Assembly (NCBI RefSeq): GCF_017654505.1
Contig: NC_054570.1
Coordinates: 854,074 to 918,073, forward strand
Direction: 5' to 3'
Origin: Polyodon spathula
Taxonomy: Eukaryota; Chordata; Actinopteri; Acipenseriformes; Polyodontidae
Length of the DNA: 64,000 bases
Under the pieces are notes generated by a model. The model searched no databases. It had not been told where the DNA came from and saw only the letters and a list, made by a program, of their open reading frames with translations. Shown here piece after piece: positions 1 through 64,000 of this stretch. Position numbers and translations under genes: made by a program. Within the stretch, counting starts at the first letter, position 1. Every line of letters begins with the position of its first letter.

Positions 1-297
1 GAGTCAGTATCACAGGCGCACTCCTCTCGCGTTTCAGAGTCAGTATCACAGGCGCACTCCTCTCGCGTTTCAGAGTCAGTATCACAGGCGCACTCCTCTC
101 GCGTTTCAGAGTCAGTATCACAGGCGCACTCCTCTCGCGTTTCAGAGTCAGTATCACAGGCGCACTCCTCTCGCGTTTCAGAGTCAGTATCACAGGCGCA
201 CTCCTCTCGCGTTTCAGAGTCAGTATCACAGGCACACTCCTCTCGCGTTTCAGAGTCAGTATCACAGGCGCACTCCTCTCGCGTTTCAGAGTCAGTA
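1..297. repeat. 36-bp minisatellite, about 8 copies
   Basis: A 36-bp unit beginning gagtcagtatcacaggcgca is repeated head to tail eight times with almost no divergence (one g-to-a change near 233). It then decays into related partial units up to about 330. The array probably continues to the left of the window. No coding potential is seen. Confidence 0.95.
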
Positions 298-336
298 TAG
301 TCATCCTCATTTTCAGAGTCAGTATCTCATTTTTTT

Positions 337-1330
337 CGCGTATTGTTCTTCTGTTTCAGGAGCTGCTCTTCAGCTCAGACATAAAACATGAATTGATTTA
401 AACCACTCCGAATATTTGAAACAAAATGAAGTAATCACAAAACCTTGAGACTCGTTATCAGCATTACGAGCCTCTTGATTTAAGTATTGGGTCATGTTAG
501 CCGCGCTGCAGCATGCTTTTCTGAGGTAAACTTTGGGAGATTACTGTTGATATTTCGGATAATACTTAACAACCTATTTCACGTTATCGGGGTATATTTT
601 TTAAAGACTTTATTTCTGTTTTTTAATTATTTCCTGTTTTTGTGAACCGTCAATTAAATGACTTAGATATAAAGTCAATCAGTGGCGCACTTTTCCTTTC
701 AGAAAATCAATGAGTTCCTTAAAGACTGGAGCGAATTCTTCGAAAATAAGCACCGTTATAGGTGTTCTGTGTGGGCCACTGGTTAAAGAAACGGGTTTAT
801 GAAGCCCTTATAGGGTGGTTGTGTCGGGCCACTGGTTAAGGACACGGGTTTAGAACCTGGAGCTGATGCATGGCTCACACACCCTAGTGTTTCAGTATTC
901 TTGTAAAGTCATTTTTTTATTATTGTTCTTCTGTTTCATGGTGCTCCACTCAGACATAAAACATGAATTGATTTAAACCACTCCGAATATTTGAAACAAA
1001 ATGAAGTAATCACAAAACCTTGAGACTCGTTATCAGCATTACGAGCCTCTTGATTTAAGTATTGGGTCATGTTAGCCGCGCTGCAGCATGCTTTTCTGAG
1101 GTAAACTTTGGGAGATTACTGTTGATATTTCGGATAATACTTAACAACCTATTTTACTTATCGGGGTATATTTTTTAAAGACTTTATTTCTGTTTTTTAA
1201 TTATTTCCTGTTTTTGTGAACCGTCAATTAAATGACTTAGATATAAAGTCAATCAGTGTTTTTTCCTTTCAGAAAAAATGAGTTAATTAAAGACTGGAGC
1301 GAATGAAAATAAGCACCGTTCACACACCCT
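337..1330. repeat. Diverged direct duplication of a ~400-bp block
   Basis: The block starting tattgttcttctgtttca at about 341 and running to about 760 recurs from about 920 to 1320. The shared core includes acataaaacatgaattgatt and the following ~330 bp. The second copy carries several short deletions and substitutions, for example around 1155, 1257 and 1280. Between the copies lies a partial unit of the 103-bp satellite described next. No gene is seen. Confidence 0.85.
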
Positions 1331-1339
1331 AGAGCGATG

Positions 1340-2245
1340 CATCTTGTATCTTGTAAAGCGCTTTTTGATGGTGGTCCACTATGAAAGGCGCTAGATATAA
1401 ACGGGTTTAGAACCTGGAGCTGATGCATGGCTCACACACCCTGAAAGTGCTTTATGATGGTGATCCACTATGAAAGGCGCTAGATATAAACGGGTTTAGA
1501 ACCTGCATGGCTCACACACCCTAGTCTCGTATCTTGTAAAGTGCTTTATGATGGTGATCCACTATGAAAGGCGCTAGATATAAACGGGTTTAGAACCTGG
1601 AACTGATGCATGGCTCACACACCCTAGTCTCGTATCTTGTAAAGCGCTTTGTGATGGTGATCCACTATGAAAGGCACTAGATATTGTAAAGTGCTTTGTG
1701 ATGGTGATCCACTATGAAAGGCGCTAGATATAAACGGGTTTAGAACCTGGAGCTGATGCATGGCTCACACACCCTAGTCTTGTATTGTAAAGTGCTTTGT
1801 GATGGTGCTCCACTATGAAAGGCGCTATATAAAGTAAATCTTGGACCTCGACTACGTACCGAAGTGTGTGGGATCAGAGCAATAGAACATTTCACGAAAT
1901 CTCACTACCACTAGGTGATACTTTTGGATCTATATTTGCCCAGATCTATACCTGGAGCTGATGCATTCACACACCCTAGTCTCGTATCTTGTAAAGTGCT
2001 TTATGATGGTGATCCACTATGAAAGGCGCTAGATATAAACGGGTTTAGAACCTGGAGCTGATGCATGGCTCACACACCCTAGTCTCGTATCTTGTAAAGT
2101 GCTTTATGATGGTGATCCACTATGAAAGGCGCTAGATATAAACGGGTTTAGAACCTGGAGCTGATGCATGGTTCACACACCCTAGTCTCGTATCTTGTAA
2201 AGTGCTTTATGATGGTGATCCACTATGAAAGGCGCTAGATATAAA
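1340..2245. repeat. 103-bp satellite derived from a transposon 3' tail
   Basis: The unit is about 103 bp and contains ttgtaaagtgctttatgatg, gatccactatgaaaggcgct and ataaacgggtttagaacctg. Roughly eight full or partial copies occur in direct orientation. The segment around 1784-1832 ends in ggcgctatataaagtaaa, which resembles the 3' tail of common vertebrate SINE/LINE elements, so the satellite may have grown from such a tail (inference). The array runs to within ~45 bp of the C1 exon of the Ig gene on the minus strand. Confidence 0.9.
1836..1947. other. Unreversed (parallel) complement of the 103-bp satellite
   Basis: This stretch does not match the flanking satellite directly or as reverse complement. 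When every base is complemented without reversing the order, it reads as the satellite: aaatcttggacctcgactac corresponds to tttagaacctggagctgatg, and ccactaggtgatactttt to ggtgatccactatgaaaa. The match runs for about 112 bp with a handful of small indels. Normal array sequence resumes on both sides. An ordinary inversion gives a reverse complement and cannot produce this. A data-processing or assembly error is the simplest explanation. Confidence 0.85.
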
Positions 2246-2289
2246 TATATGTATATGTAATCTGCTGTAGTCGACAAAATCGTTCCTAC

Positions 2290-3548
2290 CTGCATAGCTG
2301 ATTCTTGTGTGACTCACTAGACATGTGATTTCAGTGCCAGTGTTCCACACTCCGTTTTCAAACTGCAGGCTGGAGTTCTTGCTATAGGTCCCATCCGAAT
2401 TCAGCATGAATGATCCTTGTTTCTCAATTACTGGTTCCCGGGATGGGGAGTAAACCCAGGACAGGTTCAGATCAGAAGGGTAAAAACCCATGGCGCTGCA
2501 AATCAGGGATCGTCCACGCTGCTTCACTGAGCGAGCGAGGAGTCGGATTTCTGGGGTAGCTGATAAGAATTTATACAACATCAATACAGCATATTGGTCA
2601 ATAATAAATAATGAGGATGTAATTTTAATGTAGGAAATGCAGCTCCACTCGGAATATATCAGCATTTTAATTCTACGTGCCTTTTTTGCCATCTCAAAGT
2701 CTTATCTACCAATTATCTAATGTCTGTGTGTGTGTCTGTGTCTGTATGTCTCTGTGTGTGTGCTGTGTCTGTGTGTCTCTGTGTGTGTGCTGTGTTTGTT
2801 TAAAATGCATGGCAGGTATTTAAATGAACAGTATTTTGATGGGTTTGGGTTTGATGGCAAGGGTTAGTTGCAAAGGGAAAGACTGTACTAAGTTTTTGTT
2901 AACATGGTTATGTGACAGTGATCCCCAAATATCTGTTCAATAAACCATGTCTGGTTAATAAAGTCAAATAACATTTTTAGGTGTATTTATATGTCTGTAG
3001 ATCATTTAATTCACTAGAAGTAATATTTACACTGCGATAGAATTGCAATGGGGCTATAGTGTTAAATAATAATGTTTGTTGTTGTCGATGTCAGTTATTG
3101 TACTCTTGAAAATACTGTACAAACAGACACTGACAAATAAACATGAAGAAAAAACACCACTGATAAAGCAGTTGTGTTTTAAACAGATAGATATTTACCT
3201 TTCACAAAAAGTAATATTTTGTTCACAATCTGGTCTTTCGCAGCTCTGTAAAAATGTACATGACAGCTATACTCTCCTTCATCGTACGCGCTGACATTAC
3301 GGATGGTGAGGATTTCGTAGCTGTGATTTTCACTCTGGAAAATAGATATTCTGCTGTTTTCTTCGAGGGGCTCTTCTTTGAAAGATCTCTTCTCCTGGTG
3401 TGCTGATTTCATGTACCAGTGGTATACAAACACCGGCAATCCAGTCTGGTTCTTCAGAGCGCAAGTAATGTTCACAGTCTGTCCTGGAGCGACTGTAAGA
3501 GACTCCGGGTACTGAAGAAATTGTACCGCGATACACACTGGAGCATCT

Positions 3549-3595
<47 letters not shown>

Positions 3596-4125
3596 TACAA
3601 GACGAATATATTGATTTTCAATATTTTCTGATAAACAAACCAATAATAAAAAAAAAACTAAATATTGTATTAATTCAAAGAAATATTTAGAATAACAAGA
3701 GCCTACAACTAGAAATATGAAATAATAATACTAATAATAAAATGAATCGATATCGATGTTATTTTGATGATTAATAACAAAACATGACCATGACATTGAT
3801 TTCTGTGATTATATATGAATAAGGTTTATGCTGAACATTAATATAAGTGCGCTGTGCTGGTTTAAAATCTGCAGATAAGAAAAGGGTCAATTTGATGCAC
3901 GTTTATAAATGAACACTAATGATGTGTGATCAACGGGTTTGGTCATAATAAACCATTACTAATAAAATGCAAAATGCGTATGCCGTAAATGCGTATTAAT
4001 AGAATCTGAAACAAAAGTCTATTCATGATTTATAAATTATTAATCCTGGTTTAATGTTATTTAAGTAGCTACATTAATAAACAATACAGTTATGAATTAA
4101 GTTATTGTCTTTTTTTAAGGCAATC

Positions 4126-4188
<63 letters not shown>

Positions 4189-4948
4189 TATATTCTAGGC
4201 TAGTCAGTTATCGATAAACCAGCTTCAGGATCAGAGTATAAATTGTAAACGCATACTGAAAGTGTCATTAAGCTTGTTATAAGATGTCACAAAGCTGTCC
4301 ACTAATAATATATCTTTTAAATTGCATTGTAAAGGACAGAAATACCTAATTAATATTAATCAACAATTTTAAAACATTTTGCAAATCCTAAAGGTCATTT
4401 TATAAAGCAAATGCTGAATTATATAAAAAAAAAAAGTTTGTCTACTTTATCATAGAGTAGTGTGTAAATTTATTCGAACAACCTGTTGCTTCTGGAGTTT
4501 ATCAGACTCTTTTCTTGACAAAGTAGCAATTGTACAAAAGCAAGTCTGTGGATGCAACTTCAAGAAAAATTGAAAAATTGAATCAAATTACACAGACGGT
4601 TTTGAGAAAGCACACAGGCACAATGCCAAGAAGATGCCAAGCTGTTACTGATGTCAAAAAGGCCCATACCAAATATTAACATTAAACAACTTTTCGGACA
4701 TTGCTGTGTTTTTAGTTTTTAACTCACTTCGTGTAAGATGTGCTTGCAATAATGAGTAATTTCGTGTGAAAAGCTCAATAAATGACAAATCTTGAGGTGT
4801 TCAAATACATTTTACACTACTGTATAGATATATAATGCACGCAATAGAAACACAACATAAAGGCTATGTATCTGCATAACACACACACACGATACTCACT
4901 TAGCCAGATGAACATGAAAAATAAGGTTTCCGCTTTGTAGCGTTCCAT
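2290..4948 (-). CDS. Immunoglobulin V-C1 cell-surface receptor, partial (SIRP/B7-like layout)
   Basis: Three exons read on the minus strand, all joined in phase 1 as usual for Ig domains. Exon 4900-4948 encodes a leader starting MERYKAETLFFMFIWL. Exon 3199-3546 encodes a V-set domain with the first Cys in NITCALK, the core Trp in YHWYMK and the DEGEYSC second-Cys motif. Exon 2290-2559 encodes a C1-set domain with LICSAMGFYP, the core Trp in LSWVY and the CLVSHT motif typical of C1 domains. Several N-glycosylation sequons are present (NIT, NQT, NHS, NVS, NSS). The donor after the C1 exon (AG|gtagga at 2289) implies further exons, but the sequence to the left is satellite and no transmembrane exon is visible. 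The leader-V-C1 order fits SIRP, B7 or similar receptors, and I cannot assign an orthologue. If it has a charged transmembrane residue it could pair with the nearby DAP10/DAP12 adaptors (inference). Confidence 0.8.
3551..3592. repeat. (TAA)n microsatellite
   Basis: About 14 units lie directly upstream (on the minus strand) of the V-exon acceptor of the Ig gene. They interrupt what would normally be a polypyrimidine tract; on the transcript strand it reads (TTA)n, so it remains T-rich. Confidence 0.9.
4128..4186. repeat. (AT)n microsatellite
   Basis: Pure AT dinucleotide run of about 58 bp in intron 1 of the Ig V-C1 gene. Confidence 0.95.
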
Positions 4949-5644
4949 TGCTGTGAACCAAGGGTTGCACTATTTTCGTTGTAAACTAAAATTAGAATCT
5001 CCTCTGAGTCGTATAAAAAAAGCCTTTAGCCACTGTTTAATGAATTAGGGTGGTCTTCCGGTAAGGCGCGGCTTACATTTAGATTCATATCAAATGTGAA
5101 AATAAAACGTGGTCTCATCAAACGATCTAGAACAGCGGTAGATCTAAATACCAGCGTCCGGTAACTAATCAAATACCACCTGTCTAGCGTTCACATGTTT
5201 GTACATACAAAACGAACCCTAAAAGACTTTGTAATTTCAATTTCAGATAAAAGGAACTGACCTTTGTATTTGTGTGTGTTTCGTTTCAGCAAACAGAAGT
5301 TACGATTAGGAACTTTTTTTCTTTTGTAGATTAGGTTTTAGCATCAGGCTTCGTGAAAAAGATGGATCTGAAGTTTAGAGAGTTTTTTTATGTGGTCTGT
5401 TAATTGCATTGGAGATGCTTCTCTTCCCCTGTAATTTTGTACAGCTACCTATTATCTCCTGAAAATGCTTGTGCAGCTAATTCTTCTGCAGTGCCACATT
5501 GCTGATATGGGCACAGGCTCTGAAAGGGACAGCAAACCTCCCTGGTTCTTCTAGCGTTGCCATTGTTTGACTGCAGCACTACATGAGTTGCTGGCTGGTG
5601 CCCCAGTCACCTTAGTTCCATTGGATAGTCGCCCCCCGCCCTTT

Positions 5645-5860
5645 GTCAGTGTGTGGATCTCCAGTGAATCTGCCCTCCGCCAGTGTGTGGATCTGCCAGT
5701 GAATCTGCCCTCTGCCAGTGTGTGGATCTGCCAGTGAATCTGCCCTCTGCCAGTGTGTGGATCTGCCAGTGAATCTGCCCTCTGTCAGTGTGTGGATCTG
5801 CCCTCTGTCAGTGTGTGGATCTGCCAGTGGATCTGCCCTCTGCCAGTGTTTGGATCTGTG
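5645..5860. repeat. 35-bp minisatellite, about six copies
   Basis: Direct repeats of a unit containing cagtgtgtggatctgccagt followed by gaatctgccctct. One unit is truncated near 5790. Confidence 0.9.
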
Positions 5861-5940
5861 AGCATGTGAGCATTCCAGGGCCTTTGACAGAACTCTGGCC
5901 TCTGCTTATGTTTCACAATCAGTCACATGACCTACTGTAA

Positions 5941-6034
5941 GAAACACGGGTCCTGGTACAATGTGTTAAACACAACCTGCCTGGATAGAAACACGGGTCC
6001 TGGTACAGTGTATTAAACACAACCTGCCTGGATA
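5941..6034. repeat. 47-bp tandem duplication
   Basis: Two copies of a block starting gaaacacgggtcctggtaca at 5941 and 5988, with two or three mismatches, followed by a short third start at 6035. Confidence 0.85.
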
Positions 6035-7720
6035 GAAACACAGAAACCGTTTGGACAAACCTACTTAAAATACATGTTTTGGATTGAGGAAGAGGAAATG
6101 TCATGTAGGCTGCTGGTGCAGTCACCAGCAACAGCATTGCCACTGTCACACCTAGTCTTTAATTCAGCACCCGATTATGTGAATATCTGAATAGGTCAAT
6201 GCATCAAATATCCTGGCGCTTAGACACAGTACAGGATATACCATGCATGTTTTTATTGCAGAGCAGCTGCGCAGTCTCTACAATAGCAGGGTCCAGGTCC
6301 CCGGGTCGCTCACCTCCTGCGTGTTTTCTTGTAGTATCACAAAGACCAAGAATAAAGCAGCGTTTGTAAGTTCCAATCCGCCCTGCTGAACCCTTTCCCC
6401 TTCCTGCAGTGCCAGGAGCCCCGCTCCGCCCGCCCCGCTCTGCCCTACTCCTCTGCTAAACTTGACTTGGAGGGGATCCATAACGGGACTGAATTACAGA
6501 AACAGCTGCTCTTGACACAGGCGCACTCATAACATACAAACAACGAAAATATATAATAAGTGGGCTGCGAACAAGGAAGGAAACAGTCTATAGCTTTTTT
6601 CGTTTCCAATCTCATAGAAAGGGGGATCGTATTTTTAGGTAAGTAGTTTTTTTATGCCCAGCAAACTTCTATTTTCTTTTTTGAAGTTTTTTTTTCACTC
6701 CCACCCACACACACACACACACGCAGAGGTCAATTGTGTAGCAGCTGTTTATCTGTCTGGGTTGCTTGCTTTTTTCAGTACCGTTATAAACGCGACAAGG
6801 GCAATTACAAACATGTCGTGTCTTTTAAAACGTAAAGCTATATATAACACAAGCTACTATGCACTGATTATTTACTTTTATGTCAAAGTTGAAATGTTGC
6901 ATGTTAATATTTTTCATGTATTAAACAATACGCATATACACGAATAATCAATAAATAAATAAATAAATAAATAAATACATGAATAGTGTTGGGAGTTAGG
7001 AGAATCATATCATTGTACCCGACGGTTGGGATGACTCCACCCTGTAAATAAAAGAGCTCTAACTTTTCCTTTCACTTGCTTCCCGTGACGTGTATGTCTA
7101 TTTCCAAAAACAACCTAAATTTAAACCAGCTGTGCGTGTAACCGAGCTGTACCCCATGCTTCCCATAGAGTGATCTTTCAACTGTTCACTACGCACACTT
7201 TTCTGGTCTGAGGCGGCAGTGTGTGTCAAGTCTCTAGAAACTTAACTTTGGCTTTACCCGTGCATTGACATGAGATGCATTTTTTCCCTAAACTTTTTTT
7301 CTAAAATAAATAAATAAATAAATAAATAGACAGGCATAGTGTTTATTTAAACTTCCAATGTTGTGAACTGTGAATTACCAGAATGCGTTTGTGAACATTC
7401 TTTCCACCTCATTCTGAATTGCATTGCTAGTTTTCCACTCGTCACAAAGTTTGTACTCATACATTTTTTAAATGTTTTTTTTCAAAGTCAGTGAATTCAT
7501 TCTATTCAGTTTGATGTTAATAAAATGACTGGGGTGTTGTGGGAATCTCTCACAACAGTCTAGAAAAGTTGAGTGCATTTAATTATTTTTAAAGCCGTGT
7601 GAATAGGGATCGATGTTTTAAAGTATGGATTTGACTTCTGAGAGGTACGTCCAGAGACATTACAGATACATTCCTGTCCCGTTGTTTTGAACCTGGGCTG
7701 TGTTTCTGTTCTCTAGGGCC

Positions 7721-10423
7721 ATGGACCTCCCACTTCTGCTGGCGATCTGCAGCTTTGGAGCCTCAGCTCTGGGTGAGTCACTGCCTGTTACAAATGTTAG
7801 AGAACTAGTGGAAATAAGAGAGATCTGTTAGAGCATTTTACAGCAACCGGGAACCCCTTGAATTACATAAAACACTTATTTTTAGTGGCAGCCCTTGTGA
7901 TTCTCCAGTACTGTAAAACGCTCCAACATTTTTTTTAAAGAAAAAGGACAGTCCCCTAAAAAATTAAATGCTATTACATACAGGTTATGCCATCTCTTAT
8001 GGTAAAAGTACAGTGGGAATCTGATTTTATGTAACTTGCATTTGAGACACAGCACATCAGATAGATTGACATTGGGATTGTGGCAGCCGCTCTTGTATCC
8101 CAGGCTGCTGTGTCTGGAAAGTTATTCCTCCATTTCTACCCCTGAGCTTCCCTGAAGAAATCAGAGGCTGATTGAAGAATCTTCAATAATTCAGAATCTT
8201 CAACAATTCAGACTCTTCAACAATTCCACCAGAACACTGTAGAGACAGATTCTGAACCAGTGCAGCACTAATGTGTTTTTTAAACCCAGAGCAGACACGT
8301 TACAGTTAACTTAATATATGTTAGTGCAATGGGCCTCAGTCCTAAACCAATCCATACATCAACTAAACAATCTGACTTCCTTAACATCTACAAGTATACA
8401 CTCTAAATATATGTACTTGAGTTCATGTGAAGATGGGACGGTGATTAATACACAGTTTTTTTTTCTTACTCAGTTAGCAGTGCTGCAGACCTGGAAGGAG
8501 GTAAGATAAAGGTTTCTGTGCATTTAATGAAACCACACATTATCTAGCTCCTGTAAAGAATTCCCTTGTATTTTCTACAGGCATCTCTTTTATTTACTGA
8601 TATGTTTTCCCGTGATATGTTGTACCCTTGAAGAGTGTTCAGAAATTGTCCCACAATGTTTATGTGTACCATTAAGAAAAATGAAATGAACCTCTAAATA
8701 ATTCAAAGGTATTTTAACGCATGTTGTTGTTGTTTGTTTTTCTCTCTTCAGACCAGTCATTGAAGGAAGATGACCCTTTTTATTATAGTGAGTTAAGCAC
8801 ACATATTCAAAGTATAAGAAACCTGCTGATTAATGTTACGTTAACATATTTAATTACATGCTGCTTTGTAGTTTGCCCATATCCTTAACAAAAAAAAAAA
8901 AACAGTCAAAATTAGAACAATTTGACATTTCAAAATCTAACATGAAATGCTACTAGTATTATGGCTTCCGATAGACTTTTGCAATTTTGTAGTTTCTTTC
9001 ATTACATGATGTTAAATAAAAAAATCTAAATGATGTTCATATAGTTGTTTTTTAAATTATGTCTCAATCCTAAAATTCTAGGTGGTGCAAAACTTTTTGC
9101 CAGAGCTGTGTTTTAGAATATTAACTGTCCACAGTTATTGATTTTGCATCACTAGAAGTATAAAGATGTAAGAGGAAGTCAGGAAGTATAATAATGAGTA
9201 ACAATAATGATCTGCTGTGTTTCAGATTACAAGACCCTATGGATTGGGGGGCTGGTCTTCGCTGTGGTCTTGTTCCTAATGGGAATCATCCTCATCCTCA
9301 GTAAGTGAACTGACCCCTGAAAGAGGATCTGGATACAATCTAAATGAATGTGCTGCCATAGCCATTATATAGCAAAGCTATGGAGGCTCCATGAACTTTA
9401 ATTTAATTCAGGGGACTGAATGACACATAATTCCAATGTTATTATGCATAATTACAATGTACTTCATGTGGAAATAAACTCAAGATCATTGAGCTCTGGA
9501 GGGATAATGAGTGCTCTAATCTCATTGGCTGGGAGGTTTACAATGCACTTCAATGGTAATAAGCTACAAACTGTAGCAGGAATGCACGCTGGATCTTAAA
9601 GCTTTGTAAGCACACCTTTCATTCTGAACAGATTCTCTGTGTTTTCATTGCAGGCAGAAAGTGTCGTTGCAAGTTCAACCAGCAGCAGCCGTAAGTGACT
9701 TCCCTCAGGTTCCTAATCGTCTTTCTTTAACATCCTGTCAGAATATCAGCATTGTCAGTTTAATAAATAAATATGCATGTACTTAGTGTTACTATATTGT
9801 CTGTTCAACCTTAAACATTTCAACTCCCCCCCAGCAGTGCCCTTGGTACCAAGGTCTATTTAATGAAAGTTGAATAACATTTTATTTTCATCTCATTTTT
9901 AGAACTGGTGAACCTGACGAAGAGGTGGGCAGTCTGAGAGCATCGATCAGACGTGAGTGTCGTGAGTAAAGCATATATTGTAAACAGGAGTGTCTGATAG
10001 AGATGCTTTATTGCTACAGGCTTGTGTCATTGGTACAGTGATATTGTAAAGAGATGCTTTATTACTACAGGCTTGTCCCCTGTCCTCTCAAACAAGACAC
10101 ATGGTTTGCTTCCTGGGAGCTGGGAGAGCTTACACATATAAACTATAACCTCCTGCTGCTGGAAGTGGTCGCGGGAACTTGTCTATTAGTCTCATACTTG
10201 GCCTTGGACACAGACCCTGTCTAACACTAACATTGAACTGTATATATTTTACCCAGAGTAACACTAGGCAGTCCAACATTAGTGTGAAAACAGATGGTGG
10301 TGGCTTGTGTTAAGACTGACTTTGCATGATGTTAACGGACTTTATTATGGTCTCTTTTAAATGCTTGTTCTTCCAACCTTGCCTCCCTTGTCATTGATAG
10401 GAATGTCTTCTAGGAGGCAGTAA
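7721..10423 (+). CDS. FXYD1: FXYD1 (phospholemman), Na,K-ATPase regulator
   Basis: Seven coding exons: 7721-7772, 8474-8500, 8752-8787, 9226-9300, 9654-9690, 9903-9952 and 10401-10423 (300 bp, 99 aa plus stop). The protein has a leader (MDLPLLLAICSFGASALG), a short acidic ectodomain, the FXYD signature region, one transmembrane helix (IGGLVFAVVLFLMGIILIL) and a basic cytoplasmic tail. The stretch SRKCRCKFNQQQ then TGEPDEE, and the tail SIRRMSSRRQ, are close to mammalian phospholemman (SRRCRCKFNQQQ, SIRRLSTRRR). The RRxS site for PKA/PKC phosphorylation is therefore conserved. FXYD1 binds the Na,K-ATPase alpha subunit, and phosphorylation relieves inhibition. Oddity: splicing 8787 to 9226 gives PFYYN instead of PFxYD. 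An acceptor before the ATG (7716) indicates a non-coding first exon. Confidence 0.92.
8818..9110 (-). mobile_element. Tc1/mariner-type MITE, degraded copy A
   Basis: Located in FXYD1 intron 3. The right end (gtggtgcaaaactttttgcc to agctgtg at 9110) is the inverted terminal repeat of the element seen intact at 50601-50946. Internal landmarks such as attatggcttccgatagact and tgtctcaatcctaaaattct match that element in reverse orientation. The other end is too worn to define. Confidence 0.75.
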
Positions 10424-10823
10424 ATACTGGACAGGTCTCAGGTGAGTCAAATAGGCTGCATGGTCATTGCTGTGAGTCATATCCTGTGTTGCCACCCTCC
10501 TAAATCCTTCATGCAGACTTTAAGGAGGAGAGAGACTGAGTTAGATTATTATCTTAAAAACTGCTTGTCCTATTCTGATTCCACTCACTGTGGACTTAAC
10601 TGGGAATTACTGATCCCTGAAGTGTGCAAAGGAGCTACTCAGAATTACCCGACTGCCTTTTGTGCTTTGTCGTGCTACCTGTATCATCCAGCAGGGGGCA
10701 GTGGTGCTTCACAATTTGACAATCTGAACGACAGAGTGGTCATACAGTTCACCTGCTCTGTTCCTAGCATGCTGCTTCTAGTTATGCTTTAGCCTGACCT
10801 CCCGTCTCTCTTTTGTGTTTCAG

Positions 10824-11060
10824 AAGGAGTCCCTGAGATTTAAGATGTCCCAAACAGTACACTACCTATACAGGGTGCCAGGGACAGAAGACTGCACTCA
10901 AGCAGATAGTAAATAATTGTGCTCAGCAGCCTGAATATCGACCTAACCAGCTTCAAAACTTTTTATGTGGTGCTTAAGAATGTAAAAAAAGGAAATATTT
11001 TTGTTTGTTTTTGTTTTAATATAGCGTTCCTGCAGTGACAGGCAATAAAGTTTTCAATCA
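10824..11060 (+). terminator. FXYD1: FXYD1 3' UTR exon with polyadenylation signal
   Basis: The stop exon carries a good donor 18 bases past the stop (cag|gtgagt at 10442). A strong acceptor (ttttgtgtttcag) precedes 10824. An AATAAA signal lies at 11044-11049 in a T-rich context. I infer that the 3' UTR is split across two exons. An alternative reading would splice exon 9952 straight to 10824, giving the short tail QGVPEI and skipping the phosphorylation motif. Confidence 0.65.
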
Positions 11061-11444
11061 CGTCTATACCTGTTATTTATTAATTTGTTGATTTATTGAT
11101 TTATATGTATCAATTACTTCATACAGAGTAAGGGGCTCATGATGCTTATGGATTTTGAACGCAGGATTCCCAAACCAAATCGGAATTGTTTGATTGTCCT
11201 TCAATACTGGTTAACAAGGCATATCAGCTTGGTATTACTGGAGTTTTAGCGCTGCCAAAGCTTTTACAATGTTACAGATTTGTTTGCTCTGCAAATCCAC
11301 CCCTGGCACTCATTCTGTAATATTCAGAAGCTGCATCTGTCTGCTGTAAATCAGTACTGTCTGTCACTTGGACCGGGCTTAACTGAGTCCCGCACAAAAG
11401 ATTAATTCTCAAACTGAACGCAGTTCGAATTCAAGGAAACACAT

Positions 11445-12475
11445 GTACATGGATTAGGGCATGGTTAACATGTAGAAAACAGAAAGTACTGATTAGAGGA
11501 AAAACCTCAGAATGGAGTGTGGTACCACAGGGATCAATATTAGGTCCTCTGCTATTCCTAATCTACATTAATGATTTAGATTCTGGTATAGTAAGCAAAC
11601 TTGTTAAATTTGCAGACGACACAAAAGTAGGAGTGGCAAACACTGTTGTAGCAGCAAAGGTCATTCAAAATGATCTAGACAAGATTCAGAACTGGACAGA
11701 CACATGGCAAATGACATTTAATAGAGAAAAGTGTACTGCACGCAGGAAATAAAAATGTACATTATAAATATCATATGGGAGATACTGAAATTGGAGAAGG
11801 AATCTATGAAAAAGACCTAGGAGTTTTTGTTGACTCAGAAATGTCTTCATCTAGACAATGTGGGGAAGCTATAAAAAAGGCTAACAAGATGCTCGGATAC
11901 ATTGTGAAAAATGTTGAATTTAAATCAAGGGAAGTAATGTTAAAACTGTACAATGCACTAGTAAGACCTCATCTTGAATATTGTGTGCAGTTATGGTCAC
12001 CTCGCTATAAAAAAGATATTGCTGCTCTAGAAAGAGTGCAAAGAAGAGCGACCAGAATTATTCCGGGTTTAAAAGGCATGTCATATGCAGACAGGCTAAA
12101 ATAATTGAATCTGTTCAGTCTTGAATAAAGAAGACTACATGGCGACCTAATTCAAGCATTCAAAATTCTAAAAGGTATTGACAGTGTCGACCCAAGGGAC
12201 TTTTTCAGCCTGAATAAAGAAACAAGGACTAGGGGTCACAAATGGAGATTAGACAAAGGGGCATTCAGAACAGAAAATAGGAGGCATTTTTTTACACAGA
12301 GAATTGTAAGGGTCTGGAATCAACTCCTCAGTAATGTTGTTGAAGCTGACACCCTGGGATCCTTCTAGAAGCTGCTTGATGAGATTTTGGGATCAATAAG
12401 CTACTAACAACCAAATGAGCAAGATGGGCTGAATGGCCTCCTCTCGTTTGTAGACTTTCTTATGTTCTTATGAGT
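11445..12475 (+). mobile_element. 5'-truncated, inactive non-LTR retrotransposon (LINE) 3' end
   Basis: Reading across frames gives a reverse transcriptase palm region with VPQGSILGPLLFLIYINDL and the FADD catalytic box (about 11609), then the thumb region and a C-terminal region with the VRPHLEYCVQLWSP motif. The frame shifts between about 11720 and 11775, and stops occur at 12103, 12127 and near 12366, so it is dead. It ends in a tail of the type ctttcttatgttctta, the common 3' end of CR1/L2/Rex-like fish LINEs. The exact clade is not resolvable by eye. It lies between FXYD1 and FXYD7. Confidence 0.88.
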
Positions 12476-13434
12476 GACTGGCCTCATGCCAACACGCTTT
12501 TAAAGTAAGCTGGTGTCGTACATTGTTCCATGTAAAGTACGTTGTGTGTTAGAATAGGAGGATTGTGATGTTGTAATCTTTTATCCCAGTAGTGTAGTAA
12601 CGACTAGCCAGTAGACAGACTGACACGCAGACAGACAGCGTCTTCTCCAGACCTACCCGTCACTTTTCACGCATTGCATAATTTATTTTCAAAATCACAC
12701 TAACATAAAATATGAATTAATTATGACCAGTCCTATACACAGTGTGCTGCGCTGTGCTATAGTGAAGAAACGGGAGAGCCATCCTCCGCGCTTCCAATGC
12801 AGGTGGCTTTGTTCAAACCATGCCATAAATTATTAAACTGAACTAACTAAACTCCTGATCAGGCCATTCAAGCATTTAATCATACCACTGTTAATCCTCC
12901 AGAGCTAGAGATACAGTGTGTGCCCCCTGGTCAAAATCTAGCCAGTCTATACAGCTACCGTGCTGTATCTCGTTTACTGCAAAATAAATCGGGGTTTTTC
13001 CATTTTTATAAGGCTTTAACTGCAGTGCACGCAGTGCTGCGCCGCGTCGCTTTGTCTTCAACCCCGCCTCGTGCCGCAAGACCCCAGCACTGCAAAGTAT
13101 TGTCTAGGCTTTCCAGGATTTGTAGCAAAGCGAGGATTCCCCTTGCTAGCAGAAAGCTAGCTGGTTTCTCATCAATTCTACCCGGTGTGATGTGTCCCGC
13201 CGCAGCAGCTCAAAAACACATTTTGACAGGATTTAAATAATGGATTTGAAGGGGAGGGGCTGCCGAGGTGGTGATTGGCCAGTAGGGGCTCCCCACGGCC
13301 CATGCTTCGTAAACTGCAGATTCTCTTTTTTTTTTTTATCTAAAGAAAATCTAGCTCACAAGATTTCTCCATCTCTGCAGCGCGCTAGAGAAGACTGAAG
13401 AGCGAAAACTAGAAACTCCCTTCGTACCGCAGCC
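12476..13434. other. FXYD7 upstream region, no gene seen
   Basis: There is no supported exon. The last ~200 bp hold a GC-rich GGGGAGGGGC box (about 13251) and an ATTGG (inverted CCAAT) motif near 13275, a plausible promoter for FXYD7. Short ORFs on both strands over 12891-13240 have no family features. Confidence 0.45.
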
Positions 13435-17398
<3,964 letters not shown>

Positions 17399-17570
17399 GC
17401 AATGGGAGGAGAGCTAGCCGGCCCGCTGGTGCACAAGAGACAGAGAGAGAGGCGCGGGACGGCTATGAAAAACTGAATCAGCGCAATGTTCTATCAGATC
17501 TTAATTGGACCTGCTCACAGGAGCACCTTCAAAGTGTTGACTTTCTCTGAAAATGCTTCCTTTGTGAGAG

Positions 17571-17576
17571 AATAAA
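17571..17576 (+). terminator. FXYD7: FXYD7 polyadenylation signal
   Basis: AATAAA lies 173 bp downstream of the FXYD7 stop codon. Confidence 0.7.
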
Positions 17577-17599
17577 ATCAACATACTAATTCGGCATGT

Positions 17600-20500
17600 G
17601 AAAAAATGTAGAGCTTGGTGTTTGAGATGTATTGAAAACTAAGAAGTTGCCTGTCCCATCGTTCATGGCAACTACATCTACAAACTGAAAAAAAGAAATG
17701 TCTTTGTACCGAACAGAAATAAAATCTTCAATGATTACACATGTGCTTTTTCTGTGTAGATTTTGTAAGTGACAGGGAATGCCACACTTCTCAATCAACA
17801 CAACGTTACTGTGTTTTCTGAACAATGAGATGCCCAATGACTCAGCTAGGAGTCGGCCACATTCAAACCTTCAAAGAAAACATCTTACTCACTACCGACA
17901 TGAATCATGCAGGCGTTCAGGTAAGCCCCCCAAAGCACAGCATGCTTGGCATTGAGGTGAATCTTCTCTTTGTATGTCTAAATCGCATAGTTTATCAGTC
18001 ATGCATTTCAATAAGGACAGTGAGGACCAGCAGAGCCCGTCTATCTTTACTCTTCTCAGAACTGGTCACATTTATCAAATGATAATCCCCAATTTGATTA
18101 AATAACAGCATGTGCCAGACATGAGTCAGTTTGTAGCACCCTCAAAAAAAACAAGTTACTCATCAGTGATGTTTGTTTTAAAGTTTACTCCTACAGACAG
18201 CTTTTAACAGTAGGAAAGGGACCTTTATTGTAAAAAACACAATTGATTTTCCTAATAGAATTACCTAACAATGTGTAGTGTGAGTCACGGAGGCGTCGGA
18301 CATAATAGACATGAAACTGACATTGTTGTGTCTCCCAAGAAGCCACTGCTCCTGAAAAGAGGGCTTTGTGTTCCCTCTGCTTTAACTCTGCTCTTCTGAT
18401 CCACAGTGTAGAGGTAAAGCAAGTCTACAACAGTTCCCATCACACCCCCAAAAATATCTCTATACAACAAATTGACTTAAATGTTAGATTTTAATGCTTA
18501 CAGTGGAGAACAAGCAATCCATTAATATTTGCACAGAAAGTTTACATTCAGTTCGATGAGTACAGCAGTTTTGACCGTCACCTTTACTGATAACTGTACT
18601 CCCGTAGGACCTTGCACAATCGTAGATATAATGACATACACTCGCAGTACAACTTGTACAGTTATGATGTAGTTCAGTTTTTTGGATATTGAGTACATCT
18701 GTTACATGTAATAAATGTGTGACACAACTCTTAGACATTCCTAGTCTTAGCCCTTTAACCTTTAACCTTTAACCCTGTTGAATGTGATTTTTGTTGACTT
18801 AAATTGAGTGCAACATAAAGTTAAATTGAGTCCAAGTAAAGGAACTGGATTGAAATATGTTAACATTGTTCAAATAGACTTACACTATACTGGATTGAAA
18901 TATGTTAACATTGTTCAAATAGACATACACTTTACTGGATTGAAATATGTTAGCATTGTTCAAATAGACATACACTTTACTGGATTGAAATATGTTAGCA
19001 TTGTTCAAATAGACATACACTTTACTGGATTGAAATATGTTAACATTGTTCAAATAGACTTACACGTTACTGGATTGAAATATGTTAACATTGTTCAAAT
19101 AGACATACACTTTACTGGATTGAAATATGTTAACATTGTTCAAATAGACATACACTTTACTGGATTGAAATATGTTAACATTGTTCAAATAGACATACAC
19201 TTTACTGGATTGAAATATGTTAACATTGTTCAAATAGACATACACTTTACTGGATTGAAATATGTTAACATTGTTCAAATAGACATACACTTTACTGGAT
19301 TGAAATATGTTAACATTGTTCAAATAGACATACACTTTATTGTAAGTAACATTAAACTAACATACGATATGCTGCTCAACTTTTGAATCCCTTTTGATGA
19401 AGATTAGAAGTTTGCATTTGTTCTGTACTAGTGATGATGATGCTTTAGCGATAGAAATGTAGTTACTATGTAATTAAACAGCAATTGAAACTTAACCTGT
19501 AACATCTCTTTGGAAACAAGGAGGCTGTATAGAAGGAAACATAAGACAGCTCCCTAAATATTAGGGATCATCTATGAAAAATTCTGTAATAAGTTCTGCC
19601 AAATTAGTGGAGGAAACACTCATAGCAAATCAGGTAAATCTGTATGTGCCCCTTTTAAAAAATAGATGAGATCTGAAAATATAAAGATGACTCCCTAAGC
19701 ATTAGGGATCATCAATTAAATGTCATAAAATAAATTAAACATTTTAGAATCCAGAACTGCTTCTTTAAATTACAGATGCAATTTCTGACTGATTCCCTAA
19801 ATCACCTACAATATAGCAGATGGCTCTACAAAGCCTTTAGACTACTGCTTAAAGGAATGAGGGGTCTTTTCAAAGACACTGGGACTGTAGACTTTTATGT
19901 AACACACTGTATAAAGTTCAGGGTCACAGCCTAGTTTTGGATGGTGAGAGAGTTATCAGTTGGTTATTTTTTAGAAGACTGGACTAAAATTAAAAAGTGA
20001 CATACAAATTGCTCATCACGATTTTAACAATTTGCATGAATGAACACTTCTGGCAACCCTCTGTTCATGCATGAATGCACACCTGACACATGTGATCAAC
20101 ATCATTTGTTACAAAGAAACATGGAATGAATGCAGGTAATTAAATCCACATGAATTAACAGGGGGCTGAATTCAAAATGAATGACTGCAGAACTCAGAGG
20201 AAGTGCAGAAGATATTCAGGTGTTATTCCTGTGGGATTCATTAGGGATTCACAGATGAAGTGACATCAGATTACAAACCAACAAAAACAACTAATACAAT
20301 AAATAAGATTAAAATAAGAAAACACAAAGTCCTATTTGAAGCTTAACCCCTATCACCGCACTGATACAGTTACATGAATCACTCCCATCATGACCAACAT
20401 GGTCCTAGCAGGGAGGGGAATTTGGGGTTTTGATTAAGATAGTTATTTATTTACTTGATTCTTTTTCACAAATAAGTCACTGTCTTGATGTCACACCAAG

Positions 20501-21707
20501 TTGCTGTAATGAAACGATTTCACAGAAATCAGATCTGTTCTGGTGAGGGGGGAAGTCCTCATGGTTAGGAATATATACCTGTGTAGTCTGGCATGCAAAC
20601 CTTGGGGGTCACATACTGATTCGTAGGGGCTTTAAACTGCCTGGGAATATCAGATTTCTCCAGTAGGGGCACTGTGGAGAGAGCCTTCTAACAGCGAGAG
20701 CTCTCCAGGCATTACTTACACATAAATATTAATACTAGCAACATTTTTTTAGTGGATCTCTCTTCATCCAATCCAGTAGTATCTCCCCCTCCTCTGTTTC
20801 CTAATGGTGAAGCTATTTTACTACAATGCAGAGATAATGAGCACACTGAAGGCCAGTTTTTAAAGAAGTGAGATAGCTGGTGTGTATTGTATTTAGTGAA
20901 GTCAATAAGGAGAGCAATACAGGGAATACAGGGATAACCTCCACACGTCCCTTATATCCCACTTAGATCATTATTTGCCAGGCTTACTAACTATTCCAGA
21001 AAAAAAAACATGCTTCTTAAAAGACTCCTCAAGTGAGGTGCAGGAGAAGCATATTAGCATTCTGTTGGGCAACAAAGCCAGGATGTGAAGACCATGCTTC
21101 CCCATGTCACCTTCTCATAATCAGATAGTATAGTTGGCAAGTTTGGCAAATGATGATCTGAGCAGAATTGTACAGAAGAGAATCGTACTGAATGCTCACA
21201 ATAGGATAGTAAACCGATAGGAAATATTTGGAAACAGTATCATCATTGTACCTTCAGTGTGTTCTAACTATCAGCCTGTTTGCAGAATAACTCCACCATG
21301 GAAGAGGTCTTGTAAAAAACATCAAACTCAGCAGTACTGTAATCACCAATCATCTCTCTGCAAGCCAGCTTGTATTAGAAAATGCAAATCCTTCTCTAAT
21401 GCTTCGCCGGGTTTGTGTAAAAGCAACTGTTTTGGACGCGGTACAATACATGAAGATTCCTTTCCAACAGACGCTGTTAACATTTAAAACCAGCTTTCTA
21501 ATAAAAGCAAATGGAATAAACCTGACGATAAAAAAAACCCACAAATATTAAATAGCATAACTTACTAACTTGTACATAAGCAGTTTAATAAATAAGAAGA
21601 TATTACTATTTGAATTCTGAAGCTCTCGTTGGGAGATACGGTACATTCTTCCAGGAGATGCCGGAAAATACGTCGGGGACTGAAAATAGTCCGGGTCAAT
21701 GTCTGTC
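17600..21707. other. Intergenic FXYD7-NFKBID (tail to tail)
   Basis: Apart from the 45-bp array at 18844-19338 no structured element or gene was recognised. The two genes converge here, so only 3' ends are expected. Around 18758 there is a short run of three cctttaa units. Short ORFs on both strands show no family motifs. Confidence 0.55.
18844..19338. repeat. 45-bp tandem array, 11 copies
   Basis: Eleven head-to-tail copies of a 45-bp unit (actggattgaaatatgttaa, then cattgttcaaatagacatac actt), differing at only a few sites (tta/tag and ctt/cat variants). Because 45 is divisible by three, open frames persist on both strands, with a 15-residue period (TGLKYVNIVQIDIHF on plus). No start, splice or promoter context supports translation. 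Confidence 0.95.
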
Positions 21708-24700
21708 CTATAAGGAGACGATTCTGCGACGAGAGGATGACATCACTCTGCCCTTTTTCAGGATGTGCTTGAGCTAGAAGGGAGGGAAGCACAATCAATC
21801 TCACCCACCCCTTCAATATAAACCACCCCTTCAATATCAAACCCATTCAATATCAACCACCCCTTCAATATCACACCCCTTCACTATTAACCATCCCCTC
21901 ACAAACTCACAGTTTCTGTTAATGTCAGATGATGAAGGCACATGTTTGACCACTCTGGGGTGAGCCACAGTTGGGCTTAATAAGAGGATTTCCAGGACCA
22001 GTAAATTCAACTGGATTCATCAACCACTTATTATTAGGTGCACCCCTTGGGCAAGCATGCATAGATGGTCATTGTGTGACTGCATGATTACAGTACTGTG
22101 TGTGTGTTCTCTGTTCTCACTCTGTGACTGCATGTGTACAGCACTGGGTTTCTGTGTGTGTTTTCAGACTCACCTGCTCCCCCCTCTCTCCAGGCTGCAG
22201 CAGGTGGGCTGCCTGGTCATTCTCCAGGTTGCGGATGCTGGGATCGGCCCCTCGGCTCAGCAGCAGGCGCACAATATCCTCCTGGTAGCAGTGACCATGG
22301 AGCCCAGCCGCCATGTGCAGTGCAGTGTTGCCATGGGCCTGAAGAGGGAGACAACGAGTCAGAGCTGAGCCAGTGAAGAGAATGCACCTGAGCCTGCACT
22401 GAGCTGTAACCCCACAAACCTGAACCTGCACTGAGCTGTAACCCCACAAACCTGAACCTGCACTGAGCTGTAACCCCATAAACAGGGTTAGAACAGAACT
22501 GTTGCATTCCTTTATACCTCCAAACACCAGTTAAAACAAGCACAGTTATAACATGGTGAAGCGCATGATAAGTCCCCTGTATAAGCATAAGGAAAACTAC
22601 AGAACACACTGTTCAAATGTGCCATGGTAAACTTGTATTGGGCTACCTGTATCTATAGTGCCCACTCTGAAGAACCTCTGTATCTAAGGTTAAATCACCT
22701 GGTACATATAAAGGGTGCCCTGACTCTTTTTTTTTAACTGGGGTCATCAGTACTGGAAGTAAACCATTACAACTCAGCAGCAGCTAGAACAGCGCACGTT
22801 CTGCCCTGGAAGTATCTTCATGCCTGATTGTATCCCCCATGATTGAGAGGTCTGTAGGGAGCGGAGGGGCCCTCTGCATACCTTCATGTTGACAAAGTTG
22901 TACATTTCCGGATAGTTGAGCTCCAAGAGGAATTGAACCAGAGGCAGGTTCCCCTCCTTCACAGCCAAGTGAAGCACAGTCTTGTTGCTCTTTATATCCT
23001 GACATGACAGAGAGAGAGAGAGAGCCATAAGAAGCACAGTTAGATATGGTAAGGAACACACAACAGTCTTTAAATAAATATGATGTCAACTTTAGGAATT
23101 TGGAATTTCCATTTTTTGCAACCCCTAGTCAACAGTTATCCTTGAATTATGACATGAATTTGGGTTGAGATGCTGTCAGTTTGGCCTGTGGTTTGAAAGA
23201 CAGAAATTTTGTCAAATAGAAGAGGAAAATTAGGAACATTAAAAAGGAAAGAAGATCATAAGAAAGGTTTTTGAATAAGAAGAGGCTATCTGGCCCTAAT
23301 TGCCCTTACTAAGGGGATCTAATATAGCAGTACAGAATGTAACAGTGAGGGATATCCAGATTGCATCGCTCTCCTCACCTGGCTGATGGGTGAAGCTCCG
23401 TGCTGCAGGAGCAGGTGAATGCAGCTCAGCTTGTCCTGGGCCTGGCTCTGCATATCTGGCTGGGAAGCCAGGCTTTTCAGGGTGGAGCTGTGGGAGATGA
23501 CAGCACAGTGCAGCGGGGTCAGGCCTGGCCAGGGACACAGAGAGACACACAAAGGGGTTATCCCAGAACTTACACTTACTACTCACTGACATGCAGAGTG
23601 TACGCGGGACTGTTTCTGAGATCATTATTAAGGTGCAGAGTGAGAGCACTGGAAAGCAGAGAATGGAGTGTCTCATCTAGTGCCCATATTGAGGTGCAGG
23701 GTAATGACTGTACTCAAAAACTGAGAATTGAGTTTTTAGACTAATGTCATTATTAACACACAGAGATGGAGATTTGGTTCTGGAGCATATTATTTAGTTC
23801 CAAACCTACCTTCAAAGTTGCGAATCTCCAGATCAACGGGCATGCTTAGTCCTCCATACAGAACAGCCTGAAAAGAAATGCTGGTCAGTATTTGGTAAAA
23901 ACCTGGTGACACACGGCATCGGCAGCAGTGTTTATTCTTGGTACTGTCGCAGTGTTGGGATATCTCACCCGCATGACGGAAGGGAAGCCATACGTCGCCG
24001 CGAGGTGGAGAGCCGTCTGCCCCTTGATATCACAGGCATTGACATCAGCGCCCAGAGAAATCAGGTCCTGAACGATTGCAGGCTGATTGGCTGTGACCGC
24101 TACCAGCAGAGGAGTCTGGGATAGAAGAGGACAACGACAATGCTGAACGGAAATGTATGTGTGTATGTGCCCACAGGATAAATCAAAGCTTACGTTGTTG
24201 CTTCTTGACTACAAAAAAAATAATCAGTTACTTTGTTGACACTTTGTCAGTGTTTAACAGATGATATAAATTGCACTGATATTAAAGAATAAGCCGTATG
24301 AACTTTGGTCACTGAGAGTATAAGAAACCTGATAACATGCAAATTCAAGCTGAGCAGCAAAGCAGCTGAGAGTATTCATTACGCATCATACATCATTCAT
24401 GTTTCTTTCAATGCTGACTGAGACGACTGCAAACCCTTTCAAATCTCCATTCTCTTCCAGTGCTATTTTGCAGACTCCTGTATTCAGCCCATTCTCACCT
24501 TCCCCTTGTGCTCTTTAGAGTCCAGCTTTCCCAGCTCACGGAGGTGCTCCGCAGCTGCATACGCAAACTCTCTCAAGCCCTTTGCTGTGTAGATGTGCAG
24601 GATCCTGCAGGTCAAAGATAAAAATACATTGAGCTTTACCTGACACAGAACACAGCGTGCATCATTAGAAACATGACGGGGGCAATGTTACTGAAAAACT

Positions 24701-26040
24701 GGGCTGACAATCACGCTGCAAATCAGGAAAAGCAGCGTCCCTGACTAAACATACTTGAGCAGTTTTTGAAAATGGACGTCTTTAGCAATGTCACACAAAG
24801 TCTTCTGCTACTGATCAATACTCAAAATGACTGACACCAGAGGGCGCCAAACTAACGTTCACCGTCCGTTTCTAAATACAGCCGTCACGTTTTCTTGTAC
24901 ATACTTTAAATATCTTCAAGCCAAATGTAAAGGTATCCACTCACGTGTCTCCGTCCTCGTCCTGCCACACCTTCTTGCTGATGTCCAATCTCTGGATGAA
25001 CATCCTGGCCGCCTCCAGCTGCCCACTGTCCATCTGCATCGCAGATGCCCCGAAGAGGTGGATCCCTGCGGTCCCCTGGCACTGCCCTCCTGTCTGCTGC
25101 GGCCAGTGGAAACTGGAGGCTTGAGGCAAAGCCATAGCCACCAATGGAGAAGACACATGTTCATCCTGGAACCGAGAAAAGCAAGAAGCAACACACTGGT
25201 CAACTGGTGATCTACAATAACGTGTAATTGTCTGTTATCATCTTAATAGTAGAGGATCAAAATACCATTTAGATTACTCAAACAGGACTCTCTCCCATAC
25301 CATGTTTGTATAAATACATTAAAATCTCTAATAAGCCATTATATGCATCGAATCTCCTTACAAAATTATGCAATTCAGGGGGCGTCTGCACAGGACTGTA
25401 GCTGCTGCTCATGGGCGGGTACGCTCCGGGGATGGGGGGGCTGTAATGGAAATATTCTTCCTGGGGGTAGTAGTTGTGCTGGGTGGGAGGGGATGGCTGG
25501 GACTGTTGCCATTCATTAAACCCAGTCTGGGGGACAGGACCAGCGGCACCCATGCTCTCCGGGAAGCTACTCTGACCTGAAATGTTCAAGGAAATACAGT
25601 CAGTACAAGCACACAACACTGAGGACTGCTGCAGCAACTGGCTACTAATAATAATATAAGCAGGGCATTGCAAACTGAGGAGATGCTTTAAACTGCTCAT
25701 CTGCAAGATGGATTTAGTTAATCAACACAGGGTTTAACAAATGTATTCTCACCTGGTTCGATACCTTGAACTGGTGTTGGCACCTGTAGACAGACAATGA
25801 AAAAAATGAATGAATAAGTAATACTGACACCACATTAAGTGTATCTTAAAAATGAAAATGGTGCTTTTCAGAATGCTGTATATCTCATGTTGTTTAAACA
25901 GTTCCTCCCAGCAACACTTGGACTCACTGAGGGGCTGGCAGCGGGGGTCCCAGTGCTTGCAGAGATGGTCTCTCGCTTGCGCTTCTGCTCCAGCAGTTTC
26001 TTTACAGTGGGCGGAGGGTAACACAGCTTCTCCTTTGGCG
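21708..26040 (-). CDS. NFKBID: NFKBID (IkB-delta / IkBNS), atypical nuclear IkB; first exon missing
   Basis: Eleven exons in transcript order: 25928-26040, 25753-25783, 25362-25576, 24945-25165, 24499-24604, 23969-24115, 23810-23867, 23379-23524, 22882-22998, 22174-22338 and 21708-21773 (stop at 21708-21710). All phases agree, giving about 460 residues. The ankyrin region contains EHKGKTPLLVAVTANQP, ADVNACDIKGQTALHLAATYG, VDLEIRNFEGLTPLHCAV, SNKTVLHLAV, FVNMKAHGNTALHMAAG and ADPSIRNLEN. These match mammalian NFKBID nearly residue for residue, as does the basic tail LKHILKKGRV. IkBNS acts in the nucleus, binding NF-kB p50 to tune cytokine genes and B/T-cell responses. The N-terminal region is long and Pro/Gln/Tyr-rich, with an OCA-like peptide, so it is longer than the 313-aa mammalian form. 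The phase-1 start at 26040 requires at least one upstream exon, which I could not find. Confidence 0.93.
22385..22478. repeat. ~32-bp tandem repeat, three copies
   Basis: Three copies of cctgcactgagctgtaaccc plus cacaaacctgaa, in the NFKBID intron upstream of the penultimate exon. Confidence 0.88.
25970..26020 (-). other. NFKBID: OCA-like peptide in NFKBID N-terminal region
   Basis: The 17 residues YPPPTVKKLLEQKRKRE follow a tyrosine and carry the pattern VK-x-LL-x-x-KR. It resembles the OCA peptide of the POU2AF coactivators (VKELLRRKR) and the VKELL segment of IkB-zeta. The resemblance is by eye; no alignment was run. Confidence 0.5.
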
Positions 26041-28845
26041 CTGAGAGAGACAGAGACAGAGTCAGCCTTTTCCTCTTTCACACAAAGAACACTTTCATAG
26101 ATGTAAGCAGTCTGTAAAGCCCCAGAAAATGTTAAATGTTGATAAACTAAAGTGTGACTGTTGAATAAATGAGTGTTGTACATTTTGAAGAATCCTGTGT
26201 TCTGTGCTGTTTTCAGACTCGCTCGCTCAGCCCCTCACAGCGGACAGGGAATTCATCTAGTCTGGCTCTGGGGTATTCAGAGGAACAGCCTTGTGACTGT
26301 ATGCAGGTCTAACTCTTAGCAAAGTGGAGCGAATATCAAGGTAATAAAACAACTCTTCACCTGGAGTGCATTTTCCTCCCAGTCACTCCCTCCATGCTCT
26401 CTATCTCGCTCTTTCCCTTCCAGTAAAATAGAGACAGTGGAGATTTCCTAGCACCAACCAAAGAGGTAGTAGCGGGGAAGGGGGGAGGTTTCTCAGAAAA
26501 AAGACTTGAAATTTCCACCCGAGAAAAAAAATACAAAAAGAACTTGAAAGAGAAAAAGTGTGCGAAACGCATTCCATATGGAAACAGGTGGCAGTACCTG
26601 TGATTATCTAGAAAGCCGTCTATGTGGAGTGATAATGTTTTTCTGTGACGCTCTCAATCTTCCTTCCTGCTGCTGTCACGCTGTGCAGCGCGCTGGCTGT
26701 GTTATCGACTTCCTGTGAGAAACACGCTTCCTTTCAACGACTCACCGCACTACTACACAGAAACCAGAAAATAGACAACAGGCTTCTCTTTCATTGCTAG
26801 GCAAGTCTTTCCCATAGTGAAAGAAATACAGATGTTCAGTATGACGCCTAGAGTTATTTGAAGTTAGGACAGACGAATGCACTCAGAACTGCATTTCCAT
26901 TTTACCCAATTCAGACCCTAACAAGAGTTCTCCATAGTAACAAGTTAAAGTGTGATAAAACACAGGTAAGCTCTGTACAGCACAGGGAGGTATGGCAAAA
27001 AGAACATGGCAAATCATGCAAATGCAAAGTATAACCATGAGAAAGCACAGGAAGATTCAGAACTACTGTGCAGATTTACTGTTGTAAGCGTTCAAAAGGT
27101 ACCCATTAAACAGCTTGCCTGATCACAAACCGGCAGTACAATTTGTCTCGATACGTCATGTGTGATATATCATGTGTTAGAAGCTTTTTTTAAAGCCCAG
27201 TTTAACTCAGTGGTATTGCTTTCAAATTATTATCAATATGTGGCTTTCGCTCTCCATTCAAATTGTCAGAAAGGGAAGCTGAAGCTGCAGGTCTTTCTAC
27301 AGCAGGGGATTCACAGGGTTCCACTAGGCTCTCCCTTTCTGTTTCCTCTTCTTACAATTAGAAATACATTTATTATTTTACAATTTCTCTGCCTGTCATC
27401 AGGCTAGAACCCCCCACCCCCGTCTACAACACTGAAGGAAACCCAGACATCTTCGAAATTCTGCCGACACCTGCTAACAGAAACCAAAGTCTGGACACGG
27501 GGAGCACTTTCAAGAACTCCTCCTGGCTATTTCAGGGTCATATATATTCATTATCATGACTGTAACAAAATGAGAGCTATTGGTGTCACAAAAATCAGAG
27601 CACTATGACCAACAGTGCAAGTGTGAGGCAGGCAGACAAACACACACACACACACAGCCTGTCAATCTCCATGCAGTACAGCACCCCCACTTGTGCAAAA
27701 GAATGTCGTTGGCAAGTTTCGTCTCAATTGAACTGACGCTTCTCTAGATATACGCAGAGCTCTGAGGAGCGACAAACACGTGCCCCGACAGACACACGTG
27801 TTCAATCTACCCCCCATCACTGTATGCGAATTGAGGGGATAATGAAAACCAAACATCATTCTAAAGCATTGCAGGACTGATGAATGTTCAGCCCAAGCCT
27901 CATCACAATACAATGACCAGCCCAGAAGATTGAAAGTTTGCACAATGGTTTTCAGGAAAGCTTTAGCAGGGAGCCGCTGGTCTAACTGCATTGACGTGTT
28001 CAATTTCACTTCCCTTACCGCAACCCAGCAACCCGAGTGTGGGGGTGAAGAGATTTCCATAGGGAAAACCTTTCTGAGCAAGCCTGCTGGTAGCCATAGG
28101 CAACACACCTGACATTGTGAAGCATGCAAATGATCAAACAGTGGTCTGTTCATTCTATTCTGTTCCACTACCCTTCGTGACACTCGGCAAGGCCAGACCA
28201 ATCATTTTTATAGCCCTATTTATGAATGACTCCATGAGATCAGGCCCTTTTTTTAAAGGGACACTTTAACTTGTATTATCCTAACATGTCAGCAAATGGT
28301 TTTCATGTATGCATTTACTACAAAGCAGAATTGCTCCCCTGTTAGTAAGGTAGTGGTTAGCAGGTGTGAAGTGAGAGCCATTAGGACACACGCGTAAAGG
28401 AACTTTTGCTTGCTTCCCTACATAAGTACGGTTCTCCTGTTATTTCTCAGCCTGAGAAATGAAACACACTCGGTGCAATGCAGCTAGCCTGTAAATGCCC
28501 AATAGTGTATGGGTATATGAACAACTGCAAAAAACACAGGACCCTAATACTTACTGATTGAGAGTACAACATATATTGGGAAATAAAAATGAAAATAAAA
28601 GCACACACACACACGCATGCACACATGCACGCACGCACGCGCATAAAACTTAATCTGGGCTTTTCTGAAGAAAATCAATAGATGAATTGTTTTTCATTTA
28701 TTTTTGTATTTTTTTGTGTCAAGTTTAAAGTACTGAATCGGTTAAGTGATGTCATTGTTTGGATGATTTTCGATCCCTTTAGTCAAAACGGGACACAAAA
28801 CAGAATGAGTTTGGGGGAGGCTAATTTTGACCGAGTATAACTAAT

Positions 28846-28865
28846 GGGGGGGGGGGGGGGGGGGG
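28846..28865 (+). repeat. Poly-G run of 20
   Basis: Uninterrupted run of 20 G. It is a possible G-quadruplex former and a likely site of sequencing length error. Confidence 0.9.
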
Positions 28866-29439
28866 AGTTTTTGTTATGAAATACCAATAAACACGCCCAC
28901 GCATGCTTACAGTATTCTCTTAGTCACTCCATTGACACAGACGCTATCTCTGTCACGACAAAGGATCACATTGATTTAAGAAGCTTCTGCGTCAGTGCAT
29001 GTCTTCTACAGTGTTACCATACACCACAGAGGTATGATGGGGGTCTCAAGTGTTGTGTGGTCAAACAACATGACAAAATGCAATAAAGAGCCATTTCTTT
29101 CTATTTTGAATTCACTTTAGAAACACAAATATAAATAAATAAATAAATAAATACACAAATACATACATACATACATGTTGCACAGTTATCAAAATGATTT
29201 TCCAGGGTCAGGTAACTGCTATAGAAGCTGACGTTTAATAAAAACCACAACAGTAAAAAAAAAGTCCATCTCACCTTGAAAGCACAAGACGGAGTTTTGG
29301 CGATGACTGTATATTGGTATTAAAGGAGAATTAAAACATAGACGAATGGGTGATTTCACAGTGAAAGGTTATCTATTCCACTCATTCCTGGAATTCCAGG
29401 ATACAATTAACAGTCACAATTCCATATAATTAATTGATC

Positions 29440-29552
<113 letters not shown>

Positions 29553-32500
29553 AGTGACATTTTATTGTTAGCTTATTTGTACATTATGACGTCTGGACAC
29601 GCAAAAGCTTGGCTTTGACATTCATCGTTTAAAAAAGCGTACAGAATGTATCTGTGGGTTTGAACGGTGCGATAAACTTTATAAAGCAAAGGAGATCGCT
29701 AGCAATGTTGCAGCGACCCAGCGGTCACCCAAATACCGAGAGTGGGACGGAAAACCCTGGCGCTCGGTGACTCGTTTGCGCGTGGGAGGTGGGGATTCCA
29801 GCAGCGACCTTTCCAGTTCAAAGCAGAACACTTGAGACAGAACTTCTCAAAAAAGGGGGGTCGGGTGGGCCTCATAAAGGGGTTCCCCGTTTCCCTGTGG
29901 TTACTTTTACCCCCCTTTGGGACCCACCTACACACAGACCCCACCCTCCCTTCAAAAAAGAGGAACAGATACTGGCGACAGCTGCAGGTCTGCCAGGGTT
30001 TCCCCACATATGTCTCAGTGTTTTTGTTTGGCCGTACAGCCCTTTAATTAAGGATACAGTATTTAGAAGAAAAAACAAAAAACAAAAAACAACGTAATAA
30101 TTTCAATGACAAAGGTGTGTGCAAACCCTGGACTAGCTGGAGAACAACAGCACTGAGAAAATATTCCTGGTGGAAACGTTTGCCATGAACATGTCGTTAG
30201 GTTTCATTCAGTATTTAGAAATCGAGCACCGTTGCGCGTTTAGTAGCTATGGATGCTGTCTCTATACATTTATAAAACAAATACACACCGACCTGTTTCT
30301 TCACACACACATAACTATCTTAACTGAAATTTAGATGTATTTTATTAAAAAAAAAAACATCAATATTGCTGCCAAAGTACAGGTGTCTGTCAATTCAGTC
30401 GTCTGTCATAACTAGTATTTCTCAATCTGCTTGAAGCAGCAAACCTATACAATATTTGTCCTATGATATTTAATTATATCTAAGTGCCAGACTACTGTTT
30501 ATCAGTGTATTCATCTATTCAAATACCTGTACAAAACAACAACAATAATAATATAGATATTTCTTATACACTCACGTTTCTGCCAGTGCATGTCAGACTC
30601 CGCAGCAATCTCAGTATCCCTGGAACACTGTCACTTGATAAATATGAATCTGTCCTTTATTTTTTCGTTCTTCTGTATGGTACGCTTGGAGCCTTGCCCT
30701 GTGGGCGCCGCGCTGGACAGCTTTGACGCTTTGTTTCACTCTTTCCCCTTCCTGCTCTTATAGAGAGGAGACACACTGTCGCTTGCCCCGTTGCTGCTGC
30801 TCGTACCTCCTCTTGTTTATTGTGTCGTCTGAAGCACACGTGCACTGAACTGACTTGACTTTCCTCCACAACTCTCCGCCCTCCACTCAAGTTCTAAGCC
30901 ACGCCCCCAACTCGTCTAATCACTCAAGATCTGAGGGAACGAGAAGATTCGGGGGACATGTGCACATTCATTTGAGGATTATTAAGAAGGAATATGTTTA
31001 TTGAAACAGCTTCCCATAGATAAGAATGATTGATGCTGTGCTGAGAAGTGCGATGAGATCAGCGCACACGTACCCGGGGCCTGACTGTTCAAACTCCTGG
31101 GTTGGTTTCAACAGTATACCAGGGCAGTTCTGAAACCCGTATTGGGTGCTGCGGGGCTTGTGCGAGTGGTAATCTCTGGGTGTATTTGGTCTGTATGAAG
31201 AAAAAAAAAACATGAAAACTAATTCCAGATTCCCACTGCTGGCTCCCAGTCCTCAGCTCAACCCATTAGATCACACGGTTTTACAATAAAGCCATTCAAT
31301 GTTCTGTAATTAAATGGACAGGAATCTTCCTTTCTTTTGCAGTTTGTTCTCAATGGACAAAGACGTTTTTCCGCAAATCCATTGCACAGCCGAATGCACA
31401 GACAGGTTAAGGAGCTGTCATAGTTAAAAAAGACTTTGACACGTGTCCGTTGCCATGCCGACAGAAAGGGAAAGGTCTGCTGAGGTCTGCTCCCATTCTT
31501 TCGGTTTTCTCATTGGCGGTCAAATAAGAAGGCTGTGGTATCACCCAATCAGAGACCAGTTATCACTGCCTGTCCCTCCCCTCCACTCACGTATAAGCCG
31601 GCAGGGCTAAAACACGGAGATACACATCTTTACCTCAGTGGCAAGACTTTAAAGCAAAGAAAGACAAGCTTTTACTGCGTATTCCTTCCAGTCCTCCGTA
31701 ATCTTTTTTTTCTTGTGGGGGCTTCAAAAGCATGTTTTTCCAAGAGTAAGTTGATGTGAGGTGGAGGATGTTCTGTACCTGCTTAGCTACATTATCAAAA
31801 CTTCGAACAAAGTGTTAAAAGCACCCATCACTGTCAGTGAAGCTAGAGCACGGGACTGAAATGTGTTCAGATGTATGCGGACAAGTCACGTGTCATGCTG
31901 TAAGGTCTCTCATTTACAGAACCTCAAATTCGTTTCTACAGTGTGACTCACTACACCTAGAGCTGTGCGCAACTATTCAGCAACCGTGACGAGAATGCTG
32001 AAGGTTCTCAGTGACTACACAAGGGGCAGGATAGTGGGTCATGACGGATCAAGTGTGCTATAGTGGCTTAAATCAGACCGACACGCCGCTGAGTACATGT
32101 AATAAATCGCATCTCTGAGTAAAAAAAATACATTCATGTTACACTACTGCCGCCGTGAGGTGAAGCAACGCTTTCTCACATGTTTTCTGAGGGTTTAAGT
32201 TTATCAGTGGGTTTGGTGCCACCTGCTGGATAGATGTGGCATTGCATTCTTTCAGAAGAACTGACAGATCCGAGTGCCTGAATCTGAGTTCTTAGAACAG
32301 TAAGTGATGGGATGTTGTTTCTAAACATGGAACACAGAGAAACTGTATGAAAAATTATATTTCTGAAATCCTATTTGGACACACACAACTCACAAATATT
32401 TTATTAACTAATATTACTGATGCATTAAAACATATTATACGTGTAACATAATTTACACACGCTTTATAAATACATACACGTTATACGTGGGGTCACATTA

Positions 32501-33414
32501 TATCTAGTTATAACACGTTAACCTGATATTGTACCAAATGTGATGATGCATTCCAATGAAAACGTGTACTTCTTTCTAAACACATTCGAGACCGACAATA
32601 TTTTGTAAGCGGAGCTGTGTGACAGGTGAGATTCAAAGAATATCTTTGCTATCTTCAATCACCAATCATTGATATTGAAATCTTTTCCGTCCACTGATCA
32701 TGACCCGGTCGCCCGTAGGCGGCGTGCCTCTGAAAGTAGTGTAGGTGTAGACAGACAGGTCCTGTTCCACACGGCTTGGTTTCTACAGGCAGGTATCGTT
32801 CGATCTTACTGCAGAAAAGGAGGAGGAGAACCAGCGATATGGGCCGAGACTTGCAAGGATGTTTGCATTCAGCTTGTGTTGCCGTATGACAAGTTCATAT
32901 GCAAGACATATCGATAGGATTCCGCAATGTCCGAATATACAGTAGTGATCTATGTGTGCATATAACAATGGCCACTTCATTAGCCAGACTGGCTTTTTGT
33001 GTACCTCCGGTACCTATAGAAATAGAGCACAAAAAACAAAACCAGATTGTGAATAATTGTACTGGTTTTAGTATTGCTGTATTCTGTATGCTGCGCCTGT
33101 GGTATAATCCAATTCCATGCGTTGTGTGTAGGGAGTCTCTTATTGTATATCACCTGCTGCAGTTTGGTCAAGGTGGCAGGTTCTGACTACTCAAACTGTG
33201 CAACGTGCTGCAACAAGAGAGTAATCCCAGAGTGTCACTGATAAATTTATATTTTAAAACCTTGACCCTTTTTTTTATCATAGAATAGGCTTGCTATAGT
33301 ATAATCTGGTTGACTGTTGATTTTGTTATATATTTAAGTGTCTCTTAGAACAAAACCTCATTTTGCACAGCTTTTTGCTTTGTGTTGATGTCATCTCCCT
33401 TCTCTATCTAGCAG

Positions 33415-33461
33415 GTGTTGTTGTGGTCACACAGCTCAACCTCTCTCTGCTCAAATCTTTG
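33415..33461 (+). other. Candidate unannotated exon (47 bp)
   Basis: Preceded by a strong pyrimidine tract and AG (tctccct tctctatctagcag) and followed by a good donor (ttg|gtgagc). The coding potential is poor. It could be a non-coding 5' exon of HCST or of an unknown transcript; splice sites alone are weak evidence. Confidence 0.25.
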
Positions 33462-33542
33462 GTGAGCGGAAATTACTGTGGGCTAAACATTACATTAAAA
33501 TCCAACGAAGAGCGTAGAAAGATCTCTCTGGAAAGTTTTAGA

Positions 33543-33543
<1 letters not shown>

Positions 33544-33589
<46 letters not shown>

Positions 33590-33617
33590 GAGAGGAGAGA
33601 GAGGGAGAGAGAGAGAT

Positions 33618-33662
<45 letters not shown>

Positions 33663-33709
33663 GAGAGAGAGAGGAGAGGAGAGAGAGGGGAGAGAGAGAG
33701 AGAGAGGGG
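33544..33709. repeat. Polypurine GA-rich tract, ~165 bp
   Basis: An almost unbroken run of G and A on the plus strand (only one T, near 33618), made of gagagag and gagaggag units. Such homopurine tracts can form triplex (H-) DNA. Confidence 0.95.
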
Positions 33710-34252
33710 TGCAAAATGCAACATTAAAATGACGTTTTGATGGAATGTATTACTCATTTTTGAATTTTTTTTTGGTTTTGTTAAGAGCTTCCCGGTTTGT
33801 TTTTAGTTTGTAATTTGGAAAGTTGGCTCGAATTGCTGAGAAGCAAAACCCCATGCACTTGACGGAACGTGCACTGAAAAAAAGTAAAGCCCCAAATGAA
33901 CCCGACACAGTCGGTCTTGCTTCCACGGTAAAAAAGAATTTATGCATGTCTATATTTCATGAAAAGATAGTTACAGGGGGGTTCAGCTCTGTGGTTTAAG
34001 CTGCTATTCACTGGGGAGCAGTTGAGATGTTCTGAATATTAATTAACAATGTGTTTCAGGAAGTATTCAGCTTGTGAAATAAACAGACATAGCACAATGC
34101 CAGTCTGGTAATGTGAAGAATGGTGCATGGTGCAGGCAGGCCGTTGAGGTTAAGGTGGGATTTCCACCGCTGAGACTCACTCGAGATGAGGGGGAACAGG
34201 ACAGACGTCAGTAGTCAAGATTCTGAGTCCTGATCTGGTGCTGCTTTTACAG

Positions 34253-34301
34253 CTTCCCTTTGAAGACCAGGCTGCAGTGTCCAACAGAGACTCTACAGAA
34301 G
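34253..34301 (+). other. Candidate unannotated exon (49 bp)
   Basis: Flanked by gctgcttttacag and g|gtaaga, both good consensus sites. One frame reads LPFEDQAAVSNRDSTE, which I do not recognise. It could be a 5' exon joined to HCST. Low confidence. Confidence 0.25.
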
Positions 34302-34400
34302 GTAAGACTCGTCAGTCAGATTGCTTTGTTTTATTATAAATACATTCTTGAGCATTTACTTTAATGAAAGCAAGTTGGATAGGAAAGCAGTGTGTCCTGT

Positions 34401-34464
<64 letters not shown>

Positions 34465-34465
34465 T
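34401..34465. repeat. (TTTC)n microsatellite
   Basis: About 16 tetranucleotide units forming a polypyrimidine tract. Confidence 0.95.
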
Positions 34466-34845
34466 GTGGGGGTTTCCCTTATAAATGTCTGCACTGTAAA
34501 CGTGCAGTTTATCAGGATTTAAATACAACAAAAATGCATTATTCATTCTGCACATAGTTATTAAACAACAGCAATACCCAAACAGAGACAACCATGAATA
34601 GGTGTGGACTGTATCATGAAACAAGGTTTATTTCATACAGAACAGATGCAAAGTAATCTACTACTGTACGTAGTTACTATGTAATTACATGCTTATCAAT
34701 GATGCTAATAGTCTGCTGCCAGCAGGTTTAGTGTTTGTAAACTTTCTCGATGTGTTGTTTAAACGTTTCTGATGCTTTGCCTCTTACGTTCTCAGTGTGA
34801 GATCAATACTCTCAGTGCAGACAGGACTTGTAATATTAATATACA

Positions 34846-34850
<5 letters not shown>

Positions 34851-34898
<48 letters not shown>
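34851..34898. repeat. (TA)n microsatellite
   Basis: Pure TA run of about 48 bp. Confidence 0.95.
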
Positions 34899-34899
<1 letters not shown>

Positions 34900-35343
34900 T
34901 ATATAGCATTATAATGTTGCAAACTGTGAGCCATTAACTGTAAAATATTAATGCTACACTGCTGGTACCATTTCGATAACAGTTTGGGTTCAGCATTTGT
35001 ACTTGGGGTATGGGGGGGGTAAAACGGGGGGGACAGGTAAAACGACATGATGAGCGACTTCAGGTCTGATGGAGGTGTAATTGGTTCAATTAAACAATTT
35101 AGAACAGGATTGGAAAAAAAGACCAGGCGTGGAAGAGTTAACTTTGGCCACGCCTACTATAGCAACTTACATAGGCTGTGGGGGACACACATGATCCCTC
35201 TCTGGTTCAGTTTGTTCCCCAAAGCTGTAGGAACACAACAGCCCCCCCCCCCCCCCCCACACTCCTCCCTTTTGTAATACTGGAACATCACCGGCAACTT
35301 GTCATATGAGTCTGGTGCTGCTTGCTGTCGTGGTGTAGGAGGC

Positions 35344-35350
35344 TATAAAT
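35344..35350 (+). promoter_or_regulatory. HCST: Likely HCST TATA box
   Basis: The sequence tataaat at 35344-35350 lies about 250 bp before the HCST ATG. A 5' UTR exon could start near 35375 and end at a donor at 35449 (gaaag|gtaaca). The next exon begins at 35574 after ttggacag and carries the ATG. The match is to a short consensus only. Confidence 0.45.
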
Positions 35351-35594
35351 GACACGGCTCAGGAAGAGAGATAGAAACTAGAAAAAGGGGATTTGTTCCA
35401 GCTTGATATTACAGGAAATGTATACAGCTCTGAACTCAGGCTTCGAAAGGTAACAGCCTTCAGTCTAGTATTTATCTATCTTTCTGTCGATATATCCACA
35501 GGTTCTATATGTCTACCTATGTAGCTCTACCTGTCTCTCCACTGAATGTATCTAATAACCTGTATTTGGACAGGTGGAGAGCGTTGAACAGGAA

Positions 35595-36713
35595 ATGGCA
35601 GACAGGGTGATATTCTCGGTCCTCGCTGTGCTGCTCTGCTTCTCTGGTAAGTGTTCGGTCGTAGAAGCCTCCGCAGCTTATCTGTCCGGCAAGCGACCAG
35701 AACCACTCCGCTCCCTCCTGTGGGCTTCTCTCCACACACTGCCTAGTGTCTTTCAATTACTAATAAACGGGCTGCTAGGACAGTAAGGCTCTGAACCTTG
35801 CACACGCCCCAGTGTCTGATTTTGAGTTTATTGGTTAACAACATAGCATATGTTTGATCTAGTTAAATGTTAAATTTGTACTTTCATTGAGGATACTTAA
35901 AAAAAAAAAAAAAAAAAAAAGTTTTAGGCTTTTGCTGCAATGCAAGGGTGTAATTGCAATCGTTTCTTGTTGAATGAACAAACAAACAGATAAATAAGTA
36001 AGAATTTTATCTGCTTGGCTAAGACTTTTGTTAAGGGTTCCATTACATTTTCACTCATTGAAACCTGGTGATTGGAGTAAATGGCTTTGAGAGTGTAGCC
36101 CATACTGTTGGCTACACTTACTTATAGGAACACCATACTTAAGATATTTCTCTTGTACAGTTCCAGTACAGTACCTGATTGTTAATGATTTCACATGTCT
36201 TTCTCAGGTGCAGTGCTTGGACAACAACAGCCAGGTATTATTGTCTTTATTGAGTAATCAGCATGGCATCCACAGATATTTAGAAAGTTGCCCACAGTTT
36301 CAGTAACAGGTTTAGTGAATTGAGGTTTGTGAAAAGAAAAATCTATTTTGGTACGGTGATATTAAGATGATTAAAATGGACCCCTGTGTATTCTTTAGAC
36401 TGCAGTCACTGCTATAAGATCGAACCCAGGGTCATGGCTGGGATCATTGCCACGGACGTGGTTCTCACTGTCCTCATCGTGGTCTTTGTCTATTACTTGG
36501 CGAGCCGACAGAGGGAGAAGAAGGAAAAAGGTATCAAGATGATCGTAAATATTATGCAAACGCTGTTTTCTGTCATTGTGCTTTATCGTACCAGTGATAT
36601 CAATGCCCTCAAACAGCGGCCCTGTTGCTTTATTCTTGTCTGTTCCTCCAAAAGCAGACAAGGTCTACATAAACATGCCTAACATGGAGCGGAGACCCTA
36701 CCTGAAGCCATGA
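35595..36713 (+). CDS. HCST: HCST (DAP10), YINM signalling adaptor
   Basis: Four coding exons: 35595-35646, 36208-36234, 36399-36530 and 36658-36713 (267 bp, 88 aa). All three introns are phase 1. The protein has a signal peptide (MADRVIFSVLAVLLCFSG), a very short ectodomain with CSHC cysteines for dimerisation, and a transmembrane helix containing an acidic Asp (GIIATDVVLTVLIVVFVYY). The basic stop-transfer segment RQREKKEK is followed by a tail with KVYINMP, identical to the mammalian DAP10 tail core. Phosphorylated YxNM recruits PI3K p85 and Grb2, and the Asp pairs with basic residues of receptors such as NKG2D. The size is near mammalian DAP10 (93 aa). The fish tail continues past YINMP with MERRPYLKP. 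The last exon could use a NAGNAG-type acceptor shift (36655 or 36658), adding one Ala. Confidence 0.93.
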
Positions 36714-37345
36714 AGACAAGACAGCTTCAAGTCCCAGCGTCACTTATCCTTAAATCAAAGAGGTGCCTGGCATGAGGAGGGCATCCTACTGTACAATACA
36801 TCTCTGTTTCTTAAGCACTATATTGCATTTCTTGACTGATTTTGTTTTGTATAAGGATTTAGCATAGCATAGGGAAAGCAAGGTGCAAACAGCAAAACTT
36901 GTAAACGGGCGCTATGGGCTCACCTAGACTCCTTGAAGAGGCTGTTCAATTCTAAGTTTTGAATATTCAGCATGCTTGCACTTTTTAAAATCTAATTTGT
37001 TTGGGTAATTATCTATTTTTTATGCTGTTTTTGACATCATTTCCAGTGGTGTTGCCAATCACTTAGTTCTTCCAATGCTGAAATATAAAAGCTGTTTATC
37101 TTCCAACGAACTGCAGACCGCCAGCTTCTAAGCAGCTTGAGTGATAAAGTATAGAAGCTTGCAGGGTGCCACGGAGTAGAATAGCTCTGCGTCGGCAGTC
37201 CCTTGACAAGCCCACAGCCAGTAGCTACAGATACAGACAGAGCAGGAAACAACTATTAACCCTCAATAACGGAGCAAACCACAATCAGAGAGTGTGCAGA
37301 CATAATCAAAATGAAAGTGAAAAAAATGGCATACACAATACTCTG

Positions 37346-37347
<2 letters not shown>

Positions 37348-37395
<48 letters not shown>

Positions 37396-37396
37396 G
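37348..37396. repeat. (TTA)n microsatellite
   Basis: About 16 trinucleotide units between HCST and TYROBP. Confidence 0.95.
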
Positions 37397-38115
37397 CGTG
37401 TGTGTATATATATATATTAATGAAAGAATAAATAAAGCAACATTTGCTGCTGCAACTCCTGTTTTTTCGTTTTATTTACCCACGTGCTAATCAATAGCCT
37501 CTAGACTCCAGGTTGGGTGGGGGGGGGGGGGTTTGCATGCTGCTATGGCTGCACAATGCTTATTAGTACATACAAATCCTCCACAAGGTGCACAGTTGAC
37601 AGATGTGAATTAAGCAGTTTCCAGCTGGGTGACTCCTTTTGTAACACTGCCCTCTTGTGGATGTGTCGAAGATCGTACTCTTTTTCATGCTGATTTGAAA
37701 GGGAGGATGAGCAAGTCTTTTTAAAGAAACATGTTCTTACCTCTCTCCTTGCTACTGTCTCGCGAATCTCTTGTTCCTCTTTGAAAAGTTTGAGTTTATT
37801 TTCATGTGGGCTCCTGAAAAGTGAGAGTTTCATTTTCACCTCCCATGAGCATTCTACAAAATTCAGGTCTCGCTTCTTCATAACTTTAGAAACGCAGACA
37901 TCTGCCTTAATGGTTCAGATACTTTCATACACGTTAAAAACGTCTTATTAAAAGAGGTGCTATTCTTAACAGTTGTGCAAGCTTTGAAAAACCAAGTAAG
38001 ATCCTGTTAAAGATTCTTGTCAGATGCTTCTGTGTTCTCATACACACACAGGCACACACATATGAGAGCTGTGGAAATATGAATTTAGAATGAGGAAGTT
38101 CAACTCTGGTCGTAG

Positions 38116-38157
<42 letters not shown>

Positions 38158-39329
38158 ACACAGACATTTTGTGCCATCAATATAAAAATAAATACATAGA
38201 GAACATTAAAACTACAGTGCCATTGCAGTGGACTGGTATAAGCAATTTAACTGTGTCATTAGTGTCTGTCTGTCATCGTGTTTAAATGCTGGGTTTCTCT
38301 CAGATATCACATTCACATTACTCAAGTGTGGATATCCCACTCCTACCATGGACTGAGGGGGAGCGGGGGTGATTCATTAGAGCCTGGGAGATCCAGCAGA
38401 TCAACCTAAGAACTGGTGTACTGAGATTATACAGTGATCCAGGTCATTACAGCCAAACAGTCACCAGAGAAGACTGGTGTATCCCATATACGACACATGC
38501 AATGTCTCTGTTAAATGCTGATTTAATGTTAATGTATTTCATTCAAAATCCAAATAGATTGAAATGAAATGGAACCAGTATAGATTATGGGATTACATTT
38601 CTTAATTGTTCCCAGGACTTCTGCTTCATAATCTAAATTCGTGGCTACACAGATGTTTCAACTAGAAATGCAAGCGTCTTTGGTGTTATGACAATCAAAA
38701 AGGCTGTGCTACTGAATCAATCATTTAGCACACGTTAAAGTTTTTAAAGAATTAGTCATCCCTGTGTTAAACAGCTTTCATGAAGATCTTCAGTCTTCCA
38801 GTGGTGCTAATTACACTTGCAGAAGTTCTGTCTCGGTCAGTAATGAAATTATGAGAAAGCTACAGGGTAACAAGTATCAACCCATCGCACGTTTTCAATG
38901 CTCAAATCAGTCAGTTGTAACTCTTTGGGTGTTGGCAGCAGTAATTCTGCTGAACTTTAAAAGCACACAGGCTGCAAAGAAGGATTTCCGCTGATATCGA
39001 GGTGCTGGCGTGCTGAATTAAAAGAGCTGGTGGACGGAAAGTCACATACAGAGAAATAGATTACAGGTAGCGGCTGGACAGGTTGTGGTCTGACAGCTAC
39101 ATTTCTGTACTATTGTTTACCCAGTGTTGTTGTTGCTGTTTTGTACTTTTTAAAGCCATTCTAAATGTATAAAAACAGGGTATATAGTAAATTCCTACAT
39201 AGTGTCTGATTCCCCTCTAACATGCAGACAAGACATGGCTGGACTGGTTAGTGGGACCTGATTGGTGAAAAACTTAAAAAAAAAAAAAAAAAAAACTAAA
39301 CATGGGAGAATGTGGTTAGGCCGAATTGG

Positions 39330-39511
39330 CTAACTGATTACCAATTTGACCTGATCACATATGAGGAGGAGTTGAGTTAATTGATTGGTTAGTTGGTTAA
39401 TTGATTACCAATTTGACCTGATCACATATGAGGAGGAGCTGAGTTAATTGATTAGTTAGTTGGTTAATTGATTACCAATTTGACCTGATCACATATGAGG
39501 AGGAGCTGAGT
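39330..39511. repeat. 67-bp tandem repeat, nearly three copies
   Basis: The unit contains gattaccaatttgacctgat and cacatatgaggaggagctga followed by ttaattgattagttagttgg. It lies upstream of TYROBP. Confidence 0.9.
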
Positions 39512-40169
39512 GTTGGCTGCAAACATCATCTCTGTTCAACATGCCAGTGCAGCTGGATGTGATCTCAGTACTTGTCGCACCATGACAGCAAAGCTGGAGT
39601 GATTGTATTTATTTGTTTGTGTTGTCTTGTTATTAAAAGTTGCTACCACCTGCTTTCACTGCAATCACCTGACTCCTGCAGCTAGCCGGCCTACTAACAC
39701 CACCCTTTCCAATAAGGCACTTTCTATGAACATGATTTAATTAGAGAACTTAATGAATCATTTATAAATGCAAAAACAAGATTCAATGACAATAATTCGA
39801 TTTTTGCAGGGGGGTTTGTTTTCCAGTGATGTTCAGATTGAAAACCAGCCTCCATGATAAAGCCTTGTGAGTATGTTCTGTACTGAGGTATAATGTAAAG
39901 TTATTTAAAGATGGTTTAATCAATAACACCCCTCCCCCCACAGCAGGGTGTGTGTGTGCGCTGTTTTGTGAGAATGAGGCTACTTGTGGTCAGTGGACAG
40001 ACTCTGTCTCAGACAGTCAGATTAGAAACTGATACTTCCTCATTTTCTCTTTCCCGCAGTCACAAGCCATTCCATCAGACAAAGAGAGAAGCAAAGTTGT
40101 CCATCTTGGTGTCAGAAGAGTAACAAGCTCTGCTGTCGTTATTAAAGCATAACAGCAGACGTTCGGGGA

Positions 40170-43100
40170 ATGGAAAGGCGAGGTTCCTCTTCAGCAGTGC
40201 TGCTCATTCTAACGGGGCTGTGTGGTGAGTAGCGCAGCTCCACGAGTATTGAGCTGGTTATGCAATCTGTTTTCCAGAAGAAGAAAACAAAGGAAAAAAA
40301 TGGCATTTTCAAATCTATTGCTAAAAAATATCTTGTTGAAGTTCTTGGGTCTCAAACTTGGGATGACATTGTGCAAAGAATACCGTGATAATAACTGTAA
40401 TAAATATGGGGTCTATAGGTCTCTACTCTGACAGAGAGGCATAGCCGGAATTTAAAATACTAACGCATTAAAGTAACAACATTTGCAAACTGATTTGTAA
40501 ATACTTGGAAGGGAATTTTAAACTAAGTTCCTGTTATAAATCATTAATGACACGATCTATGTCTTATAAATTACAAGAGTTGACAGTTTATAATAATAAT
40601 AATAATAATAATTGTATAATGAAACCTGATGACATGTGTTATAAGAGCACACGTAAAATAATACAATTGTATTAAACAGTTATTGCTTAGTAATAATTTT
40701 AAACACTTTAAAAAACACATTTAGAAATGATAGAAATTATTAAACAAAACTGTGACCTTTCTATTAAATTTGGACTCTGGCCTTCTCTCCCTGTTCTTAT
40801 CAAATGTCTATTCACAGCTCTTTTGCATTTTTCATTGTGTGAAAGAGTCTTGCTTTATGTTAACATCCTACAATCCAGAATATCAGATCTCTGAGTAACC
40901 AGCAGCACAGTGGAGCTGCAGACTACATGACATTTCATTTAAAAGAGGAACAACAATAAAAGACGATGCTTCTTGTTTTCAACTCAAAACGAAAAGCAAA
41001 TATTCTAGCCGCCCAGGTGGAAAAATGTCCATTTGCACAGTTTGTACATTGGTAGTTCTCGGCGAAAACATGATGGTTTTTGGGGTATTATTTATATTAT
41101 TAATAATATTATTACTTTCTGTCTTTCTAGGTTCTGTGCATGGGCAGCAAAGTAAGTGCGTTTTTTAAACTGAATGTGATTGTTATGAGAAGAGTTTGGT
41201 TCCTGACACTTAACCACTTCATATGGTCTATCTACAACTAATCAGGAACCAGCAGTTTATCAATAGAATTGCATTCACATCCTGTTTTCACATCCGCTAT
41301 GACAGTAACAAATACTGAACACTGAAATCCTCAATTAAAGGGGGTCCAGCAATAATGTTAATAACCCTCACTAGACGTATTACAGTGGATTTTACTTTAC
41401 TTCCAGCCTTGTAAACCTACCCTTTCTGACATATTCATCTGAAAGCACGGTTTCAAAAGTGAGTCTTCTTTCACCCAGTGTAGTACCATACATCACATTA
41501 TAAAATTAAAATAAAGGGTTACTAGAACACGAGTTTCTTTCACATTTGAGACCTTTATAGTGAATGGAATTCCTCAACCGGTTCTGTATGGAACTGTTCT
41601 ATAAGCAACAACCGCTCTGAGACAGAATCTTGTCGACTCTCTCCCCCCGATCTCCAGACTGCAAATCCTGTTACCAGATGGACATGGGCACCATTATTGG
41701 GATCATCATTGGAGACATCATCCTCACCTTCCTCATCGCTCTCTCCGTCTTTTGCTTCGCCACCCGCATCAATGAGAGCCGCCTGGAGGCACTGAAAGGT
41801 GAGAGTTGCAGGGAGGGGTTTCAGAACTGTCTTGATATAGAAGGGCACTGAGAGGGAAGGACTGATGCAGAGAAAGGGTTATCCAGGTTCCCTTAGTGGG
41901 GCTCTTTACATAGTTTACACATGATCTACCCTTTGGGCTGTAATAAAGCCAGCACTTAGTGGCTATCCAGCACAGACAGCATGTTGACTGTGGCAACAGC
42001 CAATAAGCTTTGCACGCCTTTATTGTGCCTAAGCAATACTGTCTGGGAATCAAGACTTCCGCTAGGATTGAATTCCATATGGGTTGAAACAATTGAATGA
42101 TAGCAGATAGTGGCTCAGTGGCTTATGTCTTTCCCTGTCATTGTTGTTTACCATGCGCAGAGACAGTTTGCATGTAGTCTGATATTGGTGTGGCGAATGG
42201 GTACTGGAAGGAATCACCAGATCAGTGTTTGGGTTTGTTCCCCACCGTGATGCCTTTCTGCCAATGACAGCCTCATACAACTGTAGCTACCTCTGTGCTA
42301 GCATTGCCCGTTAGTAGAGAACCATTTCCATTGAAGATCATTGGGTATGGTTAGTCTCCTATACAAACACACACATTGTTATGAGGACTGGCATAGTGGA
42401 GGAAATACAACTCTCGGCTCCAGCACTGCGCCACTTCCTCCTGAAAGAACAACAAGCTCTTTCTTCCACTTTATGACCATTGGTCAACTCTGTATTCTCT
42501 GAATACGTGTTGCAATGTGCCCATTTCCTCTTACACAACACACAGGCAAGCAGAAAAAAGAAATATTTAATGCATAGTATTTCTACAATAAAAAAAAAAA
42601 ATGCTAAGCAACTAACTTAATTTTTGCTAACTGCTACATCATTTTATTACAGAAAATCCATATATAAAGCACATGATTACATTTTAAACCCAGAATGATG
42701 TGGTTTACTCAGATGAAAGCTTTAGCCAGAAAAAACAGCGCAGATGCTATCGCTAGACAGACAGATGTTTTCATCATGCAGTTTTCTGATAGACCTAAAA
42801 GCAGTCTCCAAGTAATAATGAAAGGTGTTTTTCTATGGCCACTCTGTTTTTTCCTGATGCTATCTTTCCCACTGGAAAACTAAGAAGATGAGGTCAGTCG
42901 GACAGCCAGGGCCAAGGGGAAAAGTGACATCAAGATGAAAGGAAAGGTGTCTGCAGACACAGAGTCCCCATACCAGGTGAGGGCAGCACTTACTAGGGTA
43001 TCGGGAGGGGTTTGGCTGCTGAGAATGTTCTTACTTTGAGTTGTAACTTTATACTTAATCCAGGACACAACACATCATGATCTGCAGGTCACAAGATCAC

Positions 43101-43961
43101 ACTTTAATCTACATGTGGTAACAGATTGCTCTATCTACAGCTATGGTTAAAAGTTTTGCATCACCTACAAATGTAGCCATAATAAAAATGAAAAGAAAAA
43201 CTATATGAACATAATTTAGATCTTTTATGTAACATCATGTAATCAAAAAACTACTAAATTATATCGCAAAAGTCTACCGGAAGCCATAATAGTAGTACAG
43301 TAGTTCATGTTAGATTTCAAAATGTTTAAATGTTACTTTTCCTTAAGTATATGGGAACTACAAAGCAGTATATAATTCAATATGTCAATGTAACATTATT
43401 CAGCAGGTTTCATTTAACTTTATGATGCAGAATTAGTTAATTAAACACAGAAAATGCTATGAAGGATTAAACTTTTACACTAGTTACATGTCTTTACAAT
43501 ATTATTTAACATGCTGTTCTTTTTTAATATTTGCTAAACCCTTTAACAGTTGTGCATTTAATATTTTTAGAAAGATAAAAAATCAACCATTGACTAATTA
43601 GTGAGAAGATAAGCCTTAATAAGAGATAGGTGGAGCAATAATTCAAGCCAAAATAAATTGCATCTCATTTGTCATTAAATAACCATTTAGTGGACTGCAA
43701 GTATCAATGCAAAGCTTTTGGTATCACAATACACACCTCAGATACACGATTAAAATGATCTTGTAAATAAAACAATCGCAGCGCATCACTAGAGTGCTTG
43801 CTTCACGACACTGACTCCTATGATCTCACATTTGATCTGGGTTCTTCGCACACTTGTTTCACACAGAGCTAATCTGTTAATCTAATATGTTTTTTTTTCT
43901 GTAGGAGCTTCAAAGACACAAACAAGACATCTACAGTGACCTGAGGCAATGCAACCAATAA
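40170..43961 (+). CDS. TYROBP: TYROBP (DAP12), ITAM signalling adaptor
   Basis: Five coding exons: 40170-40224, 41131-41151, 41658-41798, 42885-42976 and 43905-43961 (366 bp, 121 aa). The protein has a leader (MERRGSSSAVLLILTGLCG), a mini-ectodomain with CKSC cysteines, and a transmembrane helix with the invariant acidic residue (GIIIGDIILTFLIALSVF). The basic juxtamembrane region is followed by one ITAM: YQELQRHKQDIYSDL, i.e. YxxL-x7-YxxL. The ITAM is split by the last intron after YQ, and the preceding TESPYQ is identical to mammalian DAP12. The Asp pairs with Lys/Arg of NK and myeloid receptors, and the phosphorylated ITAM recruits SYK/ZAP70. It follows HCST in the same orientation about 3.5 kb downstream; in mammals the two genes are immediate neighbours. 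Confidence 0.95.
43136..43450 (+). mobile_element. Tc1/mariner-type MITE, copy B
   Basis: Located in TYROBP intron 4. It starts with tacagctatggttaaaagtt ttgcatcacct and shares internal landmarks with the intact copy at 50601 (aaaagtctaccggaagccat, ataattcaatatg, gcaggtttcattt). The right terminal repeat is lost. Confidence 0.8.
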
Positions 43962-44321
43962 GGAGAAAAAGCAAATAAATAAAATAAGATCAATTTCTCT
44001 GCATAATCAATTTTTAGATTTGCCCTGTGCAAGCAACAGGGCTTCCCATGCTCATTTATAGTGTTATCAGGTAGTTTTTTTGTGTGATAGCAGGTGGCAA
44101 AAAACAAAGCTTGACTTTTCATTTATTGCAATGTTTTACTTGCTCTCTTTAGACTCTGCAGAGCTTGTCTTGAAAGCAGTCCCGAGATTGAAAATCTCAC
44201 ACCCATACAATGTACTTTTCTATGCCAATATGAGTAAGTACTATGTCTTTAGTGCGTGTATAAACCTGTAAAACTGCTCAGTTGGAAGAGAAACATTTAA
44301 ATTAACAACGTATAAATGTTC

Positions 44322-44327
44322 AATAAA
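44322..44327 (+). terminator. TYROBP: Possible TYROBP polyadenylation signal
   Basis: AATAAA lies 361 bp past the stop. A closer run with AATAAA also exists near 43975, so the true site is uncertain. Confidence 0.4.
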
Positions 44328-46178
44328 TGAACCTCACACTTTGCATTTTACTAATTTTGTAACAAGCTAAGGAAACACAAAGACACTTTTAAAGGAACAG
44401 TAGCCCTAGTTCCAGGAGACCAGGACTTTGAGGCAACCTTGCTATATGTGTGCCATGGAGTGCCTGAAACCAGCCTCTTTGCATTTGATTAACACCAAGT
44501 CAGCACACTTTAATCGGACTGTTTTATTTTATAATGAGAATAGTCAGTAAATGTTGCATATTCCTTTAAAAATCTTTTTAGATCTTTGCTCCTGTACATA
44601 CACAGAACAGAGAAATAGGGAGGCTTGTGCTTCCTGTTGCAAAATATTATTTATAAAGCAACACTGTTCCCTTTTCTTCTGTGAAGACAAGTTTCCATTC
44701 CCTGTACTCAATCCAAGAGGAACTTGGCAGTCATAAAATAAATATACATATAATAAAACAAATCATCTTTTCCACGTCATGTCTTCACTCATCATCCCCC
44801 AACTGTCAAGAAAGCAGAACATCTTGTCTAACTTGTGGGTCTTCAGTCTGCCTGAGGCAGAAGCAAGCTGACATTCAGATTGGGCATTTGGAATTGGGGA
44901 TAAGACAGGGGATAAATTCCCTTTCACAAGCAATCTAAATATAAAAACGCCAGGGTGTCCCACTTAAACGATTTAAACAAAGCTGGTTTTTATTTAGATT
45001 GGCCATGTCACGTTCGATTGGATTAGTTGTGAGAAAGTAAGCTCTTGTAGTTTGATCACTTATAAAATGCAGATAAACTTGTCAGTGTAGATACACTGTG
45101 GAGAATGTGTGTCCGGTATAGGGTTTGGAGGCTGGCCCTGGGCTATAGTGATCTGTCTTCAAAGAAATATGTTGGGGTTGTTGAATAAGGCAAAATGATT
45201 CAGGCATTGCCCGAAACAAAAAAATAAATACATTTAAACATTTCTCAGGGATGGTCCAATGGAACTGTAGCTAGTTTGATTTATTCATTGAATTGTGTCT
45301 GAGGGAGCAATACAGCTGAGTTTTCTCCCCACATACACAATGTGTTCACATAGCTTTATCAAGGTTGGGTGTTAACCAGTAGAGTTTTGTCCAGATGCCA
45401 AGGCAATCTTGTATGTGTTCTTTGTCCTTGTCAAGTATAAAGTGACTGCAAATATTAGTCAGACAGCAGTTCTGCATGTCAATAGTTGTACATTCTGTGC
45501 ATGACACACAATCCCAGTAAACACGGACTGGCCAGAAACAGAGAATAGCCCTATTAAGGAGTTAGTCCACATTATTATGAAAGGTCATTTTACAGCTGAA
45601 TTTGCTGGTTGGGATGAGGAATCTCAATTTAATTCAATTTTACTTCTACGGCTGCCCAATACATTTACATTGCAATTTTCCGCTGCTGTTTGCAGCTGTC
45701 AGAGTTTAGCATTTGTTCTGATCACACAAGCAAGAGGCTTAATAATCAACATCCCCTATTCCAATGCGCTTGGTGAAGGTGCTGTAAATAACTTTTTGTG
45801 CACTCGCTAGCTGATCAAAAGATAACCAATGAAAATGATAAACCATTTTTATATGAGATGTATTGTGTGCTTTATTTTTTTATTTTTAGCTCTGGATCCT
45901 GTTAGAAAAAAGAATGATCTACCTGGCTGTTGATTGATTTTATTTGGTCTCTGCAATAAGCCACAGTCTGTAGATTTTAGATCTACACATTCATACCAAA
46001 ATTGGATTCACCTTGCAAAAAATTAAAAGAAAAAAAAACTATAAACACATTTACAGAAATGAAAATAAAATACTTTCTATTGTAGTCTGAAGTTGTTTCT
46101 TATTATTTCTTTTACAATTGTAGAATTGTAGAAGGGTGCTTTTTCCTTTCAGGCAAAATTATCATTTGGATGTGTTTC

Positions 46179-46218
<40 letters not shown>

Positions 46219-49200
46219 CCTGACTTGCCACATGAGCTGCAGTAATGGTCGTTATAGTATTTTGGCGGTTTTATGAAGCGGTTTCAAGGAACCTTCTGTG
46301 AGGGCCGGCTGTTTCATTAAAGCCTGTGTTGATTAATGAAGCTATCCAGAGGGTTCAATCTTTTTCAAAGCGCTGCTCAACTTAAAACATGATTATAAAC
46401 ATTCTTCAAAAAACATTCCTTCAAAAAAAAAAAAAAAAGATAAAACAGTCTGTAAAGTCTATGTCTTTTCACTGTAGTTGAAGCAGCGTACATGATAGCC
46501 ATATTTTATATCATCAACTTGTTTCAATTAAATTTATTAAAATAACCTCCGCTCATCTCGCTGGGATTAGCTATTATTCCTATGGTGATCAACATGAATT
46601 CATTACAAATCTATATACATTTTCTGGACAAAAATAAACACTATCTTTTAATAGATCGCTGCTGCCCCCTATTGTGCAACCCCAGAAACTGCAATGTTAC
46701 ATTGCTCAACTAAACTGAAGTACTGAGCACAAAAGCAGGGTGAAGGGGTTTAACTATGCGTTAGACCACTGGCACAATCAGACGATACATCATACCCTTT
46801 GTAAGGACACTGCGGATGACAGAATGCTTTCATTCACTCTTTAAATGTAGAGAAGCTAGAACACCACAATGCTCTTTTTACTCCCTTTCAAATAAACTTC
46901 TGGCAAGAAGCGGTATGACTGTAAACCGATTACACGCTGGGCCGTTTCGTCATTTACTAGCCATAAACTTGCGCAACACATATACACGCCTGCTTTTCCC
47001 TTCTCCAGGCAAGAAGTATATGTACTGAGGGAGAGGTATTAATTAATCGATATTCAACTGGAACATGTATTTCTGGTTGTATCACTCATGTTGCTTGGTA
47101 ACCTATCGTATAAAAAATCGTATCTTTAATGGACGAGAATGAAAACCACGTCATAAAACCAGCTCATTTTCTGTTAACAATTAAAAAAAAAAAAAAAACA
47201 CAATAGCGACGTCTTGTTTCTAACGATAAACTGTTTTAAATCTGGAGTCAAGTTTGCAGTTAGCCTCCTGGCTCCCTGTCAGAAACCTGTTGCTCCAATG
47301 CAAACTGTGAGTGGAAGACAAGAGGAGCAGCAGAGCTACGAAAGTGTTGCATTTAAAAGAAAAAAAAACCCGTTTGTTTGTCAGTAACAATCGCTCCAGG
47401 AGTTTTTACTGAAACTAAGCTTAACATTATCTTGCATATCTTGCAACTTTTGTTGTAAAACAATTGGGCTAATAGGGCTTTCATATTTTAGCAGTCAGTT
47501 GTCAGATCTTAACTAAAGAATGAAACCGCAGTTGCAGTTTAAGTGCTTTTAAAGGTTTGTTAAACCATCCAGTCCATTTGAGGTTTAAATGGACCTGCTT
47601 GATCAAATCAAGTTACTTTGCAGGAAGGACACCCCAAGGTAGCTAATTAAATAGTTTTGATGTATAATACTGTAAATACAGCTGGGTATATTAGTGCATT
47701 CAATTAGCTTGCTGGTCTCCTGCTTTGGAGTGGAGCTGCATTCCATAGTACTAGAGCGATCTGCTGTGTTAAATGAGTTAATAAAATCATTGAGGAATCT
47801 CAAAATATGAAGAGAGAACTGGTAACCAAAAGTGTTTTTGTATTTTATATTTCAACTGTATCAGCCTCACCTACAGCAAGCATTCTTTACTTACTTGACT
47901 GTCATCTGAATATTATGTTTTCACAACCGCATAAATGTATGATCAGAGCCAAGTTTAGGAACAGGCAATGTGGGGTGTGGCACTGTCACCACAGTCCACA
48001 CTAGCAAAGTAAAAAATAAATATGTACTTCAGGTGATCTATAAATGTATTGTTTTAAAGCATCACCACTTAGTTCTTAATCCGCACACTGGAAGAGAAAT
48101 TAAGTAATACCTCTTTATTGGCTCATTCAGCCTCTGCTCTCGAGGTGTAAAGAGGCAGTGGGTTTGGTGGTGGGATCGGAGGACGCCCCCTGACATCAGT
48201 TCTCGTGGGGGACTGCTGCAGTGAGGGAATGTACTTGGACAAAGAGTACGTACCCGAGATCAACTGTTTTTTCTGTTTTGTTTTTTTGTTTAATAAATAT
48301 TCATAACTCCCAAGTCCAGTTTTCATCAATGTCAAATGAAAATCTGCTTGGCTACATTACACAGTGAAGGCTCAGTGACTCTCTAGCCTGGCACGTCTTC
48401 ATGATAACCCCCTACTCCTAGGCACTGCTCCCACACACTCTGCAAACTATACAATGGGCCTGGAGGTTCACATCACAGGAATGTGCCACAGGGGAATGCT
48501 TTAGCAAACTGATGTATTATATTGTGCAACAGAGGCTTTACTTCTGGACTGCAGAAAATTTTAAATTCAATGTGTGGTATAGTATTTCATGTATTCGTGT
48601 TTGAGAAACCGGTACATCAAGATAGCCCTTACTAATTCAACTTAATGTTTCAACGGATCACTGCTTATACTTGGCACAGCTCCTTACAGTTTATTCTGCT
48701 ATCCAGTAATGCATGGGTACTGTTTTTACAATGTCTACATTTCAATGTATGAGTAAGACAAGATGATGGAAAGCAAAACCTTACATGGAAGGATTAAGCT
48801 TTCAGCCAAGCAAAGCCTTCAAATGTTTCAGTATTTTATTTTTTTTACCTACAGAGTTCAATAATTTCAATATTTTTTTTTATTTTTTTGAACATGATTT
48901 TAAAATGCATCATTTCATTTTATTTGATGATATGTTTTAGAATTGATGGAGATGCTGATTAGGTAGATTTTGGCCTGCTTTTCCAGTTTTTCCACATCAT
49001 TACTCATCAGCCTGAAGGGATCAGGTAAATATCTCATTTCTTGACAAGTGATTTCTATATAACAAAGAAGCACAAGCAACTAAATCCAATCCAACTAAAT
49101 TCACCTAGTTTCTTCATCCTTACATAATACATTGAAGCAGTGAGTACTGTAGCTTCAAATCTCTTTTTCAAAGGGAGTTTTTATTGTTATTTTGTACAGT

Positions 49201-50600
49201 CCTCGTTTTTTTAAGATGTTTGTAACTGTTATAAGTGGTTATTTTTTTATCTAAACTTTTTGAGAAAGTCAGCGTTTAAAGTATGTTTGACCCGAGTCTA
49301 GTTGCCATCCACAGATAAAAATAATGACCATCTAGCAAACACCTACTGCACTCTGTGTTGCTTGAAATATTAAAATTAAGCTGTAGTTTTTTGGAAAGTT
49401 AATCAGAATGTTAGTTTTATCAAAGGTTATCAGGCTTCTATGGGGCAGTCAGTCAAACAGCACTATTCTGACGTTTCCTGAAAACTGTCTTTTAGAAGCA
49501 CAATAATCAATGCTGAAATCACTTATCTATTTATAAATAGGAAATAAAAGAATAATGAACAAAGAGAAAAAAACAAAAAGGGCTGATTAATAACTCCAAC
49601 TCAAATTGCATTTAAAAGAAAAGTATTGTGTAACATTTCCAATGAATCTGCCTTAAGAATATAGGTCACAACTTGTTCTCAGCATTGTGATTGAGGCTTG
49701 GCCCTGCTGATTAAATAACCGATTTAACCTTTTCTGATTTGCATGTTTCTTTAAAACTTAAAAGGCAGCAGGATATCACCATGGTTATGTTAAATCACAG
49801 CTATTAATATTACACGTAAATTTAGCTGTTACTGTAGGTGTAAAACAGAGCGGTTTTGCTGTTTTGCTGTTTTTTTATTGAAAAAGAAAATGCAACTGTT
49901 ACAGAAACAGCAAGATGCAGGTCGGGCACATACAAGTATTTTTTGCAATCTTACATTCTTGTGGTGTTCCACTCCTACTTCGGTTCAGGAGTTCCACCCC
50001 TTCTAGGAAAGTGTTGGTATTTAAGAGGCATGGGCATCCAGACCAATAGGTGCACCTGCAGGTAAGACAAACTTTTTCTACCCTTTCTCAACCTTCATGT
50101 ATCATTATTATCATTAGGGTTAAAGTACTTTATAGAAGGGTCTGCTTTTAATGCAAACATACAGACACATAAATCAGATAGCCATAAAAAAAACTACAAT
50201 TAAAAATGATGTGGAGGGAAAATTCACAACCATGTCAGTTTTCAGCTGGTATTAGGAAGCAATAATAGTTGCAAACAATAATAATAACAATGTTGCAAAT
50301 GAAAGTGTGGGTCACCAGGGTTGAACAGGACACCCCTCAAAGAAAGAAAGAAATACCCCTTATATATTTAATTGTTGTTATTATTTTTATTATAATTGGG
50401 TTGTTTATTAAAGAGATGTTTTAACTTTACTGTTTGTTAAACAGGTTGTTCACCTATTTTAGAAAGGATTCAAAGTCTTTTTTGCTCTCATTTTTACAAA
50501 GGCCCGTTTAACCTAAGAGAAGCTTTATATAAAACAAGGCTCCTCAAACTCAATGTATTTCTTAAAGTTCAGTGAATATTAATTTGGGATGCAAAACATG

Positions 50601-50946
50601 TACAGCTGTGGCCAAAAGTTTTACATCACCTAGAATTTTAGGGCTGAGACATAATTAAACAATAAATCTTATAAAAAATAAAAAAAAACAACTACATCAA
50701 CATAGTTACATATTTTATTTATCGTATAATCAAAAAAAATACAAAATGATTTTGGAAGTCTACCGAAATCCATAATAGTAGTATTCAATTTCTGTCAGTT
50801 ATTCATAATGTATCTGGAAAACTGCAAAGCGGTGTATAATTCAATATGGTAACGTAACATTAATCAGCAAGTTTCATTTGACTTTATGAAGCAAAATTAG
50901 TTAATTCTACAGGGTGATGCAAAACTTTTGGCCAAAGCTGTGTGTA
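50601..50946 (+). mobile_element. Intact Tc1/mariner-type MITE, copy C
   Basis: About 346 bp bounded by TA target-site duplications. The terminal inverted repeats are acagctgtggccaaaagttt (left) and the reverse complement of aaaacttttggccaaagctgtgt minus small mismatches (right), extending through tacatcacct / agggtgatgc. There is no transposase, so it is non-autonomous. Degraded relatives lie in FXYD1 intron 3 and TYROBP intron 4. Confidence 0.88.
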
Positions 50947-51581
50947 TTATAGCATGAATCATATAAAAAAGCATATATACCTCTGAGGATATTGTGATGT
51001 ATTCTGACCTTTTCAGCCGGAGTCCGTGTTGTTCTTTCAGACAGGTGTCTGTCTCTTTAATTTTTACACGATACAATGGAAGGGCTCTTTAAACACTGTG
51101 GCGTACGTTTATTAGCAAACTGATGTTTCAAACAAACAAAAACACAAAACAAAACCTAGCCCTTCTTTAGGCGCTAACTAAACTGGTTAATAGTAGTGCT
51201 ATCTAATGCAGGGCAGGGTAAGCCTGTTCCCCTGTTTAAATTAATACCATAAATCACCTAATCTAAATCACATTCAAGCACTTTTGTCAGAACCCGTACC
51301 TTTGTTTCGTTAACAGAAAACTCTTTCTTTGTCCGACATACCTTTCCACTGTTCAGTTTCTTTTCTCTCTCTCCCCTGAACACACCAACTGAAAACCTTT
51401 TTAACCCCAACTTGATCACTCGCATCTGATCAGCATTTGCCCATTAACTATACAATTAAGCAATTGTTACATTAACTATACAATTAAGCAATTGTTACAT
51501 TTGTCATCATACAATGTGTGTGGCTATCCCCAGGGTCCAAAAGCCTCCAAATTGACGTTTGGTACATACACATCATCACAA

Positions 51582-51642
51582 TATATAGATATATATATAT
51601 ATAGATAGATATATATATAGATATAGATATAGATAGATAGAT

Positions 51643-51721
<79 letters not shown>

Positions 51722-51726
51722 TATAG

Positions 51727-51754
<28 letters not shown>
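51582..51754. repeat. (TA/GATA)n(CA)n microsatellite
   Basis: Compound tract of TA and GATA units ending in about 13 CA units. Confidence 0.95.
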
Positions 51755-51758
<4 letters not shown>

Positions 51759-52586
51759 GTTTAACACTACAATGTAGTAAAATTCCATTGGAACTGAAGT
51801 TTAATATTACATTTAATAGAATGTTCTAACTTTGGTGAACAATGAGCAGTATGGTAAACCCTTGCTCTCAATTGTAAAAACAATTCTTTGTATGAATGTT
51901 TCATGATTTTTTTTTGTTTTATTTTTAAGATTGCATATTTTAAAACCTATGTAGATACAAACGATCAGCGTTGTTTTACTAATTTTGCTAGAATTACTGA
52001 GTCTGCACTCTTTGCATTAACATGTCTAATACAAGGTGGTAAAACCCAGAAGTCGTGCATGGAACACCTCCACCCAACTGGTGTACTTTATAATGAAAAA
52101 GCAAGGAAATTCATTGCATAAAACAATGCTAATGCAGCAGTCAAGCCATTCCCACCTCCACACAAGCAGCCAAAGAAACCACACAACATAAGCTTGCGAG
52201 ACAAGGTTGTTTGCATGCTCAAAAAGCTCTTCTTTTAGACTTAGTGTGTTTGTTTCTTGTTTTTGTTTCAGCAAATAATGCATTTTGTTTTAAAAATCAG
52301 ATGCATATAATTATTAGCAGTCTAATAAAGAGGAGATTTTTGAGGGTGCGACCAACCTTGGCCCCAGTCTCTTGTTCCATTCCTGTAAAACTATTGTTAG
52401 TAACCAATTTATTTAAAAAGCTAGACCTAAATTAAAACCTGGTCTCATTTATTACATTCTTTGAGTTATTTCATGCTGTGATATGCTGGATGAGGATTGA
52501 TAATTGCAAAGTCAGAATTTTTTTTTTTATTTTATTTTTTTTTTAAACTTACCATTCACCAAGTGTTTCTTAAAATAATGCAGAAT

Positions 52587-52591
52587 TATTA

Positions 52592-52676
<85 letters not shown>
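52587..52676. repeat. (TTA)n(GTA)n microsatellite
   Basis: Trinucleotide run that switches from TTA to GTA at about 52647. Confidence 0.95.
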
Positions 52677-52961
52677 TTTTATGTTTAATTTCTAATTGTT
52701 TAATGACCTCTGACACTGGTTGTATTTAAAAAATGTTTATTTTATCTTCTGGGTAAGTCATGTCACAAGGTGTTACAAGGATAATCGGTTTCTGTTTTGA
52801 GACCTTGGAATTTAAGTTAGACTAAATGCTCTTATCATTATGACATCTCCCAATGTGACATTGCTGTAGGCAGTTAGGGGGCTTTTCTTTATAAATGCTA
52901 CGTTTATTTTCTAAGAATAGCTTCTCTGACTGCTGTTTTAATGTAATGATCTCTTGCAGAA

Positions 52962-55900
52962 ATGGGGTTGAAGAAGGAGGTGGTGCAGCTTTGTGCTTTA
53001 GCAGCGCTGTTCTACAGTAAGTACTGAACTGGTCTGAAGTTACGTATAGGTTATGTATAGAGTCTAGAGAGGAACGTCATGTGTACAAACTTGAACACGT
53101 TGCTTTTTTTTTATTAATACAGCTTTTTTGCATTTAATATTGATGTGATTTAATAGCCTATATGGTTTTCCCAAAGTTGTCCAGGGGTAGATTTAAGCAC
53201 TCTCTCACTCAGATATGGTTTAATTTATTATTTAAGTCCTACCCATACCACAGTGTGCAATAGCGAAGGTATTTTTTTCCTGTCCTACATTTATCAGCAC
53301 ATTTTATTTCTGAGTTAAAAGATTTTAGTTGATCGAACCCCAGCCAAAATCAATTTGACTCAATATGCTCTAAAAAGAACTTGCCTTGACTTTCCCAATA
53401 TATTTCCTAATATTTATTATGCATGTCATTTTTGTCAGGTGTCTGTTCTATAAGCACAGCTGGGACCAAGTTTGCGACAGTCATCACTGAGAATTATTCT
53501 AATGCATATGGGCCATCCACGTCTAGCCTGGTGTTTACTGCACAGTCCCTTGGCACAACCATAGTGACAGTCTTTGGCCCAGGCCCTAGATTTCCCCTCA
53601 ATCTGGAGATTAACTCAATAGAAAGCAAAGTTATTTCACTCCCAGGAAACGTGGAGGTCGCGGGCACTGTCAAGTCCTCCAATACCATTGTAATCGAGTC
53701 CAGCAAACCCATCACTGTTGTTCTGCTGAACTCCAAGCCCAAAACAGCAGATTCCACTGTTGTGTACCCTATAAATGAATGGGGAGTAGAGTACTTTGCC
53801 CTCACCCCAGATTATCAGAAAGCCTCCAAACAGTTTGCCATCATAAATGCAGAACAGCCAAACACCGTTGAGGTGGATCTGAAAGGGGACGTGAGATTTG
53901 AAGGGAAACAATATACAGCAGGTACAAAACTCACTGTGTCCCTTTCAAAGTTTGAAAGCTTTCAATTGCAGAGTTCTAACGACTTGTCGGGCACTAGAAT
54001 CAAGAGTGAGAAACCAGTAGCTGTAATCACTGGTCACACATGTTCAATGAAAAACTCTAATTGCAATACCCTTGTTCAGCAGCTGTTGCCCGTACCACAA
54101 TGGGGAACTACCTTCATTGTGCCTCCTCTCCCTTATCAGAACGATTTTGATCTAGTTTATGTAACTGCATCCCAGCAAACCAATTTCCAGATCCAATCTG
54201 GAAGTGAACTCAAGTCACTAGCTTTAGATCGTGGACAAAGTATTTCACTTCCAATAAGCCTCCACAAACCCCTATATATACATGCTTCAGCAGGCATACA
54301 GGTCTTGTATTACTGCACTGGCGGTAGAGTAGGTGGTCAAATGTTTGACCCGTTTTTGATGAATATTCTCCCCACTGACACATTTTGCCAAAAATATTCT
54401 GTACAAGGCCATGAAGGGTTTACAAGTCAAGCAATGGTTGTGTCAAAGACCGCAGACATCTCAGGAATTATGTTTGATAAGAAAGTTCAAAGCCTTGTTT
54501 GGACTCCGATCCCGGGCACAGAATTCTCTTGGGCACTCTCTGACTTTGGATCCCAGCCCATACAACACGTTGTGGAGCACCCTACTGCTGCCATTGGAGT
54601 CTACAGCATAGGAAAAGCTGACCAGAATGCATATGGATCTTCTGCACCTTGTTACAATCATTGTAAGTACAAGGATGTCATTAACAATGATTTTGGGCTC
54701 TGTGTTTCATTGGGTGAGAATTTGTTTTTATCTGCTTGGGTATAAAAAACAGGCCTGATCTGTTATACTGATCCTTTGCTGTACCATAGCAGCATGAAGA
54801 CATGTGACAGACACTCAAAGTACTGGGGGTGGGGAAAGACTGCTCTCACCATGTCCTACTTGTTTCTTGAATCTTTCTTGAATCAAGCCCTTGATACCAA
54901 AAGTCCTAAGCTGACATGTCCGACTTTGTGTTCCTCAGACTGTCAGTGATCTGAATGGAGCAAGCTTTGGACAGATTGTTCTTGCAAAGCAGATGTGTTA
55001 CTGGTGAATTGTGAGACTTCTTAAAATACATTAGATGTTCATAATTAAAAAAAGTATAAAGCATTTTTTATATGTAATGGAATGCATTTACCAAACAAAT
55101 GTGCAGAGCCACTGAGACACTCCTTCAAAGTCCTATTTACAGAGTTAGGACAGAAGGTTCTAGATATTTTTTACACAGAGAGAATGGAATGGGTTATCTA
55201 ACCATGTGGTTGATGCCGAATCATAGGAATCCTTTAGGAGACAACTTGAAAAAGTTTAGAGATCAACCAACAGCTGGGAACCGGATGAGTATAGAGCAGA
55301 CAAATGGTCATCTCTCATTTGTAAATTTCTTCTGTTCATCAGTTTGATTGTTCGAATGTTTTTTTCCACAGCGGACTGTCTGGAGATCACAGATGGGATC
55401 CAATATGCCACACTCATCACACAAAATTATTTGCCAGGCAATGATCCCCAGTTTAACTTGTCTATTTCCGCTCGCTCTGCAGCTGCCACTCAAGTATCTA
55501 TAAATGTACACATGCCTGGTTTTCCTATGTGTCTTGAACTTGAACAAAGCAGGAGCCAAGTGATTTCACTTCCCCAGACCCTGGAGGTCCAAGGTAGTGT
55601 CAGGTCCTCTAACATGATTGTTATCACATCACAGAAGCCCTTGTCATCCATTCTTATGAACTACAAGACCCGCACAGCAGACACCACCATTGTATACCCT
55701 GTTACAGACTGGGGTAATGAGTATTATGTGGTTACTCCAAACTATGGGGATCTCTCCAAGCTTTTTGCTATCATGAATTTGGAAAACTCAAACTCTGTTG
55801 ATGTGTACCTCACAGGGAAAGTGACCTTTAACCAGATAACATACATAAAAGGGAGTAAACTCACAATCTTTCTTTCCAAGTATGAGAGTGTTCAGCTAAT

Positions 55901-58900
55901 GAGCATGGACGACCTTTCAGGCACAAAGATTGTTTCCACTAAACCTGTCGGTGTAATAGCGGGCCACGTGTGTTCCAATCTCAATGTTAGGTGCAACGTT
56001 CTCTTTGAGCAGCTGCTACCTGTAACCAGGTGGGGATCATCCTTTATTGTACCACCTCAACCTTATCAGAGGAAGGATGACTATGTTTATGTTGCTGCCT
56101 CGCAGTCCACTGATGTTCTAATTCAGTATGGAGATAAAAAGGATTCCAAACAGCTCAAAAGTGGAGAGGTTATCTCTTTGAAAATAGACGGAACCACTCC
56201 CCTTTACATCACAGCATCCCGAAGTATCCAGGTCATGTTCTACAGTACTGGAGGATCAAGAGGCGAGTGGGGCTTTGATACATTTTTAATGAACGTTGTC
56301 CCAACCAACTTGTTTTGCAGTAAATACTTTATTCAAGGCTACGACAAATTTGAAAACCGATTACTGGTTGTGGCAAAACCTTCAGACATCTCAGAAATAC
56401 GCTTTGATAACCAGTTGCTGTTGAAAACGGTCACGTGGGCCCCAGTAAAAGGCACTGAATATTCCTGGGCTCATATTGAATATGGTCAGGAGGAAAAACC
56501 ACACTACATAGAGCATCCAAAATCTTCATTTGGTGTCTACAGCATTGGGACAGTATTATATAATGGATATGGATCCCCTGCACCTTGTGCAATAGACTGT
56601 AAGTATGGCAACTACATTTTATTTTATTTGATGGGGGGGGGGGTTGCTTTTGCTGATGCAAATATTAAGATTTATATCAAACATCTGAAATGCCAAAATT
56701 TTGATAATAAACCTTAATAGGAGATAATACTAATATTTAGAAAAAAATGAAAATGGACAAATGATTTACTGCTGTGTTTAGGGCCCAATATCTCGGAAAA
56801 TCCAGAAGTAAACAGTTCCAGACCCCTTTGAACAAAGTCTAAGAGCTAATTGACATTCTTACACTTTTCTGATGCCTCGTTCTCATTTCCTATGTAAGTG
56901 CTTTGCAAACATGCTCCTTGTTTTGACCACTCCATTATTCCAGCTGTACCCATAGACTCCTGTGAAAACAAGCAGTGCAGGACAGGAGAAAAGTGTCAGC
57001 CAGTAAACGGCCAGGCTACGTGTGTCCCAGTATCCAAGGCAGAATGTATCGCTTGGGGAGACCCACATTACCGCACCTTCGATGGACGAAGCTTCGATTT
57101 CCAGGGCACCTGTACCTACACCATCGCCAAGACTTGCGGGAATGAAACCCTGCCCAGCTTCAATATCGAGGCAAAGAACGAAAACCGGGGTAGCACACAA
57201 GTGGCCTACTTAAAACATGTCAACGTCCAGGTCTATGGCTTAACGATAACTATGGCCAAATCTGAAAATGGCAGAGTGAGGGTAAGAACTATGTAGTCAA
57301 TACTGAGTGTCACTGAAAAAAAAAAAAAAAATCTTATGACCATGTGGATTTCTCCACAATTAATTGACATTTGAAAAGTGTGCTCCATAGAGCTCTGTGT
57401 CTTTTTCACAAACCATCACATTTCTAGCAATATAAATAACTGTTTTGTTTTCTATTTCAGGTCAATCAGAACATGTATTACTTGCCCAGCACGCTGCAGG
57501 AAGGAAAAGTAAAAATCTATCAAAGTGGAGGCCACGCTGTTCTGGACACCGATTTTGGTCTCAGGTTGTCATATGACTGGAACCACCACCTCACTGTGTC
57601 TATCACAAGCACCTTCCTTGGTCAGCTGTGTGGTCTATGTGGTAATTACAATGGTGACTCAAAAGATGATTTCGTAATGGTGGATGGAAAAGAGGCCAAC
57701 AATGCTGCGTCCTTTGGGACAAGCTGGAAAGTTAAAGATGATGATCCTGCATGCTGGGATGACTGCAAGGGAGAGTGCAAGACCTGCGAGTCCAACCTCA
57801 TCTCCAAGTACCAGGGACAGGAGAGCTGTGGTCTGCTGGCCAAAGTTGATGGGCCTTTCAGGGACTGTCATGCAGTCATCAAACCAGAGCTCTTTATGGA
57901 CGGCTGTGTCTACGATGTGTGTTTGAATGACGGCTTTAGGGTTTTCCTCTGTCAGGCTTTGAAGACCTATGCAGATGCTTGCCAGGCAAGGGGAGTTGAA
58001 GTATACAACTGGAGAAAGCAGTCCCAATGTCGTGAGTATCCAGGCTGCACAATCATCCAATATTTAAATTAACATGTTATGAACAGTACTTACAAAACAT
58101 ATCAATGTATGCAAAAGGGATTAAATATATGCATGCGCTACATTCACTTTTTGAAGACGAGAGACTTGTATAGGCACTGAATTCCATTTTATTCTGTCTT
58201 GTCCCTGTAGCTCTGACATGTCCTCCCAACAGTCACTACGAGTCCTGTGGCAGTGCCTGTCCTGCATCCTGCTCCAACCCTAGTGCTTCTGTCAACTGCA
58301 AGTTGCCCTGCACCGAGACCTGCCAGTGTAACGAAGGCTTCGTTCTCAGTGCTGGAGAGTGTGTGCCTGTCAAGAAATGTGGCTGCACCTACCAGGGCCG
58401 ATACTACCCACCTGGGGTCAGACTCTGGTCTGACAATAGCTGCGAGCAATCATGCATCTGTGACGCAGGCACTGGCAAAGTTCAGTGCAGAAACACAAAA
58501 TGCAAGCCCTTCGAAGTTTGTAAGGTAGTTAAAGGAGTAAGGGATTGTTATTCCAACAGAAAGGCAACGTGCAGTGCCAGTGGGGACCCGCACTACATCT
58601 CCTTTGATGGACGCAAGTTTGACTTCCAGGGAACCTGCTTCTACCAGCTAGCAGCTGTCTGCAATTCCACTGATGAACTGGAGAAGTTCCAGGTGCAGGT
58701 GCAGAATGAGCACCGAGGCAATAAGGCTGTGGCTTACACACGGCTCGTACAAGTCAACGTGTACGGCCACATCATCATCATCAGCACAGACCATGCAGGG
58801 AAGGTCCAGGTGAGTGTTTGTGTCTAATGTATATTCTTAGATACAAACTGACAATTTAGGGATTTCCCTCATTCAAACTCTTACAGAGGTAATACATGCT

Positions 58901-61900
58901 TTACTGGCACAGAGCTGCATTTTAGAGGGATGTGTAATATAATTTTATTTGATGATTTTTTGTATGATTACATTAATGTTGATTATATTTTCCTACTTTA
59001 CTAATAAACTAGGTGGACAACCTGTGGGAGAACCTACCCTTGAGCATAGAAGACAACAGATTATCAATCCAAAGCAAAGGCTGGAAAGCCATCATTCAGA
59101 CCGGTTTCGGATTGGAGGTGACTTTCGACTGGAACAGCCGAGTGACAGTCACTGTACCTGAAAGTTATGCAGGCGCTATGTGCGGTCTGTGTGGAAACTA
59201 TAACCAGGATGGCAAGGATGACTTGACTATGAAGAACGGGCAGCTGACCCAAGTCCCAGCAGAGTTTGGAGCGAGCTGGAAGACAGAAAACATCCCCGGC
59301 TGCAGTGACCAGTGCAAAGGAACGTGTCCAAACTGCGATGTCACTCAGAAACGTCAATATGAGACCAATGCATACTGTGGCATAATGACGGATCCGACTG
59401 GGCCGTTCAGAGATTGCCATGCCAAGGTGCCCCCTACATATTTCTTCGATGACTGTGTGTTTGATGCCTGCCTCTACAAGGGCATGCAGACTGTTGTGTG
59501 TAAGGCTATTAGTGGCTACGTCACCAAATGTCAGGAGGCTGGAGCCCAGGTTTATGCATGGAGAAAAGACACATTTTGCGGTAAGTGTAGTTTTTATTTC
59601 AATCTTCTGTAAAAAGTATAGTCCTACTTGAAACAGTTTATGGATTATTTGAATTTTACTCCCCTCAGCTCCTGTCTGTCCTCAAAACAGCCACTATGAG
59701 TTGTGTGCCAGTGGATGCCCATCAACGTGTGCCAGTCTCACCACTGGCACCCAGTGCGATGCTTTGTGTGAGGAAGGATGCCAGTGTAATGAGGGATTCA
59801 TTCTCAGTGGAGTCCAGTGTGTTCCCATTGCCCAGTGTGGCTGCATGTACAGTGGCCGCTACTACAAGGCTGGGGAAATGTTTTTCCCTGATGGATTGTG
59901 CACGAGTCAGTGCACGTGCGGTGCCAGTGGAGCTGTGCAGTGCCAGCCAATCACATGCGGGGAGAACGAGGCGTGCCAAGTAAAGAATGGTGTGCAGGGA
60001 TGCCATCCCCTAGGGGAGGGGAAGTGCACTGCTTCTGGGGACCCACACTACACCTCATTCGATGGGCTGAAATTCGACTTCCAGGGCACCTGCACCTACA
60101 CACTGGCAAAGCTCCTGTACACGAACGGCAGTCTTACACCTTTTGAAGTGCAGGTGGAGAATGAGAGCTATGGCAAAACGAAGGTGGCTGTCACTAGAAT
60201 GGTGGTCACTAAGGTGAATGGTTACAGCATCACTATGGAGCAGAAGGTCCAATGGAGAGTGAAGGTGAGCTGAGATGGAAGAGTATCTCTTCTGCCATGT
60301 TTTGTTATTATGCAGGAAAGCACTATTTGAGAGGTCCTGTCATTCAAAACACAAGCACAAACATTGCGTGCCTGCAATTGTTCCTAAATCGGTCTTTAAT
60401 GAATCAGGCATTTTTGTTGGATGCAATGAACAAAATATTGTATTTAGTCTAGAAACAACTTGTCCCTTTCTGTATAGTTAATATTCCCAATTAAAGAATC
60501 TGAATGCTTAATGAATCTTTCTGTTTCCACTATTTTTCAGTTTCCTTACAAGATTAAATATTTTCTTTTAATTAAAGATATCCCAATCATTTTCAGGTGA
60601 ATGGAATCAATACAAACCTACCCCTGAAACTGGACGATGGAAAGGTTTCCGTGATCCAGCAGGGTAAAAACATCATCCTTCAGACAGAGTTTGGGCTGAA
60701 GGTCCTCTACGATTTGGTGTACTACGTGCAGGTGACCGTCCCTGGCAACTACCGGAACAAGGTAGGCGGACTTTGTGGCAACTTCAACGGCAACAAAAAG
60801 GATGAGTTTGCACTGCAGGGTGGCGGACTCACAGAGAACGTCAATGCCTTCGGGGCCAGCTGGCAAGTCTTTGTAGAAGGAGCCAAGTGCAACCATGGCT
60901 GTGACCAGGACTGCCCCCGGTGTGACGAAACCAACAAGACCAAGTATAGCAAAGCAGACAGCTGTGGGATCATCTCCTCCACAACGGGCCCCTTCGCAGC
61001 CTGCCGCTCCGTCATCAGTCCTGACATTTACTTTGAAAACTGTGTCTTTGATGTATGCGTCACCGACGGGCTGAGGGACATCCTCTGTAGGAATCTGGAA
61101 GCCTACACTGCTGCCTGCCAGGATGCTGGAGTCATCATCAAGCCCTGGAGGAACGATGGGTTCTGCTGTAAGCAATTCATTGTTTATCTTGTTGCAATTG
61201 ATATAATGAGTATGTTACACTGGTGTTTTAAGAGTATTGAATTAACTGGGGCTTTTTTAATGTATTTTAAGTATTTCTATGTCTCATTTTAGCAATGACT
61301 TGTCCAAAGAACAGCCAGTACGAGGTTTGTGCGGACACCTGTGGCAGTGCTTGTGCAAGTATCATCGCCCCCCTCACCTGCACATCTCAGTGTTATGAGG
61401 GCTGCCAGTGTGACCCTGGCTTTGTGTTTGATGGGGAACAGTGTGTATCCTCTGGAAACTGTGGTTGTTCGCACAACGGGAGATACATGAAGGTCAGCCC
61501 CATTCCTCGTCTTTTATTGTGAAATTTTTTGGTGACTGCAAATTTGTTTATGAAGCTATTTGGTTGCGACAGAGGATATCAATAGCAATTTCCTTTCAAA
61601 CAGTAATTCCTCTTGCAACAGAAAATATTTCATTGTGGATTATAAAACCAGTTCCTGTGCCGCTGCATGGCCTCTAGCAGAGCGAGATCCTGTACAGTGT
61701 GATCTATCTCTAGATTCCTGCTCAATTTGACCCCGTTACAATGTACTCCCTTTTCTTCCCAGGTTGGGGAGTCCCTGATGTCTGCAGACTGCTCCAGGAA
61801 GTGCACATGTAACCCCAAGGGAGCGGTGAGCTGTGAGACAATCCAATGCACCACAGGGTGTGCTGTGCACAACGGAGCCCAGATCTGTTTAGATGAGCGT

Positions 61901-64000
61901 GAGTTTGATAATGGCACTGCTGGCTTTAATGGTGGAAGGAAAGGACAGCATGGTGCTGAATTGTGATGGTAATAACAGATCTGTGCCTTACTCTGGTAGG
62001 CCATCCTGCTGCTGCTGAATCTTGTGTAAAGATGGTGGCAGTAGAGAGATAAAAGGCATTCCTTTAATCTTGGTGACTCCTGCATAACTTCAGTTGTTTC
62101 TACACAAAATGTCTTCGATGTTGGAACGTTTGCATGCTCCTGGTATTACCTTTATCTTAATTGTGATCTTTGAGATGATGTGGTCTATTCTTTTTTCTGC
62201 TCCGACTTACTCTCCTACCTTGGCAATTTAATTAATCCTAACCTACTTCTCCTTTCCTACCCACCTGCAGTTGTGGATCTATGCAAAAAGAAGCAGTGCA
62301 GGAACGGGGAAACGTGCCAACAAGTGGACAACCAGGCTGTGTGCTTACCACTATCGAAAGCGGAGTGTATCGCTTGGGGAGACCCACATTACCGCACCTT
62401 CGATGGACGAAGCTTCGATTTCCAGGGCACCTGTACCTACACCATCGCCAAGACTTGCGGGAATGAAACCCTGCCCAGCTTCAATATCGAGGCAAAGAAC
62501 GAAAACCGGGGTAGCACACAAGTGGCCTACTTAAAACATGTCAACGTCCAGGTCTATGGCTTAACGATAACTATGGCCAAATCTGAAAATGGCAGAGTGA
62601 GGGTAAGAACTATGTAGTCAATACTGAGTGTCACTGAAAAAAAAAAAAAAAATCTTATGACCATGTGGATTTCTCCACAATTAATTGACATTTGAAAAGT
62701 GTGCTCCATAGAGCTCTGTGTCTTTTTCACAAACCATCACATTTCTAGCAATATAAATAACTGTTTTGTTTTCTATTTCAGGTCAATCAGAACATGTATT
62801 ACTTGCCCAGCACGCTGCAGGAAGGAAAAGTAAAAATCTATCAAAGTGGAGGCCACGCTGTTCTGGACACCGATTTTGGTCTCAGGTTGTCATATGACTG
62901 GAACCACCACCTCACTGTGTCTATCACAAGCACCTTCCTTGGTCAGCTGTGTGGTCTATGTGGTAATTACAATGGTGACTCAAAAGATGATTTCGTAATG
63001 GTGGATGGAAAAGAGGCCAACAATGCTGCGTCCTTTGGGACAAGCTGGAAAGTTAAAGATGATGATCCTGCATGCTGGGATGACTGCAAGGGAGAGTGCA
63101 AGACCTGCGAGTCCAACCTCATCTCCAAGTACCAGGGACAGGAGAGCTGTGGTCTGCTGGCCAAAGTTGATGGGCCTTTCAGGGACTGTCATGCAGTCAT
63201 CAAACCAGAGCTCTTTATGGACGGCTGTGTCTACGATGTGTGTTTGAATGACGGCTTTAGGGTTTTCCTCTGTCAGGCTTTGAAGACCTATGCAGATGCT
63301 TGCCAGGCAAGGGGAGTTGAAGTATACAACTGGAGAAAGCAGTCCCAATGTCGTGAGTATCCAGGCTGCACAATCATCCAATATTTAAATTAACATGTTA
63401 TGAACAGTACTTACAAAACATATCAATGTATGCAAAAGGGATTAAATATATGCATGCGCTACATTCACTTTTTGAAGACGAGAGACTTGTATAGGCACTG
63501 AATTCCATTTTATTCTGTCTTGTCCCTGTAGCTCTGACATGTCCTCCCAACAGTCACTACGAGTCCTGTGGCAGTGCCTGTCCTGCATCCTGCTCCAACC
63601 CTAGTGCTTCTGTCAACTGCAAGCTGCCCTGCACCGAGACCTGCCAGTGTAACGAAGGCTTCGTTCTCAGTGCTGGAGAGTGTGTGCCTGTCAAGAAATG
63701 TGGCTGCACCTACCAGGGCCGATACTACCCACCTGGGGTCAGACTCTGGTCTGACAATAGCTGCGAGCAATCATGCATCTGTGACGCAGGCACTGGCAAA
63801 GTTCAGTGCAGAAACACAAAATGCAAGCCCTTCGAAGTTTGTAAGGTAGTTAAAGGAGTAAGGGATTGTTATTCCAACAGAAAGGCAACGTGCAGTGCCA
63901 GTGGGGACCCGCACTACATCTCCTTTGATGGACGCAAGTTTGACTTCCAGGGAACCTGCTTCTACCAGCTAGCAGCTGTCTGCAATTCCACTGATGAACT
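52962..64000 (+). CDS. FCGBP-like secreted VWD-domain protein, partial (3' end beyond window)
   Basis: Exons: 52962-53016 (leader MGLKKEVVQLCALAALFYS), 53439-54662, 55372-56598, 56944-57281, 57461-58031, 58211-58809, 59013-59580, 59669-60264, 60597-61167, 61293-61492, 61763-61898, 62271-62602, 62782-63352 and 63532 onward. All junctions keep frame, with phases alternating 1 and 0. Domain order: signal peptide, two IgGFcBP_N domains, then repeated modules of VWD (GDPHY near each start), C8 and TIL. The family (IgG Fc-binding protein, zonadhesin, mucins) forms disulphide-linked mucus components. GDPH sites undergo autocatalytic cleavage between Asp and Pro, and five GDPHY sites are visible. The fish gene family is large, so I give the family name, not a strict orthologue. 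It differs from human FCGBP in having two N-terminal IgGFcBP_N domains. Like human FCGBP it shows near-identical multi-VWD repeats. Confidence 0.92.
53439..54662 (+). other. IgGFcBP_N domain 1 (single exon)
   Basis: 408-codon exon in phase 1/1. Features typical of the family's N-terminal domain: GTKFATVITENY at the start, KVISLPGNVEV, TADSTVVYPINEWGVEYF, the DLSGTRIKSEKPVAVITGH motif and EHPTAAIGVYSIG near the end. It shares this layout with the next exon. Confidence 0.9.
55095..55335 (+). mobile_element. LINE 3'-end remnant
   Basis: In the intron between the two IgGFcBP_N exons. Degraded match to the tail of the LINE at 11445-12475: the region with ttacagagttaggacagaag, ttttttacacagagagaatg and ctctcatttgtaaatttctt parallels 12275-12460 there. 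No intact frame. Confidence 0.65.
55372..56598 (+). other. IgGFcBP_N domain 2 (single exon)
   Basis: 409-codon exon, collinear with the previous one: GIQYATLITQNY, QVISLPQTLEV, TADTTIVYPVTDWGNEYYV, DLSGTKIVSTKPVGVIAGH and EHPKSSFGVYSIG. The two domains are clearly homologous but diverged, so the duplication is old. Exon length and phase are conserved. Confidence 0.9.
56944..58031 (+). other. VWD module D1 (Cys-rich linker, VWD, C8)
   Basis: Exons 56944-57281 and 57461-58031. A short Cys-rich stretch (CENKQCRTGEKCQ) is followed by AWGDPHYRTFDGRSFDFQG, CGLCGNYNGD and the C8 region (CGLLAKVDGPFRDCH, FMDGCVYDVCL). The CGLCG vicinal-cysteine motif is intact. Confidence 0.9.
57045..58679 (+). repeat. 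1635-bp segment duplicated at 62366-64000
   Basis: Offset is 5321 bp. Exons and both introns match, including a 16-A run (57315 and 62637) and intron sequence. One mismatch was found by eye (58303 T versus 63624 C, silent Leu). The left boundary is abrupt, inside the VWD exon. The right boundary lies beyond the window. Confidence 0.93.
58211..59580 (+). other. TIL + VWD module D2 with C8
   Basis: Exons 58211-58809 and 59013-59580. The TIL domain starts LTCPPNSHYESCGSAC; the VWD contains ASGDPHYISFDGRKFDFQG and CGLCGNYNQD; C8 includes CGIMTDPTGPFRDCH. Confidence 0.9.
59669..61167 (+). other. TIL + VWD module D3 with C8; CGLCG altered
   Basis: Exons 59669-60264 and 60597-61167. TIL starts PVCPQNSHYELCASGC; VWD contains ASGDPHYTSFDGLKFDFQG. 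Where D1, D2 and D4 have CGLCG, this module reads GGLCG (Gly codon GGC at 60764-60766). C8 includes CGIISSTTGPFAACR. Confidence 0.9.
61293..61898 (+). other. TIL domain split over two exons
   Basis: Exons 61293-61492 and 61763-61898 encode a TIL-type Cys-rich domain (MTCPKNSQYEVCADTC, GCQCDPGFVF). The phase-0 intron inside it is not present in the other TIL exons. It joins directly to the Cys-rich linker of the next triplet. Confidence 0.85.
62271..63352 (+). other. VWD module D4 (repeat of D1)
   Basis: Exons 62271-62602 and 62782-63352. The linker (CKKKQCRNGETCQQVDNQ) is clearly diverged from that of D1. From the codon for Cys in AECIAWGDPHY (62366 onward) the sequence is identical to D1, intron included. 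Confidence 0.92.
63532..64000 (+). other. TIL + VWD module D5 (repeat of D2), cut by window end
   Basis: Corresponds to 58211-58679 with one silent T/C difference (58303 versus 63624). By comparison with D2 this exon should continue about 130 bp past the window. Confidence 0.9.

Follow-up and report, generated by a model that had tools for sequence, protein, structure and literature searches.

The reference assembly of the American paddlefish, Polyodon spathula, contains blocks of sequence written as the base-by-base complement of ordinary sequence, mostly repeats, with the order of the bases left unreversed. We consider it very probable that these blocks are an assembly artefact rather than real DNA. 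The window, by which we mean the whole stretch of 64,000 nucleotides that was analyzed, corresponds to C37:854074-918073 in an assembly of 1,541,705,134 bases in 4,204 contigs.

A complemented block within a satellite array

Positions 1342-2245 of the window carry a tandem array of 103-bp units. On the plus strand, repeat analysis and phase place the left part of this array at 1342..1833 and its right part at 1950..2245, both in normal orientation. Local alignment and phase locate a block at 1836..1947, slightly longer than one repeat unit, in which the plus strand complements the flanking 103-bp repeat base by base, in unreversed order. The preliminary description had placed the block at exactly these coordinates. 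The complement of the block aligns to positions 2044-2152 over 114 columns, 91% of which are identical. For positions 1816-1965, which comprise the block with small flanks, the local alignment score is 175 for the complement, 32 for the direct orientation, and 14 each for the reverse complement and the reverse. An ordinary inversion or inverted duplication is ruled out by the reverse-complement score of 14 versus 175. The claim that about 112 bp here represent an unreversed complement of the satellite was also borne out against chance, as the match stands far above the maximum score of 26 reached by 500 mononucleotide shuffles. Scores for a further 1,009 pieces of 119 bases each, taken from the window, likewise did not exceed 23. 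These two comparisons and the relabeled controls described below rule out a chance match.

The block is in step with its surroundings. Counted in phases of 103, the left flank stops at 51, the block spans phase 56 through phase 61 of the following unit, and the normal repeat picks up again at 62; register with the array is kept at both edges. Relative to the neighboring units, the block has five inserted bases, two missing bases, and a few substitutions. Neither the register nor these differences had been mentioned in the preliminary description. The 103-bp unit is also dispersed through the genome, with at least 45 matches listed and the best 40 of 1,238 candidates scored. A genome search with the block sequence itself (E ≤ 10) gave one candidate and one match, the block, a result that does not by itself prove rarity. 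That the complement form occurs once, whereas the direct unit has 1,238 candidates, is a point against an artefactual origin.

Several other features of the window deserve mention. A nearly perfect 36-bp tandem repeat occupies positions 1-298 and about 770 bases further leftward (in L002), approximately 1 kb in all. Positions 353-740 and 920-1310 are adjacent copies of about 390 bp that, judged by eye, are near-identical apart from several small indels, and this pair is possibly another poorly resolved region of the assembly. On the minus strand, 2207-3730 holds immunoglobulin-type exons with C1-set and V-set domains, and the immune receptor-like gene to which they belong ends beside the satellite. 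At the far end of the window, 53411-64000 contains a row of IgGFc-binding-protein-like exons, with PF17517 in 53411-54745. Near-identical repeats occur among these exons (the open reading frames 57440-58072 and 62761-63393 read alike) and reflect either recent tandem duplication or assembly duplication.

Further events on the contig and across the genome

The scan was extended to the window with 20 kb leftward and then to 284 kb of C37, with N at 9,500 of these positions. Besides the satellite block, the 284 kb contain two more independent events, three in all. Two nonsense relabelings of the same 284 kb (A with G plus C with T, and A with C plus G with T), both of which swap G+C for A+T, gave no match at E<1e-3 in either order. 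A reverse match at -20952 was not counted as an event, as it represents a satellite unit on the minus strand that matches the same satellite block.

The second event comprises 55 bases at -3974 to -3920 (L002 6026-6080) that are the plain reverse of window positions 4825-4771, with two mismatches and no gap over 55 bp. Its cleanness is a second point against an artefactual origin. The mirror form is embedded in a (TA)n tract beyond the window, 8.7 kb leftward of the normal copy. This normal copy, at 4771..4825 on the plus strand, was recognized from the 284-kb scan and a genome search as a member of a dispersed repeat, for which 40 matches (itself included) of 234 candidates were scored. A genome search with the mirror form matched only itself.

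The third event lies on C37 about 73 kb to the left of the window, where L007 7224-7286 complements L007 6973-7031 with 90% identity over 63 columns. The order on C37 is a clean copy, then an indel-rich second copy, and then the complement block, after which normal sequence returns, as judged by eye. The second copy (L007 7041-7223), recognized by eye and by a weak alignment with a score of 35, resembles an unpolished piece of a long read. A region on C24 with 79% identity to query bases 1-151 of 430 appears, from its sequence, to be related to this locus and may be its homeologue. Within the 1,600 bases read there, C24 has neither the duplicate nor a complement block. A 700-base stretch of L007 aligns to C24 in direct orientation up to 7064, before the block, with a score of 215 (reverse, 28; reverse complement, 52), and the complement of L007 7224-7325 aligns to C24 with a score of 72.

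To determine how far such blocks extend through the assembly, we used as a probe a 711-bp piece of a LINE-like repeat at 11400..12110 on the plus strand of the window, identified by a reverse transcriptase domain in 11387-11749 (PF00078, E 2.6e-17). The direct probe yielded 2,520 candidates in the genome, the best 40 of which, itself included, were scored and are 92-100% identical. The unreversed complement of the probe, searched on both strands, yielded 26 candidates, all of which match (E 4e-53 to 7e-6, identity 73-92%) and which are distributed over 22 contigs. Two relabeled versions of the probe, one with unchanged G+C, returned no genome candidates; an empty answer of this kind shows nothing alone, and the identical search did match both the direct and the complement forms of the probe. 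The genome search for further repeat complements that the preliminary description had proposed thus came out positive, with 26 loci versus none in the relabeled controls. A systematic process lies behind the complement blocks, and the features of the blocks suggest that this process is computational.

The matched spans of the 26 loci total 3,610 bases. As a rough guess, set against 2,520 candidates of no more than roughly 0.7 kb each, the complement share of this LINE-like repeat is of the order of a few per thousand, a figure that is not transferable to unique sequence. Events are not confined to satellites, since a (TA)n tract, low-copy sequence, and LINE-like copies also contain them. There is likewise no support for complement-form repeats that propagate as a family, as the satellite block and the mirror form of the second event each matched only themselves.

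Polarity, register and noise of the blocks

All 26 LINE loci were taken with their flanks to describe the anatomy of the blocks. The polarity is that of a complement in place (direct plus complement, or reverse complement plus reverse) at all 25 loci that have a LINE piece in the neighborhood; the one locus of the 26 left out of this count, L041, has no LINE flank in the fetched stretch. L050 has an additional piece of opposite polarity (reverse complement) on its left. The block at L045 is uncertain because an alignment in normal orientation runs across its position. The block alignments are 47 to 783 bp long. The clearest arrangement is that of L025, which reads direct at 11392-11523, complement at 11521-11844, and direct again at 11844-12320. 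L029 alternates between direct, complement, direct, complement, and direct, with two blocks within about 650 bp.

The 54 block edges comprise 22 without a LINE flank within 60 bp, one with differing polarity, and 31 at which the junction could be measured. Phase agrees within 30 bp at 20 of these 31 junctions (within 10 bp at 11), and at the remaining 11 it jumps by between 39 and 377 bp, in some cases as a duplication. Because 11 of the 31 junctions jump and 22 of the 54 edges are without a flank, the data do not establish a simple replacement in place for all of the blocks.

Jumps of this kind bear on a different artefact, arising at a later step of assembly, in which a gap-filling or scaffolding tool (SSPACE-LongRead, GapFiller, or GapCloser) would have inserted pieces by way of a faulty reverse-complement routine. 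The blocks at L026, L033, and L036 are extra copies next to a normal copy of the same segment, with jumps of -234, -148, and -224, and they resemble a badly closed gap; the clean 55 bp of the second event, in its (TA)n tract, would also fit. However, GapFiller and GapCloser operate on Illumina reads, and filling from such reads would not yield indel-rich blocks. SSPACE-LongRead leaves N in gaps. Two blocks alternating with normal sequence over some 650 bp, as at L029, are also hard to obtain by gap closing. Although all three tools are named in the available text on the paddlefish pipeline (PMC8042750), we consider a fault of this type unlikely.

Indel noise was measured by alignment to one repeat copy, not from reads, excluding gap runs of at least 8 and alignments with E above 1e-8. 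Per 100 aligned bases, the blocks have 7.90 inserted, 4.41 deleted, and 10.38 mismatched bases versus 3.29, 1.58, and 8.15, respectively, in the flanks, and insertions outnumber deletions in the blocks. None of the 27 block alignments has indels below 1.5%, compared with 18 of the 45 flank alignments. Noisy flanks are common as well (indels of at least 1.5% in 27 of 45), which is a third point against an artefactual origin. Gap columns are below 1.5% in 11 of the 31 measured neighboring flanks, and the rest are noisy. A gap-free flank adjoins the block at L028 (17% gap columns) and at L036 (13%), and at L030 a distance of 16 bases separates a flank with 0.2% gap columns from a block with 4.4%. 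We infer that the noise in the blocks is that of PacBio long reads.

Blocks with extra noise, in place, in phase, and of varied length, are also what would be expected if the sequencer or base caller had briefly swapped the labels A and T, and likewise C and G, in the course of a read, so that the raw reads already carried the complement. Such a swap of labels, which would likewise be an artefact, requires no error of orientation. It does require two exact label exchanges to occur simultaneously, and a fault confined to single reads should be outvoted where reads overlap. The literature searched, in the text available from it, contains no report of such a swap, and we hold this explanation to be improbable.

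The preliminary description had offered two readings, an artefact and copying of a strand in parallel orientation. The first gained support from the many indel-rich blocks and from the PacBio and Illumina pipeline. In the second reading, a polymerase or repair process would have replaced stretches of about 50 to 800 bp on the spot with their unreversed complement, so that the DNA itself would contain the complement blocks, a scenario to which we attach almost no credence. The blocks are statistically beyond doubt, as this reading needs them to be. To our knowledge, however, no polymerase copies in parallel orientation. Phase is kept at many junctions, indel-rich blocks adjoin gap-free flanks at some loci, neither of the two block sequences searched (the satellite block and the mirror of the second event) was found elsewhere, and the related region on C24 is ordinary; each of these observations stands against a real copying event. 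Real copying is disfavored only by inference, from the block noise, the ordinary copy on C24, and the pipeline, and not by reads.

A 2014 paper does claim, in its available text, DNA synthesis by PCR with parallel primers (PMC4304224). The product of such parallel-stranded synthesis would be, like the present blocks, the unreversed complement of its template. Unlike the present case, the claim concerns PCR with parallel primers, and the present data do not need it. Since both the noise and the placement of the blocks speak against it, parallel-stranded synthesis is disfavored here.

Origin and consequences of the blocks

A read from the minus strand must be both reversed and complemented before it can be placed in contig order. 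We propose that stretches of noisy PacBio reads lying on the minus strand of the contig were turned into contig order with their letters left uncomplemented. Reversal without complementing would write the complement where the normal sequence belongs and keep it in phase with the flanks, with the noise of the raw read included. A single slip of this kind would account for the observed polarity, phase, noise, and wide scatter of the blocks. The alternation at L029 could then reflect a consensus path that hopped onto an uncomplemented read and back again.

The assembly procedure is compatible with this proposal. According to the available text of its description, Platanus contigs and PacBio Sequel reads were passed through DBG2OLC and Pilon, followed by SSPACE-LongRead, SSPACE_Standard, GapCloser, GapFiller, and Pilon again, the Pilon polishing being done with Illumina reads (PMC8042750). 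DBG2OLC, as described in the part of its paper at hand, lays out raw reads, patches them successively, and calls a consensus (PMC5004134). The faulty step would most likely be the DBG2OLC layout or the DBG2OLC consensus module, because it is there that PacBio reads become contig letters. Illumina polishing would be unable to mend a block, since no Illumina read matches such sequence, and the raw-read noise would therefore stay in the block while the flanks remained open to cleaning. The blocks are scattered and indel-rich, some lie beside a gap-free flank, and the pipeline used PacBio reads followed by Illumina polishing, all of which supports an artefactual origin. We regard reversal without complementing at the DBG2OLC stage as the probable form of the error. 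The available portions of the DBG2OLC and Sparc papers describe no such fault.

The proposed error has partial parallels among known ones. Reads or contigs can be joined in the wrong orientation in hybrid long-read assembly. Such errors resemble the present one in that they are faults of strand orientation in a long-read layout and may leave noisy, unpolished sequence behind. Unlike the present blocks, which are complemented in place and correspond to no orientation of DNA, they give reverse complements. Palindromic or inverted chimeric reads, described for whole-genome amplification and ancient-DNA libraries in the available text of two reports (PMC13265396, PMC3946424), are also technical in origin and place strand-related copies next to each other. 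Their copies, however, are antiparallel reverse complements, whereas the present blocks are parallel complements. The literature searched, as far as its text was available, contains no description of a complement-block artefact.

Overall, no new biology is needed to explain the blocks, and nothing is learned from them about the copying of DNA. If the blocks are an artefact, a published chromosome-level fish reference holds sequence that is present in no cell, at 26 places and over 3,610 matched bases for one 711-bp repeat probe alone. Sequence of this kind can disrupt gene models, mask repeats, appear falsely unique, and lead comparative studies astray. Its detection is simple: the repeats of an assembly are complemented without reversal and searched against that assembly. 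If assemblies made by the same route carry such blocks, this search would offer a cheap check of their quality.
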